A stretch of DNA of 64,000 nt, taken from Bacillus niameyensis. GTDB lineage: Bacteria > Bacillota > Bacilli > Bacillales > Bacillaceae_C. The position numbers and the translations under genes were made by a program. The notes below the pieces were generated by a model that saw only the letters and a program-made list of their open reading frames with translations, searched no databases and was not told the origin of the DNA. Of the stretch, positions 1-64,000 are shown one piece after another. Where the stretch lies: positions 981,752 to 1,045,751 of the forward strand of contig NZ_LN831197.1 of the NCBI RefSeq assembly GCF_001375535.1, written 5' to 3'. The stretch's first letter is position 1. Each line of letters begins with the position of its first letter.

Positions 1-429
1 CTGAAGGTCTTCACGATCTAATCCTAATACAGCCGCCATAGTCCCTTCACCGTTTGGTACTGCATCTTCCATATATTCTCCTCGTTTTGAAACTATGTAA
101 ACTGCATCTGAAAACTCGATTACACCACTAGCTACTAACGCTGTATATTCACCAAGACTATGTCCAGCTGTATAATTAGGTGTAATTCCAGCATCATGAA
201 GCATTTGCCAAAGTGCAATGCTCGTTGTTAATAATGCTGGTTGTGCATTATTTGTTTTTGTCAATTCTTCTAATGGACCATTAAAAATAATGGAACTTAA
301 ACTGCGACCTAGCCGCTCATCCGCATTGTCAAATATTTTTTTTGCCACTTCATTTTTTTCATAAACTGTTAATCCCATTCCTACTGTTTGTGACCCCTGG
401 CCAGGAAAAACAAAAGCAATTTTCCCCAT
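1..429 (-). CDS. fabD: Malonyl-CoA:ACP transacylase, partial (3' end outside window)
   Basis: Transfers malonyl groups from CoA to acyl carrier protein for fatty-acid elongation in the cytoplasm. The visible 143 codons start MGKIAFVFPGQGSQ and contain the nucleophile motif GHSLGEY with the catalytic serine near residue 91, which is diagnostic of the family. The start ATG is preceded by a purine-rich GGGGAGATGAG ribosome binding site. The gene follows plsX after a 13-base gap, as in the fapR-plsX-fabD operon of Bacillus, so it is probably under FapR control from the promoter upstream of fapR. The C-terminal half lies beyond the left edge of the window. Confidence 0.95.
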   Translation of the reverse strand, partial: MGKIAFVFPGQGSQTVGMGLTVYEKNEVAKKIFDNADERLGRSLSSIIFNGPLEELTKTNNAQPALLTTSIALWQMLHDAGITPNYTAGHSLGEYTALVASGVIEFSDAVYIVSKRGEYMEDAVPNGEGTMAAVLGLDREDLQ

Positions 430-442
430 ACTCTCATCTCCC

Positions 443-1432
443 CTATTCGTTATTTACGTCTAATGCATTTCCGATTGTTGTTGATATATCATGTTTAATC
501 ATCTCACGAGTTTGACGGATCGCATGATAAATAGCATTTGCGTTGGAAGAACCATGCGCTTTGATAACAGGTGAAGCAAGTCCAAATAAACAAGCTCCTC
601 CATACTCGGTATAATCCATTTTATTTTTTATTTGGCCAAGATCAGATTTAATCATTCCTGCGGCCAACTTATTTTTAAATCCGCTTGTTAATGTCGCTTT
701 TAGCATGGAAAAAAGACCAGATGCTGTTCCTTCAATTGTTTTCAAAACAACGTTTCCAGTAAAACCATCAGTGACGACAACGTCTGCGTGACCCTCTAAA
801 ATATCCCTGGACTCAATGTTCCCGACAAAATTAAGGTTTGCTGACTGTAATAATTCAAATGTTTTTTTCGTCAAATCGTTTCCTTTATTTTCCTCAGTGC
901 CAATATTCAGAAGAGCAACCCGCGGACTTTTAAGCTTTCGAACTTGTTGCGCATAAATATTTCCCATAATAGCATATTGTAACAAGTGCTCAGGCTTGGC
1001 ATCCGCGTTTGCACCAACATCAAGAAAAACAAATCCTTGTCCATCTAAAGTAGGTAATGTAGGAGCAAGTGCCGGACGATCGATCCCTTTAATTCTCCCA
1101 ACAACAAACAAACCAGCGGCCATAAGTGCACCTGTATTTCCAGCAGAAATACAGGCATCAGCTTCTCCATTTTTCACGGCCTGTGCCATCATAACCATAG
1201 AAGCTGTTTTTTTTCTACGAACAGCCTTTACAGGCTCGTCCGTAGACTCAATTTTTTCATCAGTATGAATAACGCGAACACGTCCATTATCTGTTAAAAA
1301 TTCTTTAATGTTAGACTCTTTTCCATATAAAATAAATTCTGTATCGGCAAACTCTTGAGAGGCCCGATTCACACCTAAAACAATTTCTTTTGGTGCATTG
1401 TCGCCCCCCATTGCATCAATGGCTATTTTCAT
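443..1432 (-). CDS. plsX: Phosphate acyltransferase PlsX
   Basis: Converts acyl-ACP and phosphate to acyl-phosphate, the donor used by PlsY in phospholipid synthesis; a peripheral membrane enzyme. The 329-residue product has the family N-terminus [18 protein letters not shown], the central [12 protein letters not shown] and [14 protein letters not shown] segments and the late [11 protein letters not shown] motif, so it is full length. Its start overlaps the end of fapR by four bases (ATGA), indicating translational coupling, and fabD follows directly. Regulation is most likely by FapR through the shared upstream promoter. Confidence 0.97.
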
Positions 1433-2013
1433 GATTTATCTCCTTCTATTGTTGGACTGGATCTAAACATTTCAAATTCACCTTTAAACACAAGTTCCTG
1501 ATCCACATAGCTTTTTACACCTACAATTGTTCGATCTTGTGACCAAGATTGTTTCTTAACTTTTGCTTTAGCTACCACTCTCTCACCAGCCTTTACTGGT
1601 CTAGTAAAATGAATATTGACCTTAACTGTTAAAGCAAGCTCATCGTTTATGACGGCAACAGCTAAGGAATTGGCCTGAGCGAAAAGATGGTGTCCCCTTG
1701 CTATGGAATTTCGTTTAAAAGTATGCTCTTTTTTCACATCAAATATGGAAATAGCCGACTGATCCAGCTCAATATCAATGATGTCCCCAATTACCTCATC
1801 AATGGGTAACGCTTTAACTTCATCTTCAACATGTTTTTCGGCAACATGTTTAATTCTTTCTCTTAATTCAGGAATAGAAAGTTCCATTCTGTCCAGTCTA
1901 ATAGTTTGAACACTAACGGAAAACTTCCCTGCTAAGTCCTCATCGGTAATAAATGGATTTTCTTGAATCGTCTCTTGTAAAAGTCTTTGGCGCTCTTTCT
2001 TCGTAGGCCTCAT
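1429..2013 (-). CDS. fapR: Fatty-acid/phospholipid synthesis transcriptional repressor FapR
   Basis: A repressor of lipid-synthesis genes that releases DNA when it binds malonyl-CoA. The 194-residue product begins [15 protein letters not shown], has a DeoR-like helix-turn-helix ([11 protein letters not shown], about residues 33-43) and a C-terminal hot-dog ligand domain with the conserved [17 protein letters not shown] segment. Upstream in-frame codons add 25 residues without homology, so I chose the ATG at 2011-2013, which gives a length close to the usual 188 residues; the ribosome binding site there is weak. The gene is autoregulated by the operator at 2038-2056 and leads the fapR-plsX-fabD operon. 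Confidence 0.95.
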
Positions 2014-2037
2014 TTTTTTATCAACACCAATCATGAT

Positions 2038-2056
2038 ATTAAGACTAGGTATTAAC
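2038..2056 (-). promoter_or_regulatory. FapR operator
   Basis: On the minus strand the 19 bases read GTTAATACCTAGTCTTAAT, nearly identical to the published FapR box consensus WTTAGTACCTRGTCTTAAW. The site begins three bases after the -10 element and so covers the expected transcription start. A bound repressor would block the promoter, giving feedback control of fapR, plsX and fabD by malonyl-CoA. Confidence 0.9.
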
Positions 2057-2059
2057 AGT

Positions 2060-2088
2060 AGTATATAAAAAGAAGGAGTGATGCGCAA
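2060..2088 (-). promoter_or_regulatory. SigA-type promoter of fapR-plsX-fabD
   Basis: Minus-strand -35 TTGCGC (2083-2088), a 17-base spacer and -10 TATACT (2060-2065). The -35 element and most of the spacer lie inside the transcription terminator of recG, and the FapR operator lies at the start site. Confidence 0.7.
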
Positions 2089-2107
2089 CTATAACGCTAC
2101 TCCTTCT
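2066..2107 (-). terminator. Rho-independent terminator of recG
   Basis: A minus-strand inverted repeat AGAAGGAGT ... ACTCCTTCT (9 bp; arms 2071-2079 and 2099-2107) is followed by a short T run. The loop carries a second complementary pair (GCG/CGC). It lies directly after the recG stop codon and overlaps the fapR promoter. Confidence 0.8.
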
Positions 2108-2113
2108 GTACCA

Positions 2114-4177
2114 CTAATCTAATTTTTCACCAGACAATACCCCGCTATCGCATAAGTATCTACGAAGTGGTTCGTATTCATTACTTTCCCAAAAGGCATC
2201 TGCATTAATTAAGAAAGAAGCATCTTTTTTTGCTGTCTCTAATGCTCTATAATCATGGACCATGTCTGCCATTTTAAATTCGGGCAGCCCACTTTGTTTC
2301 TTACCAAAAAAATCACCTGGTCCTCGCAATTCTAAATCACGTTCACTTAGCAAAAATCCGTCATTTGTTTCTGTCATTATTCGCATTCTTTCTTTTCCAA
2401 TTTCGGTCTTTGGATCAGCCAATAAAATGCAATATGATTGTTCCTCTCCTCGTCCTACTCTCCCCCTAAGCTGATGCAACTGAGAAAGTCCGAACCGTTC
2501 CGCATCATATACAACCATTACCGTTGCATTAGGGACGTTTACTCCAACCTCTACAACCGTTGTAGAAACAAGTATTTGGATTTGATTTAAACTAAAATCC
2601 CTCATAACTGCTTCTTTCTCTTGGGAGGGCAGTTTTCCGTGCATTAAACCGATATGGAATTTTCCACGATAATGATGAGTTAATAAATTATAAATATCAA
2701 TAGCATTTTGAACATCTAATTTATCTGATTCCTCAATTAAAGGACAGATAATATAAGCTTGTCTGCCTTTTACAAGTTCTTTTTCTACAAAGTCAAGAAC
2801 TTGATCTAACATATTATGTTTTGCCCAATTAGTTTTTATTTTTTTTCGACCAGAAGGCATTTCATTAATACTGGAAACATCCATTTCTCCAAAAACTGTA
2901 ATCGCTAATGTTCTTGGAATAGGTGTCGCTGTCATAAATAAGACATCAGGTGTTTCACCTTTTTCACGCAAAATCCGTCGTTGCTCTACTCCAAACCGAT
3001 GTTGTTCATCTGTAATGACAAGACCGAGCTTATGAAAAACAACATCTTTCTGAATTAAAGCGTGTGTACCTATCAAAATATCAATTTCTCCGAGTGCCAA
3101 ACTTTCTACTATTTCTAAACGCTTTTTCCCTTTGACTGAGCTTGTCAAAAGTTCAATCTTAACTTCTGTATTTTTAAAGAGGCTTGTAAGAGAGGAGAAA
3201 TGTTGTTCTGCTAAAATTTCTGTTGGCACCATCAAAGCGCCTTGATACCCTGCAGTAACACTTGCATATAAGACAATAGCGGCAACGATCGTCTTTCCCG
3301 AACCAACATCTCCCTGTAATAAGCGGTTCATTTTATGCTTAGATTTCATATCAGCACAAATTTCATTTACAACTTTTTTTTGCGAGTCTGTTAGTTCAAA
3401 TGGGAGTGAAGAAATAAAAGCTCTTAATTGATTTAAATCGTAGTTTTGTTGGATACCTCTTGATTGTTCCCTTTCCTGTTTCCTAAAAGCTTGCATCTTT
3501 AACTGAAATAAAAAAAATTCCTCATAAATAAACCTTCGTCTAGCTTGCTTCACATCATCAAGGGAATTGGGAAAGTGAATTTTGAATAAAGCTTCTCTTT
3601 TACTGGGAAGCTTATATTTTTCCAAGAGGCTAGCCGGTAAATTCTCCTCTATAAAGTCTCCGAATTCTTGGTAAGCTTGGCCAATAAATTTCCGTAGGGC
3701 CTTAACGGTAAGCGCACCCTTTGTAGAGTAAACCGGTTCAAAATCCTTTGTTTCATCATTTTGGCCAATTTTGATATCTTGACCCGTTATTGTGGCCCGA
3801 TGCTTATCCCATTTGCCGGAAACGATAATCGAATCTCCTGGAGAAAGTTTTCCTTTTAAATAGGCACGATTAAAAAATATGGCCTTCACTAAATACTGAC
3901 CAACCAGCATGTGAATGACTAATCTATTTTTCCTCTTTCCGTAATACATGACAGAAGGCTCACTGTGAACTTTACCTTCTATCGTTATTTTTTCATCGTG
4001 TCCGACCTCACTTAGATCTCGAAGTCTGACATCTTCATACCGATAAGGGAGGTGATTAAGCAGATCAAACACATTACAAATTTCCATATCTGCAAGCATT
4101 TGTGCCGTCTCATCACCAATCCCTTTTAATACTGTTGTTGGTCTCTCAAGAGAATTATTCACGTCGTAAAGCGGCAC
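2114..4177 (-). CDS. recG: ATP-dependent DNA helicase RecG
   Basis: A branch-migrating helicase that remodels stalled replication forks and Holliday junctions. The protein has an N-terminal wedge/OB region (about residues 60-160), the Walker A motif GDVGSGKT (near residue 290), the DEQH box and the C-terminal QLRGRVGRG motif VI and TRG region. Up to 687 residues, about the family length. The first codon is GTG, overlapping the sdaAA end by 23 bases; a second in-frame GTG five codons later (4160-4162) follows GGGAG at a longer spacing, so the exact start is uncertain. It is followed by its own terminator. Confidence 0.96.
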   Translation of the reverse strand: MPLYDVNNSLERPTTVLKGIGDETAQMLADMEICNVFDLLNHLPYRYEDVRLRDLSEVGHDEKITIEGKVHSEPSVMYYGKRKNRLVIHMLVGQYLVKAIFFNRAYLKGKLSPGDSIIVSGKWDKHRATITGQDIKIGQNDETKDFEPVYSTKGALTVKALRKFIGQAYQEFGDFIEENLPASLLEKYKLPSKREALFKIHFPNSLDDVKQARRRFIYEEFFLFQLKMQAFRKQEREQSRGIQQNYDLNQLRAFISSLPFELTDSQKKVVNEICADMKSKHKMNRLLQGDVGSGKTIVAAIVLYASVTAGYQGALMVPTEILAEQHFSSLTSLFKNTEVKIELLTSSVKGKKRLEIVESLALGEIDILIGTHALIQKDVVFHKLGLVITDEQHRFGVEQRRILREKGETPDVLFMTATPIPRTLAITVFGEMDVSSINEMPSGRKKIKTNWAKHNMLDQVLDFVEKELVKGRQAYIICPLIEESDKLDVQNAIDIYNLLTHHYRGKFHIGLMHGKLPSQEKEAVMRDFSLNQIQILVSTTVVEVGVNVPNATVMVVYDAERFGLSQLHQLRGRVGRGEEQSYCILLADPKTEIGKERMRIMTETNDGFLLSERDLELRGPGDFFGKKQSGLPEFKMADMVHDYRALETAKKDASFLINADAFWESNEYEPLRRYLCDSGVLSGEKLD

Positions 4178-5042
4178 TCCCGAATATCTTTTCTGCTAGT
4201 TTTCTTCCCGTCGGAGTGGCTGCTAATCCCCCTTCCCCAGTTTCTCTTAGTGTACTTGGCATTTGTTGGCCAATTCTATACATAGCTTCAATTACCTCAT
4301 CACATGGAATTCGACTTTTAATACCTGCTAAAGCCATATCCGCTGCAATCATTGCGTTCGATGCTCCCATTGCATTTCGTTTAACACATGGTACTTCTAC
4401 AAGCCCCGCAACAGGGTCACATACTAAACCCAGCATATTTTTCAATGTAATCGCCATTGCTTCAGCACTTTGAGCAGGCGTCCCACCAGCCATTTCAACA
4501 ATCGCCGCTGCCGCCATTCCGCTAGCTGAGCCGATTTCTGCTTGACATCCACCAGCTGCACCTGAAATCGATGCATTATTAGCAACGACATATCCGAATG
4601 CTCCAGATGTAAATAAATAACGAATCATTTGTTCCCTAGTCGGATTGAGTTTATTCTTTATGGCGAACAATGTTCCTGGAACAACTCCTGCAGATCCCGC
4701 TGTTGGTGTAGCACAAATAGTGCCCATCGCCGCATTTACTTCATTTGTTGCCATCGCTTTACTAACCGCGTCAAGAATCAATTCTCCGGAAAGAAAATTC
4801 CCTTTTTCGATATATTTTTGTAGCAAAACAGCATCTCCTCCGGTTAATCCAGAGTGCGATGTTACCCCATTTAATCCGCGCTCAAGAGCAGCTTCCATAA
4901 CAATAAGATTTTTGTCCATTTGTTGCATTATTGAATCTCTAGTCCGGCCTGATACTGCTATCTCTTGCTCTATCATAATTTCTGAAATTAGCTTACTTTG
5001 TTCTTCTGCCATTTGGACTAATTCAGCAACATTTTTAAACAT
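4155..5042 (-). CDS. sdaAA: L-serine dehydratase, iron-sulfur-dependent, alpha subunit
   Basis: The catalytic subunit of a [4Fe-4S] L-serine deaminase that makes pyruvate and ammonia. The 295-residue protein carries the conserved cysteines in SGAAGGCQAE and LVCDPVAGLVEVPCVKRN and the ATNEVNAAMGTICATPTAGSAG segments typical of the family. I chose the ATG at 5040-5042 because GGGAG lies eight bases upstream; a GTG three codons earlier sits right against that site. It lies downstream of the beta subunit gene and its end overlaps the start of recG. Confidence 0.95.
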   Translation of the reverse strand: MFKNVAELVQMAEEQSKLISEIMIEQEIAVSGRTRDSIMQQMDKNLIVMEAALERGLNGVTSHSGLTGGDAVLLQKYIEKGNFLSGELILDAVSKAMATNEVNAAMGTICATPTAGSAGVVPGTLFAIKNKLNPTREQMIRYLFTSGAFGYVVANNASISGAAGGCQAEIGSASGMAAAAIVEMAGGTPAQSAEAMAITLKNMLGLVCDPVAGLVEVPCVKRNAMGASNAMIAADMALAGIKSRIPCDEVIEAMYRIGQQMPSTLRETGEGGLAATPTGRKLAEKIFGSAALRRE

Positions 5043-5073
5043 AACAACCACTCCCTCTCATATATGGTCCCAC

Positions 5074-5736
5074 TTAGTCGACCACTCTAGCCACTTTCGT
5101 AATATTGGGTAGTTGGCTGATTTCATCAATAATGGATGGATCGATATTTTGGTCTACTTCGATAGTCATAAGAGCCATTTTTCCTTTTTCTTTTCTTGAG
5201 ACCTCCATATGACCGATATTTATTTCATGTTTACTTAAAATGTTCGAGACAGCGGCTATTGCTCCATAACGATCATCATGGACAACTAAGATGGCTGGAT
5301 GGTGACCTGATAATTTTAATTCGAATCCATTTAATTCGGTAATTTCAATTTTTCCTCCACCAATTGAGATACCAACTAGCTCTAATTCTCCGTCTTCATC
5401 CCCCATCAAAATGCGAGCTGTATTTGGATGATCTACGTTAGCAGCTTCCTCAATAAATTCGATATTCATATTTCGTTCTTTTGCAATATTCAAGGCTTCA
5501 ATAATTCGCTCATCATCCGTATCAAAGTCAAGTAATCCTCCAACAATGGCGACATCGGTACCATGTCCTCTGTATGTTTTCGCAAACGACTCATATAAAA
5601 ATATTTTTGCCCATTTCGGTTCTCTTCCAAATAAACTCCTAGCCACTCGTCCAATCCTTGCTGCACCCGCAGTATGGGAACTAGATGGGCCAATCATCAC
5701 AGGACCAATGATATCGAAAACACTCTTATACTTCAT
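5074..5736 (-). CDS. sdaAB: L-serine dehydratase, iron-sulfur-dependent, beta subunit
   Basis: The partner subunit of SdaAA. The 220-residue protein begins MKYKSVFDIIGPVMIGPSSS, has the conserved HTAGAARIGRVAR motif of the beta domain and ends with an ACT-type regulatory domain (about residues 148-220, starting near HHPAILVVHDDRYGAIAAV). The ATG is preceded by a strong TTGGAGGGAAA site. It leads the sdaAB-sdaAA pair after a 169-base gap from yloV that contains a palindromic terminator. Confidence 0.95.
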   Translation of the reverse strand: MKYKSVFDIIGPVMIGPSSSHTAGAARIGRVARSLFGREPKWAKIFLYESFAKTYRGHGTDVAIVGGLLDFDTDDERIIEALNIAKERNMNIEFIEEAANVDHPNTARILMGDEDGELELVGISIGGGKIEITELNGFELKLSGHHPAILVVHDDRYGAIAAVSNILSKHEINIGHMEVSRKEKGKMALMTIEVDQNIDPSIIDEISQLPNITKVARVVD

Positions 5737-5828
5737 TGGTATTTCCCTCCAATTAATAAAAGCATAAACTCCGTTTACAGGTTAAAAACACAATTCTGGT
5801 ACTACACTTGAGGAAAGCATTTGATATG

Positions 5829-5858
5829 GAAATAGAAGGGGTATACCCCTTCTATTTC
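5829..5858 (-). terminator. Palindromic terminator after yloV
   Basis: A near-perfect 30-base palindrome centred on GGGGTATACCCC (13-bp arms, four-base centre) lies 48 bases beyond the yloV stop codon. The T tract after it is poor on the minus strand (TATTTCC), so termination may be incomplete; the position between yloV and sdaAB supports the call. Confidence 0.6.
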
Positions 5859-5905
5859 TTAATTATTATATTCATTCAACTTATTAAAGGTATAAGTTTC
5901 CTTAA

Positions 5906-7573
5906 TTATTCTACTGAAAAAATGTATGGATATAATGGTTGTTTTCCACTATGGACTTCAACTTCAAGATTTTCATATTGCTCGTTTAAATAAGCCGAAA
6001 GTTCATCTACTTCTTTTGAATCCGTATCCTCGCCATAAAGGATTGTCAGTATTTCAGAATCCTCATCAATCATTTTATCCAATAGATCGCGGGCAGCTAA
6101 GCTTAATTCTTTAGCAGCTACTACAATTTTCCCTTCATTAATACCCATATAATCATCTTTTTCAATAGATATACCATCAATAACAGTGTCCCGGACAGCG
6201 TACGTTACTTGTCCCGTTTTCACCTCTGACATCGCTTCTGTCATATTTTCGCCATTTTCTGCTAACGAAACATTCGGATTAAAAGCTAATGTTGCTGCAA
6301 GACCTTGGGGAACCGTTTTAGTTGGGACTACAAAAACTTCCATATCAGCTATTTCTGCAGCCTGTTCAGCAGCCATAATTATATTCTTATTATTTGGAAG
6401 TAATATAATCTTTTCTGCATTAGCAGCCTGAATAGCATTCATTATATCTTCTGTACTAGGATTCATTGTTTGGCCACCTTCAATGACCTCTGCAGCACCG
6501 ACACTTTTGAAAAGTTGCGCAATACCAGATCCCATAGATACAGCAATAATGGCAAATGGTTGTTTTTCTGTCGGCTTTTTAGAAACATTGTGATGGGTTT
6601 TGTCTGCTTCAATAATTGAGCTATGTTGCTCTCTCATATTTTCTATCTTCATATTAATGAGACTGCCATACTGTTGCCCATACGAAAGTACGTCTCCAGG
6701 TTGTTCTGAATGAATGTGTACTTTTACAACTTCATCATCTGCAATGACAAGTAAGGAATCTCCGTATTCACTCAAATCCTGTTGGAAGGTTTGTTCCAAA
6801 AATGGTTTCTTGTTTTTTTCGAATCTCACCATAAATTCAGTGCAATATCCAAACTTGATATCTTCAGTATTCAAATAACTTTGAACACTTTGATGATGTT
6901 GTGCACTTACAAGTTCATCCATTGTCGGCTCCAATACAGGTGCGTCTGGAAGCTCCTCACCTTTAAGTGATGCAAGGAATCCTTCATAAACACAAACTAG
7001 CCCCTGGCCACCACTATCTACTACACCGACTTCTTTTAAAACGGGAAGTAATTCAGGTGTACGCGCAAGTGAAGCCTTTGCTTCCTTTAAAACAGCTTCC
7101 ATAATTGAAACGATATCAGTCTTATGTTTGGCTACTTCTCCTGCCTTCCTAGCAGAATCTTTCGCCACCGTCAAAATAGTTCCTTCGACCGGCTTCATAA
7201 CTGCTTTATAGGCTGTTGAAACACCTGCTTCAAAGGCATGAGCGAATTCTGCAGCATTCAAAATCGGCTTTTGCTCAATATCCTTAGCAAATCCACGGAA
7301 TAATTGAGAGAGGATAACGCCAGAATTTCCGCGTGCTCCCATTAATAATCCTTTTGAAAGAGCAGTCGCTACTTTTCCAATATGATCCTGCTTATTTTTT
7401 TGAACTTCTTTTGAACCTGAAGTCATAGACAGATTCATGTTTGTACCCGTGTCGCCATCAGGTACAGGAAATACATTAAGTGCGTCAACCATTTGAGCAT
7501 TAGCAGCCAAGTGATTGGCCCCTTTTATAATCATTTCTGCAAATTGATTTCCGTCTAGTGTTGAAATTGACAC
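5906..7573 (-). CDS. yloV: DAK-family fatty acid kinase subunit (YloV/FakA-like)
   Basis: A DhaL-domain ATP-binding kinase related to FakA, which phosphorylates fatty acids held by a DegV-type FakB protein. The N-terminal DhaL domain has the nucleotide-binding signature DALNVFPVPDGDTGTN and LLMGARGNSGVILSQ; the remainder matches the DegV-like linker and C-terminal domains of YloV. I chose the GTG at 7571-7573 because AGGAGG lies nine bases upstream and the resulting MSISTLDG matches the usual N-terminus; 555 residues. It follows yloU immediately, forming the conserved yloU-yloV pair. Lipid kinase function is inferred from the family. Confidence 0.92.
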   Translation of the reverse strand: MSISTLDGNQFAEMIIKGANHLAANAQMVDALNVFPVPDGDTGTNMNLSMTSGSKEVQKNKQDHIGKVATALSKGLLMGARGNSGVILSQLFRGFAKDIEQKPILNAAEFAHAFEAGVSTAYKAVMKPVEGTILTVAKDSARKAGEVAKHKTDIVSIMEAVLKEAKASLARTPELLPVLKEVGVVDSGGQGLVCVYEGFLASLKGEELPDAPVLEPTMDELVSAQHHQSVQSYLNTEDIKFGYCTEFMVRFEKNKKPFLEQTFQQDLSEYGDSLLVIADDEVVKVHIHSEQPGDVLSYGQQYGSLINMKIENMREQHSSIIEADKTHHNVSKKPTEKQPFAIIAVSMGSGIAQLFKSVGAAEVIEGGQTMNPSTEDIMNAIQAANAEKIILLPNNKNIIMAAEQAAEIADMEVFVVPTKTVPQGLAATLAFNPNVSLAENGENMTEAMSEVKTGQVTYAVRDTVIDGISIEKDDYMGINEGKIVVAAKELSLAARDLLDKMIDEDSEILTILYGEDTDSKEVDELSAYLNEQYENLEVEVHSGKQPLYPYIFSVE

Positions 7574-7590
7574 GAATTTCATCCTCCTCA

Positions 7591-7953
7591 CTACGGATTA
7601 GTTACCCGGACCCCTTGAACATAAATATTAACCGTATCAGCAGCTATCCCAATGGTTTGTTCTAGAGTGTATTTAACTTTTGATTGTACGTTATGAGCAA
7701 CTTCCGAAATTTTCGTTCCATAGCTTACGATAATATACATATCTATGTGTAAAGTCTGATCTTCCTTGCGGACGATGATACCGCGTGTAAAGTTTTCCCG
7801 TCGTAAAATATCGGTTAGACCATCTTTAATTTGATTTTTCGAAGCCATTCCAACAATTCCATAACAATCAACAGCGGCTCCTCCCGCAATAGTTGCAATA
7901 ACTTCATTAGTTATATCAATGTGGCCATATTCATTTTTCAATTCGATGGACAT
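7591..7953 (-). CDS. yloU: Asp23/YloU-family envelope stress protein
   Basis: A 120-residue protein of the Asp23/Gls24 family, cytoplasmic proteins often tethered at the membrane and linked to envelope homeostasis. It shows the family features TNEVIATIAGGAAVDCYGIV near the N-terminus and a conserved C-terminal AADTVNIYVQGV. It begins with ATG behind a GGAGGAA site. It lies directly upstream of yloV and is divergent from rpmB, as in other Bacillus. The molecular role remains poorly defined for the family. Confidence 0.93.
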   Translation of the reverse strand: MSIELKNEYGHIDITNEVIATIAGGAAVDCYGIVGMASKNQIKDGLTDILRRENFTRGIIVRKEDQTLHIDMYIIVSYGTKISEVAHNVQSKVKYTLEQTIGIAADTVNIYVQGVRVTNP

Positions 7954-8119
7954 GCAAATTCCTCCTTATTTAGTCGAAATCATCCATGGAAAATACTTTT
8001 TCCTTTGTTATCACATTCACAACATAGATAAGAATATTTTACTATAATGGAATCATTTTTAAAAGTTATCTTCAGTTTGATTATTAAACTGGAGATAACA
8101 GATGTCAAGTAAAGATGTA

Positions 8120-8148
8120 TTGCAATCTAATTTTATGTATGATAAATT
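8120..8148 (+). promoter_or_regulatory. Candidate SigA promoter of rpmB
   Basis: TTGCAA (8120-8125), a 17-base spacer and TAAATT (8143-8148) lie about 75 bases upstream of rpmB. The elements are imperfect. The leader that follows contains an inverted repeat TGAAGTT (8171-8177) / AACTTCA (8197-8203) just before the ribosome binding site. Confidence 0.4.
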
Positions 8149-8222
8149 ATTAAAGTATCTTAGGCAAAAATGAAGTTAAAACTTAGCCGTTAGTCGAACT
8201 TCAGCGACGGGAGGGAATATAG

Positions 8223-8411
8223 ATGGCAAAACAATGTGTAATAACCGGCCGCAAAACAAGAACAGGAAACAAACGTTCACACGCCATGAATGCGAATAAA
8301 CGTACGTGGAAAGCCAATCTTCAAAAAGCTAGAATTCTTGTTGACGGTAAACCAAAACGTGTTTGGGTTTCAGCAAGAGCTCTTAAGTCCGGAAAAGTTG
8401 AACGTGTGTAA
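8223..8411 (+). CDS. rpmB: Large ribosomal subunit protein bL28
   Basis: A 62-residue, highly basic component of the 50S subunit. It begins [20 protein letters not shown] and carries the conserved WKANLQK and [15 protein letters not shown] segments. The start follows GGGAGGGAATATAG. Only one potential zinc cysteine is present, so this is the cysteine-poor type. It is one of three plus-strand genes in the window, divergent from yloU, and has its own terminator. Confidence 0.97.
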
Positions 8412-8470
8412 TTGAAGCTTTCTTTATTTAAACAACTGCAAGCTAAAATTTCCTCTAAAAACCGGAAATA

Positions 8471-8503
8471 AAAAAGGCGCCTATAAATTAGGTGCCTTTT
8501 TTC
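8471..8503 (+). terminator. Terminator of rpmB
   Basis: Stem AAAAAGGCGCCTA ... TAGGTGCCTTTTTT with a T run on the plus strand, 60 bases after the rpmB stop codon. The A-rich left arm means it can also act for minus-strand transcripts coming from spoVM. Confidence 0.88.
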
Positions 8504-8580
8504 ATTTTAAGATCCTCGTAAAGCTGACATCTGATCTCCAGCTGTTTTAATGACGGGCTCATCTATAGACGGCAAGGAGT

Positions 8581-8661
8581 TCACCCTTTTTTAAATGCAC
8601 CCAGCATTGCCCTTACAATTCCGCCCAAAAACCTCGGGAGTTTAATAGTATAGAATCTCAC
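8581..8661 (-). CDS. spoVM: Stage V sporulation protein M
   Basis: A 26-residue amphipathic helix that recognises the convex forespore membrane, anchors SpoIVA for coat assembly and inhibits FtsH in the mother cell. The reading MRFYTIKLPRFLGGIVRAML plus GAFKKG aligns residue for residue with the known SpoVM, including the conserved proline 9 in the KLPRFLGG segment. It starts with GTG, eight bases after AGGAGG. It sits between thiN and rpmB as in B. subtilis. Expression is expected from SigE, but I did not find a convincing SigE promoter. Confidence 0.95.
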   Translation of the reverse strand: MRFYTIKLPRFLGGIVRAMLGAFKKG

Positions 8662-8762
8662 TTAAATTCCCTCCTAACCTAAAAAAGTACCTGCACACGC
8701 CCAGTCATATTATATTCGTTGTTTATGGATAAGTACTTGCCCATAAAAAAATGGGCCATTTG

Positions 8763-9419
8763 TTAATCGGTACTTCTTATCATCATTAATATGCCTTTTT
8801 CAAAAGAAAAAGTACCAGTTTCTTGTATAAGTTCATTGCTGATGCATAATGATGTACCAAATTTTATATTTCTATCGGTTAGGACGTACTTAAATCCAGA
8901 TAAATTTAGGCTAGCTACCTCTGCACTTAAGGGAATAAATGAGATATATTTTTTCTCAATACTTCTGCTTACTTTATGTACTCCCGGGTAAAAAATCATC
9001 ATTTCATTTTGAATATCAATGATTTCGATTGTGAGTGAATTAGATGTTTGATAATTTGTTAACATAAATATGTTTGTTAAAAAATGATCCATTCTTCCGC
9101 CAGTTGCTCCAAATACTCTTACTAAAGATGGGGATTGCTTCATTGTCCACATTAGCGCAAGCTCCATATCTGATTCATCCTTTTCAGGGATGAATCGATT
9201 GATTTCTGGAACATATTGTTGAATTTTTTCCCATTCATCAGATGTAACAGAATCAAAATCGCCAACAGAAAGCGTTGGTATAATAGCTCTCTTTAGAAGA
9301 TAATAGACACCTCGGTCAACCCCTACCCAGATAATATCCTCACCTTTATACGAGGCTAGGTTTGGTATTAGTGTTTCTGGTCCCCCTGCCACAATATGGA
9401 TGGTTTTCTTTTTGCTCAT
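8763..9419 (-). CDS. thiN: Thiamine pyrophosphokinase
   Basis: Transfers pyrophosphate from ATP to thiamine. The 218-residue protein has the active-site motifs GDFDSVTSDE, EKDESDMELAL and TGGRMDHFLTN and ends with the conserved GILMMIRSTD. I chose the ATG at 9417-9419 behind AGGGTGA; an in-frame GTG three codons earlier overlaps the rpe stop codon. It is the last gene of a run including rsgA and rpe. A small inverted repeat (GCCCAT / ATGGGC, 8739-8756) lies after it but has no good T tract. Confidence 0.94.
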   Translation of the reverse strand: MSKKKTIHIVAGGPETLIPNLASYKGEDIIWVGVDRGVYYLLKRAIIPTLSVGDFDSVTSDEWEKIQQYVPEINRFIPEKDESDMELALMWTMKQSPSLVRVFGATGGRMDHFLTNIFMLTNYQTSNSLTIEIIDIQNEMMIFYPGVHKVSRSIEKKYISFIPLSAEVASLNLSGFKYVLTDRNIKFGTSLCISNELIQETGTFSFEKGILMMIRSTD

Positions 9420-9424
9420 TAAAT

Positions 9425-10075
9425 TCACCCTAACTGTAATCGAATTTCATCAATAGCTGCCTTACGGTTAGGTTGACCAAAAATTGCAGAGCCAGCAACA
9501 AATACATTTGCTCCAGCTTCTTTACAACTTTTTACAGTTTGAGCATCTATTCCTCCATCAACTTCGATATCTACAGACAGTCCTTTTGATTCAATCATCG
9601 ATCTTAGTTCTTGAATTTTAGGAAGTACTGATTCGATAAATTTTTGACCGCCAAATCCTGGATTAACTGTCATTAATAAAACCATATCAATATCTTCCAA
9701 AATGTTCGTAACCATAGATACAGGTGTAGCCGGGTTTAACACAACACCTGGTTTAACACCAAGTTTACGAATTTCTTGAATCGTTCGGTGAAGATGCGGG
9801 GTTGCTTCTACATGGACTGTAATGATATCAGCACCAGCATCAGCAAAATCTTTAATATAACGATCGGGAGTTTCAATCATTAAATGAACATCAAGAGGAA
9901 GATTCGTTATCTTTTTAATAGCTTTTACGACTGATGGCCCCATTGTTATATTCGGAACAAAATGTCCATCCATCACATCAATATGAATATAATCTGCTCC
10001 ATAAGCCTCAACCTCCTGAACTTCTTTTCCAAGCATAGAAAAATCCGCCGCTAATATGGAAGGTGCAATTTTCAT
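9425..10075 (-). CDS. rpe: Ribulose-phosphate 3-epimerase
   Basis: Interconverts ribulose 5-phosphate and xylulose 5-phosphate in the pentose phosphate pathway. The 216-residue TIM barrel contains the catalytic and metal-binding segments [32 protein letters not shown] and EVDGGID. Full length. It starts four bases after rsgA ends and its stop codon abuts the thiN start, so the genes are probably co-transcribed from prpC-prkC onward. Confidence 0.97.
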
Positions 10076-10079
10076 ATGT

Positions 10080-10961
10080 TTAATACCTCGGCTTTCTTTC
10101 TTTAATTTCTCCTAAAAACTGCAAATAGTGTTCATAGCGATCTTGCGCAATATTCCCTGAAGCTACAGCCCCTTTAACTGCACATTTCGGCTCATTTACA
10201 TGCAGACAGCCACGAAATTTACAATTTTCACTTGTATCCCTTATTTCCAAAAAAGTATCTGCTAAATCTTCCATATCAATATTAGTAAAATCAAGTGAAC
10301 TAAAACCAGGTGTATCTGCAACTAGTCCTTGTTCAATTTCTAAAAACTCTACATGCCTTGTAGTATGTTTTCCCCGCCCAAGATGTGTAGAAATTTCATT
10401 AGTTTTCAGCTGTAAGTTAGGAAGCAAAGCATTTAAAAGGGATGATTTTCCTACACCGGATTGGCCAGCAAAAACACTCGTTTTGCCAGCCAGTAACGGT
10501 CTAAGTTGTTCAATCCCTTCTTCCGTATGAGCAGAAAGTAAGATTACTTCATATCCAATAGAACGGTATACTTGTAATTCACGTTGAAGATCTATCTGTT
10601 GCTCAGATGTAAGTAAGTCAGATTTCGTAATACAAATAACCGGTTGTATTTGTTTAAATTCAATAACAACAAGAAACCGATCTAATAATGCCGAGTTAAA
10701 CTCTGGTTCTTTTGCAGAAAAAATTAATATTGTTTGATCAATATTGGCAATAGGCGGGCGATTCAGTTCGTTTCTCCGCTCTTTAATATCCATAATATAG
10801 CCTTCTTTATCATTATCTGCCTGAAAAAGTACATGATCACCTACTAGTGGGGTAATATTATTTTTTCGAAAAATCCCTCTTCCTCTGCATTGTATGACCT
10901 CATCACCTGATGATACATAATAAAACCCGCTTAAAGCTTTTATAATTATTCCTTCTGACAT
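10080..10961 (-). CDS. rsgA: Ribosome small-subunit-dependent GTPase A
   Basis: A circularly permuted GTPase that acts late in 30S subunit maturation; also known as YloQ/CpgA. Order of elements: N-terminal OB fold (about residues 1-65), the G4 motif ITKSDL, then the P-loop [14 protein letters not shown], the G3 motif DTPGFSSLD and a C-terminal zinc knuckle [14 protein letters not shown]. The permuted motif order is diagnostic. 293 residues, full length. It is downstream of prkC, a kinase known in B. subtilis to phosphorylate this protein. Confidence 0.96.
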
Positions 10962-10979
10962 GCCACCGTTCCCTTCACA

Positions 10980-12938
10980 TTATTCGTTCTCAGGATAATC
11001 GATCTCATCTTCAATAATCACCTTATCGTCCCTGACAACTTTATAGTATGCCTTTTTTCCTTTTTCAATAGTAAACTGTAACTCTTTAACGATCGTTTCT
11101 TCAATCATAAATGGTTCTTCAGCTGGTTCTGTCATGCTATGATTGAAATCATCGATTAAAATGACAATTTTTTGTTGTTCTTCCTCTTCAGCTGGTTCAT
11201 AAGGGATTGTAATTGGCACTGTGACAGTTTTGGGTGGAATAATTTCTTGGCCCTTCGATAGAACAACAGTCACTTTGTCACCTTTGGAAAGCATCTTTCC
11301 CGGAGCGGGATCTTGTGAAATAACTAATCCTTCAGCTACATCATCGTTATATTCTTCTTTAATTACGATGACGAGTCCAGTAGATTCTTCATAATTTTCT
11401 AGACCCTTTAAATTATTGCCACGTAAGTCTTTTAGCTCAATTTTCTCTTCACCTTTACTAACTACAAAGGATATCGTTGTCTCATCAGGAACCACTTCAG
11501 AATTAGGTGCTGGAGATTGTTCTATAATTGTCCCTGGTGCAGATGCATCATATTTTTCCTCTTTTAGAGGTTCTTTAAATCCTTCATTTGTCAATAATCT
11601 TACAACTTCATCATATTGTCTTGATGTATAATCACTAAGTGTGACTTTCTCTTTTCCACTACTAACAAAAATGTTTATTTTTTCGCCCTTTTTCACTTCC
11701 TTGTTAGCTCTAGGGCTTGTCTTAATTACTTTCCCTTCGGCAATTTCTGAACTTGGCTCTTCCTGCACTTCCCCGATTTCAAGACCATACTTTAGAAGTT
11801 CTACCGTAGCATCTTCAAGTTCTTCATCCGTAACATCGGGAATGGTCACATTTTGCGCCTCCCGAAGGGCCGGTAATACTATCATAAAGAAGACTAAAGC
11901 AAGAATAAAAAATAGACCTAGTATCCCTACGATCCACGGCCATTTCTTCCGTTTCTTCTTTTTTGGAGCCTGTTTTTCTTGTTTGCTAACAGGCGCCTCT
12001 TTCTGATGCGTTATCGTATGATCATCTGTGCCTGGATAATTTTCCGACGTAATAATAGGGATAGCTTTCGTTGCGTCATTATCTTCGGGAATAACAAATT
12101 TCCCTTCATTTACCCGATTCGGATCCAAAGCTGTTTCTAAATCACTTTGCATCTCTTCAGCACTTTCATAGCGGATAAACGGATCTTTTGCCGTCGCCTT
12201 CAGAACAATGTTTTCAACGCTTTGTGGGATGCTTGGATCCCATCTCTTTGGTGAAGGCGTATCAGACTGAAGATGTTTAAGCGCAATGGAAATGGCTGAT
12301 TCACCAGAAAAAGGGAGCCTGCCTGTTAATAACTCAAACATAACAATTCCTAAAGAATATATATCCGATTTTTTTGTTGCCATGCCTCCTCGAGCTTGTT
12401 CTGGTGACAAATAATGGACAGATCCTAAAACGGAGTTAGTCTGAGTGATAGAAGTTGCACTTAAAGCCATGGCGATTCCAAAATCCGTAATCATGACGTT
12501 CCCACGATGATCAATTAATATATTTTGCGGCTTAATATCTCTGTGTACAATATGGTTCTGATGGGCATGGGCAACAGCTGATGTTAACTGTTTCATGATA
12601 TCGATCGTTTTCTCTATTGGGATGGGATGATAATTCTGTATGTATTGCTTTAAGGTCATGCCATCCACGTATTCCATAACAATGTAATAAATATCGTTTT
12701 CTTCTCCAACATCATAGATACTAACAATATTCTCATGGGTTAAACTCGTGGCTGACTGGGCTTCCCTTTGAAATCGGCGGATAAATTCATCCTCATTTAC
12801 GTAATCAAGACGTAAAGTTTTTATTGCAACATCCCGATCAAGAATCATATCATGAGCCAAGTACACATTGGCCATTCCGCCTCCGCCAATTAATCGTAAT
12901 ACTTTATAGCGGCCGCTGACTCTTTTTCCAACTAACAT
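10980..12938 (-). CDS. prkC: PASTA-domain serine/threonine protein kinase PrkC
   Basis: A membrane kinase that senses peptidoglycan fragments and controls spore germination and cell-wall metabolism. The N-terminal kinase domain (about residues 10-270) has the glycine loop IGGGGMANVYLAHD, the ATP lysine in VAIKTL, the catalytic loop HRDIKPQN and the DFG motif. A single transmembrane helix follows near residues 336-358, then three PASTA repeats and a C-terminal tail. 652 residues, as expected. Its start overlaps the end of the phosphatase gene prpC by seven bases, and rsgA follows. Confidence 0.96.
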   Translation of the reverse strand: MLVGKRVSGRYKVLRLIGGGGMANVYLAHDMILDRDVAIKTLRLDYVNEDEFIRRFQREAQSATSLTHENIVSIYDVGEENDIYYIVMEYVDGMTLKQYIQNYHPIPIEKTIDIMKQLTSAVAHAHQNHIVHRDIKPQNILIDHRGNVMITDFGIAMALSATSITQTNSVLGSVHYLSPEQARGGMATKKSDIYSLGIVMFELLTGRLPFSGESAISIALKHLQSDTPSPKRWDPSIPQSVENIVLKATAKDPFIRYESAEEMQSDLETALDPNRVNEGKFVIPEDNDATKAIPIITSENYPGTDDHTITHQKEAPVSKQEKQAPKKKKRKKWPWIVGILGLFFILALVFFMIVLPALREAQNVTIPDVTDEELEDATVELLKYGLEIGEVQEEPSSEIAEGKVIKTSPRANKEVKKGEKINIFVSSGKEKVTLSDYTSRQYDEVVRLLTNEGFKEPLKEEKYDASAPGTIIEQSPAPNSEVVPDETTISFVVSKGEEKIELKDLRGNNLKGLENYEESTGLVIVIKEEYNDDVAEGLVISQDPAPGKMLSKGDKVTVVLSKGQEIIPPKTVTVPITIPYEPAEEEEQQKIVILIDDFNHSMTEPAEEPFMIEETIVKELQFTIEKGKKAYYKVVRDDKVIIEDEIDYPENE

Positions 12939-13690
12939 TGTTTATTGCACCTGCTTTCAGCGTGTGCTTCGATAATGGCGATGGAAATATTATCTTCACC
13001 ACCATAGTCATTGGCAAGTTTGATTAACATATCAACCTTATCTAAACTATCGGTGTGGTTTTTCACTATTTCTTCCATTTCCTTAGCAGAAACTTTATTA
13101 GATAAACCATCTGAGCAAAGCAGAAGTTTATCAGGGATTTCAAACGTAATCGTAATAATATCCAAATCTGTTTCTGGTTCGGTCCCCATCGCTTTTAAAA
13201 GCATATTTTTTCTAGGATGAAATTCTGCATCTTCAGGTGAAATCTGACCTGCTTTAACTAATTCATTAACAAGTGAATGATCCTCAGTCAATTGTTTAAA
13301 ACCAGTATCATTTAATAGATAGCAGCGACTATCACCAATATTCACAATCGTGGCGAATATACTTGTACAAATAGCAGCAACTAAAGTTGTTCCCATCCCC
13401 TCACATTCTTGATGATCTTGGGAATGTTCGAAGATTTTTTTATTCACTATGGCTACACTGTTGCGAAACCACTCTTCAGCTTGTTCAGGTGTTTGAAATT
13501 CTGTTGTGTTTTCCCATAGTTCCTTCAGCATTTCTACTGCCATCCCACTAGCTACTTCCCCAGCGTTGTGCCCTCCCATTCCGTCTGCCACTATAGCTAA
13601 GCAATTTCCAGAATGATTGAAAAACACACCACCATTATCTTCGTTATGAGGCCGAATTTTTCCCTGGTCTGTTTTAAAGATCGCTTTCAT
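12932..13690 (-). CDS. prpC: PP2C-family protein phosphatase PrpC
   Basis: Dephosphorylates PrkC and its targets using two metal ions. The 252-residue protein contains the PP2C motifs TDQGKIRPHNEDN, VADGMGGHNAGE, NIGDSRCYLL, TEDHSLV, LLCSDGL and DNISIAI. I chose the ATG at 13688-13690 behind GAGGAGAAGAGAT; longer upstream reading adds 25 residues of non-homologous sequence that runs through a repeat fragment. It is co-transcribed with prkC. In B. subtilis rlmN precedes it; here only a 123-base gap separates it from rsmB. Confidence 0.95.
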   Translation of the reverse strand: MKAIFKTDQGKIRPHNEDNGGVFFNHSGNCLAIVADGMGGHNAGEVASGMAVEMLKELWENTTEFQTPEQAEEWFRNSVAIVNKKIFEHSQDHQECEGMGTTLVAAICTSIFATIVNIGDSRCYLLNDTGFKQLTEDHSLVNELVKAGQISPEDAEFHPRKNMLLKAMGTEPETDLDIITITFEIPDKLLLCSDGLSNKVSAKEMEEIVKNHTDSLDKVDMLIKLANDYGGEDNISIAIIEAHAESRCNKQC

Positions 13691-13710
13691 ATCTCTTCTC
13701 CTCTTTAAAT

Positions 13711-13765
13711 TGGAAAAGCACAAGCGCCCTAGTAACTTTCTGGACACTGGAGCAAGATCCAACAC
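13711..13765. repeat. Fragment resembling a Bacillaceae intergenic repeat
   Basis: The segment includes GGAAAAGCACAAGCGCC and ends near GACACTGGAGCAAG, resembling the edges of the AAGCGCC ... GGCGCTGGAGC intergenic repeats found in many Bacillus genomes. It lies where rlmN would be expected between rsmB and prpC. Recognised by memory of the pattern only. Confidence 0.4.
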
Positions 13766-13813
13766 TAGACAAATTTTCTAATCCTCTAAAATAATCTAGG
13801 CTAATATTGCTTA

Positions 13814-15154
13814 TTAATCTTTCTTTTTAAAACTTGCGATGAAAAAACCATCCCCGCCAAAATCTTGCGGCAGAATTTGTAAAGTATGAGAACTAGATCC
13901 TACAAATTTTGAGAGTGTAACTGGCAATTGAAGTGGTTGTGGTTCAAAATCGCTATGTTGCTCAAGAAAATGATGGACTACACCAAAATTTTCATCTTGG
14001 TCAACTGTACAAGTACTGTAAACAAGTATTCCACCTTTTTTCAGTAAATCTGCTGATTCATTTAAAATATTAAGCTGTACTTTGCTTAAAGACAATACGT
14101 CTTGTTCATTTTTCGTATATTTAATGTCTGGCTTTCTGCGCAGAACCCCGAGACCTGAACAAGGTGCATCTACCAAGATCCGATCAAAAGATTCGGACTT
14201 AAACTTTCTGCTTAATTCTCTACTATCCATTACTTGAGCGTCAATATTTGCTAAACCAAGCCGATCCGCATTCTCTTGAATTAATTTAATCTTATGTGGA
14301 TGCAAATCAAGTGCTATGACTCTTCCTGTTCCCTTAAGTAATTCTGCTATATGCCCTGTTTTTCCTCCCGGAGCAGCACAGGCATCTAAAACTTTTAAAT
14401 TTGGGCTAATTGTCAGCGCATGACCAACAGCCATAGAGCTTTCATCTTGGATACTGACATAACCTTTCTTATATACATCTGAATGTGCAATATTGCCCCT
14501 TAAGACTCTGATCGCCTCTGGGACGATAGAACTTTCTTCTACATTAAATCCTTCTTCAGAGAGTAATCGTATGACCTCTTCTTTTGATGCTTTATGAAGA
14601 TTTACTCTTGCCGCCTGTACTGGCGCATGCAAATTATGTTTGCACATTTCTTCTGTTTTTTGAAGACCAAGTTGTTCATGCCATCTCTTCACTAACCAGA
14701 GCGGATGACTTGTTGAAATAGCGAGTTTTTCAAGTGGATCCTCAATTAGATCTAACGAGCGTATTCCTTCCCTTTGAATCCGCCGTAAAATTCCAGTTAC
14801 AAAACTTGCTATACCTTTATGCCCTCTTTTCTTTGCTATTTCAACTGCCTCATAAAAAATGGCTCGTTCAGGAATCTTGTCTAAATATACCATTTGATAG
14901 AGTGATAAACGCAGCAGATTTAAGACCCAGTTTTCTGGCTTTTTTCGAAGGAAAGGCTGTAAATAATAATCAAGAGTCATTTTTCTTTGGATCGTGCCAT
15001 AGACGATTTCTGTCAGCAAACCAATATCAGGCCCTTTTATTTTCCCTTTTTGAATAACTTGATTTAATAGTAAATTGCTATAAGACTGTTGTTTGTCAAT
15101 CTTTTCCAACACATCGAGAGCAGCTTCTCGAACTGTTATTATCGTTTTATTCAT
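13814..15154 (-). CDS. rsmB: 16S rRNA (cytosine-967-C5)-methyltransferase RsmB
   Basis: Methylates C967 of 16S rRNA. An N-terminal NusB-like RNA-binding domain (about residues 1-140) precedes a Rossmann methyltransferase domain with the SAM motif [18 protein letters not shown] and the two catalytic cysteines in [15 protein letters not shown] and [12 protein letters not shown]. 446 residues, full length. The start overlaps the fmt stop codon by eight bases, so it belongs to the priA-fmt-rsmB operon. Confidence 0.96.
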
Positions 15155-16100
15155 TATAATTACCTAACTTATCTCCAATTTCTAATGTAGAACCTGCGCC
15201 TCGTAAAAATTGTTCAGCAGACATTTTTTTCTTTCCAGCAGGTTGAATCTCCAAAACCTTGATTCCCATTTGATTCTCTGTTGCAATTGTAAAACTTTCT
15301 TTCTCTATACGAATAACCGCTCCGGGTTCTTCAGCGCCTTCAACTAAACATTTTTCTGCTTTCCAAATTTTTAATATTGTACCATTCCATTTTGTATAAG
15401 CAACTGGCCATGGTGACAAGCCTCTAATTTGATTAAAAATGATTTCGCCTGCCTGGTTCCAATGAATTTCTTCCTGCTCTCTAGTAATGTTATAGGCAAA
15501 TGTTGCTTGTTCATCATCCTGTGGTTTACCCTCAATACTGCCTTCAAGTAATTTTGGAAGAGTATCCGAGAGTAACTGTGCACCAGCAATACTCAGTTTA
15601 TCATGCAAACTGCCCACATCATCTTGATCGTCTATTGGAATTTCTACTTGGCTAATAATATCCCCAGCATCAAGTTTTTTGACCATATACATAATAGTAA
15701 TTCCTGTTTTTACTTTGCCCTGCATAATTGCATAATGGATAGGGGCTCCACCTCTAAGTTCAGGTAATAATGATGCATGGACATTAATACACCCATATTT
15801 TGGTGTTTCTAATACCGCTTCAGGGAGTATTTGCCCGTATGCTGCCGTAACAATTAAATCAGGGTTTAGATTAATAATTTCCTGAGCTTGTTCGGGGTCA
15901 CGAATTTTTTCTGGTTGCATAATTTTTATTCCATGTCGTTCAGCCTCTACTTTAACTGGCGGCGGAGTTAACTGTTTTTTTCTTCCGACTGGGCGATCTG
16001 GCTGTGTAACGACCGCAACAATCTCAAATCCATCATTTATTAGTCTTCGAAGAACGGGGACTGAAAAATCAGGTGTTCCCATAAAAACGACTCTAGTCAT
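15147..16100 (-). CDS. fmt: Methionyl-tRNA formyltransferase
   Basis: Formylates initiator Met-tRNA with 10-formyl-THF. The 317-residue product begins [20 protein letters not shown] and has the active-site segment [19 protein letters not shown], followed by the C-terminal tRNA-binding domain. I chose the ATG at 16098-16100 because it gives the family N-terminus and length; a GTG three codons upstream is possible. In most Bacillus def (peptide deformylase) lies between priA and fmt; here only 47 bases separate them. Confidence 0.95.
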
Positions 16101-16147
16101 TTTTTTCACTACTTTCCATTTAACTTATATAATTTACTATACTTTAT

Positions 16148-18553
16148 TTATAACATTGTATAAGGATGAACATCTATTGAAATGGTCAAACCTTCTTTCT
16201 GAAATTGCTGTTGATAATGTTCAAGCACTTTTTTCAGTGCAGGTTTTAAGTTTGGTTCATGTTTGTATTTTATCAAACATTGATAACGATATCTATCATT
16301 GATCCGAGGGATAGAGGAGGCAACAGGCCCTAATATAATCGCATCATGTGAAACTTGAGACCTGATATGTTTCGTTATTTTTTCTGTCGTTGCGACAGCT
16401 TTCATTAAATCTTCATGACTTACTGTCACTAATGTTAAATAGTAAAATGGCGGATATGAGCCAATTTTTCTTAACACCATTTCTTTTTTATAAAACTGAT
16501 CATAATCTTGCTTTCCAGCTAACTCTACACTGTAATGGTCTGGTGTATATGTTTGAATGACTACTTCTCCTGATAATTCATGCCTTCCTGCCCTACCACT
16601 CACTTGAGTTAATAACTGAAAAGTCTTTTCGCCAGATCGAAAATCAGGTAAATTTAACATCGTATCAGCACTTAAAACTCCTACAAGCGTAATATTAGGA
16701 AAATCTAGTCCTTTCGCAATCATTTGTGTCCCTAATAATATATCAGCTTGTCCTGATTTAAAATGATCAAGCAGTTTTTCATGCGCTCCTTTTCTACTAG
16801 TTGTATCGATATCCATCCTGATGATCCTAGCTTCTGGAAGGACCTGATTCAACTCTTCCTCTACTTTTTGGGTCCCTGTACCAAAATAGCGAATATGTTT
16901 ACTTAAGCATTCGGGACATGTCTTCGGAACTTGAGTATTAAATCCACAATAATGACATTTCATCTCACTAGTATGTCGATGATAAGTAAGCGAAATATCA
17001 CAATGTGGACATTGCATGACAAACCCACAGTCACGGCACAATAAAAACGAAGAATGCCCCCTTTTATTCAAAAATAAAATGGTTTGTTCTTTTTTGGCCA
17101 ATCGGTCCTTTAACTTTTCAAATAACTCTGTCGAAAACATAGAACGGTTTCCATTTCGCATTTCTTCACGCATATCCACAATGGAGACAAAAGGTAATGC
17201 CATATCATTCATCCGCTTTGAAAGAGTTAGCTGTTGATAGACTCCTTTTTGTGCTCTAGCAAATGTTTCAAGGGAAGGTGTCGCACTTCCAAGAATGACA
17301 GGGCATTGATGTTGTTTTGCTCTATATATTGCTACGTCTCTTGCATGATATCTTGGTAGTTCTTCTTGTTTATAGCTTGATTCATGCTCTTCATCAATAA
17401 TGATGATACCTAAGTTTTCAAAGGGAGCAAAAATGGCTGACCGAGCTCCAACTACTACTTTTGCTTCCTTTCTTTGAACTTTTCGCCATTCATCATATTT
17501 CTCTCCAACAGATAAACCGCTATGAAGGACAGCAACATCATCTCCAAATCGGCCTTTAAACCTGTCCACCATCTGTGGCGTTAGGGAAATTTCCGGTACA
17601 AGTACAATAGCTTCTTGTCCTTTTTCCAGTACCATTTGAATTGATTGAAGGTAAATTTCAGTTTTTCCACTTCCAGTTACTCCGTATAGCAGAAATGTTT
17701 GATATTCCTCATCCTCAATTGTCGTCAAAATTGGAGCAATTGCTTTTCTTTGCTGATCAGTTAACGGCAAAGGCTCCGTAGTTGCAAACTCTTTATGAGA
17801 GAAGGGATCACGGTATACTTCATTTTGACTTTCGATTAATATCCCTTTTTGAACAAAGTTCTTAATGGTAGAGTGGGAGCACTCACAGTTTTCAATTAAA
17901 TCGTTGGCTGTGTATCTTTCATTCTGATGATTTAGCAAAAACTTTAAAAGTCTGATTTGAGTAAAAGCATTTGCCCTTACAGTATGCAGGAGCTCTTTTA
18001 GCTCTTTGTCACTCATCGTTGAAAAATAGTATTTCACTATTTTCTTTTCAGCACGATTTTTAACAAGGTAAATCACTTCCGCATTTCCCATTTTTATTTC
18101 TTCATGAAGTGCACGAAGTACTCCCTTGTGTTCAGCCTCTTTCCAAGAAAGTTCAATTTCCCCTTCAAAAAGCTGATCTAGAAAAGGATTATCCTTCATA
18201 TTTATCCGCCGTATCCGTTTTTCGTACTTCGATTTCATTGCAGCTGGGAGCATCGCATGATAGGCAGAAATTTTAAAGGAAAGAGTTTCCTCCGCCAACC
18301 AATTACCTAACTCTAATAGTTCTTTGTTCAAAACAGGTGTCAAATCTAAAGGTTCTTTTAATTCCCTTAATTTATCAAAAGAGCTACTTTCTTTAATCTG
18401 TGTTACGAAACCTTGAATCGTGCGGGGACCGAATGGAACAGCCACCCTCATTCCGGGTTCGATAACTCCAAGCCATTTATCAGGGATTAGATAATCAAAT
18501 TCCTTATCCGTTCCAAGAGCAGGTACATCTACAATCACTTCGGCAATCTTCAT
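16148..18553 (-). CDS. priA: Primosomal replication protein N' (PriA helicase)
   Basis: Restarts stalled replication forks by loading the replicative helicase. The 801-residue protein has an N-terminal 3'-end-binding domain, the Walker A motif GVTGSGKTEIYLQ (near residue 292), the DEEH box, paired zinc-binding cysteines (CRDCGFVMQCPHC and CHYCGF ... CPECLS, about residues 510-550) and the helicase motif QVSGRAGR. Length matches the family. The start overlaps the coaBC stop codon as ATGA. Confidence 0.97.
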   Translation of the reverse strand: MKIAEVIVDVPALGTDKEFDYLIPDKWLGVIEPGMRVAVPFGPRTIQGFVTQIKESSSFDKLRELKEPLDLTPVLNKELLELGNWLAEETLSFKISAYHAMLPAAMKSKYEKRIRRINMKDNPFLDQLFEGEIELSWKEAEHKGVLRALHEEIKMGNAEVIYLVKNRAEKKIVKYYFSTMSDKELKELLHTVRANAFTQIRLLKFLLNHQNERYTANDLIENCECSHSTIKNFVQKGILIESQNEVYRDPFSHKEFATTEPLPLTDQQRKAIAPILTTIEDEEYQTFLLYGVTGSGKTEIYLQSIQMVLEKGQEAIVLVPEISLTPQMVDRFKGRFGDDVAVLHSGLSVGEKYDEWRKVQRKEAKVVVGARSAIFAPFENLGIIIIDEEHESSYKQEELPRYHARDVAIYRAKQHQCPVILGSATPSLETFARAQKGVYQQLTLSKRMNDMALPFVSIVDMREEMRNGNRSMFSTELFEKLKDRLAKKEQTILFLNKRGHSSFLLCRDCGFVMQCPHCDISLTYHRHTSEMKCHYCGFNTQVPKTCPECLSKHIRYFGTGTQKVEEELNQVLPEARIIRMDIDTTSRKGAHEKLLDHFKSGQADILLGTQMIAKGLDFPNITLVGVLSADTMLNLPDFRSGEKTFQLLTQVSGRAGRHELSGEVVIQTYTPDHYSVELAGKQDYDQFYKKEMVLRKIGSYPPFYYLTLVTVSHEDLMKAVATTEKITKHIRSQVSHDAIILGPVASSIPRINDRYRYQCLIKYKHEPNLKPALKKVLEHYQQQFQKEGLTISIDVHPYTML

Positions 18554-19755
18554 TGCTTATTTCCTTCTCCCAACTTCCTTATAATCTCCAATAAAATTTC
18601 TTTCGCCACTTCACTTTTGCTCAGCAACGGAAGTTTTTTCAATGTGTTATCTTTATGATAGATTGTCACAATATTAGTATCGCCACCAAAACCCGCACCT
18701 TGGGCTGATACATCATTTGCAACAATCATATCCGCGTTTTTTCTTTTTAGTTTTTCAAGAGCATACTTATCAACCTGTTCAGTTTCAGCAGCAAATCCAA
18801 CAAGAAACTGTTTATCTTTCTTCTGACCAAGCTCTTGTAATATATCGTTTGTCCGTTCAAACTCAATGACAAGAGGACCATCTTTCTTTTTTAGCTTTTG
18901 ATCATAAACTTGCACAGGGCGATAATCTGCAACCGCTGCATTTTTTATGACAATGTCAGCCTCACTAAAATGTTTCATTACTTCGGTATACATTTCTTGA
19001 GCCCTTTCGATCGGAATTAAATTTACTCCATTAGGCACCGATATTGTATTAGCACCAGACACAAGAATTACTTCCGCTCCCAACTTTGCAGCCTCTTCAG
19101 CAAGAGCATATCCCATTTTTCCAGTTGATCGATTCGTTAAATAACGTACGGGATCGATCTTTTCTCTTGTTGGTCCAGCAGTAACTAATACTGTTCTTCC
19201 TTTAAGCAGCAGATCTGTGTTTTCAAAATAACGCTGAACTAACCGTACGATTGTTTCAGGTTCTTCCAATCTTCCTTTTCCTATATAACCACATGCTAAA
19301 TAACCTTCGGATGGTTCAATAAAACGGTGACCTAATTGATGAAGAGTGTCGATATTCTTTTGAACCGCTGGATGATTGTACATATGGACATTCATTGCTG
19401 GTGCTATCCAGACAGGTGCTGTTGTCGCTAACAATGTGGTCGTAATCATATTATCAGCAATTCCGTTCGCTAACTTCCCTATAGTGTTCGCTGTAGCAGG
19501 TGCGACTAACACGAGATCTGCCCAATCTGCTACATCAATGTGAGCAATTACTTGCGGGTTATTTTCGATAAATGTATCAGTATATACTTCATTTCGCGAT
19601 AACGCTTGAAATGTAAGGGGAGATACAAATTTTGTCGCAGAGTCACTCATCACTACTTTGACATTAAAATCACTTTGGACAAGTTTACTCGTAAGTGCAG
19701 CGGCTTTATATACAGCAATCCCACCAGTAACACATAATAATAAATTTTTCTTCAT
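18550..19755 (-). CDS. coaBC: Bifunctional phosphopantothenoylcysteine decarboxylase / phosphopantothenate-cysteine ligase
   Basis: Catalyses two successive steps of coenzyme A synthesis. The N-terminal FMN decarboxylase domain has CVTGGIAVYKAA, the catalytic-histidine region and the ACGYIGKGRLEE substrate-clamp motif with its conserved cysteine; the C-terminal ligase domain has VTAGPTREKIDPVRYLTN followed by STGKMGYALA, and the KKKDGPLVIEF segment. 401 residues, normal. The start follows GGGGTG. A strong terminator separates it from upstream rpoZ, so it is probably transcribed with priA-fmt-rsmB from its own promoter. Confidence 0.96.
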   Translation of the reverse strand: MKKNLLLCVTGGIAVYKAAALTSKLVQSDFNVKVVMSDSATKFVSPLTFQALSRNEVYTDTFIENNPQVIAHIDVADWADLVLVAPATANTIGKLANGIADNMITTTLLATTAPVWIAPAMNVHMYNHPAVQKNIDTLHQLGHRFIEPSEGYLACGYIGKGRLEEPETIVRLVQRYFENTDLLLKGRTVLVTAGPTREKIDPVRYLTNRSTGKMGYALAEEAAKLGAEVILVSGANTISVPNGVNLIPIERAQEMYTEVMKHFSEADIVIKNAAVADYRPVQVYDQKLKKKDGPLVIEFERTNDILQELGQKKDKQFLVGFAAETEQVDKYALEKLKRKNADMIVANDVSAQGAGFGGDTNIVTIYHKDNTLKKLPLLSKSEVAKEILLEIIRKLGEGNKQ

Positions 19756-19832
19756 TTCGTATTACACCCCTATTATAAAATTCATGATCCCTTTTGGGCG
19801 TTTAGTCTCTTCCTCTATTATCTACGATCTAG

Positions 19833-19875
19833 AAAAGAAAAGACAACCCATTTAAACTGAGTTGTCTTTTCTTTT
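19833..19875 (-). terminator. Bidirectional terminator after rpoZ
   Basis: A perfect 15-bp stem AAAAGAAAAGACAAC / GTTGTCTTTTCTTTT with a 13-base loop, 10 bases past the rpoZ stop codon. The A-rich and T-rich arms allow function on both strands. Confidence 0.9.
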
Positions 19876-19885
19876 AACAATAGTT

Positions 19886-20077
19886 TTATTCTTTAATCTT
19901 TAGGGCACCCATATAAATTTCTTCTAGCGCCTTCCCAACAAATTTATGAGAACGATATTCCTCAAGTTGTTGATTTTTTTCAATTTGCATATTACGGGCC
20001 CGTTTTGCGGCAACTGATACAAGTGAGTATTTTGAATCAATGACATCCATCAACTTATCGATAGAAGGATAAAGCAT
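19886..20077 (-). CDS. rpoZ: DNA-directed RNA polymerase omega subunit
   Basis: A small subunit that helps assemble beta-prime into RNA polymerase. The 63-residue product begins [20 protein letters not shown] and has the conserved [10 protein letters not shown] and [11 protein letters not shown] segments. I chose the ATG at 20075-20077 because GGAGG lies eight bases upstream, inside the last codons of gmk. The gmk-rpoZ spacing of one base indicates coupling. Confidence 0.95.
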
Positions 20078-20078
20078 A

Positions 20079-20705
<627 letters not shown>

Positions 20706-20966
20706 CTACCCTTCCTCATTGTCATCCTTCCCAAATAATCTTTGGGCCACTGTTTCAGGTTGAACAGCTGACAGAATGACATGCTCACTATCCATTATTA
20801 TTACAGCACGAGTTCTTCTTCCGTATGTAGCATCTATCAACGTCGCCCGTTCTCGGGCATCTTGAATAATTCTTTTGATCGGCGCTGACTCGGGCCTTAC
20901 GATCGAGATAATTCGATTGGCTGATACAATATTTCCAAATCCTATATTTAAGAGCTTCGTTTGCAT
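20706..20966 (-). CDS. remA: Extracellular matrix regulatory protein RemA
   Basis: A DNA-binding regulator that in B. subtilis activates biofilm matrix operons and osmoprotection genes and assembles into ring-like multimers. The 86-residue protein has the conserved [17 protein letters not shown] and [12 protein letters not shown] segments, the latter including the DNA-contacting arginines. In B. subtilis yloC precedes it; here a 200-base noncoding stretch and yloB lie upstream. Confidence 0.94.
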
Positions 20967-21112
20967 AGTGCTCCCCCAGTCATCTATCGGTTTTTTACAC
21001 GATTTATATACATCTATGTATCATTCTTTCCTCGTCTCCGTTTCGAACACAATCCTCAAAACAAAATTTTAACATAAAATTAATGTGTACGGGACCTCAC
21101 TTTTTTCTTTTA

Positions 21113-21147
21113 AAAAAAGAAAAAGGAATAGACTAAAGTCTATTGCC
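21113..21147 (-). terminator. Terminator after yloB
   Basis: Minus-strand hairpin GGCAATAGACT ... AGTCTATTCC followed by a pyrimidine tract CTTTTTCTTTTTTT, 20 bases past the yloB stop codon. Confidence 0.85.
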
Positions 21148-21166
21148 TTTAAAATTATATCATAAA

Positions 21167-23836
21167 CTATTTCTTTTTTCTTATAATAAATGATCCAGCA
21201 AGTAAAAAAGTTGGCAAGGCACTCATTGCGGTTATTAGAAGCCAATCTGCTGGAATAATTGGAACGGTATGGAAAATCGGTTGAAAAGCAGGCATGTAAA
21301 TAACAACAAACATTAGTGCAAAGGAAGACAATACTGCCAAATTTAGATATTTATTTTCAAATGGGTTTCTTGCAAATACTGATATTTCACTTCTACAGTC
21401 AAATACATGGATAAGTTGTGCCATAATCAATGTTGCAAATGCAACCGTTTGAGCGTATGGAAGATTACTAGGATCCCGATAATATACAACAATGAAGGCA
21501 ATCAATGTTGCTATTCCGATTAGGAATCCCCTCGAGATAATTTTCCAGCCAAGTTTTCTGGAAAAGACCCCTTCATTAACTGCTCGAGGCTTTCTTTTCA
21601 TAACATTTTCTTCTGCTTGATCAAGACCTAGTGCCATAGCTGGTAATCCATCGGTAACAAGATTCACCCATAGAATTTGAATAGGCACGAGTGGAAGTGG
21701 TAATGACATTAACATAGCAAATAACATCACTAAAATTTCACCAACATTGGAAGCTAATAAATATCGAATAAACTTTCGAATGTTTTCATAAATATTGCGC
21801 CCCTCTTGAATGGCTGACTTGATTGTTGCGAAATTATCATCCATTAAAATGAGTGATGATGCTTCCTTCGCAACGTCTGTACCGGTTATCCCCATTGCAA
21901 TCCCAATATCGGCGGCCTTAATGGCCGGGGCATCGTTAATTCCATCTCCAGTCATCGCTACGATATGACCTTGATTTTGCAGTGCTTTGACAATTTTAAG
22001 TTTATGTTCGGGTGTAACACGAGCAAATACAGATACATCTTCCACAACTTCCTCAAGCTCTTCAACAGATAATTGATTTAAATCATGACCATCCATCACT
22101 TTATCATTTTTCCCTAAAATGCCAAGCTGTTCAGCAATCGCACAAGCTGTTGCCTTGTGATCTCCTGTAATCATTACGGTTTTAATGCCTGCCACTTTAC
22201 ATTCCGCAACCGCATCCTTTACCTCAGGACGAGGCGGATCCATCATTCCTTGTAACCCAATAAATGTTAGACCTCTCTCAACTTCTTTTTCCTCATCTGG
22301 ATAGAAAGAACCGTTAAAAGGCTTAAATGCAATAGCAATAGTACGTAACGCTTGTGCTGATAAATGATTCACTGCCGTTTGAATTTCGTTTCCTATCCTT
22401 GTATCTAGTAATCTCTTTTTTTCATCCCAAAGAATCGATTCACAATTACCGACCAATACATCGGGAGCACCTTTAGTAATAATATATTTTTTTCCATGCT
22501 CATCTTTTACGATGACACTCATCATTTTCCTTGAGGAATCGAAAGGATATTCTTTTTCGATTGTAAACTGCTTCAGTAAATCTTCTCGCTGAATACCTCC
22601 CTTTAGTGCAGATGTGAGTAATGCTCCTTCTGTTGGATCGCCATCAACAATCCACTCATCATCGTGAATCATTAGTTCGGCATGATTACACAATACACCA
22701 AAAGTAAGTAATTGTTTTATTGACTTTTCCCGATTAGGCTCGATACTTTTATCTTCCAGGTAGAAATGTTCATGATTATCGCCTTCCAGTTTAAAAGTTT
22801 TACCGCCACTCCATAATCGAGTAACCGTCATTTTATTTTGCGTCATCGTTCCTGTTTTATCTGAACAAATAACTGTCGCACAGCCGAGAGTTTCGACAGC
22901 TGGTAATTTCCGAACAATAGCCTTTTTCTTAATCATCCTCTGGACACCAAGTGATAGAGCAACTGTTACAATCGCTGGTAAACCTTCAGGAATAGCCGCT
23001 ACCGCTAATGAAACCCCAGCAAGGAACATTTCAAACACGTCATGCCCACGCATAATACCAAGTACAACTACTAGCAAAGTTAAAGCTAATGCGACTGTAA
23101 TTAGTATTTTGCCAAGTTGTTGGAGTCTTCTCTGCAAGGGGGTAATGATTGTCGTGGCAGTTTGGATCATATGAGCGATTTCACCCATTGCTGTCTTCAT
23201 CCCAGTCGCAGTGACAATCCCAATTCCATTCCCGCGAGTTACAAGCGTTCCCTTGAAAGCCATATTGTTTAAATCGCCTAAGTTTGGAGAGGGATCGTTG
23301 ATCGGCTCAGTATTTTTTACCGTCGGGATAGATTCACCAGTCAAGGCTGATTCTTCTAGCTCGAGATTATTCGCCTGAATGAGCCTAACATCCGCTCCCA
23401 TCCGATCACCGCTAGCAAATCTTAGTACATCTCCAGGAACAATTTCTCTAGAATTAATTTTTATCCAATGACCATCCCGAAGCACAGTAACTTGTGGAGC
23501 AGATAAATTTTTTAAAGCTTCTAATGACTTTTCGGCTTTTCTCTCTTGAATAAAACCAAGTATGCCATTTAGTAGAACAATAGCCATAATTGTAATCGCA
23601 TCGATGTATTCACCGAGTATTCCTGAAACGAGTGTTGCTCCCAACAATACTAATACCATAAAATCTTTAAATTGATTAAAGAACAATAGAATGGCAGATT
23701 GCTTTTCACCTTCAGATAATTCATTCCAACCGAACTGTTTTCTTCTCGTTTCTACAGCTTTTTCAGATAATCCTTGTTTCGAATGTGTATTTAAAGACTC
23801 TTCAACCTCTCTTGCCTTCATTTCATGAAACTTCAC
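21167..23836 (-). CDS. yloB: P-type calcium-transporting ATPase (YloB-like)
   Basis: A SERCA-like P2A ATPase predicted to pump Ca2+ across the membrane; the B. subtilis homologue is sporulation-associated. It has the ALTGESIP actuator loop, the VAAIPEGLPAIVTVAL calcium-site helix, the phosphorylation motif CSDKTGTMT, the MTGDGINDAPA hinge and a C-terminal helix bundle with the Ca2+-site residues NLVTDGLPA. I chose the GTG at 23834-23836 because the product then begins MKFHEM like homologues (889 residues); upstream in-frame ATGs at 23863 and 23878 give up to 14 extra residues and cannot be excluded. Divergent from rqcH. Confidence 0.93.
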   Translation of the reverse strand: MKFHEMKAREVEESLNTHSKQGLSEKAVETRRKQFGWNELSEGEKQSAILLFFNQFKDFMVLVLLGATLVSGILGEYIDAITIMAIVLLNGILGFIQERKAEKSLEALKNLSAPQVTVLRDGHWIKINSREIVPGDVLRFASGDRMGADVRLIQANNLELEESALTGESIPTVKNTEPINDPSPNLGDLNNMAFKGTLVTRGNGIGIVTATGMKTAMGEIAHMIQTATTIITPLQRRLQQLGKILITVALALTLLVVVLGIMRGHDVFEMFLAGVSLAVAAIPEGLPAIVTVALSLGVQRMIKKKAIVRKLPAVETLGCATVICSDKTGTMTQNKMTVTRLWSGGKTFKLEGDNHEHFYLEDKSIEPNREKSIKQLLTFGVLCNHAELMIHDDEWIVDGDPTEGALLTSALKGGIQREDLLKQFTIEKEYPFDSSRKMMSVIVKDEHGKKYIITKGAPDVLVGNCESILWDEKKRLLDTRIGNEIQTAVNHLSAQALRTIAIAFKPFNGSFYPDEEKEVERGLTFIGLQGMMDPPRPEVKDAVAECKVAGIKTVMITGDHKATACAIAEQLGILGKNDKVMDGHDLNQLSVEELEEVVEDVSVFARVTPEHKLKIVKALQNQGHIVAMTGDGINDAPAIKAADIGIAMGITGTDVAKEASSLILMDDNFATIKSAIQEGRNIYENIRKFIRYLLASNVGEILVMLFAMLMSLPLPLVPIQILWVNLVTDGLPAMALGLDQAEENVMKRKPRAVNEGVFSRKLGWKIISRGFLIGIATLIAFIVVYYRDPSNLPYAQTVAFATLIMAQLIHVFDCRSEISVFARNPFENKYLNLAVLSSFALMFVVIYMPAFQPIFHTVPIIPADWLLITAMSALPTFLLAGSFIIRKKK

Positions 23837-23972
23837 GCACTCATCACTCTCTTTCCCCGACATATAGAAGTTGTCCATGTAGTAGCAAGCTTATTCATCA
23901 AGAACGGATTTCATGATATAATTTTGTCCAAGCAAAGAAGTTTCGAAATAAATTTGAAGAGGATGTTCCAAA

Positions 23973-25682
23973 ATGCCTTTTGATGGTTTTTTTACCCGGG
24001 CAATGGTGTCTGAACTATCCGATACACTTCGCGACGGTCGGATCGGAAAAATTCACCAACCTTATAAAAATGAAATTGTTATGGTTGTTAGAGCTGAGAG
24101 GAAGAATTATAAGCTTTTGATTTCAGCTCATCCTAGCTACGCAAGAATTCAATTAACAACTGATACGTTTGATAATCCAACAGACCCTCCTATGTTTTGT
24201 ATGATTTTGAGAAAACATTTAGAAGGGGCGATCATTGAAAAGATTGAACAATTTGAAATGGATCGGATTATCATGATTCGACTTAAAGGTCGAGATGAAT
24301 TAGGAGATATTAGTTACAAGACGCTAGTTATAGAAATTATGGGCAGGCACAGCAATATTATCTTGATCAACGAAGAACAAGATACAATTATTGACAGCAT
24401 TAAACATATTCCTTCAGCCCTTAATAGCTATCGGAGTATTTTACCAGGAACAAAGTACATTTTCCCACCAGCACAAAATAAGAAAAATCCTTTGAACGTT
24501 ACAGAAGAAGATGTACTGAGAGCGTTAGATTTCAATACTGGAAAATTAGATAAGCAACTTGTTGAAAATTTTTCGGGTGTTTCACCAGTGCTAGCTAAAG
24601 AAATTGTTTATCATTCAGGACTCGCTAACCGCGAAACGCTTCCGAAGACGTTTATTGATTTTATGGATCGAATGAACCAGCATGACTATCAACCAACTAT
24701 TACGGTATCGAATAAAGAAGATTTTTACCTTTTCCCACTCACTGCACCTAAAGGAGAGGCGAAATCCTATAGTTCTTTAAGCGAATTGTTAGACCGTTTC
24801 TATTTTGGTAAAGCGGATCGTGATAGAGTTAAACAGCAAGCGCATGATTTGGAAAGACTTATGAAAAATGAGAAAGAAAAAAATGAAGTGAAATTAGGGA
24901 AATTGGAGAGAACGTTGAAAGAAGCCGAAAATGCGGATCAGCACCAACTCCTTGGTGAGCTACTGACAGCGAATATGCATTTAGTAAAAAAAGGGATGCA
25001 GGTAATTTCAGTTCCAAATTATTATGATGAAAATTATGGAGAAGTCACCATTCCTTTAGATTCCCGTAAAACACCTTCCGAAAATGCCCAAGCTTTCTTC
25101 ACGAAGTATCAGAAGGCAAAAAACGCAGTTCAAGTTGTAAAAGAGCAAATCGAAAAAACAAAGGATGAAATTGAGTATTTTGATAGGCTGTTACAACAAA
25201 TTTCTTCAGCTTCCCCACGAGATTTAGAAGAAATTCGTGAAGAGCTAGAAGAGGAAGGTTATTTACGGTCTCGTCAAAAATCAAAACAAAGAAAAAAGGC
25301 GAACGTTAAGCCGTCGATTGAAGCTTATCAAGCAAGTGATGGTACCGAAATTTACGTCGGAAAAAACAATAAACAAAATGATTATTTAACGAATAAACTA
25401 GCAGCCCGTGATGAAATTTGGCTTCACACGAAAGATATACCAGGGTCGCATGTTGTTATTCGTTCAAAAGAACCTACAGATGAAACGATTATGGAAGCTG
25501 CGATGCTTGCGGCCTACTTCAGTAAGGCAAAAAACTCTGCTTCCGTTCCTGTTGATTTTACGAAAATTAGGCATGTAAAAAAACCGAGCGGTGCAAAGCC
25601 TGGGTTTGTTATCTATGATAACCAGCAGACAGTTTATGTGACGCCAAATCAGGATCGTGTGAGGGGAATGCTGCAGAATTAA
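23973..25682 (+). CDS. rqcH: Ribosome quality control protein RqcH (NEMF/Rqc2 family)
   Basis: Binds stalled 50S subunits carrying peptidyl-tRNA and recruits Ala-tRNA to add C-terminal alanine tails that mark the chain for degradation. The 569-residue protein has an NFACT-N domain at the start ([15 protein letters not shown]), a helix-hairpin-helix segment (about residues 175-225), a long coiled-coil region (about 275-420) and the NFACT-R domain (about 450-560: [33 protein letters not shown]). Older annotations call it fibronectin-binding protein. A TATAAT at 23917-23922 may be its -10 element, but no good -35 is visible. Confidence 0.95.
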
Positions 25683-25806
25683 TTGACAGAGTAATAAAGT
25701 ATTCTTTAATTTTAGATAGTCTATTGTACAAAATGACAGTTGGGGTTATCCAAAAAGTGGAAAGTCACTTACCTTTACCCTTATTTTAGTGGCTTTAAAC
25801 GAGGGT

Positions 25807-25935
25807 GTTGATTTCCGCAGAAGGCACTCGCTTTCTGCGGGCATGGCTTGAGCCTCCTCAGTCGCTGTGCAACTTACGGGGTCTCAAGGTCCATGTTATT
25901 CCCGCAGGAGTCTCGCGCCTTCTGCTCCAATCAAC
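25807..25935. repeat. Palindromic Bacillaceae interspersed repeat (about 129 bp)
   Basis: The outer ends GTTGATTTCCGCAGAAGGC and GCCTTCTGCTCCAATCAAC form an inverted repeat with a small mismatch. Inside, CTGCGGG pairs with CCCGCAG and ATGG with CCAT, so the whole unit folds into one long hairpin. The pattern (TTTCTGCGGGC ... CCTCCTC ... GGGGTCTC ... CCCGCAGGAGTCTCG) is recognisable as an intergenic repeat that is abundant in many Bacillus-like genomes. No coding capacity is evident. Confidence 0.75.
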
Positions 25936-25987
25936 GTGCTTAAAATGAAGCGAATATTAATAACATATATATCTACAAAAGGTACAA

Positions 25988-26100
25988 AAAAATCGTCCCA
26001 TTCAGTAAAATGAAGTTAACACACAACATCAAAAGAGAGAACGATTTTTGTGTGCAATCCGAATATTACTACTGATCATTATTACACTTATCTCACGCGA
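25988..26100 (+). other. Hairpin plus short truncated reading frame, possible transposase remnant
   Basis: An inverted repeat AAAAATCGT (25988-25996) / ACGATTTTT (26041-26049) is followed by a GTG-started frame of 17 codons reading MCNPNITTDHYYTYLTR and then a stop codon. The arrangement looks like the left edge and first codons of an insertion-sequence transposase, perhaps IS30-like, but it is too short to assign. The rest of 25683-26150 outside this and the palindromic repeat shows nothing I can identify. Confidence 0.3.
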
Positions 26101-26150
26101 TAATATTACATAATATATATGAAAGTGGATTTTCTTGTTTCCCTAACCTT

Positions 26151-26345
26151 CTACCATTCTGTCCCTTTTGTTTTATCTATAATAAATAATTGTGGATCTA
26201 TATCTATATTTTCTTTAACATCATTTAATTTAACTTCCTTTACAACTGTACCGTCTGTTATTATTTGTACCTTAGATAATATGTCTTGATTTTTCTCCAT
26301 TAATGAAATTTCAACAGATTGGCTCTTTAGGAGGTGAAATGTATG
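26151..26345 (-). pseudogene. C-terminal fragment of an unidentified protein
   Basis: On the minus strand an open frame encodes a C-terminal piece containing SVEISLMEKNQDILSKVQII and ending FIIDKTKGTEW before the stop codon at 26151-26153. It alternates charged and beta-branched residues, like the last strands of a beta-sandwich domain. No ribosome binding site or complete N-terminus precedes it; the frame ends upstream at a stop codon inside the 5' part of the plus-strand lipoprotein gene. An internal ATG at 26298-26300 would give 49 residues. I read it as the stub of a gene cut off by rearrangement. Confidence 0.45.
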
Positions 26346-26888
26346 AGAATTGTATTTTTTATTATTCTTTCAGGGTTCATTTTTGTTGGTTGTTCAACAA
26401 AAGATCCCCTAACTGATGAATACAGTATTCAAAACCCAACAAATTGTGTTGATAGTCTAGAAGAAAATATGATTGAAGTCAGAGTTTATGCCGATAGCTT
26501 TCAAAGGGATGGAAATTTCCCTAACTTTGTCGTCGTCGATACTAGCTTCTATATAAATAATGAAATACAACGTGGAGATATAGTTTATTTTGAAGACAAA
26601 CAGGGACTTTCCATAGCCCGTGTCTTAGCATTACCTAAAGAAGAATTAGAAATAAAAAAGGGGCAAGTTTATATAAACAATCGCAAATTGAATACATTTT
26701 ACGGACATGAGTATAGATGGGCGGGAGGAATAACTAGTGAAAAAATAGATACATTTACTATGGATAATATTCTTATAGATAATGACAGTTATTTTTTAGC
26801 AGGAGATAATTGGTGGAGAAGTCCCACTTTTGAACCAATCCAGAAAAAAATTATTGAGGGAAAAGTGATTGGTATACTATGTAAATAA
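26343..26888 (+). CDS. Lipoprotein with signal peptidase I (S26)-like fold, probably catalytically inactive
   Basis: A 181-residue exported lipoprotein. The N-terminus is a hydrophobic signal ending in the lipobox FVGC, giving a lipidated Cys17. The rest shows S26 signal-peptidase landmarks in order: a DSF segment with Ser52 in the box B region, RGDIVYF (77-83), ARVLALPKEELEIKKGQVYIN (91-111) and FLAGDNWWRSPTF (151-163). The residue before the conserved RV, which is the catalytic lysine in bacterial type I peptidases, is Ala92. I chose the ATG at 26343 because AGGAGG lies eight bases upstream; an in-frame GTG at 26334 overlaps that site. It stands alone between remnants and the pyr terminator. 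Fold assignment is inference from motifs. Confidence 0.7.
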   Translation: MRIVFFIILSGFIFVGCSTKDPLTDEYSIQNPTNCVDSLEENMIEVRVYADSFQRDGNFPNFVVVDTSFYINNEIQRGDIVYFEDKQGLSIARVLALPKEELEIKKGQVYINNRKLNTFYGHEYRWAGGITSEKIDTFTMDNILIDNDSYFLAGDNWWRSPTFEPIQKKIIEGKVIGILCK

Positions 26889-27018
26889 ATAAAACTTAAT
26901 AAAGATATCGAATAAATTAACAAATTTAATATTTCGCCGAAGTTAGATATTATAAGTTTCCAAGATATTATTGAGCTATTACAGGCTGTCAGTTCATAAA
27001 AATATTGTATTTATAAGA

Positions 27019-27062
27019 ATCCTTTATTGGGTACCTATTTTTTAGCTATCCCAATAAAGGAT
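27019..27062 (-). terminator. Terminator of the pyrimidine operon
   Basis: A perfect 13-bp stem ATCCTTTATTGGG / CCCAATAAAGGAT with an 18-base loop, eight bases after the pyrE stop codon. The stem is AT-rich with a GGG/CCC core and a weak T tract; it could also end the plus-strand lipoprotein transcript. Confidence 0.75.
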
Positions 27063-27070
27063 GTATCACT

Positions 27071-27702
27071 TTATTCGACTTTCCACACCTCTGGATTTTC
27101 GCGCCAGCTCTTTAATGTTTCTAGATCATTTTCTTCAATGATGCCTTTTTGTAAAGCGTTTTGAATCAATGTGGAATATCCAGTTAACGAATAAGCCGTT
27201 AAACCAGCCTCTTCCAGCCTCGTTTTACCTTTATCCAACTCATATGTAAAAATCGAGACAATTCCAAGGACTTCAACACCCTCAGCAAGAAGTGCTTGAG
27301 CGGCTGTTATCGCACTGCCTCCGGTAGAGATTAAATCTTCTACAACAACGACTTTTTGACCTTTAGTAACTCTTCCTTCAATTTGGTTACCTTTCCCATG
27401 GCTCTTCGCGGAAGAACGGACATAGCACATTGGCAGTTCAAGTTCGTCACTAACCCAAGCAGCATGAGGGATTCCTGCTGTTGCAGTTCCTGCAATCGCT
27501 TCTGCTTCGGAAAAGTGTTCTTTAATTATTTCCGCCAGTCCTCTTGCAATTTCTTTTCTCAATGAAGGGTAAGAAAGTGTTAAACGGTTATCACAATAAA
27601 TGGGCGATTTAATGCCTGATGACCATGTAAAGGGATCGTTCGGTTTTAAAGAAACAGCCTCAATATCTAATAGTTGTTCTGCAATTTTTTCCGCTAATGT
27701 TG

Positions 27703-27706
<4 letters not shown>
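27071..27706 (-). CDS. pyrE: Orotate phosphoribosyltransferase
   Basis: Joins orotate to PRPP to give OMP. The 211-residue protein has the PRPP-binding motif [13 protein letters not shown], the [12 protein letters not shown] segment and the catalytic-loop [15 protein letters not shown] with the conserved lysines. I chose the GTG at 27704-27706 since GGGAG lies eight bases upstream and the codon overlaps the pyrF stop codon (GTGA); an ATG five codons upstream lacks a ribosome binding site. It is the last gene of the operon. Confidence 0.96.
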
Positions 27707-30104
<2,398 letters not shown>

Positions 30105-30108
<4 letters not shown>

Positions 30109-33100
30109 GCTTGAATCGCCTCATTTCTTTCAATATTCCCTTCAGCCATTGGTTCAGCCGAGAATACCATTGATTCCAATACACCAAGGATAGCCTCTGC
30201 TGTATCCAGAGACGTTAAGCAAGCAATACCGTTTTCAACAGATTCTCTTCTAATTCTAAATCCATCCCGTTCTGGTTGTTTTCCTTTTGTTAATGTATTG
30301 ATGACAATTTGAGCTTCGCCTTTACGGATAACATCAATAAGTGTTCGACCTTCTGAACCAATTTTTCCAACGACTTCAACAGGAATTCCATCATTTGCAA
30401 TCATCTTTGCTGTTCCGCTCGTAGCAAGAATTCGATATCCGATTGATGAAAATCTTTTCGCAAGTTTGCGAGCTTCTTCTTTATCTTTATCTGCAACGGT
30501 GACTAAAACCGTTCCGTAAGTCTTAATTTCCATTCCCGAAGCAACCAATCCTTTATACAGGGCTTTTTCCATTGTCTTATCTTTGCCCATAACTTCACCA
30601 GTTGATTTCATTTCTGGTCCGAGCGTAATATCCACTCTTCTTAATTTCGCAAAGGAAAAGACCGGAACTTTGACAAACACTCCTGATTGTTCAGGGGCAA
30701 TACCTGTTTCATAGCCCAATGAAGGAAGGGTTTCACCCAAAATCACTTTCGTAGCCAAATTCGCCATTGGAATGTGAGTAATTTTGCTCAAGAAAGGAAC
30801 TGTACGACTTGACCGCGGGTTAACTTCAATGACATACAATTCATTTTGCGAGATAACATATTGAATATTAAGTAAACCGACAATTTCCAGACCGCGAGCG
30901 AGTCGGATTGTATAATCAACAATCTTTTCTTTCATTTCTGGGCTAATATTTTGAGGCGGATAGACAGCAATTGAGTCGCCAGAATGGACTCCAGCTCGTT
31001 CAATATGTTCCATAATGCCCGGGATCAAAACGTTTTCTCCGTCAGAAATAGCATCCACTTCAATTTCTTTTCCGACTAAATAGCGGTCGACTAAGACAGG
31101 ATGTTCTGGATTAATCTTCACAGCGTTTTTCATATAATGGAGCAGTTCTTTTTCTTCATACACAATCTCCATCGCTCTTCCACCAAGTACATAGGAAGGA
31201 CGAACTAAAACCGGATAACCGATTTCGGTTGCAATTTTTACCGCTTCTTCGACAGAGAAAGCCGTCTTACCTTTTGGTTGTGGAATATTTAGGATTTCTA
31301 ATGCCTGTTCAAATTTATCACGATTTTCAGCCCGATCCAAGCTTTCAAGGGAAGTTCCAAGAATCCTCACACCACGTTCCTCAAGAGCTGCAGCAAGGTT
31401 AATCGCTGTTTGTCCGCCAAATTGAACAACAACTCCTTCAGGCTGTTCCAAATCGATAATATGCATGACATCTTCAATCGTTAACGGTTCAAAGTACAAC
31501 TTATCAGAAATACTGAAATCAGTTGACACAGTTTCTGGGTTGTTATTAATGATGATCGCTTCATATCCTGCTTCTTGTATCGCCCACACACTATGAACGG
31601 TCGCATAATCAAATTCTACACCTTGGCCAATTCGAATTGGACCTGAACCAAGTACAACCACACTTTTCTTATCTGTTCTGATTGATTCATTCTCCCATTC
31701 ATACGTTCCGTAAAAATATGGTGTTTCGGCTTCAAACTCGCCAGCACATGTATCAACCTTTTTATAGACAGGTATAATTCCCTCTGCTTTACGCCACTCA
31801 TAAAGTTCTTTTTCTGTAGTATTCCACAATTTAGCAATCGTATGGTCACTGAATCCAGAAATTTTCGCTTTTCTTCCCCATTCTACGTCAAATGGATTTT
31901 TCGAGATTGTATCTTCGATTTGAATGATTTTGTTCAATTTATGGAGGAAGTATAAATCAATCTTGCTCCACTCATGAAGTTCTTCGATAGTAATTCCTTG
32001 TCGTAGTGCTTCACCGATAAAAAATAGACGTTCATCAGTTGGTCTTTCCATTTGCTTTTTAATAAATTCTCGATCAGCATTACTCTCTGGATGGTCAAGA
32101 TGGAAGATTCCAGATTCTAAGGAACGAACCGCTTTTAACAATGATTCTTCAAATGTTCTTCCAATCGCCATAACTTCACCAGTTGCCTTCATTTGTGTGC
32201 CTAAGCGACGATTAGCTGACTCGAATTTATCAAAAGGCCATCTCGGAATTTTCGTTACGATATAATCGATTGCTGGTTCAAAGCAGGCATATGTTTGGCC
32301 TGTTACGGGATTCATAATTTCATCCAATGTATATCCTGCTGCAATTTTTGCTGCTAATTTCGCGATTGGGAAACCAGTTGCTTTCGATGCAAGGGCAGAT
32401 GAGCGACTAACCCTCGGGTTAACTTCGATTATATAATATTGGAAACTATATGGATCCAAAGCTAGCTGAACATTACAACCACCTTCGATCCCTAGCGCAC
32501 GAATTAACTTTAATGAAGTATTACGCATTAATTGTAGTTCTCTGTCACTTAGTGTCTGACAAGGAGCAACGACAATCGAATCACCCGTATGGACGCCAAC
32601 AGGGTCAATATTTTCCATATTACAAATCACGATCGCATTGTCGTTTGCATCTCGCATTACTTCGTACTCAATTTCTTTATATCCAGCGATGCTTTTTTCT
32701 ACTAAGCATTGATGGACAGGACTATTTTTCAGTCCGCTCGCAACAATTTCTTTTAGCTCCTCTAAATCTTCACATATTCCTCCACCAGTCCCGCCTAAAG
32801 TATAGGCTGGTCTTACGATAATCGGATAACCAATCTTTTCAGCGAAGGAAATTGCTTCTTCAACCGTATGTATTATATCACTATCTGGAACAGGTTCATT
32901 CAGTTCATTCATCAACGCTCTAAATTGATCGCGGTCTTCAGCTTGTTCAATAGCCGAAAGTTTCGTACCAAGTATCTCTACACCACATTCTTCTAAAATA
33001 CCCGCTTTAGAGAGCTGCATTGCCATATTCAATCCAGTTTGACCGCCTAAAGTAGGTAAAATCGCATCTGGTCTTTCTTTGCGAATGATTCTTGCTACGA

Positions 33101-33317
33101 ATTCCAGTGTAATCGGCTCGATATAAACGGCATCTGCAATTTCAGTATCAGTCATGATTGTCGCCGGGTTGGAGTTAATTAAGATAACGCGGTAGCCTTC
33201 TTCTTTAAGAGCGAGACAAGCTTGCGTTCCTGCATAATCAAATTCTGCTGCCTGTCCAATGACTATTGGACCTGATCCAATGACGAGAATACTTTGAATA
33301 TCTGTTCTTTTAGGCAT
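30105..33317 (-). CDS. carB: Carbamoyl-phosphate synthase, pyrimidine-specific, large subunit
   Basis: Makes carbamoyl phosphate from bicarbonate, ammonia and two ATP. The 1070-residue protein has the expected duplicated ATP-grasp halves: one from residue 1 ([32 protein letters not shown]) and one from about residue 550 ([35 protein letters not shown]), an oligomerisation domain between them and a C-terminal MGS-like allosteric domain (about 930-1040). The core motifs appear intact. Its usual ammonia source is the small subunit encoded upstream, which here has lost key catalytic residues. Named pyrAB in B. subtilis. Confidence 0.97.
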
Positions 33318-34401
33318 GTTGTTCCACCCTTTCTTGTTGTTGGTCCATAATGTTCATAAACTGATCGAAAGCTACTTTTGCATCTTCGGATCCTGGAGAT
33401 GCTTCAGGTTCATATTGGACTGAAAAAGCTGGTAATTTTTGATGTTTGAGCCCTTCGATGGAATTCCCATTTACCGCTCGGTGTGTGATCGTCAAAGTAT
33501 TTGTATCGACCGATTTTTCACTTACTTCAAATCCATGATTTTGCGATGTGAAAATGATTTTACCTGTTGCTAAATCTTTAACAGGATAACTTGTTCCACG
33601 GTGTCCAGAATGCATTTTCTCCACTTTCGAGCCATTAGCCATGGCAAATAATTGGTGACCTAGACCAATCCCAAACAATGGAACCTCTTTTTGCACCTCT
33701 TGAATCATTTTGCAAACTTGTGCAACGTGTTCTGGGTTTCCAGGGCCATTGGAAAGCAGAATTCCATCTGGTCTTAATGTTAGAATATCTTGTGCAGATG
33801 TTGTAAACGGTACAACTGTTATATCGCATCCACGTTCTGTTAACTCTCTTAAAATACCATTCTTGAGACCAAAATCGACTACTACGACATTCTTTCCGCG
33901 TCCTGGGCTTGGAAATGGTTTTGTGCTGGAAACTTGTTTAACCTCATCCCCTGGGAAAGTAGTTGCTTGAAGTCTGTTAAGAATCGCTTCTGTTTTTTCT
34001 TCTGCACTACAAATAATCCCTTTCATCGCACCTTTTTCCCTTATCAATCTCGTCAACATTCTCGTATCAATGCCCGATATGCCCGGAATATCCTTTTGCT
34101 TCATAAATTCTTCCAATGACAAATTGGAGCGCCAATTAGAAGGGGTGTCACATGCTTCTTTAACTATTATCCCTTTAATAACAGGCTGAATGCTTTCAAA
34201 ATCATCGCGGTTAATACCATAATTGCCAATCAACGGATAACTGAAAGTGATGATTTGTCCATAATTAGAAGGGTCGGATATAATTTCTTGATAGCCACTC
34301 ATACTTGTGTTAAAGACTACTTCACCTATCGTTTCTTTTTTACTTCCGAACGCATCTCCCAAGAACACAGTTCCATCTTCTAATACAAGTTTTCGTTTCA
34401 T
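33310..34401 (-). CDS. carA: Carbamoyl-phosphate synthase, pyrimidine-specific, small subunit with degenerate glutaminase site
   Basis: Normally hydrolyses glutamine and channels ammonia to CarB; named pyrAA in B. subtilis. The 363-residue protein is full length, with an N-terminal CPSase domain (about 1-140) and a C-terminal class I glutaminase domain. The nucleophile elbow reads FGIGLGHQL instead of FGICLGHQL, so the catalytic cysteine is Gly246 (codon GGT at 33664-33666). The triad segment reads QYEPEASPG instead of QYHPEASPG, so the catalytic histidine is Glu331 (GAA at 33409-33411); Glu333 is retained. The nearby GxNHPV segment is GTSYPV. There is no frameshift. I infer loss of glutaminase activity with the structural role kept. 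The start is an ATG overlapping the pyrC stop codon. Confidence 0.95.
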
Positions 34402-35675
34402 TTCTCATCATTCCTTTCAGTCCACTGCAATTCACCATTTACAAAGGTAGCTACTGGCCAGCCTTGACAATTCCAACGAGCAAATGGTGTGTTTTTTCCT
34501 TTTGAAGCAAATTTAGCTGGATCAATTTCTTTTTCCTGATTGAGGTCAAGTAAAGTGATGTCGGCTATTTTTCCAACTTCCAAAGTCCCGCTTTCCAATC
34601 CAAAAGTTTGAGCAGGTTTTAGTGTCAACCAATGAATAAGTTCCTCTAAGCTGAATATTCCTTTTTGGACAAAATGCGTATACAGAAGTGGAAAAGCTGT
34701 TTCTAAACCGACAATTCCGAAAGGCGCTTTTTCCATTCCTCTTGCTTTTTCTTCTATGGCGTGTGGTGCGTGATCTGTTGCGATAAAATCAATCGTTCCA
34801 TCAAGAAGACCCTCGATTAGCGCTTCACGATCAGCTTTCCCTCGTAATGGGGGATTCATTTTAAAGTTAGTGTCAGCACCTGGAATATCATCTTCACTAA
34901 GCAGTAAATGATGCGGAGATACTTCAGCCGTCACACGAATTCCCGCCCTTTTCGCATCTCTCACTGTCCGGACAGACTCTTTCGTACTAATATGGCAAAC
35001 ATGATAATGGCAATTTGTTGCTTCTGCTAAAAGCACGTCTCTTGCAATCTGAACAGATTCACAGATAGAAGGAATTCCCGGAATCCCGGATTTTTTAGAA
35101 AACTCTCCATCATGAACAGCTCCTCCATATATAAGCGAATTATCCTCACAATGAGCAACAATCGCCATATCAAGCGCGGCTGCTTGTTTCATTGCTTCAT
35201 GCATCATCCCAGCTTCTTGAATTCCAACCCCATCATCGGTGAATGCAAAAGCTCCTGCTTGTTTTAGTGCCGCAAAATCGACTAGCTCCTCGCCCTTTTG
35301 CTTTACCGTAATCGATGCATACGGTAAAACATGGGCATTTCCTCTTGTTTTACATTCATTAACAAGCCAGCTCATTTGTTCAGCATTATCTGGAACTGGG
35401 TTTGTATTTGGCATTGCAGCAACCGTCGTAAAGCCGCCTCTTACAGCTGCAAGTGTACCCGTTTCAATCGTTTCTTTATGTTCTCCTCCGGGTTCACGTA
35501 AGTGGATATGTAAGTCGATGAAACCTGGTGAAATGACCAATCCAGTTGCATCGAATTCTTTTTCACCATGTTCGATAAGATCATTGCCTATTTCAGTAAT
35601 TTTCCCATCATTTATTCTTACATCTATTGTTTTAGTTGCATCTACTAGACTTGCATTTTTGATTAACCAGTTCAT
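34398..35675 (-). CDS. pyrC: Dihydroorotase
   Basis: Cyclises carbamoyl aspartate to dihydroorotate. The 425-residue amidohydrolase has the zinc ligands in [10 protein letters not shown], the HCED and CHISTKES segments, and the catalytic aspartate in [10 protein letters not shown]. It is the class I type typical of Bacillus. It begins one base after pyrB ends and overlaps carA by four bases. Confidence 0.97.
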
Positions 35676-35676
35676 A

Positions 35677-36573
35677 TTAGTTACCCTCCTGTAATTCTAG
35701 TAATTTCCTTAAAACAGCCATTCGTACATAGACCCCATTTTCCATTTGTTTAAAAATTCTTGATCGCTCACATTCTACGAGCTGATCCGCTATTTCCACA
35801 TTGCGGTTAACTGGAGCAGGGTGCATGATAATACCGCTTTGCTTCATTCTCTTTTCACGCTCTACCGTTAAGCCATATTCTTGATGATACTGTTCGGCCG
35901 TAATCGCGGTAAGGCTTAAATGCCGCTCATGTTGGATTCTCAAGAGCATCAATACATCAACAGAATCGATGATCTCGTCAATTTGAAAATTGCGCTTAGC
36001 CTGTTCCTGATCATTTAAAAACCATTCAGAAGGTCCGGAAAAGATGACGTCAGCACCTAGAGCAGTAAGTGCGTCTATATTAGATTTGGCAACCCGGCTA
36101 TGATTTAAGTCCCCAACAATGGCTACTTTCAAGCCGTTAAATGTTCCAAATTCCTGCTTGATTGTAAAAAGGTCGAGCAAACATTGAGTTGGATGTTGAC
36201 CACAGCCATCGCCGCCATTAACAATGGGTATATTTATTTTGTCAATTAATTCATTATAGTACGCCTCTTGTTCATGACGAATGACGGCAATATTCACTCC
36301 GATTGATTCCAAAGTTTTAACTGTGTCATAGAGTGTTTCACCTTTAAGCGTGCTCGAGAAACCAGCTTCAAAAGGAATCACATCCAGGCCAATTTTCCGC
36401 TCTGCCATTTCGAAACTGGATTTCGTTCTTGTACTTGGTTCGAAAAAAAGATTCGCGGCAAAAGTTCTTTTAGTAGGAGACCACTCATCACCTTTGGAAA
36501 ATGATTCCGCCAGATGCAGTATTTCCATTATTTCATCTGTTGTTAATTGATTCATTGACAATAGATGTTTCAT
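35677..36573 (-). CDS. pyrB: Aspartate carbamoyltransferase catalytic subunit
   Basis: Condenses carbamoyl phosphate with aspartate, the committed pyrimidine step. The 298-residue protein has the carbamoyl-phosphate motif [13 protein letters not shown], the HPTQCLLDL segment and [12 protein letters not shown]. No regulatory subunit gene is present, as usual in Bacillus. It follows the second PyrR attenuator and is directly downstream of pyrR, with no pyrP between. Confidence 0.97.
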
Positions 36574-36594
36574 GCTTTCTCAGCTCCCTATTTT

Positions 36595-36640
36595 TTATGT
36601 TAGTTCCAGCGCCCAGCCAACTGGCACTTCCACTTTTCTA
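36595..36640. repeat. Short segment resembling an intergenic repeat edge in the pyrR-pyrB gap
   Basis: Contains GTTCCAGCGCCCAGCC and GGCACTTCC, similar in style to the GGCGCTGGAGC-type Bacillaceae repeats and to the piece at 13711-13765. It lies where pyrP would be expected. Weak, recognised by eye. Confidence 0.3.
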
Positions 36641-36755
36641 AAAAAATACCCTCTTCGTCCGTTTCGTGACAAAGAGGGTACTAAAAATAAGCAGCTAGAG
36701 ACAGCTTCCTATTTACCTCCCTTTGCCAGTCTCACAGGACTGTCTTTAAAAGGGA
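36641..36755 (-). promoter_or_regulatory. PyrR attenuator in the pyrR-pyrB gap
   Basis: On the minus strand an anti-antiterminator hairpin (36720-36755, arms CCCTTT/AAAGGG) displays the PyrR-binding loop AGTCCTGTGAGACT (36729-36742). A terminator follows, with stem TACCCTCTT / AAGAGGGTA and a run of seven T residues (36641-36681). With UMP bound, PyrR would stabilise the first hairpin and cause termination before pyrB. Confidence 0.88.
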
Positions 36756-36760
36756 ATATT

Positions 36761-37303
<543 letters not shown>

Positions 37304-37323
37304 TCACCTCTTTTGAAGAAATG

Positions 37324-37409
37324 AAAAACCCTCACACCGAAAGGCATGAGGGTATACGAATCCAAAATCTCAAAACTGGTTTTGTATCCCTTCATAGCCT
37401 CACAGGACT
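37324..37409 (-). promoter_or_regulatory. PyrR attenuator in the pyr operon leader
   Basis: The minus-strand loop AGTCCTGTGAGGCT (37396-37409) matches the PyrR-binding consensus ARUCCNGNGAGGYU exactly. Downstream is a terminator ACCCTCA ... TGAGGGT followed by T residues (37324-37353), 27 bases before the pyrR start. Confidence 0.92.
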
Positions 37410-37438
37410 AAATTAAAGGTTCATATGTAACTACAAAT

Positions 37439-37467
37439 ACTATAGTCCTTTATGCATTTCTTGTCAA
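37439..37467 (-). promoter_or_regulatory. SigA promoter of the pyrimidine operon
   Basis: A perfect -35 TTGACA (37462-37467), a 17-base spacer and -10 TATAGT (37439-37444) on the minus strand. The -35 begins immediately after the rluD stop codon, so the operon promoter abuts the upstream gene. Confidence 0.88.
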
Positions 37468-38376
37468 TCATTTTCTTCTTAACTTTTCCAAAAGGTCGTG
37501 ATAGTAATCTGGTAGCGGAGCCGAAAACTCCATGTACTCTTCTTTTCTCGGATGGATAAACCCAAGTATACCTGCATGGAGAACTTGTCCACCCATATCT
37601 AAAGTTTTACGAGGGCCATATTTTGGATCTCCTACAAGTGGGTATCCAATATATTTCATATGAACGCGAATCTGGTGTGTTCGGCCCGTTTCTAATACAC
37701 ACTCAACAAATGTATATGGATCTAAACGTTCCAAAACTTGGAAATGAGTCACGGCATGCTTTCCGCCATCTACGACTGTCATGTTTTGCCTGTCATCTTT
37801 ATCGCGGGCAATAGGCGCATCAATTGTTCCATGATCATGGGGAATGACACCGTGAACAAGGGCGAAGTATTTACGAGTCACACTTTTTTCTACTAATTGA
37901 TTAACAAGATGCTCGTGGGCATAATCATTTTTCGCCACCATTAATAAACCAGATGTGTCTTTATCAATACGGTGAACAATTCCGGGGCGTAAAACACCAT
38001 TAATTCCAGACAAATCGTGACAATGGGCCATTAAACCATTAACAAGTGTTCCTGTGGAATGTCCAGGTGCAGGGTGGACAACCATTCCTTTCGGCTTGTT
38101 AACGACGATCACATCTTCATCCTCGTAATAAATATCTAAGTCCATCTTTTCAGGCAGTACATCTAACGGCTCTGGCTCTGGTATTGAAATAAGTAAATGA
38201 TCATTTTCACCACATTTATAGTTGGCTTTTTCCTTCTTCCCATTTACTTCGACAATTCCATCACGGATCCATTGCTGAACTTGGGAGCGTGACCATTCGT
38301 TATTCAAGGCTGTAATAACCTTATCTAAACGTTCACCTTTTTGCTCCGCAGTTATATAATGATTAATTTGCTTCAT
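37468..38376 (-). CDS. rluD: Pseudouridine synthase, RluD family (YlyB)
   Basis: Predicted to form pseudouridine in 23S rRNA. The 302-residue protein has an N-terminal S4 domain (about residues 15-75, [20 protein letters not shown]), the catalytic motif [18 protein letters not shown] with the essential aspartate, and the [20 protein letters not shown] signature. It overlaps the end of lspA by 14 bases and directly precedes the pyr promoter. The exact rRNA target is inferred from the family. Confidence 0.94.
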
Positions 38377-38839
38377 TTGCTTTCTCCTTGTCTTCCTTAC
38401 TTTCTAATATGAGCTGAATAAACATAAGTCCTACTCCAATCGTAAGGGCTGAATCAGCGACATTAAAAATCGGAAAATCATACGAAAAAATGTATGTATC
38501 TATAAAATCGACAACTTCTTTTCGAAATAAACGGTCGATAAAATTACCAATTGCTCCGCCTAATATAAAACATAGACTAAGTTGAAATAGAAATTTACCT
38601 TTAGCATGTTTTTCCAGATAATAAATAATGGCAATCACAACAACGACCGTAATGATATAAAAGAGCCACATTTGGTCTTGCAAAATCCCCCAAGCAGCTC
38701 CGCGGTTTCTATGCGAAGTTATGTAAAAGAAGTTGTGAATGATCGGAATGCTTTCTCCTGGAATCATATTTCGAACAATCAACCATTTTGTAAACTGATC
38801 AAGCGCAATAATAAATAAGGCCACTAAGTAAAACGCCAC
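38363..38839 (-). CDS. lspA: Lipoprotein signal peptidase II
   Basis: Cleaves the signal peptide of prolipoproteins in the membrane. The 158-residue protein has four hydrophobic helices and the two catalytic aspartates in [15 protein letters not shown] and [11 protein letters not shown], plus the early DQFTKWL motif. It starts with GTG seven bases after GGGGG. Coupled to rluD. In B. subtilis ylyA and ileS are adjacent; here an accessory islet intervenes. Confidence 0.95.
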
Positions 38840-38981
38840 ATCCTAACCCCCGATTCAAAGTGAGTCATTTCTTTAGTATTTTAGCATACAAACAGGAGTG
38901 GTATGAACTTTTCCACTCATTTAAATAAATTTCATAATTGCCTTTTGTAAAAACACATTCCGTTCAGCTTAAATTTGTATT

Positions 38982-39362
38982 TTAATCTACGAGACCATCG
39001 CCAATATAGTCGAACGTATCCAAATCAGCATAAACAATCAAATTATTAGGTAATCTAGACTTTTCTTTTGTCGGAAAGTCAATCAAATACACTTCTTTCC
39101 CTTCATATGATTTATCCTCAACCAGAGTCATCATCGTTTTAGTCAAAGTGATTTTAGACACCTTTGCATCCTGCCAACTGTCTTCAATTTGTTCCTTTTG
39201 CTGAGAGGACAATTGCCCCCAAACATTTTCTCTGACATCCTTCATATTGTTCTGTTCGCTTGTATTACCAACACTTTGGCCATTATTTCCTGTTTCGTTA
39301 GAACAAGCGAATAGCCCTAATAAAAAAACTGCGGAAACAACTACTAGACTGATTGTCTTCAT
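38982..39362 (-). CDS. Predicted lipoprotein, unknown function
   Basis: A 126-residue exported protein. It has a typical lipoprotein signal peptide (MKTISLVVVSAVFLLGLFAC) with a lipobox LFAC, then a low-complexity Asn/Gly/Ser-rich linker and a small globular C-terminal region containing VWGQLSSQQKEQIEDSW. I chose the ATG at 39360-39362 because GGGAG lies eight bases upstream; an in-frame GTG lies three codons earlier. I do not recognise a family. It sits in the islet between lspA and the Rpn-like gene. Confidence 0.7.
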   Translation of the reverse strand: MKTISLVVVSAVFLLGLFACSNETGNNGQSVGNTSEQNNMKDVRENVWGQLSSQQKEQIEDSWQDAKVSKITLTKTMMTLVEDKSYEGKEVYLIDFPTKEKSRLPNNLIVYADLDTFDYIGDGLVD

Positions 39363-39449
39363 TCTTAACACTCCCTTTTGTGATTAGACGAAAAACTCTA
39401 TGTATTAGTTTCATTAATCTTCGCTTCGGTATTTCTAGTATAAAAGAGA

Positions 39450-39494
39450 AAGGATAACCTTTATTTTCAGTATATGACTGAAAGGGTTATCCTT
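39450..39494 (-). terminator. Long hairpin upstream of the lipoprotein gene
   Basis: A 10-bp outer stem AAGGATAACC / GGTTATCCTT surrounds an inner stem TTTCAGT / ACTGAAA. On the minus strand it is followed by TTCTCTTTT, so it can act as a terminator for transcripts from the Rpn-like gene. Confidence 0.6.
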
Positions 39495-39589
39495 AATTAG
39501 GCAACATCTTTATTAAAATTTTTATAAATGATATGACCAATTGAATATAGGGGTTTTGACAATCGCTTTAACTTTTTATTATCGCCTCT

Positions 39590-39657
39590 TCATAAAAGTA
39601 GTGCCTGTCCCTTAGTCATAATGCATTAATAGACTGGGGATCAGGCACCTTTTATGA
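39590..39657 (-). terminator. Imperfect 68-base hairpin after the Rpn-like gene
   Basis: Arms TCATAAAAG / CTTTTATGA, GTGCCTG / CAGGCAC and AGTC / GACT, with small bulges. It lies 16 bases past the Rpn-like stop codon. The GTGCCTG...CAGGCAC core resembles short palindromic repeats found in Bacillaceae intergenic regions, so it may be a repeat rather than a dedicated terminator. Confidence 0.5.
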
Positions 39658-39673
39658 GAGTGTTTTCGGAGAC

Positions 39674-40591
39674 CTAGATCTTCTCTTTTAATTCTTCCAC
39701 TTTTTGCTCCGGTAAGCCCGTAATAGTAACAACTTCTTCGATCGAATCTCCTTTTATGAGTAGTTTCACAGCAATTTCTACCTTTTCCTTTTCCCTGCCT
39801 TTTTCTAGTCCCTCTTCAAATCCCTCTTTCCGAAAAAACTTGGCAAACGACGTATCCTCTAAAGAAAGTCCCATCAATCTGTCCTCCTTTTCCAATATGG
39901 GTTCGATTTCATCGATTACTTTTATCTCCTCTTCTTCTGGCAATCGAAGAATGTGATCAATAAAAATTAGCAAGTTCCGAATATATTCCTTATTTATCAT
40001 TTTATCCTGTAAAAGTAATCTCATCAATCTCCTTTTATACTGAGATTTCAGATGAACATCCTTTTTACTTTTGATCATATACAGTCCGGCTAAAATGGCA
40101 AGAGCAAAGGGATTATCTGACTGAAGTAACGTGGATTCATCTTGTATGGCAATTTCGTAGGAGTTATAGCGGTAGGTGAGTTCCGTTCCAAAAAATTCGT
40201 AGTGAAAACGGTCCTGATTATATTTAGCTCTTTCCCCAGTTTGCAAGGCAAGCGCATAAACTTTTTGATCGTAATAATCTAGTATGCGGTAAAAGGATTG
40301 AAACATACGCTTCGGGAAAATCTTTTTGTAGCCTCCTTGAATTTCAATGTGGATATAAACAAGTTGCTTTTCCCCGCCGTTCAACTGGACTCTAACCAAT
40401 TTATCTGCTACCCTGTCATTACTATCAGCTTCTGGGAAAATAGTTTTAAGTTCTTGTTCGAGAAATTCTGGAGGATTGGAAAAATCAATCTCTTCATACA
40501 AATCTGGTGCAAAAAACAATAAAAAATCTTCAAATAACTCGGTAATCACTTCCTTCCAAAGTTGATCGTATTTTGGAACCTGATGAGCCAA
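39674..40591 (-). CDS. Rpn-family recombination-promoting nuclease / PD-(D/E)XK transposase-like protein
   Basis: A 305-residue cytoplasmic protein of the Rpn/YhgA-like superfamily, whose members nick DNA and stimulate RecA-independent recombination. The nuclease core is visible as Asp63 in DKLVRVQL and Glu83-x-Gln85 in VYIHIEIQGGY, followed by the conserved RMFQSFYRILDYY helix. The C-terminus has the characteristic EGFEEGLEKGREKEK helix and a short GDSIEEVVTITGLPEQKVEEL segment. It starts with ATG. It lies alone in an accessory islet with hairpins downstream. The family is clear; activity and role are not shown. Confidence 0.8.
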   Translation of the reverse strand: MAHQVPKYDQLWKEVITELFEDFLLFFAPDLYEEIDFSNPPEFLEQELKTIFPEADSNDRVADKLVRVQLNGGEKQLVYIHIEIQGGYKKIFPKRMFQSFYRILDYYDQKVYALALQTGERAKYNQDRFHYEFFGTELTYRYNSYEIAIQDESTLLQSDNPFALAILAGLYMIKSKKDVHLKSQYKRRLMRLLLQDKMINKEYIRNLLIFIDHILRLPEEEEIKVIDEIEPILEKEDRLMGLSLEDTSFAKFFRKEGFEEGLEKGREKEKVEIAVKLLIKGDSIEEVVTITGLPEQKVEELKEKI

Positions 40592-40989
40592 TCATATCAA
40601 CACCTTTCTTTGTTCTATATACAAAATTCGACAAATGCTATGATCTTCCTTCTAGATCGGAAAGATAAATCGTATGAATTGCTAATATAAAAATATGAGC
40701 CATTTTTCTTTTTTCATAAATATTTTTATGTATTGACCCCATATATTTCTTTTTTGTTGCCCAATATATTTCTTCTACATATGCGATTTCTATGCTACAA
40801 TTTACAAAAAAGTCCCCTCCTAGTAGATCATTCGGAGCCTCTAAGAGGGAATCTGTGCCGTTACCCCCAGTTCATTAAATCATTAACAGACTGATGGACA
40901 GGACTTTATTTGTTTACTAGATTTTACGAATAATTTCCACTCTTCCCTTTTCTGCAATTTAAGAATGGAATTAATAAAGACCCTCATAA
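40592..40989. other. Noncoding gap with an imperfect inverted repeat
   Basis: AT-rich intergenic DNA between the Rpn-like gene and a small lipoprotein gene. The main structure is a pair AAAAAAGTCC (40807-40816) and GGACTTTATTT (40901-40911) enclosing about 85 bases that include CCCCTCC and a run of CCCCC. No coding sequence or RNA gene is recognisable. It could be a decayed small mobile element or a long-range terminator. Confidence 0.35.
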
Positions 40990-41313
40990 TTACTGCTCTA
41001 TAAGCTCGAATTCACCTATAGAAAAATTAACATCATCTTCTTGAATGTATTGAAGAATAACATCTTTGCATTTTTCGTATGCTTCTTGAGTGAGGTAAAC
41101 ATTAAGTTTCTTATTCTTAATGTCCCTATCATCTATTCCAACTGCAAAAATATCCAACTCCCCCTGCTCAGCTAGCTTTAATAGTGTTTCCTGAACCGAA
41201 TAAATATCATTTCCCGAACCGTTCACAGGGTCATCTCCTACTTTCTCCGTGACTGTTTGACCGCAACCCGTTAACATCATAATTGATAGAAATAAAATGA
41301 ACGGTAATCTCAT
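40990..41313 (-). CDS. Predicted small lipoprotein, unknown function
   Basis: A 107-residue exported protein with signal peptide MRLPFILFLSIMMLTGC and lipobox LTGC (Cys17). The mature part is acidic and contains LAVG-like FAVGIDDRDIKNKKLNVYL and ends FSIGEFELIEQ; this alternation resembles small DUF-type lipoproteins, but I cannot name the family. The start ATG follows a GGGG-containing site. It is the first gene after the ileS terminator in the accessory islet; the 300 bases between them show no other gene. Confidence 0.65.
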   Translation of the reverse strand: MRLPFILFLSIMMLTGCGQTVTEKVGDDPVNGSGNDIYSVQETLLKLAEQGELDIFAVGIDDRDIKNKKLNVYLTQEAYEKCKDVILQYIQEDDVNFSIGEFELIEQ

Positions 41314-41624
41314 AATCTACCCCCTATAACAAAGTTCCCTCTCCAAACATAAAATTGTACAAATACAAAATATAACTCTATGAGAAACAATTTTATGAAA
41401 ATCATTTTACTGCTCTTACCTTTTTCATGTTTATGAGAAAATACCTTCTTTATTTACAGCGCCTACATTTTCCCTTTGCAATACAAGACGGAAATATATT
41501 ACAAAGGGTTTCACCCTTTCTGAAACTTCCATAAAAAGTGTTTAAACAACGGAATAAACAGATTTAAACATTCATTATGTGCTTCGGTATAAAGGATTAC
41601 TTGCAGAAATAAATTCCGCAAAAG

Positions 41625-41675
41625 AAAGAACCCCTCATGGTAGATCACTTGTGAATCTACCATGAGGGGTTCTTT
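41625..41675 (-). terminator. Strong terminator of ileS
   Basis: A perfect 21-bp inverted repeat (41625-41645 with 41655-41675) and a nine-base loop, core AACCCCTCATGG / CCATGAGGGGTT, ending in T residues on the minus strand. It lies six bases after the ileS stop codon. Confidence 0.92.
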
Positions 41676-41680
41676 GCTTA

Positions 41681-44440
41681 TTAATAATTTTCCTTTACAA
41701 CCGCAGCACAACGCGGGCAAAGTGTCGGATGGTCACTATCCGCACCAACATCTGGTGTAACAACCCAGCATCTTTCACATGTTTCGCCTTCTGCCTTTTC
41801 AACGACGATCGCTGCATGTTCAAGTTTCAAAGTGTCTTCTGGAGCTTGTTCTATCGAGCCAGCGACTTCAAAGCCGGAAACGATAAACAACTGTTTCATA
41901 CTTTCTTTAAGACTATCCAATAAAGCTTTTGTTTCGTCATTAACATATAATGTTACTTTTGCTGTTAATGATTTACCGATGATCTTTTTATTTCGCGCTT
42001 CTTCCAAAGCTTTTAAAACATCATCACGAAGCTCTAGGAACTTAGACCATTTTACTTCAAGCTCATCGGCATTTTCTAATTCCTTATAGTCAGGAATATC
42101 GGTTAGCTGGACGCTCTCTTCACTAACACCAGGAATAAACGACCAAACTTCATCAGCGGTATGCGGTAAAATTGGCGATAGCAGTTTTGAAAGTGTTACG
42201 ACACTTTCATACATGACTGTCTGCATCGCACGACGTTCATAATTGTCCTTAGCTTCAATGTAAAGAACATCTTTTGCAAAATCCATATAAAACGAACTTA
42301 AATCAAGTGTACAGAAATTATTTACTTCATGATAAATCGTCATAAAGTCATAGTTTTCAAAAGCATTGCGAACTTTTTTAACTAAACGATTTAAACGAAC
42401 AAGTAAGAACTGATCCACTTCTCGAAGCTGATTGTACTCTATAGCATCCGTTTCTGGGTTAAAGTCAGCCAAATTCCCAAGTAAGAAGCGGAAAGTATTT
42501 CTTATCTTCCGATAGACTTCACTTACTTGTTTTAAAATTTCATCGGAGATTCGAACATCAGCCTGATAATCAACGGAAGAAACCCATAGTCGAATAATTT
42601 CAGCGCCATACTGGTTCGCAATCTTAGCAGGAACAATCACGTTCCCGATCGACTTACTCATTTTGCGGCCTTCACCATCATTAACAAACCCATGGCTTAA
42701 AACGCCTTTATAAGGTGCCTTACCTGTAACAGCTACGGAAGTTGTTAAAGATGAGTTAAACCAACCGCGATATTGGTCAGAGCCTTCTAAATAAAGATCG
42801 GCTGGTCGTTGTAAATCATCGCGCTCAACTAACACAGCTTGGTGAGTCGAGCCTGAGTCAAACCAAACATCCATAATATCTGTTTCTTTTGTGAAATTTC
42901 CATTAGGACTGCCCGGATGTGTAAATCCTTCTGGAAGAAGTTCTTTCGCTTCTTTTTCAAACCAAATATTTGATCCGTGTTCTCTAAATAAAGCTGCGAC
43001 ATGTTGGATCGTTTCATCCGTAATAATTTCTTCCCCATTTTCCGCATAAAAGACAGGAATTGGTACTCCCCAGACTCGCTGGCGGGAAATACACCAATCA
43101 CCGCGATCTCTTACCATATTAAAGAGTCGAGTTTCACCCCATCCTGGAACCCATTTGACTTCTTTGATCGCTTCTAGAAGATCGTCACGGAAATCCTTAA
43201 TCGAAGCAAACCATTGCGCAGTGGCTCGGAAAATAACTGGTTTCTTCGTCCGCCAATCGTGTGGGTATGAATGGGTAAAGAACTCAAGATGCAATAATGC
43301 ACCTACTTCTTTCAATTTTTCAGTAATTGGTTTGTTCGCTTGATCATAAAATAGACCGGAAAATCCTGGTGCTTCTTCTGTCATAACCCCTTTATCATCG
43401 ACAGGACAAAGGACGTCAAGACCATATTTTTGTCCGACATAGAAGTCATCTTCCCCATGACCTGGGGCTGTATGAACGCAACCTGTACCAGATTCCGTTG
43501 TAACATGTTCCCCTAAAATTACTAGAGATGAACGGTCGTAAATTGGATGTTTCGTTACAACATACTCTAATTCAGATCCTTTTAAAGAGTTAAGGATTTT
43601 TACATCTTCCCAACCAACTGTTTGCTTGACAGATTCTAATAAAGCTTCTCCAACAAGATATTTATCCCCAGCCGTTTCAACAACTACATAATTCAAATCT
43701 GGGTGAACAGAAATGGCGAGGTTTGCAGGAATTGTCCAAGGTGTTGTTGTCCAGATGACAATATTCGTCCCTTCTTCCAAGACACCTTTTCCGTCCGTAA
43801 CTGCAAAACTTACGTAAATCGATGCAGAACGTTTATCTTGATATTCAATTTCAGCCTCTGCTAAGGCAGATTCACTTGAAGGGGACCAATAAACTGGTTT
43901 TTTCCCTTTATAGATATAGCCTTTCTTCGCCATTTCACCAAATACTAAAATTTGTTGCGCTTCAAATTCTGGTTTAAGGGTGATATACGGATTATCCCAA
44001 TCCCCACGAACACCAAGACGTTTAAATTCGGTTCTTTGATTGTCAATTTGTTCATAAGCGTATTTTGCACAAAGCTCCCTAAACTCCTTAACTGACATTT
44101 CCTTCCGCTTGACACCTTTATTTGTCAAAGCCTGCTCAATCGGCAAACCATGTGTATCCCAACCAGGTACATATGGTGCACAATAGCCACTCATTGATTT
44201 ATAGCGAACAATAAAATCTTTGAGAGTTTTATTTAACGCGTGCCCCATATGCAAGTTTCCGTTTGCATATGGTGGTCCATCATGCAAAACATAAAGCGGA
44301 CGATCTTTTGTTCTTTCCTGAACCTTTTTATAAATTTCTTGTTCTTCCCAACGTGCTTGTATTTCTGGTTCTCTCTTAGGTAAATTTCCTCTCATTGGAA
44401 ATTCTGTTTTTGGCATAAGCAATGTATCTTTATAATCCAC
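41681..44440 (-). CDS. ileS: Isoleucyl-tRNA synthetase
   Basis: Charges tRNA-Ile. The 919-residue class I synthetase has the HIGH-type motif GNLHMGHAL (near residue 60), the editing (CP1) domain segment [12 protein letters not shown], the KMSKS motif [10 protein letters not shown] (near residue 595) and C-terminal zinc cysteines CERCW and CPRCA. I chose the GTG at 44438-44440 because AAGGAGG lies seven bases upstream and the product then begins [18 protein letters not shown]; the longer in-frame reading runs through the T-box leader and is not coding. Expression is controlled by that T-box. Confidence 0.97.
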
Positions 44441-44471
44441 TGATTTTCCTCCTTGCTTTCTAATAAACATT

Positions 44472-44720
44472 AAAAAACCTTCCCATCCCTGAAAAGGGAC
44501 GAGAAGGTATAATTTCCCGCGGTACCACCCGAATTGACAACAATCTTGTTGTCCGCTTTGATTTCCGTATCGAGGAATGTACGCTATCATTTACTTGCTA
44601 AAAAGCTTTCAAGTCAAGAACTCGAGGGTGATCTTCGATTTTCCTATCGTTTCAGGCTTCCACCATCCCTGAATCGCTGCTAACATAGTGAAAATGTACT
44701 TTCCCTGTCATCATTTACAT
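44472..44720 (-). promoter_or_regulatory. T-box riboswitch for tRNA-Ile upstream of ileS
   Basis: The minus-strand leader contains the canonical T-box GGGTGGTACCGCGGG (44516-44530), which pairs with the acceptor end of uncharged tRNA. Its specifier loop shows GAAGATCACCC with codon ATC (44630-44632) for isoleucine. A terminator ACCTTCTCGTCCC ... GGGATGGGAAGGT followed by T6 occupies 44472-44509. Uncharged tRNA-Ile should favour the antiterminator and ileS expression. Confidence 0.95.
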
Positions 44721-44726
44721 ATAAAA

Positions 44727-44755
44727 ATAATGAATTAAGCATCATTATATGTCAA
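44727..44755 (-). promoter_or_regulatory. SigA promoter of the ileS T-box transcript
   Basis: Minus-strand -35 TTGACA (44750-44755), a 17-base spacer and -10 CATTAT (44727-44732), 20 bases after the divIVA stop codon and just upstream of the T-box stem I. Confidence 0.75.
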
Positions 44756-44775
44756 TTAATGAAGCTTCGTCAATA

Positions 44776-45285
44776 TCACTTACTTATTTCTTTTAGAACA
44801 GGCATATCAGTTGAGTCTACGTCGTATTCCATTAGCTTGTCCCAATCATCATTGTCAAGCAAATCAAGTTGGGCTTCAACTAACATTTTAAATCTTGTTC
44901 TGAATACTTTCGATTGTTTTTTCAAGTCTTCAATTTCAAGAGCAATCTTACGGGCTTTTGACAATGCCTCATTGACAATTCGATCCGCATTTTTTTCAGC
45001 TTCGCGGATGATTAATTTAGCTTCCTTTTGAGCATTGCTTTTTACTTCTTCTGCAGCTTCCTGGGCAACAACAATTGATTTATGTAAAGTGTCTTCAATT
45101 GTGCTGAAATGTCCAAGGCGTTCGTCCATAGAAGATAATTTATCTTCCAATTCCTTTTTTTCACGGATAATGATTTCGAACTCTTTTATGACCTGGTTCA
45201 GAAACTCATTGACTTCATCTTCATCATACCCGCGGAATCCCCTGCCAAATTCCTTATTATGTATATCTACAGGTGTTAGAGCCAT
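44776..45285 (-). CDS. divIVA: Cell-division initiation protein DivIVA
   Basis: A curvature-sensing coiled-coil protein that marks poles and division sites, positions MinCD through MinJ and anchors the origin during sporulation. The 169-residue protein begins MALTPVDIHNKEFGRGFRGY, with the lipid-binding N-terminal domain including FRGYDEDEVNEFL, then long coiled coils (about residues 30-150) and the conserved KQSKVFRTRFKMLVEAQLDL. It ends the ylm-divIVA cluster, immediately upstream of the ileS leader. Confidence 0.96.
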   Translation of the reverse strand: MALTPVDIHNKEFGRGFRGYDEDEVNEFLNQVIKEFEIIIREKKELEDKLSSMDERLGHFSTIEDTLHKSIVVAQEAAEEVKSNAQKEAKLIIREAEKNADRIVNEALSKARKIALEIEDLKKQSKVFRTRFKMLVEAQLDLLDNDDWDKLMEYDVDSTDMPVLKEISK

Positions 45286-45377
45286 ATGCCCACCTCCACT
45301 ATCATCTATCCAACATGTCTATTCATATTATACAAAATTTCGACGTATATTGGCTAGAATCTTTTAAATTTTTACTT

Positions 45378-46154
45378 CTACTTAAGTAATCCTAATGTTA
45401 CTCGAAGTTTATCCTTTTTTGTCTTTCCTTTTATTTCTAATAAAGAACATCTTCCAAGTCCCCTGGCGGAGATTACGTCTCCTTCATCACATTCAAAAGC
45501 AAGCTGCTCGGTTATTTGCCAATTTACTTTTGTCCGTGACTGCTGAATGAAGTCTTGTGCTTTACTTCTGGATATATTAAACGCGGCAGCCAAAATCACG
45601 TCAAGACGTAATGAACTTGCTGTTGTTTCGTATTCCTTCCATTCTTCGTCTGATGGTAAAACTTGATCTAAATTTCGTTTTTTTATCGAAACCTTTGCTT
45701 TTCCAATTTGATTCAATTGGAATAAAACAAAGTCTTCCATTTCTTTAGCCATAAAAAATTGAATAATATCTTTATGAAAAATAATATCCCCAAATTTTTC
45801 ACGTTTTAATCCTAATGACATGATCGACCCTAAAACCATCCGATGATCAAGCTTGAGAAACTTCTTGGGATAATCAATTTCGTATAAACCAACCTGAAAA
45901 TCTTGGATTTCCGAATGATAGTAGTCGGGATAAAGCAATGCTCGTTTACTCTCGGCCCGATCTGCTCCACCATATAGTTCGTACTTAACCTCGTTGTTTT
46001 CCCCTAATATAGAACGAAGAATATATTGTTTTCTTGGATCCAAAAAGTCGGTCAATTTTGGAGAATACGTTTGCTCCACATATTGCTTCCATTCCAACAC
46101 TTGATCAACAAATTCCTTTTCTTCGGGGCGAAAATGCTGGTATAAGACAGACAT
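45378..46154 (-). CDS. ylmH: S4-domain RNA-binding protein YlmH (RqcP2-like)
   Basis: A 258-residue protein with a YlmH N-terminal region (YQHFRPEEKEFVDQVLEW) and a C-terminal S4 RNA-binding domain (about residues 182-240, LRLDVILAAAFNISRSKAQDFI). Homologues act with the 50S ribosome; in B. subtilis YlmH can support RqcH-independent or parallel ribosome quality control, which is notable given rqcH elsewhere in this window. It belongs to the sepF-ylmG-ylmH-divIVA cluster. Confidence 0.93.
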   Translation of the reverse strand: MSVLYQHFRPEEKEFVDQVLEWKQYVEQTYSPKLTDFLDPRKQYILRSILGENNEVKYELYGGADRAESKRALLYPDYYHSEIQDFQVGLYEIDYPKKFLKLDHRMVLGSIMSLGLKREKFGDIIFHKDIIQFFMAKEMEDFVLFQLNQIGKAKVSIKKRNLDQVLPSDEEWKEYETTASSLRLDVILAAAFNISRSKAQDFIQQSRTKVNWQITEQLAFECDEGDVISARGLGRCSLLEIKGKTKKDKLRVTLGLLK

Positions 46155-46180
46155 ATTTCCACTCCACGCTCATTATTTTA

Positions 46181-46441
46181 TTAAAACCATCTAGCTAATT
46201 CACCAACACCTGAGGCAGCTAAATTTAGGACAAAAAAAGCAGCCAATGGCGAAATATCAATCATCCCAATCGGTGGAATAAACCTTCTGAATGGTTCTAA
46301 ATATGGTTCACAGATCCTGGCAAGAAACTGGCCAATACTTGTTTCACGGGCATTAGGAAACCAACTCATTAATATATAGATAATAAGAGCCCATGAATAA
46401 AGAGTGATAATTTGCGCAATAATGCCAACGACAAAATTCAT
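46181..46441 (-). CDS. ylmG: YggT-family membrane protein YlmG
   Basis: An 86-residue integral membrane protein with two hydrophobic segments (about residues 5-27 and 62-82) and the family motif ISWFP-like MSWFPNARETSIGQF followed by CEPYLEPFRRFIPP. I chose the ATG at 46439-46441 near a GAGGTGG site within the end of sepF; upstream reading adds 11 residues. Linked to division and chloroplast or cell morphology in other organisms; precise role unknown. Confidence 0.9.
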   Translation of the reverse strand: MNFVVGIIAQIITLYSWALIIYILMSWFPNARETSIGQFLARICEPYLEPFRRFIPPIGMIDISPLAAFFVLNLAASGVGELARWF

Positions 46442-46445
46442 ATTA

Positions 46446-46892
46446 TTAAGTCCACCTCGTATCATCGTAATCATGATTATTTAGTAGTTCTGAGATATTT
46501 CCCGAAACTTCAACATTATCAGGTGTACATAAGAAGATGTCTTTTCCGATCCTCTGAATATCCCCACCCAATGCATAAACAGCGCCGCTTAAAAAGTCAA
46601 CAATGCGGAGCGCCTGATCATGATGAATACTTTGCAAATTGACAATAACTGCTCTGCGATTCACTAAATGATCTGCGACTTCCTGTGCTTCCGCATATAC
46701 TCTTGGCTCAATTAATATCACTTTAGATGACTTTTGATTTTGGACACTCTGTATACTCACTACATTCTGTTTTCGAGTTGCAGGAGCTTTATTTTCCTGT
46801 TCTGTAAATGTTTCTTTTACTGGCTCTTCAACATATTCATATTCCTCATCTTCAAGAAGAAAGAAGTTTTTGAATTTGGACTTTAGCCCCAT
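46446..46892 (-). CDS. sepF: Cell division protein SepF
   Basis: A membrane-binding protein that bundles FtsZ filaments and, with FtsA, tethers the Z ring. The 148-residue protein has an N-terminal amphipathic helix ([20 protein letters not shown]), an acidic variable linker and the conserved core (about residues 57-135) with [17 protein letters not shown] and the dimer motif [18 protein letters not shown]. It lies between ylmE and ylmG. Confidence 0.95.
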
Positions 46893-46909
46893 AAATAAAC
46901 CTCCTAAAT

Positions 46910-47581
46910 TTATTCACCTACTAGTGCAGTTCCGATTCTTATAAAAGTTGCGCCTTCCTCTATGGCAATCTTATAATCATTCGACATCCCCATTGATAAT
47001 TCTGCACACGGTGCATGCGGGAGCTCCATCACTTTTATTTCATCACGCAATGTCCTTAGTTGGCGGAAGCAACTGCGGAGGAGCTGTTCATCGTCTGTCA
47101 ATGGTGCCATCGTCATAAGGCCAACAACAAGTAAATTAGGATAAACCTGCAATTCTTTAATAAATTGCAGTGTATCCTTTGGTTGTATACCGTGTTTAGA
47201 TTCCTCACCTGAAACATTGACTTGAACAAAACATTTAATTTTACCTGTTGCACGCTTATTTATTTCCTTGGCTAGAGAATGCCTGTCCAAGGAATGAATA
47301 AATGAAACCTTATCAATGACGTTTTTAACTTTTCTTGTTTGTAGGCTTCCAATGTAATGCCATATCGGCCTGTTCCCCAGTATGTTCCATTTGGAAAGCA
47401 GGCCATCGTCTCTATTTTCACCTAAATGCTTAATTCCTGCATCAACTGCTTCTATAGCTCTTTCAGCGGATACATATTTAGTAACGGCAATAATCGTAAT
47501 ATCTTCAAGATTTCTATTAACTTTAACACATGCAGAGTTAATCTGCTCTTGAATAACTGTTAAATTTTCTTTTACTTTCAC
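46910..47581 (-). CDS. ylmE: PLP-binding protein of the YggS/PLPBP family (YlmE)
   Basis: A cytoplasmic alanine-racemase-fold protein that controls pyridoxal phosphate homeostasis. The 223-residue product has the PLP lysine in [11 protein letters not shown], the HLGENR motif, IHSLDR and the [19 protein letters not shown] phosphate-binding segment. I chose the GTG at 47579-47581 because GGGAG lies eight bases upstream; the longer ATG-started frame lacks such a site. ylmD, its usual upstream neighbour, is absent. Confidence 0.94.
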
Positions 47582-47694
47582 AGAAAAAACTCCCATAATC
47601 ATTAATATTAACATATTTCTCCAAATTTTATGATAACATGGAAAAGAATATTTTAGTATAGTGTACCATAAATGACTGCTGACGATAAGTTATA

Positions 47695-47970
47695 TTAACT
47701 TTTAGGGCTATTCAATTGTTGTTGCATATATTGATGACCTTGATGGCGAACGAGAATAACATCCTCGCCAACTTTCACAATTTGATTCCACGGAATAATA
47801 ATTTCTTCTTCTTTTCCAAAAAAACCAAGAAGTTTTCCCGAGAATCCAATAATAATTGTTTCAATTTTTCCATTATCTAAATTTATTTCAATATCAGCTA
47901 CATTTCCAAGTCTTCTGCCATCTGAAATATTGACTACGTCTTTCATTTGAAATTCTGATATTCGAACCAT
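47695..47970 (-). CDS. ylmC: PRC-barrel protein of the YlmC/YmxH family
   Basis: A 91-residue cytoplasmic protein consisting of one PRC-barrel domain: MVRISEFQMKDVVNISDGRR, then GNVADIEINLDNGKIETIII and IIPWNQIVKVGEDVILV. Sporulation-associated family without an assigned activity. The ATG at 47968-47970 follows GGGG at six bases; upstream reading adds 12 unsupported residues. It lies between the sigG terminator and ylmE. Confidence 0.9.
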   Translation of the reverse strand: MVRISEFQMKDVVNISDGRRLGNVADIEINLDNGKIETIIIGFSGKLLGFFGKEEEIIIPWNQIVKVGEDVILVRHQGHQYMQQQLNSPKS

Positions 47971-48043
47971 CGCAATCCCCACTTTCAAGAATATATATAT
48001 AATCATATATATATGCGAAGCAATCCAGCTTTATTGATAAGAG

Positions 48044-48096
48044 AAAAAGAGCTTAATTTCTTGCTAAATGAATTTGCAAGAAATTAAGCTCTTTTT
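48044..48096 (-). terminator. Strong terminator of sigG
   Basis: A perfect 21-bp stem (48044-48064 with 48076-48096), core AGAGCTTAATTTCTTGC, with an 11-base loop and T-rich end on the minus strand; it lies 13 bases past the sigG stop codon. The A/T-rich arms allow bidirectional function. Confidence 0.93.
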
Positions 48097-48109
48097 GTTA
48101 AGTACATTA

Positions 48110-48886
48110 TTACTGAATATTCTTATTCATTTGTTTGATCGCTGCTTTTTCCAATCTGGAAACTTGAGCTTGGGAAATCCCGATTTCCTCGGCAACTTCC
48201 ATTTGAGTTTTCCCTTGAAAGAAACGTTTTCTAATAATCATTTTTTCTCTTTCATTCAATCTTTGTAAACCATCATGAAGGGCAATTTCTTCGATCCATT
48301 GACTATCCCGATTTTTTTCGTCACTCAATTGATCCATAACAAAAATTGGGTCTCCACCATCGTTATAAATAGGTTCAAATAATGAAACTGGATCCTGAAT
48401 AGCATCCATCGCAAAAACAACTTCTTCATGTGGAATATCTAGTTCTTTTGCAATTTCTTCTGCTGTAGGTTCACGAGATGTTTTCGCCATCAATCGTTCA
48501 CGTACATGCAATGCCTTATAGGCAATATCACGCAGTGATCTGGAAACTCGAATCGGATTATTATCCCTTAAATAGCGCCTGATTTCTCCAATAATCATCG
48601 GAACGGCATATGTTGAGAATCTTACATTTTGACTTAAATCAAAATTATCAATTGATTTCATTAAGCCGATGCACCCAACTTGGAATAAATCATCCACATA
48701 TTCCCCTCTGTTGTTAAAGCGTTGAATAACACTTAAAACAAGCCGCAAGTTACCATTTACTAGCTTTTCTCGGGCTGAGAGATCCCCGTCCTGCATTTGT
48801 TTTAAAAGTTCCCGCATTTCTTCGTTTTTGAGTACAGGGAGCTTGGAAGTATCCACACCGCATATCTCTACCTTATTTCGCTTCAA
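48110..48886 (-). CDS. sigG: RNA polymerase sigma-G factor (late forespore)
   Basis: Directs late forespore transcription after engulfment. The 258-residue protein has the SigG N-terminal signature RNKVEICGVDTSKLPVLK (which includes the SpoIIAB/CsfB-interaction region), region 2 (NRGEYVDDLFQVGCIGLMKS), the PIRVSRSLRDIAY region 3 and a helix-turn-helix TQMEVAEEIGISQAQVSRLE. I chose the TTG at 48884-48886 because AAGGAGG lies seven bases upstream; longer ATG-started frames have no homology. It follows sigE after 154 bases that hold a candidate forespore promoter. Confidence 0.96.
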   Translation of the reverse strand: MKRNKVEICGVDTSKLPVLKNEEMRELLKQMQDGDLSAREKLVNGNLRLVLSVIQRFNNRGEYVDDLFQVGCIGLMKSIDNFDLSQNVRFSTYAVPMIIGEIRRYLRDNNPIRVSRSLRDIAYKALHVRERLMAKTSREPTAEEIAKELDIPHEEVVFAMDAIQDPVSLFEPIYNDGGDPIFVMDQLSDEKNRDSQWIEEIALHDGLQRLNEREKMIIRKRFFQGKTQMEVAEEIGISQAQVSRLEKAAIKQMNKNIQ

Positions 48887-48921
48887 CTTTTTCCCTCCTT
48901 GCAGGAGCTGTTGTACAAAAT

Positions 48922-48950
48922 AAGTATCTCCGTGAGAGAAAAATCTATGC
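48922..48950 (-). promoter_or_regulatory. Candidate SigF/SigG-type promoter of sigG
   Basis: On the minus strand GCATA (48946-48950) and GATACTT (48922-48928) are separated by 17 bases, resembling the forespore -35 and -10 elements (GMATR and CATTMTA type). The predicted start falls about 30 bases before the sigG ribosome binding site. Match is partial. Confidence 0.45.
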
Positions 48951-49040
48951 ATGAGGTTTTTCCATGGTTTTATCTTTAAAAGCACCCTACCCCTTACTAA
49001 TCCTGGTTATTTTAGGTATTTGCTAGTGCTAAAATTTTTA

Positions 49041-49760
49041 TTAAACCATTTTATTAAACTCCTTTCTTAATCTTTTAATAATCCTTTTTTCAAGTCGTGA
49101 AATATAGGATTGAGAAATACCTAAATGATCTGCTACATCCTTTTGCGTCTTCTCTTCTTCCCCATTTAATCCAAATCTCAACTCCATGATTTGTTTTTCA
49201 CGATCTGATAATTTTGTCAGTGCAGATAATAGTAATTTTTTATCAACATTTGCTTCTAGATCTTTCGTTATGATGTCTTCCTCTGTCCCTAATACATCAG
49301 ATAATAATAATTCATTACCGTCCCAATCGATATTCAAAGGCTCATCAAATGAAACTTCGGATCTTGTTTTATTATTCCTCCGTAAATACATTAGAATTTC
49401 ATTTTCAATACAACGAGATGCATAGGTTGCAAGTTTGATCTTCTTTTCAGGATTGAAAGTGTTGACAGCTTTTATTAAGCCAATGGTTCCTATACTAATT
49501 AAATCTTCAATATTAATTCCAGTATTTTCGAATTTCCTTGCGATATAGACAACGAGACGAAGATTTCTTTCAATTAAGATCGATCGAGCAGCTTTATCAC
49601 CATTAGGCAGTTTCTCAAGTAAAACTTCTTCCTCATCTTTCGATAATGGGGGAGGTAAAGCTTCACTGCCACCTATATAAAAAACTTCATCAGATTTTAG
49701 ACCGATTTTTGTTAGGAAGCGATACCAGTAATATTGAATGCGTAATCGAAGTCGTTTCAA
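49041..49760 (-). CDS. sigE: RNA polymerase sigma-E factor precursor (mother cell)
   Basis: Directs early mother-cell transcription; made as an inactive membrane-bound precursor. The 239-residue protein has the pro-sequence (about residues 1-27, [21 protein letters not shown]), then [18 protein letters not shown], region 2 ([33 protein letters not shown]) and the region 4 helix-turn-helix [20 protein letters not shown]. It is directly downstream of its processing protease gene spoIIGA. Confidence 0.97.
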
Positions 49761-49801
49761 AAATAATCCTCCTTTTACTTTTCTAGATGAAGCAAATCTA
49801 T

Positions 49802-50725
49802 TTAAGATGCCGAGTGTACTAGATCAACAGCCATTTTAGGGTGTAATATGCACTGAAAAGCATCATCACTTGACAATTTTTGTGTCGTGAATACGAGTAA
49901 AGCGTCTTTTTGAGCTTCCCTTCCATTGGGATCTTTCACAGAAATAAATTCCGGTTTAAATGCACAAAGTAATTGATTATTGTTTCCTAAAGTTTTGGCA
50001 GGAATTAAGCGCATGAGATCACTCCATTCAACAGGGAGTTGTGCTGTTGCCGTAAACAAATCATTGTTTTCGTCGGCCACCAATAAAATCTCATCTGGAA
50101 CCTCATCCTTAATTGGTACAACAGAAACGATTATGACAGGCTTTCTTGAAATCGGATCATAAAGTTGATTCCCACTATCGATGAGTCCTTTTATTTCGAT
50201 TAAAATTCCATTAATTTTAATCGAAACATCATAAAGAACATCATATTGAATATTAGTCATAGTAAGACCATCTAATCTTTTTTTCGAAAAGTACCATGCA
50301 ACCGGAAATGCTCCCATAATAAACAGCCAGCTAATTGGATCTCCATACCCTCGAATGCTTTCTAGTATCACGATTGATTTTAGTTCCAAGTTAAAGGTTA
50401 GGAAAAAATGGACACCAATTAAAATGCCTCCCATCAAAAATGTAGAAAAATAAAATGTAAATAAGGTTGATATATAAGTAGACATCCTTTTATAGCCAAA
50501 GGCAATCAATACCATTAAAACAGAAAAAACGGCTTTTGTTAGAGGATGACTCGCCCAGGTGGAGACGGGTGTGATCGCAAGTAGTATTAATAAAGATCCC
50601 AATAATCCCCCAAGTAGAATTCTCATAGGATGAATACGTCTTTTTAAAAAGATGGCGGTTGCCCATAAGAGGAAACTGTCCACTAAAAAGTTCAAAATCC
50701 AAATAATATCCAAGTATACGACCAA
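49802..50725 (-). CDS. spoIIGA: Sporulation sigma-E processing peptidase SpoIIGA
   Basis: An intramembrane-associated aspartic protease that cleaves pro-SigE after a SpoIIR signal from the forespore. The 307-residue protein has five N-terminal transmembrane helices (about residues 1-150) and a cytoplasmic protease domain with the catalytic motif [13 protein letters not shown] chose the TTG at 50723-50725 because it gives [13 protein letters not shown], matching homologues, behind a GGGGGAGG site; another TTG six codons upstream is possible. It forms the spoIIG operon with sigE. Confidence 0.93.
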
Positions 50726-50804
50726 TACCCTCCCCCTCTTCAATTTCTATGTAGAGAAAAAGACTCATCCTATGCTTGTCCTATTTTTTCGCTTGTTAAT
50801 TAAC

Positions 50805-50837
50805 AGTATAGAACACAAATAATTGGGATTGTGTCAC
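50805..50837 (-). promoter_or_regulatory. Candidate Spo0A-type promoter of spoIIGA-sigE
   Basis: On the minus strand GTGACA (50832-50837) and TATACT (50805-50810) are 21 bases apart. The known spoIIG promoter also has SigA-like hexamers with abnormally wide spacing and needs Spo0A~P. A TGTCAAA sequence (50885-50891, plus strand), one mismatch from the 0A box TGTCGAA, lies about 90 bases upstream of the predicted start. Confidence 0.55.
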
Positions 50838-50910
50838 ATCCTGTAACGGAAAATATGGAAGTTTTCACTCTTTTGTTCGAAGTATGTCAAAAAGAAGGAT
50901 GCTTACATAT

Positions 50911-50952
50911 AAAAAGTACTCCACAAGCATTTTGCGTGTGGAGTACTTTTTT
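50911..50952 (-). terminator. Terminator of ftsAZ
   Basis: A 15-bp stem AAAAAGTACTCCACA / TGTGGAGTACTTTTT with an 11-base loop, about 40 bases after the ftsZ stop codon. Symmetrical A and T tracts allow both directions. Confidence 0.9.
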
Positions 50953-50993
50953 GTTTAGCATTTTATCTTTATAGAAAAGATATCGCTACATTA

Positions 50994-52130
50994 TTATCTT
51001 CTTCTATTTCTATTTCTCAAAAATGTCGGAATATCTAAAGTATCCTCGACAGATTGCCCTCCAGTACGGACTGGTTCAGCTTCCTCTCTTTTATGCTCAC
51101 GAGTATTATGTGAAGCCTGGTTTACCGGTTGTTTCACTTGTCCTAAAACAGGCCTAGTTTTCTTTGGCTGAACAACTGCTTCATCAAAACCAGTAGCAAT
51201 TACAGTCACGATAATTTCATCTTTTAGATCCTCATTAATGACGGAACCAAAAATCATATTTACTTCTTGGTCAGTTGCGGAAGCAACTATATCAGCTGCT
51301 TCTTGCACCTCGTAAAGACTGAGGTTACTTCCACCAGAAATATTCATCAAAACCCCTTGAGCTCCATCAATTGATGTTTCGAGAAGTGGTGAAGAAATAG
51401 CTTTTTTCGCTGCTTCTGCTGCCCTGTTTTCTCCTCCGGCTACCCCGATTCCCATTAACGCAGAGCCTTTATCCGTCATGATCGTTTTAACATCAGCAAA
51501 GTCGAGGTTGATTAATCCTGGAACAGCAATTAGATCTGAGATCCCTTGCACACCTTGTCGTAGAACATTATCAGCCTCTCTGAAAGCTTCAAGCATAGGA
51601 GTACTTTTATCAACAATCTCCAATAGTCTATCATTTGGAATGACAATTAAAGTATCTACCGCTTCCTTCATGGCACCTATTCCGCCACTAGCTTGGTTTG
51701 AACGTTTTCTACCTTCGAAAGTAAATGGTCTTGTTACAACTCCAACCGTTAAAGCACCAAGATCCTTAGCGATTTTTGCAATAACAGGTGCTGCACCTGT
51801 ACCTGTTCCGCCACCCATACCTGCCGTAACAAATACCATATCAGCACCTTTTAGTGCTTCTTCAATTTGTTCTTTACTTTCTTCAGCAGCCTTTTTACCT
51901 ACTTCTGGATTAGCTCCTGCCCCAAGACCTCTCGTAAGCTTGGCGCCAATTTGCATTTTTGTTTCTGCTTTCGATAGATTAAGTGCCTGTGCATCTGTAT
52001 TTACGGCAATAAACTCCACACCTTGAACATCATGCTCAATCATTCTGTTCACAGCGTTATTACCGCCTCCACCTACCCCAACTACTTTTATGGTTGCTAA
52101 CGAATCTAAATTAGTGTCGAAATCCAACAT
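50994..52130 (-). CDS. ftsZ: Cell division protein FtsZ
   Basis: The tubulin-like GTPase that forms the Z ring. The 378-residue protein has the nucleotide-binding segments [16 protein letters not shown] and [15 protein letters not shown] (near residue 104), the T7 loop [11 protein letters not shown] and the C-terminal peptide [13 protein letters not shown], which binds FtsA, SepF and other partners. It follows ftsA by 36 bases and is the last gene before the terminator at 50911. Confidence 0.98.
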
Positions 52131-52166
52131 GGCATATCCTCCTATTTTGTTTAATGACTGGGATGC

Positions 52167-53444
52167 CTACTCGAAAAAGCTTCCAAAAAACTTTTTAACT
52201 TTTGTGGCAATCTTTTCATCTGGATGTATTTCATTCTTTTTATTTTGTACAGCTTTTACTGGTCTTTTTTCGATCGCTTCATATTGAACTGGCTCTGATC
52301 CAATCTCTCTTCCTTCTAATCTTGCATTCTTATAAGCGTATTTTATTAAGCCAACAGCGGTAGTATATTGTGTCTCGCGTACTCCAATATAATCTGGGAT
52401 TGCGACTCTAACTCGGTTTTGAAAAATATCTTGGGCTAATTCCATTACCCCAGGCATATTGGCTACTCCACCCGTTAGTACGAAACCACCAGGTAAGTCA
52501 GACACATTCATTTGGACTAACTCTCTTTGAATAAGTTCAAATATTTCTTGAACTCTAGCTTCTATTATATCAGACAACTCTAATTGATTAAATTGCTGAT
52601 GTTGATCACTTCCTATAATAGGTACACTGAAAACTTCATCTTCTGAAGCATCATTGTAATAAGCATGACCATGTTTTCTTTTAATTTTCTCAGCATCCTC
52701 AGTTGCTGTCCTAAGGCCAATTGATAAATCTTTTGTAATGTTATCTCCGCCAACGGGAATAACGGTAGTACCTTTGATATAGCCGTTCTCAAAAACTGTA
52801 AGTCCAGTAGAGCCGCCACCTATATCAATTAAAGCAGTGCCTAAACTTTCTTCATCTTTTGATAGAGCAGCGGAAGCAGCAGCAATCGGTTGTAGAACAA
52901 TATCAACAATCTCAAGACCTGCCTTCTCAACGCAGCGGAGTGTATTATGTAAGTTCGTTTTAGATCCTGTTATGATAATACCTTCCATTTCTAGGCGTAC
53001 TCCGATCATTCCTCGCGGATCGGTAATTTCATCTAGGCCATCAACAATAAATTGTAGAGGTAGAATATTGATAATTTCCCTTTCGGGGGGAATGGAGACA
53101 ACTTCTGCTGCATCAATTACTCTTGAAACATCTTCATTGGTTATTTCCCTGTTTTCGCTTGAAACGGCAACGACTCCATGACAAGGCTGAAGGCCAACCT
53201 GGTTTCCAGCAATCCCGACAATGACTTGCTTGATCTGCATTCCAATCATTCTTTCGGCCTGCTCAACTGCTTTTCGAATTGAATGAACAGTTTTATCAAT
53301 ATCAACAATGGATCCTTTCCTAAGCCCTTCGGATTTTGCTGTCCCTACTCCAATCACATTGAGTGAATGATTGGACATTTCCCCAATAATGACCTTAACA
53401 GTGGATGTACCAATATCTAGGCTGACAAAAATTTCATTGTTCAT
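52167..53444 (-). CDS. ftsA: Cell division protein FtsA
   Basis: An actin-like ATPase that anchors FtsZ to the membrane. The 425-residue protein begins MNNEIFVSLDIGTSTVKVII, with phosphate-1 motif SLDIGTSTVKV, the 1C domain typical of FtsA, phosphate-2 LIDIGGGSTGLTVF, and the adenosine motif GGFVLTGGVANMPGV. The C-terminus ATKVKKFFGSFFE forms the membrane-targeting amphipathic helix. It precedes ftsZ. Confidence 0.97.
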   Translation of the reverse strand: MNNEIFVSLDIGTSTVKVIIGEMSNHSLNVIGVGTAKSEGLRKGSIVDIDKTVHSIRKAVEQAERMIGMQIKQVIVGIAGNQVGLQPCHGVVAVSSENREITNEDVSRVIDAAEVVSIPPEREIINILPLQFIVDGLDEITDPRGMIGVRLEMEGIIITGSKTNLHNTLRCVEKAGLEIVDIVLQPIAAASAALSKDEESLGTALIDIGGGSTGLTVFENGYIKGTTVIPVGGDNITKDLSIGLRTATEDAEKIKRKHGHAYYNDASEDEVFSVPIIGSDQHQQFNQLELSDIIEARVQEIFELIQRELVQMNVSDLPGGFVLTGGVANMPGVMELAQDIFQNRVRVAIPDYIGVRETQYTTAVGLIKYAYKNARLEGREIGSEPVQYEAIEKRPVKAVQNKKNEIHPDEKIATKVKKFFGSFFE

Positions 53445-53577
53445 ACTATGGTACCCCCTTGTAAAATTCTAGTTAATTTACTATTTTCTATTTCATTCAT
53501 TTATGATCATCCTTGAATTTTGCTTCATTAATAAGATAATTCGTCATCTATTTGAAATTTCCTGTTTATCATACTAT

Positions 53578-53934
53578 TTATTTGGAATTTTCTCTAGCAT
53601 TTACCCATTTATTAAGCAAGATTCTTCGAATTACAGCTATATTTTGAAATAACCTGACACCAAAAGCAAAAACAGCTGCTAAATACAAGTCTACACCAAG
53701 ATGAACTCCTAGAAAAGCTAAACTTGCAGCAAGTATAATATTAAAGAAAAAACCAGATACAAACACACGATTATCATATAAATTTTGCAAATATGCTCTT
53801 ATGCCACCAAACAATGTATCCAGTGCAGCTAATACTGCAATAGACAAATAATTGGTATATTCATCAGGTATTTTTATATCCGTTAGCAATCCTAACAATA
53901 TCCCTATGAGGAGTCCAATAATAGGAAGTAACAT
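53578..53934 (-). CDS. sbp: Small basic protein Sbp (DUF1290 membrane protein)
   Basis: A 118-residue membrane protein with four predicted helices (about 1-20, 25-45, 60-80, 82-100) and the family segment YLSIAVLAALDTLFGGIRAYLQ. It follows ylxX directly (TAAATG junction). Homologues lie in the division cluster of Firmicutes without an established function. Confidence 0.9.
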   Translation of the reverse strand: MLLPIIGLLIGILLGLLTDIKIPDEYTNYLSIAVLAALDTLFGGIRAYLQNLYDNRVFVSGFFFNIILAASLAFLGVHLGVDLYLAAVFAFGVRLFQNIAVIRRILLNKWVNARENSK

Positions 53935-54660
53935 TTATCCCTCTCCTTTTTCTTCCACTGGCTCAATATCTCTTATAACAATTGGATCCACATATGCGGG
54001 AACAGTGACTGATTCTTCTGGTTTAGAAACATTTAATTGTAAGTTATCGATGAAAAAGTCGTCAAGAACTGGTGATATTTGCAGGCGGTTATACATTTTT
54101 TCCGCCACTTCCATACTTTCGACTATGACGTGAATGCGAAATGGAAGCGAGCGAAGCGCATGAGTGCCTACTTTCGTTTCTCCATTAATATCACGAATAA
54201 CTGTTGTATTAATATATCTTTCGCCATCAATAGAAAGATGTTTCGCCCCATACATATTCAATTCATTAATTAATCTTTGTAATATGACTGGTGATATAGA
54301 CGAAGGATTGGGATCAATGATCATCCCTGTATCAATACTATCAATAGTTAAAACTAGTCCAGGTGCGTTTAATTCTGTCAGCCCAGCTTCTTTTTTCAAT
54401 TCTAAAATAGTTTGTTCCAGTACGTTCTCTTTGTTACCAATGTTTTCAAAATTATAATCCTGGATTTTTTGATCATGATATCGAATTTCCTTAAGGAGCT
54501 TAGCTTGCAAATCCATTTCATTATTAATAGACTCTCGAAGCTGCCAAGCATCTGATAACTCTCTAGAACTTGGTTTTTGCACAGTTTGAAATTGAATCGC
54601 GATCATGAAGCCAACGATGAAGGTAATGATCGTAAAATAAATTTTTGTTTTATTTTTCAT
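53935..54660 (-). CDS. ylxX: DUF881-family protein YlxX
   Basis: A 241-residue protein with one N-terminal membrane anchor (about residues 7-24), a coiled-coil stretch (about 40-95) and a DUF881 domain containing APGLVLTIDSIDTGMIIDP and NMYGAKHLSIDGERYINTT. It is paired with its paralogue ylxW, whose stop codon it overlaps, and precedes sbp. The role in the division cluster is not established. Confidence 0.9.
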   Translation of the reverse strand: MKNKTKIYFTIITFIVGFMIAIQFQTVQKPSSRELSDAWQLRESINNEMDLQAKLLKEIRYHDQKIQDYNFENIGNKENVLEQTILELKKEAGLTELNAPGLVLTIDSIDTGMIIDPNPSSISPVILQRLINELNMYGAKHLSIDGERYINTTVIRDINGETKVGTHALRSLPFRIHVIVESMEVAEKMYNRLQISPVLDDFFIDNLQLNVSKPEESVTVPAYVDPIVIRDIEPVEEKGEG

Positions 54661-55364
54661 GATGATTCACCTAATACTGGGTCCAATAATATTTGCTTTT
54701 TCTTTTCAATTGAAAAGATAATATTATCGTTGACAAGTTGATCTCGTACTCCGCCCCTTAATGTTAACGCTGAAGTGAGTATATCGGTATCACCAATCGC
54801 GGTTATTTTAAATGGAGCTGGAAAAGGATTACCATCTACTGTTATAACAGGACCCGTACAGACAATATAAGAGTCATGATTTAATCTTTGCCCATTGATT
54901 GCAACAGCGGATGCTCCTGCGACAAGCAGCTCATTCACAACTTTGTAAACATGATGCTCATGAACAAGATAATTATTAACATCTTCATTTTGCTGATAAT
55001 CCCCATCTTCTAGAACTACTTCTACTCCTGGTCCCTTCACTTTCACTTTTCCTAGAAACATTCTAAACTTCTCTGCATCTTTCGCTAAGTTCATATATGT
55101 TTCTTCTTCCTGAGATAATTCCTTTTCTTTTTGTCGGACAGATTCTTGCTTTTCATAAAGCTCTTTTTGCAAATCTCTGTTACGATCTTGAATGGAGATT
55201 AATTGATTCCTTAAATTATTCTCCATTATGTATTGCCTGTCCGTAATAACTGGTGAAGGATCTTCATCTTTGGCGGATTGACTGTAGGAGAATGCAAGAA
55301 TGAAACCAAAAACAAAAAAAACTAAAGAAAAGATCACATATCTACCTTTCATCCTCCTTTTCAT
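54657..55364 (-). CDS. ylxW: DUF881-family protein YlxW
   Basis: A 235-residue protein with one N-terminal transmembrane segment (about residues 8-27), a long coiled coil (about 45-95) and a DUF881 domain with KGPGVEVVLEDGDYQ and AGASAVAINGQRLNHDSYIVC. It overlaps the end of divIB by 23 bases and is followed by the paralogue ylxX, consistent with tandem duplication in the family. Function unknown. Confidence 0.9.
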   Translation of the reverse strand: MKRRMKGRYVIFSLVFFVFGFILAFSYSQSAKDEDPSPVITDRQYIMENNLRNQLISIQDRNRDLQKELYEKQESVRQKEKELSQEEETYMNLAKDAEKFRMFLGKVKVKGPGVEVVLEDGDYQQNEDVNNYLVHEHHVYKVVNELLVAGASAVAINGQRLNHDSYIVCTGPVITVDGNPFPAPFKITAIGDTDILTSALTLRGGVRDQLVNDNIIFSIEKKKQILLDPVLGESS

Positions 55365-56127
55365 TCATATCCTCTCCCTTTGTTTCATAAGCCTTAAAGT
55401 AAGACCCAACTTCGAAATCAATTACTCCCTTTACATCGGGGTCTAATTGGCCGATGATAGCTGGATAATGAATTATTTTTTCTGATAGGGTCGGAATTGT
55501 TGCGGTAACTTCATAGCCATCATTCATAAATAAATAAATATGGTATTTATCTGTCTTTGTTGGATCATAGTGAATCTCTGAAATAGAATTTAATATGTCC
55601 GATGGAATTTGCTTTAATTGCTTTGAGAGCTCCTCCAAAACATCATCCTGCTTAAACCCAGTTACAATGGGTGCATTTAAAGGCAAAGGTTGTTCTCTTA
55701 CTAGCACATTCCCATTTTCCAATAAAGGGTAGTAATGTTGCTCTTCTACAAATAAAGCAATGCTAGAATATTCCTTTACATTAATATTGATAACATTGGG
55801 AAATGCCAGTTTTACACTAGCCTCTTTAATTGCCTGCTGTTCCAATATCTTATTTGTTATTTCATTTTTATTGATTTTCCATAAATTTTCTCCAATTTTT
55901 ATACCAGATGCATTTTCCAACTCTTCTGTTGTCATTATTTGATGACCTTCAATATTAATTTGTTTAACATGACTAAGTGGAGATTGAAAGTAAACAACTA
56001 AAACAATTAACAAAAAGAATAAAGATAAAAGAAAAATTAGCCTACGGTTGGCCTTACGCCTTCTATACTCTTTTATTTTTGGGACCCTGTCCTCAAGGGA
56101 TAAAATCTTCCCTCTCTGCATAAGCAT
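55342..56127 (-). CDS. divIB: Cell division protein DivIB/FtsQ
   Basis: A bitopic divisome protein that links the late division proteins FtsL and DivIC with penicillin-binding protein 2B. The 261-residue protein has a basic cytoplasmic tail (RVPKIKEYRRRKANRR), one transmembrane helix (about residues 30-48), a POTRA domain starting near SHVKQINIEGHQIMTTEEL and a beta domain. The highly charged C-terminal tail is typical. murB, usually upstream, is absent between it and murG. Confidence 0.94.
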   Translation of the reverse strand: MLMQRGKILSLEDRVPKIKEYRRRKANRRLIFLLSLFFLLIVLVVYFQSPLSHVKQINIEGHQIMTTEELENASGIKIGENLWKINKNEITNKILEQQAIKEASVKLAFPNVININVKEYSSIALFVEEQHYYPLLENGNVLVREQPLPLNAPIVTGFKQDDVLEELSKQLKQIPSDILNSISEIHYDPTKTDKYHIYLFMNDGYEVTATIPTLSEKIIHYPAIIGQLDPDVKGVIDFEVGSYFKAYETKGEDMNEKEDER

Positions 56128-56196
56128 TACCCCTTTTAGATCTTCAAATAAGTGAACTACTGTAATTAATCGGAAAGTATGATCGTTAAGCTATAG

Positions 56197-57300
56197 TTAA
56201 TACTTTGAATGGTTGCCGAGATCGAATAGTATTTTCGACAGCTTGTCAGCAGCATCTGGCATTCCTAGCTTTTTTGCAGCTTCCCCCATCGTTCTCCGTT
56301 TTTCATTATCTAGCATTATAACATCCAGTGACTCCACTAAACGACTGCTCGATAAGTCTTTTTCTGTCAACATTAAAGCCGCTCCATGTGAGACGAGCGC
56401 TTCTGCGTTTTTCTCTTGATGATTGTTAGTTACGTAGGGGCTTGGTATTAAGATTGACGGGATTCCAAGTGCTGTTATTTCAGCGAGGGATGTTGCACCA
56501 GCCCTTCCAACAACAACATCAATAGATGGCAGTACTTTCTGCATATCATGTATAAATGGTATGATTGCAATATTTCGATGGCTTCCTACAAGTTCCGCTT
56601 CCTTTTTGACGTCTTTATAATGAGTTTGGCCAGTAACATAAATGACTTGATATGGTTTGTACGATAGTTGAGAAAGTGATTTCACCACAGCATCATTAAT
56701 AGGTCTTGCCCCTCTACTTCCACCTGTTATAAGAACGGTAGGAATTCCCGTTTTTAAGTTAAATGACTCCAAAACCCCCTCGGTTTTTGCATCCATCACT
56801 TCAGAGGCACGTGGATTCCCTGTTAAAACTACTTTATCTTTAGGAAAAAAAGTCTCTACTTCCTTAAAACAAACCGCTACCTTATGAACATAACGGCTTA
56901 AAAACTTATTCGTTAAACCCGGTACGCTATTTTGCTCATGAATAACTGACGGTACTTTCTTTTTTGCTGCAGCATAAACAACAGGTCCGCAAACATATCC
57001 TCCAGTCCCGATCACAACATCTGGTTTAAACTGCTTTATGATCCGTTTGCTTATGTTAACCCCTTTTATAAAACGCATGATCGTTTTGAAATTTTCCAGT
57101 GAGAGGGATCGTTTAAACCCCGTAATTTGAATAGCTTCGAAGGGAATATTTTCACGAGGAACGATGTCGGCTTCCAATCCTTTTTCTGTGCCTACATATA
57201 AAAATTCCGTTTCCGGATGTTGCTGCTTAATTGATTTTATTAAAGCAAGTGCTGGATAGATATGGCCTCCTGTTCCACCACCAGTTACTATTATTTTCAT
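56197..57300 (-). CDS. murG: UDP-GlcNAc:lipid-I GlcNAc transferase MurG
   Basis: Makes lipid II from lipid I on the inner face of the membrane. The 367-residue GT-B fold protein has the N-terminal glycine loop [41 protein letters not shown], the second glycine-rich loop LITGGSRGA and the UDP-GlcNAc-binding [20 protein letters not shown]. Start ATG behind GAGGTGGGAAT. It lies between spoVE and divIB. Confidence 0.97.
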
Positions 57301-57483
57301 ATTCCCACCTCAGTCTTAATTGATCTATTTTTTTAAATAAACTCTTTCACTATCTTACTATATTTTACTTAATAATAAAGGGTTCTTCATAGAATGTTGT
57401 ATAAATGTAACAGGAATTTTTTGTTGGTTCATAGATGGTTAATTATTTTATCTCTAAAATCACTGAGATTGTATTATAAAAGG

Positions 57484-57507
57484 AAAAAGACTCCAAAAGG
57501 AGCCTTT
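57484..57507 (-). terminator. Terminator after spoVE
   Basis: Minus-strand hairpin AAGGCTCC TTTT GGAGTCTT followed by TTTCC, immediately after the spoVE stop codon. It separates spoVE from murG, which then lies behind a 200-base gap likely to carry a promoter. Confidence 0.75.
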
Positions 57508-57508
57508 G

Positions 57509-58609
57509 TTATAATCGCGAATATCGACTAATATTTAATAAAATTCCGACTGCCATTAACATTAACGTAAGCGATGAACCTCCATAACTTAGAAACGGTA
57601 ATGTTATACCTGTAACAGGCATTAATCCCGTAACGACGCCGATATTAATCATCACTTGAATGGCAATCATAGAAATAATTCCGACTGCTAAAAAACTTCC
57701 AAATAAATCAGGGGCTCCTAATGCTACTCGAATACCTCTCCATAATAGGAGAGCGAATAGCAATAAGACTAAACTACCTCCGATAAAACCAAGCTCTTCC
57801 GCTAAAATCGCAAAGATAAAATCCGTTTGCGGTTCAGGTAAATAGAAAAATTTTTGTCTACTTTCCCCAAGGCCGAGACCAAATAATCCCCCTGGACCAA
57901 TTGCATAAAGAGATTGTATAATTTGAAACCCAGTCTTTAACGGGTCTTCCCAAGGGTCAAGAAAGGAGGTGATCCTTGCCATCCTATATGGTGCTGATAT
58001 GATAAGGCCGACGAAGCCTGCTACACCGAACAACCCAAGGACAACAAAATGAAAAATTCTTGCTCCTGCAATAAAGATCATGACAACGCATGTCCCTAAC
58101 ATCACTGTACCCGTTCCAAGGTCTGGCTGTAACATGATCATTCCAAAAGCGAGAAAAACAAGTGATAAAGATGGTAATAGTCCCTTCTTAACTGTTGTAA
58201 TATGGCGTTGATGTTCTGACAAAAACTTGGCCAAAAAAGCAATGATCGCTAATTTGATAAATTCGGAAGGCTGAATTGAAAACGCCCCAACTCCTAGCCA
58301 GCTTCTTGATCCATTACGTTCTACTCCGATCCCGGGAATAAGAACGATCACTAGTAGGACAAAACAGATGATGAGTAAAGGCTTGGCCCATTTTTTAAGT
58401 ATCCAATAATCAACGTTCATAATTACAAACATAGCGATAATTCCTAGACAAGCAAAGAGCAGCTGCCGCTTTGCGAAAAAAAATGAATCAGAAAATTTAT
58501 AATCGGCCCATATTGCGCTAGCACTATAAACCATAATAAGTCCGATGGCTAAAAGAATCGTTGTGGAAAGAATTAATATAAAGTCAGGAGCCGTTTTTTT
58601 GAAAGGCAA
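57509..58609 (-). CDS. spoVE: SEDS-family peptidoglycan polymerase SpoVE
   Basis: A membrane glycosyltransferase for spore cortex peptidoglycan, working with SpoVD. The 366-residue protein has about ten transmembrane helices, the VYSASAIWADYKF segment, the loop SRSWLGVGAFSIQPSEF, QPDLGTGTVM with the key aspartate, and LPFLSYGGSSL near the C-terminus. I chose the TTG at 58607-58609 because AGAGGTG lies seven bases upstream and the length equals that of homologues. SpoVE rather than FtsW is supported by the residue match and by spoVD-murE-mraY-murD order. Confidence 0.93.
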   Translation of the reverse strand: MPFKKTAPDFILILSTTILLAIGLIMVYSASAIWADYKFSDSFFFAKRQLLFACLGIIAMFVIMNVDYWILKKWAKPLLIICFVLLVIVLIPGIGVERNGSRSWLGVGAFSIQPSEFIKLAIIAFLAKFLSEHQRHITTVKKGLLPSLSLVFLAFGMIMLQPDLGTGTVMLGTCVVMIFIAGARIFHFVVLGLFGVAGFVGLIISAPYRMARITSFLDPWEDPLKTGFQIIQSLYAIGPGGLFGLGLGESRQKFFYLPEPQTDFIFAILAEELGFIGGSLVLLLFALLLWRGIRVALGAPDLFGSFLAVGIISMIAIQVMINIGVVTGLMPVTGITLPFLSYGGSSLTLMLMAVGILLNISRYSRL

Positions 58610-58698
58610 TTCACAACACCTCTTGATACTCAAATTTAGAGCTTTAATTCAGAGTTATTCGCGATGTGATTTGCCTATTGGTGTATTCTCCGAAAAAA

Positions 58699-60060
58699 TT
58701 AGCTCCTCTTTTCCAGTTTATGCACTGCCTCAATGAAAATATCACCACGAACCTCAAATGTTTTATATTGATCCCAACTTGCACATGCCGGTGAAAGTAA
58801 AACAACATCACCAGGGTTCGATAATTCGTATGCCGTTGGAACAGCTTCTTCCACATTATGGACATGAATAATTGTTTCTATTCCTGCTTCTCGTCCAGCT
58901 GTCTCTAGTTTTGGCGCTGTTTGCCCAAATAAAATAAGTGCTTTTACCCCTGTTAAAGATGGAATAAGGTCCGTAAACTCGTTACCACGATCTAATCCCC
59001 CTGCCAAAAGAATTAGTGGTTGATCAAATGCTTTTAACGCACTTGAAGCTGCAAGTATATTCGTTGCCTTGGAATCATTGTAAAACTTTCTTCCTTCGAC
59101 TTCCGCAACAAACTGCGTTCTGTGTTTCACTCCAGAAAAAGAAGACAATACAGCAATAATTGACTGATTATCGACGCCCTTCAATTTAACAGCTGCAATC
59201 GCGGAAAGGATATTTTCTAAATTATGCGCACCCGGTAGAGCGATTTGGCTTATATCCATAATCGGTTCGCCCATAAAAAAGACTTTTCCCTCTTTTATGG
59301 ACGCCCCGTTTTCAATATATCCTTTTGTGGAGAAAGGAATTATCCTCGCCTTTGTAAAAGAAACCATTTCCATAAGAGCGGGTTGGTCAGCATTTACTAT
59401 CAGAAAGTCATCCTTTGTCTGATTAACCGTAATATTAATTTTTGAACGTGCATAATCATCCCAATCCTCATGATAGTCTAAATGCGCTTCATACAAATTC
59501 GTAATAATTCCAACATGTGGGCGGAAAGTCTGTATCCCTTTTAACTGAAAGGATGATAGCTCAACAACCATCGTTTGATCCTTTGTCGCCTTCTCAGCAA
59601 CTTCAGACGCAACGGTACCAATATTACCCGCAATTAACGGCTGGCATTTCGCCTTTTCCAGCATTTCATAAATCAACGTTGTTGTCGTTGTTTTTCCATT
59701 TGTTCCGGTAATCCCAATCATTTCTGCTTCTGAAATTTGATAAGCAAGCTCGATTTCAGTGATAATTGGCAATCCCATTTCGACCGCCCCTTTTACTAGC
59801 GGATTGGAATAAGGAATCCCCGGGTTTTTTACTATAAGTTCAAACCCCTCATCAAGTAGTTCAACTGGGTGGCTTCCACAAATGACCTTAATCCCCTGCT
59901 CAAGTAGTCCTTGAGCATCGGGATTTTCGTTAAATGGCTTATAATCATTGACAGTTACAAATGCCCCTAATCGGTGTAAGATAGAAGCAGCAACAACACC
60001 ACTTTTTGCAAGACCTAAAACAAGTACTTTTTTATAGTCGTAATCATTTATATTTTTCAC
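58699..60060 (-). CDS. murD: UDP-N-acetylmuramoylalanine--D-glutamate ligase
   Basis: Adds D-glutamate to UDP-MurNAc-L-Ala. The 453-residue Mur ligase has the N-terminal Rossmann segment VLVLGLAKSGVVAASIL, the ATP motif [15 protein letters not shown] (near residue 115), the NLYEAHLDYH segment and the C-terminal FYNDSKATN and LSPACASWDQYKTFEVRG motifs. It starts with GTG two bases after the mraY stop codon. Confidence 0.97.
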   Translation of the reverse strand: MKNINDYDYKKVLVLGLAKSGVVAASILHRLGAFVTVNDYKPFNENPDAQGLLEQGIKVICGSHPVELLDEGFELIVKNPGIPYSNPLVKGAVEMGLPIITEIELAYQISEAEMIGITGTNGKTTTTTLIYEMLEKAKCQPLIAGNIGTVASEVAEKATKDQTMVVELSSFQLKGIQTFRPHVGIITNLYEAHLDYHEDWDDYARSKINITVNQTKDDFLIVNADQPALMEMVSFTKARIIPFSTKGYIENGASIKEGKVFFMGEPIMDISQIALPGAHNLENILSAIAAVKLKGVDNQSIIAVLSSFSGVKHRTQFVAEVEGRKFYNDSKATNILAASSALKAFDQPLILLAGGLDRGNEFTDLIPSLTGVKALILFGQTAPKLETAGREAGIETIIHVHNVEEAVPTAYELSNPGDVVLLSPACASWDQYKTFEVRGDIFIEAVHKLEKRS

Positions 60061-60061
60061 T

Positions 60062-61036
60062 CTATAACCACACCTCTATATAAATTCCTAGAATCGCACA
60101 TACAAGCCCAACCGTCCAAAATGTTACTACGACACGCCATTCCGACCAGCCAGAAAGTTCATAATGGTGGTGTAAAGGACTCATTTTGAAAATCCTCTTA
60201 CCAGTTGTTTTGAATGAAGCTACTTGTAATATAACTGACAAAGTTTCAATAACAAAAACAGCTCCAATTACTAGAAGAATTATTTCTACCTTTAATAAGA
60301 TCGAGATAGCAGCTATCGCCCCTCCTAGTGCAAGTGACCCTGTATCACCCATAAATACTTTTGCCGGATGTGCATTAAATACTAAAAATCCTAGTACCGC
60401 TCCAACAACTGCAACAGCAAAAACAGCAATGTCAAATTGTGATTGACTCCAAGCGATAATGGCAAAAGCACCAAATGCGATGGCAGCTGTTCCTGAAAGC
60501 AATCCATCAAGTCCATCTGTCAAATTGACTGCATTAGAAAAGCCAACAAGCCAAAAAATAATAAACAACGCATAAATCCATCCTAAGTCGAAACTAAAGT
60601 TTGTCATTGGGATAGTAATAGCGGTAGAAAGATCATTCATTCTTAATATAATATAAAAGATAATGGCAATCACGATTTGGCCAACTAACTTTTGTCTCGA
60701 TGTTAAACCCAAATTTCGTTTTAGCGCAATTTTTATAAAGTCATCAAGAAATCCAAGCAGGCCATATCCGATTGTAACTAATAAAAGTAAATATATTTCC
60801 CAGCCTGGACTTGAATATTTCCATATCATTACAATTACACTAATCATGATTGATAGGACGATTAAAATCCCCCCCATTGTAGGGGTTCCACTTTTCTTTT
60901 GATGTGATTTCGGACCTTCTTCCCGAATGCTTTGCCCAAATTTAAGCCTTCGTAAAAAAGGGATAAATATTGGAGAAAGCAACACGGTAATCAGGAAACT
61001 CATTATAACTGTAAATAAAACTACTTTTTCCATCAT
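60062..61036 (-). CDS. mraY: Phospho-N-acetylmuramoyl-pentapeptide transferase
   Basis: Transfers the muropeptide to undecaprenyl phosphate to make lipid I. The 324-residue integral membrane protein has ten predicted helices and the catalytic segments [42 protein letters not shown] and PLHHHYE. The start follows GGAGAG. It follows murE in the cluster. Confidence 0.97.
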
Positions 61037-61170
61037 TACTCTCCGCTCTCCAATTCTTCTTGTTTCTTACTTATATACAATTTGTCTAACTCTAAATATT
61101 TACATTCTCGTTTTATAAATTGTTTCATGTTTTCATTCTCCAAATATATTCTTCTTTTTTCAAAAAATAT

Positions 61171-62628
61171 TTATTTTGTCTTTATTGCTGCTAACGCTAC
61201 TAGTCGATCATCGAAATCATATACTTTTTCCCCAATAATTTGATACGTTTCATGACCTTTACCAGCTATTAAAACGACATCTCCATGTTCTGATGCTTGG
61301 ATTGCTTTATGAATCGCTTCTTTCCGATCGGCAATAATCTCATAGTTACTGCCGATTACGCCTTTTTCCATATCATCCAATATAGCTAGCGGATCTTCAC
61401 TACGAGGATTATCTGAAGTGAAAATGGGATTTGATGCATATTGGCATGCAATTTTAGCCATTATTGGACGTTTTGATGGGTCTCTGTCTCCCCCACACCC
61501 CACTACGCAATAAATCCGTTTTTTTGCAAATTGTTTAATTGTTTTTAATACATTTTCCAAACTATCCGGCGTATGAGCATAGTCTACAATTACAGAGAAG
61601 TCTTGCCCACCGTCAACTAATTCAAATCGGCCTGGTACTCCAGTAGCCTTTTCAATGGATTGAATGATTGTATCAATTGGAAGATTCGATACATAAGCTG
61701 CTGCAATAGATGCAAGTGCATTATAAACGTTAAATCTCCCTGTCAATTTAAGAGTGATGTTTTTCGCACCATCTGGATACTGAAGAGTAAATGAAGCTCC
61801 ATTATGTCCTAATTTAACATCGCTAGCTGTAAAATCTGCTTCAGAATCAATTCCATATGTGACGACATGTGCAGATGTTTCTGTAGCGAATAAATTAGAA
61901 GCCGGATCATCTGCATTAAGGACTGCAAATTTTAGTTGATTTTTTTTATAAACATTGCCTAGTTTTGAAAATAGAAGAGCTTTTGCACTCTTGTATTCTT
62001 CCATTGTGTGGTGAAAATCAAGATGATCTTGTGTTAAATTAGTAAACACCGCGACATCAAAATCACAACCATTCACCCTCCCCTGTACCAATGCATGCGA
62101 AGAAACCTCCATGACAGCTGTTTCCACATCGTTCTCCCTCATTTTGTGGAAGATTGACTGAAGTGCCAGACTATCAGGAGTCGTATTTTTCGTTTCGTGT
62201 ACTTGATTGGCGATATTCACGGACAGAGTTCCAATTAATCCTGTTATATGCTCTGAGTCCTTAAAAATCGAATTAATTAAATAACTAGTTGTCGTTTTAC
62301 CATTTGTGCCGGTAATCCCGATTAAATGGAGCTTTTGTGTCGGATGATCATAAAAAGCATCTGCTAAAATGGCCATTGCTTTTTTTGTATCTTTCACTTT
62401 AATGACAGGAACACCTAAATCTAAATCTTTCTCTGCAACAACAGCAACTGCACCGTTTTTAACCGCATCTTTTGCAAAATTATGTCCATCTACTTTATAA
62501 CCTGATATACAAACAAACAAATTCCCTGGTGCTATATGTACATGATTATTCGCAATTCCAGTAATCTCTGGATTAGAATTAGGTAATTTTATTATAGGAT
62601 AAGACTCAAACAGTGTATGCAATTTCAC
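61171..62628 (-). CDS. murE: UDP-MurNAc-tripeptide synthetase (meso-diaminopimelate-adding MurE)
   Basis: Adds the third peptide residue to the peptidoglycan precursor. The 485-residue ligase has the ATP motif [15 protein letters not shown] (near residue 108), the [11 protein letters not shown] segment and the substrate-specificity motif [10 protein letters not shown], whose DNPR signature indicates meso-diaminopimelate. I chose the GTG at 62626-62628, which gives MKLHTLF and lies ten bases after GAGAGG; a TTG three codons earlier is too close to that site. Confidence 0.96.
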
Positions 62629-62758
62629 ATTTATCAATCCTCTCTAAACAAAACGGTGTTCTTAAGCAACTATAACATTCTAATCTATTCTACATAATAT
62701 TTGAAGATGAAGCTATGACGAATCAATAATTTTTTTGTTTAATTATTTGTTCATGAAA

Positions 62759-62786
62759 GGAGCGGCATTTATTTTCATGCCGCTCC
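62759..62786 (-). terminator. Terminator after spoVD
   Basis: A perfect 10-bp stem GGAGCGGCAT / ATGCCGCTCC with an eight-base loop, six bases past the spoVD stop codon, followed by TTTC on the minus strand. Confidence 0.8.
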
Positions 62787-62791
62787 GGAAC

Positions 62792-64000
62792 TTATTTTAA
62801 ATAAACCCTTACTGGGGAGCCTGCTTCGACCTTTACACCAGGTTCAGGACTTTGCTGTACGACAGTAGTTCCTTCTCCACTTGCCTTTAATTGTAAATTA
62901 TACATTTGCTGCTGAATTTCTTTCACTGTCATTCCTTTTAAGTCTGGTACAGAAATCATTACTGGGTCGTTCCACTTTTTCTCTTTTTCAATTTGATTTT
63001 CTCTCGGTTTAACATCCAACGCGCGAAGAGAATCTTCTAAGATTTTTCCAACGATAGGTGCGGCAACTGTCCCCCCAAATTGTACGGTGCCTTTCGGATT
63101 ATCGACTGCTGTATAGACAACAATTTCCGGGTCGTCTGCGGGCGCAAATCCGATAAATGAAACAACATGGTTATTTTCTAGATATTTTCCATCCTTTGCT
63201 TTTTGAGCAGTACCTGTCTTCCCACCAACACGGTACGATTCGATAAATGCATTTCCACCTGTTCCTTGGGCAACAACACTCTCAAGCGCATGACGGAGTT
63301 CCTTAGATGTAGATTCCGAAATGACCTTTCTTTTCTCAACAGGAGTTTTTCTCATAACGACTTCTCCAGTGCTTGGGTCAATTAACTCTTTAACAATATA
63401 AGGTTGATAAAGGGTACCCCCATTAACCGCTGCCGCTACTGCAGCAACTTGTTGTATTGGTGTAACAGATACTCCCTGTCCAAAAGCTGTTGTAGCAAGT
63501 TCTACAGGTCCGACTTGATCCACTTTAAATAAAATCCCAGTCCCCTCACCTGCTAAATCGATACCTGTTTTTTGTCCAAATCCAAAATTACGGATATATT
63601 GGAACAACTTTTCCTTACCTAACCTTTGGCCGAGTTCTACAAATCCTGGGTTACAAGAATTCTCAACAACTTCTAAAAAAGATTGGCTACCATGTCCACC
63701 TTTTTTCCAGCATCTTAAAGTGGCGCCGCCAACTTTTACGAATCCTGGGTCATGAAAATGATCTTCCTCTAAATCAACCTTGCCTTCCTCCAGAGCTGCA
63801 GCAAGTGTAATGATTTTAAATGTAGACCCTGGTTCGTATGTGCTCCAGATCGGAAGATTCCGGTTATAGATTTCTTGTGGAACCTCCCGGAAATCAGCAG
63901 GATCAAAAGATGGACGACTAGCCATACCTAAAATTTCTCCGTTCTTTGGATTCATGGCAACCGAAATAATTCCATCTGGATTATATAAAGCTTCAGCATT
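62792..64000 (-). CDS. spoVD: Sporulation-specific class B penicillin-binding protein SpoVD, partial (5' end outside window)
   Basis: A transpeptidase for spore cortex peptidoglycan, partner of SpoVE. The visible 402 residues run off the right edge and start inside the frame at AEALYNPDGIISVAMNPKNG. The transpeptidase domain shows the SXXK motif GSTFKII, the SXN motif ENSCNPGF and the KTG motif VGGKTGTAQ. A single C-terminal PASTA domain (VPDLKGMTVKEIQQQMYNL to VRVYLK) follows; one PASTA domain and the position before murE favour SpoVD over PbpB, which has two. Confidence 0.93.
   Translation of the reverse strand, partial: NAEALYNPDGIISVAMNPKNGEILGMASRPSFDPADFREVPQEIYNRNLPIWSTYEPGSTFKIITLAAALEEGKVDLEEDHFHDPGFVKVGGATLRCWKKGGHGSQSFLEVVENSCNPGFVELGQRLGKEKLFQYIRNFGFGQKTGIDLAGEGTGILFKVDQVGPVELATTAFGQGVSVTPIQQVAAVAAAVNGGTLYQPYIVKELIDPSTGEVVMRKTPVEKRKVISESTSKELRHALESVVAQGTGGNAFIESYRVGGKTGTAQKAKDGKYLENNHVVSFIGFAPADDPEIVVYTAVDNPKGTVQFGGTVAAPIVGKILEDSLRALDVKPRENQIEKEKKWNDPVMISVPDLKGMTVKEIQQQMYNLQLKASGEGTTVVQQSPEPGVKVEAGSPVRVYLK

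Follow-up and report, generated by a model that had tools for sequence, protein, structure and literature searches.

The window, that is, the whole 64,000-nucleotide stretch of DNA that was analysed, contains a pyrimidine operon with the gene order pyrR-pyrB-pyrC-carA-carB-pyrK-pyrD-pyrF-pyrE, in which the names other than carA and carB were assigned by eye. The operon is undisturbed, as an earlier note on this DNA had described it, and carA has an 8-base overlap with carB and a 4-base overlap with pyrC. Its features are the following.

27071..30108, minus strand: pyrK, pyrD, pyrF and pyrE, downstream genes of the operon, named by eye
30105..33317, minus strand: carB (pyrAB), large subunit of carbamoyl-phosphate synthase (CPS), with the tested catalytic and tunnel residues conserved
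33310..34401, minus strand: carA (pyrAA), CPS small subunit, with CPSase and GATase domains intact and the glutaminase triad lost
33388..33390, minus strand: codon of Ser338, corresponding to Pro360 of E. coli CarA
33409..33411, minus strand: GAA, coding for Glu331 at the position of the catalytic His353 of E. coli (translation and alignment)
33586..33594, minus strand: codons of Thr270-Ser271-Tyr272, corresponding to Gly293-Asn294-His295 of E. coli, at the ammonia tunnel
33664..33666, minus strand: GGT, coding for Gly246 at the position of the nucleophile Cys269 of E. coli CarA (translation and alignment)
34398..35675, minus strand: pyrC, named by eye
35677..36573, minus strand: pyrB, named by eye
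36641..36757, minus strand: predicted PyrR binding site (Rfam RF00515, 68.6 bits, cut-off 54)
36761..37297, minus strand: pyrR, named by eye
37320..37423, minus strand: predicted PyrR binding site (Rfam RF00515, 55 bits, barely above the cut-off of 54)

The product of carA, PyrAA, retains its domains and lacks two residues of the glutaminase triad. The open reading frame at 33310-34401 is translated without interruption into 363 amino acids, and the N-terminal CPSase domain is normal, with a CPSase_sm_chain match far over the cut-off (186.8 bits, cut-off 27); both points agree with the earlier description. The class-I GATase domain scores 149 bits (cut-off 22.8). The replacements of cysteine by Gly246 and of histidine by Glu331 lie at exactly the codons reported before, and Glu333 is still present and the GxNHPV segment has become GTSYPV, also as reported. 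The protein thus lacks the nucleophile and the catalytic histidine that define glutamine-hydrolysing CPS (CPS II) and has the catalytic glutamate. The missing cysteine is a mark of ammonia-using CPS (CPS I), and the single fused polypeptide of that type is absent, since carA and carB are separate genes. As expected of a CPS small subunit, a CarB partner is encoded beside it.

Fold prediction and protein family models still place PyrAA with CarA. The top structural match of its AlphaFold model (mean pLDDT 72.8) is E. coli CarA, with a TM score of 0.63; the pLDDT is below 50 at residues 32-46, 55-71, 87-91, 151-168, 334-338 and 360-363, and the model is too weak for a reading of the pocket. The NCBIfam model TIGR01368, named "glutamine-hydrolyzing", accepts the protein despite the lost triad (440.7 bits, cut-off 307.35), and the neutrally named NF009475 gives it a higher score (474.3 bits, cut-off 221).

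CarA in the window genome and its clade

The second CarA of the window genome has also lost the cysteine. It is encoded in an operon read by eye as argC-J-B-D-carA-carB-argF, and it has the motif GFGLGHQ, a retained histidine and an aspartate in place of the glutamate. Its score with TIGR01368 is below the cut-off (241.6 bits), and it passes NF009475 (252 bits against 221). No third or intact CarA was found in the window genome, which has two CPSase_sm_chain matches, both Cys-less. The earlier note had suggested looking for a second carA with cysteine and histidine, and its idea of a different CarA serving CarB does not hold for the genome as assembled, in which the only other CarA is the Cys-less one of the arg operon. 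The assembly contains N stretches that could in principle hide a CarA; 12 congeners likewise have no intact CarA. Judged from these residues, neither CPS small subunit of the window genome can hydrolyse glutamine by the known mechanism.

Other glutaminases of the genome are intact. All other PF00117 matches keep the cysteine, and TrpG/PabA, GuaA and PyrG keep both the cysteine and the HPE motif, so there has been no general loss of glutaminases. HisH was not recognised by eye among the nine class-I GATase matches of the window genome, and the same model finds the HisH on the nitrogen island of a related genome (G014, see below); histidine synthesis may be absent or may also be based on ammonia. 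Glutamine-analogue antibiotics attack this catalytic cysteine, and its loss from both paralogues removes the target atom. Nevertheless, evasion of such antibiotics is an extremely improbable cause, as the cysteines of TrpG/PabA, GuaA and PyrG in the same genome are still in place and the loss tracks nitrogen-assimilation genes instead.

Three side observations concern these genes. The gene pyrG is partly doubled (L185, L186) by an exact repeat of 1473 bases beside N stretches, which is perhaps an assembly artefact. A LAGLIDADG-type open reading frame lies near the arg operon (L141:3920-4699), and one that looks similar by eye lies near the arg operon of another genome, G024 (L131:11421-11969). 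The MGS-like allosteric domain PF02142 is present in the pyr CarB and has no match at an E-value of 1e-5 in the arg CarB (L141:6820-9930).

The loss of the cysteine is common to the whole clade. The genus of the window (g1, read as Lederbergia) was sampled with 16 genomes and the whole family with 34. Glycine replaces the cysteine in every PyrAA sequence read from g1 (16/16), from g6, read as Siminovitchia (6/6), and from g3, one further genus with a single genome, G017 (1/1), or 23/23 in total. Cysteine and histidine are kept in all seven PyrAA sequences read from the genera g2, g4, g5 and g7 (11 genomes), and the best 80 of 436 named relatives divide into 11 Cys-less (L047-L057) and 69 intact ones. 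This is the comparison with relatives that the earlier note had wanted. Because the same residue is found at the same place in three genera, a sequencing error is ruled out as the source of Gly246, as had been argued from the window alone.

Further positions of PyrAA have changed together with the nucleophile. The residue at the histidine position of the 23 Cys-less sequences is Glu in 14, Gln in six, His in two and Asn in one, and the two remaining histidines suggest that the cysteine was lost first. All 23 have kept the triad glutamate, and all have Ser-Tyr at E. coli positions 294/295, where E. coli has Asn-His beside the tunnel residue Gly293. The position of E. coli Pro360 is Ser in 22 and Ala in one, compared with Pro in 18 of 18 intact CarAs of the tree set. 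Mutation of Pro360 together with its neighbours is said to have perforated the tunnel wall in E. coli.

The CarAs of the arg operons have followed the same course. Glycine replaces the cysteine in 22 of 22 arg-type sequences read (15 of the 16 g1 genomes, 6/6 in g6 and 1/1 in g3; none was found in the g1 genome G005), bringing the count for both types to 45 of 45. The Gly293 position is Phe in 21 of the 22, and Ser47 of E. coli is conserved in none of them. The change is therefore wider than the single gene first described, involving both paralogues and whole genera, alongside the absence of AmtB and GOGAT described below.

The conserved residues bear on two alternatives. One is that a non-canonical residue stands in for the cysteine and glutamine is still hydrolysed. 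The triad glutamate of PyrAA, the largely preserved pocket, and new fixed serines at 271, 327 and (in 22 of 23) 338 are consistent with this, but it is highly improbable given that the elbow residue is Gly in all clade CarAs, that the histidine is gone from 21 of 23 PyrAA and that Ser271 does not occur in the arg paralogue (0/22). The other is that glutamine still occupies the pocket, which would act as a regulatory sensor adjusting a CPS that runs on ammonia; this would add to ammonia use rather than replace it. The positions of E. coli K202, G241, G243, Q273, N311 and E355 are kept in 23/23 Cys-less PyrAA and S47 in 21, and some of these residues contact glutamine; several replacements are also fixed clade-wide. 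A conserved ligand site is hard to square with the lost Ser47 and the Phe at 293 in the arg paralogue, and a sensor role is unlikely.

Nitrogen-assimilation genes and the island

The Cys-less genomes lack genes for nitrogen assimilation that their relatives possess. Only Cys-less CarA is found in 20 of the 23 clade genomes, including that of the window, and in the remaining three, all Lederbergia (G005, G013 and G014), an additional, intact CarA is encoded next to a CarB. AmtB is present in none of these 20 and in 13 of the other 14 family genomes, and GOGAT is present in one of the 20 and in 14 of the 14, counts that lie within one family and so reflect few evolutionary events. The two exceptions, G022 (intact CarA without AmtB) and G028 (GOGAT without intact CarA), were counted against the use of ammonia; a 53-amino-acid GOGAT remnant in G009 was scored as absent. 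The other 14 consist of G005, G013, G014 and the 11 genomes of g2, g4, g5 and g7; intact CarA was read in 11 of them and assumed for G029, G030 and G032 from their genus and from zero matches of the Cys-less pattern.

Several other candidate factors were set aside. Loss of glutamine synthetase is ruled out, as the enzyme is found in 34 of 34 family genomes. Urease as a shared ammonia source is unsupported, since its distribution does not track the loss of the cysteine (strong matches in 10 of the 20 genomes and in 5 of the 14 others), and the window genome has no urease match above the cut-off. One report lists two Lederbergia strains among urease-positive isolates from an ammonium-containing medium (PMC10300444). 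Alkaliphily as a cause was dropped once the clade was read as Lederbergia and Siminovitchia.

An island carries the nitrogen-assimilation genes of the three exceptional Lederbergia. It includes gltB, glnA and amtB in all three and carAB as well in two of them (G013 and G014). The order in G014 is araC-gltB-gltD-aminotransferase-dapF-glnA-asnB-amtB-DUF294-exonuclease-carA-carB, with a hisH/hisF-like pair. G013 has a similar island without asnB and in a slightly different order, and G005 has the same set minus carAB, its extra carAB being on another contig. Parts of the island occur elsewhere: G028 has araC, gltB, gltD, aminotransferase, dapF, glnA and hisHF-like genes, and G009 has araC, a gltB stump adjoining the end of glnA, and hisFH-like genes. 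The flanks in G009 resemble by eye those in G013, which indicates that the island can be lost in place.

The island is also found in G130 and G256, genomes from different genera of f22, another family of the order. The genes gltBD, dapF, glnA, asnB (except in G013), amtB and DUF294 are common to G014, G013, G005, G130 and G256 (L211-L216, L209-L210, L219), and an island carA is present in four of these five genomes and an island carB in two. G130 and G256 share 17.1 kb at 99.8% identity, and transposase open reading frames lie nearby in G130. In a quick tree the island GltBs (six rows) cluster together, separate from those of 11 genomes of the other genera (100%). The extra carAs of G005 and G014 belong together (99%), and the G013 copy pairs with the island carA of G130 (88%, not starred). 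This split suggests that recruitment of intact CPS genes may have happened on more than one occasion.

These extra genes raise the possibility that a different glutaminase subunit supplies CarB in trans and that the operon CarA is a placeholder. In G130 and G256 an intact orphan carA without carB adjoins amtB, and operon CarAs of these genomes read as dead (pyr and arg in G130, arg in G256); the intact carAB copies of G005, G013 and G014 can be viewed in the same way. However, with no third CarA found in the window genome and most of the clade having Cys-less forms only, this arrangement is very unlikely.

Constraint on the small and large subunits

Purifying selection of ordinary strength acts on the dead glutaminase domain of PyrAA. 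For the GATase domain, seven pairs of Cys-less PyrAA give dN/dS values of 0.03-0.12 (dS above 1 in four of them), and two intact pairs give 0.05-0.07. The arg CarA is under looser constraint, with a dN/dS of about 0.2 (two pairs).

The changes in PyrAA exceed the background of the operon. Positions were counted at which a residue conserved in at least 97% of the 69 intact relatives has given way to another in 90% or more of 12 Cys-less sequences. PyrAA has 19 such replacements among 179 conserved positions (10.6%), compared with 0.5 to 3.6% for the neighbouring genes pyrB, pyrC, carB, pyrK, pyrD and pyrR. Among the 19 are the nucleophile, the histidine, the Asn-His pair by Gly293 and Pro360. 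When independent pairs were compared, loss of the cysteine was accompanied by changes at 331, 338, 272 and 271 mostly in the expected direction, in five pairs, a number with which p<0.05 is unreachable.

CarB has remained nearly unchanged at the positions that matter for synthesis. Seventeen positions with catalytic or tunnel roles were checked, and 16 of them are identical in 12/12 Cys-less and 68/68 intact relatives. The replacement of 14 of 646 conserved carB positions in the clade was counted against the use of ammonia, although only one of these is a checked tunnel-region position. It is position 253, with Cys in the 12 Cys-less sequences and Ser in the 68 intact ones, two residues from Ala251, a gate residue.

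This constraint argues against both CPSs being relics in cells that take up uracil and arginine or obtain carbamoyl phosphate from carbamate kinase or citrulline. Such an alternative route to carbamoyl phosphate is described for an archaeon (PMC13260591), and the faster evolution of the arg CarA would fit with relaxed function. The complete operons, conserved catalytic residues of CarB, predicted PyrR sites, low dN/dS of PyrAA and clade-wide conservation point the other way, and there is very little likelihood that the enzymes are relics.

Predicted ammonia use, and Cys-less CarAs in other lineages

Both CPSs probably make carbamoyl phosphate from free ammonia, in cells that have abandoned the assimilation of nitrogen at low ammonia. 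The evidence is the loss of the triad, the Cys-less arg paralogue, the conservation of CarB, the purifying selection on PyrAA and the joint absence of AmtB and GOGAT. Three options had been offered in the earlier note, and from the comparison of sequences free ammonia is the best supported; a purely structural or regulatory role of CarA, the third option, is compatible with it. PyrAA would be a pseudo-glutaminase that retains its fold and its position next to CarB and forms no glutamyl thioester. Carbamoyl phosphate for pyrimidines would be made from free ammonia, and that for arginine in parallel by the CPS with the Cys-less arg-operon CarA. Ammonia would reach the carboxyphosphate site of CarB without the glutaminase as its source, at a cytoplasmic concentration that is presumably high enough in cells living on ammonia or organic nitrogen. 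An alternative entry path for ammonia may be reflected in the pocket and tunnel changes, namely Ser-Tyr at 294/295 and Ser at 360 in PyrAA and Phe at 293 in the arg CarA.

The predicted enzyme shares features with several known systems. It resembles bacterial CPS II (CarAB/PyrAA-PyrAB, EC 6.3.5.5) in its domains, its operon and the catalytic residues of CarB, but the window PyrAA has neither the nucleophile nor the histidine. E. coli CarA mutants in which Cys269 was changed to Gly and Ser were reportedly made by Rubino in 1986, with the ammonia route remaining. The cysteine is likewise removed here, but the loss is natural and clade-wide, affects both paralogues and is accompanied by further fixed changes. 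Vertebrate CPS I (mitochondrial, EC 6.3.4.16), which in human is the ammonia-using enzyme of the urea cycle, has also kept an ancestral glutaminase domain that is inactive by loss of the cysteine (Ser294 in human). In addition, a larger residue stands at the tunnel position of Gly293 in both: human CPS1 has a tunnel-blocking Gln318 there (PMC4655335), and the arg CarA has Phe. In contrast to CPS I, there are two separate subunits in pyr and arg operons, the cysteine is replaced by glycine, and the histidine of PyrAA is mostly lost. CPS III of Alcolapia fish shows a convergent shift from glutamine to ammonia, but its triad is kept and one glutamine-binding residue is changed (PMC7657897). The comparison fits an enzyme that would work like CPS I without being CPS I by architecture, and that should not be classed as a glutamine-hydrolysing CPS. 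A review holds that E. coli CPS favours glutamine as its nitrogen donor and that this donor is the one of physiological relevance, and extends the statement to all bacterial CPSs (PMC6245113). No description of a Cys-less bacterial CarA was found among the titles and abstract openings of the literature matches listed, with subscription papers mostly outside the search.

Cys-less CarAs are found in other lineages. A scan of 397 genomes of the order for the Cys-less pattern matched 11, nine from g1 and two from f22. Within f22, both operon CarAs of G130 (pyr and arg) are dead alongside its intact island carA, the arg CarA of G097 is Cys-less, and that of G256 has Ser in place of the cysteine. 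The PyrAA of G130 has the same combination of Gly, Ser-Tyr and Ser338, yet its place in the tree is among intact relatives (94% and 100%), and by this placement the loss in f22 is independent. A scan of 398 genomes of the phylum with the same pattern matched 15, of which 14 are outside the clade and f22, in five distant families of the Bacillota. These 14 (L222-L235) are all CarA with Gly, 13 have lost the histidine, and carB is adjacent in 13. Family f66 has Asp at the histidine position in 9/9 sequences read and the order pyrC-carA-carB (pyrC by eye). The counts from both scans are lower bounds, since the pattern is blind to Cys, Tyr, Phe, Trp and TCN-Ser codons and caught both copies in only three of the nine matched g1 genomes. 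A CarA tree of 81 rows from a quick search requires at least six state changes, with a long-branch warning for L222, L223 and L224.

A broader proposal is tentative and, on balance, rather doubtful. Ammonia-only CPS might be a recurrent bacterial state tied to the loss of GOGAT and Amt, and a portable island (gltBD, glnA, asnB, amtB and an intact carA with or without carB) might restore the use of glutamine. The CarA encoded by the carA-only islands of G130 and G256 might then trade places with the inactive operon CarA on one and the same CarB, and through this exchange of subunits the CPS could switch between ammonia and glutamine.

If ammonia use is correct, whole genera build their pyrimidines and arginine from free ammonia, although a curated "glutamine-hydrolyzing" model accepts the window PyrAA. 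These lineages would be repeated natural experiments on ammonia tunnels and on how the chemistry of CPS II turns into that of CPS I, and some sister species have a glutamine-type CPS once more. An ammonium requirement for growth would then be predicted in cultured strains.
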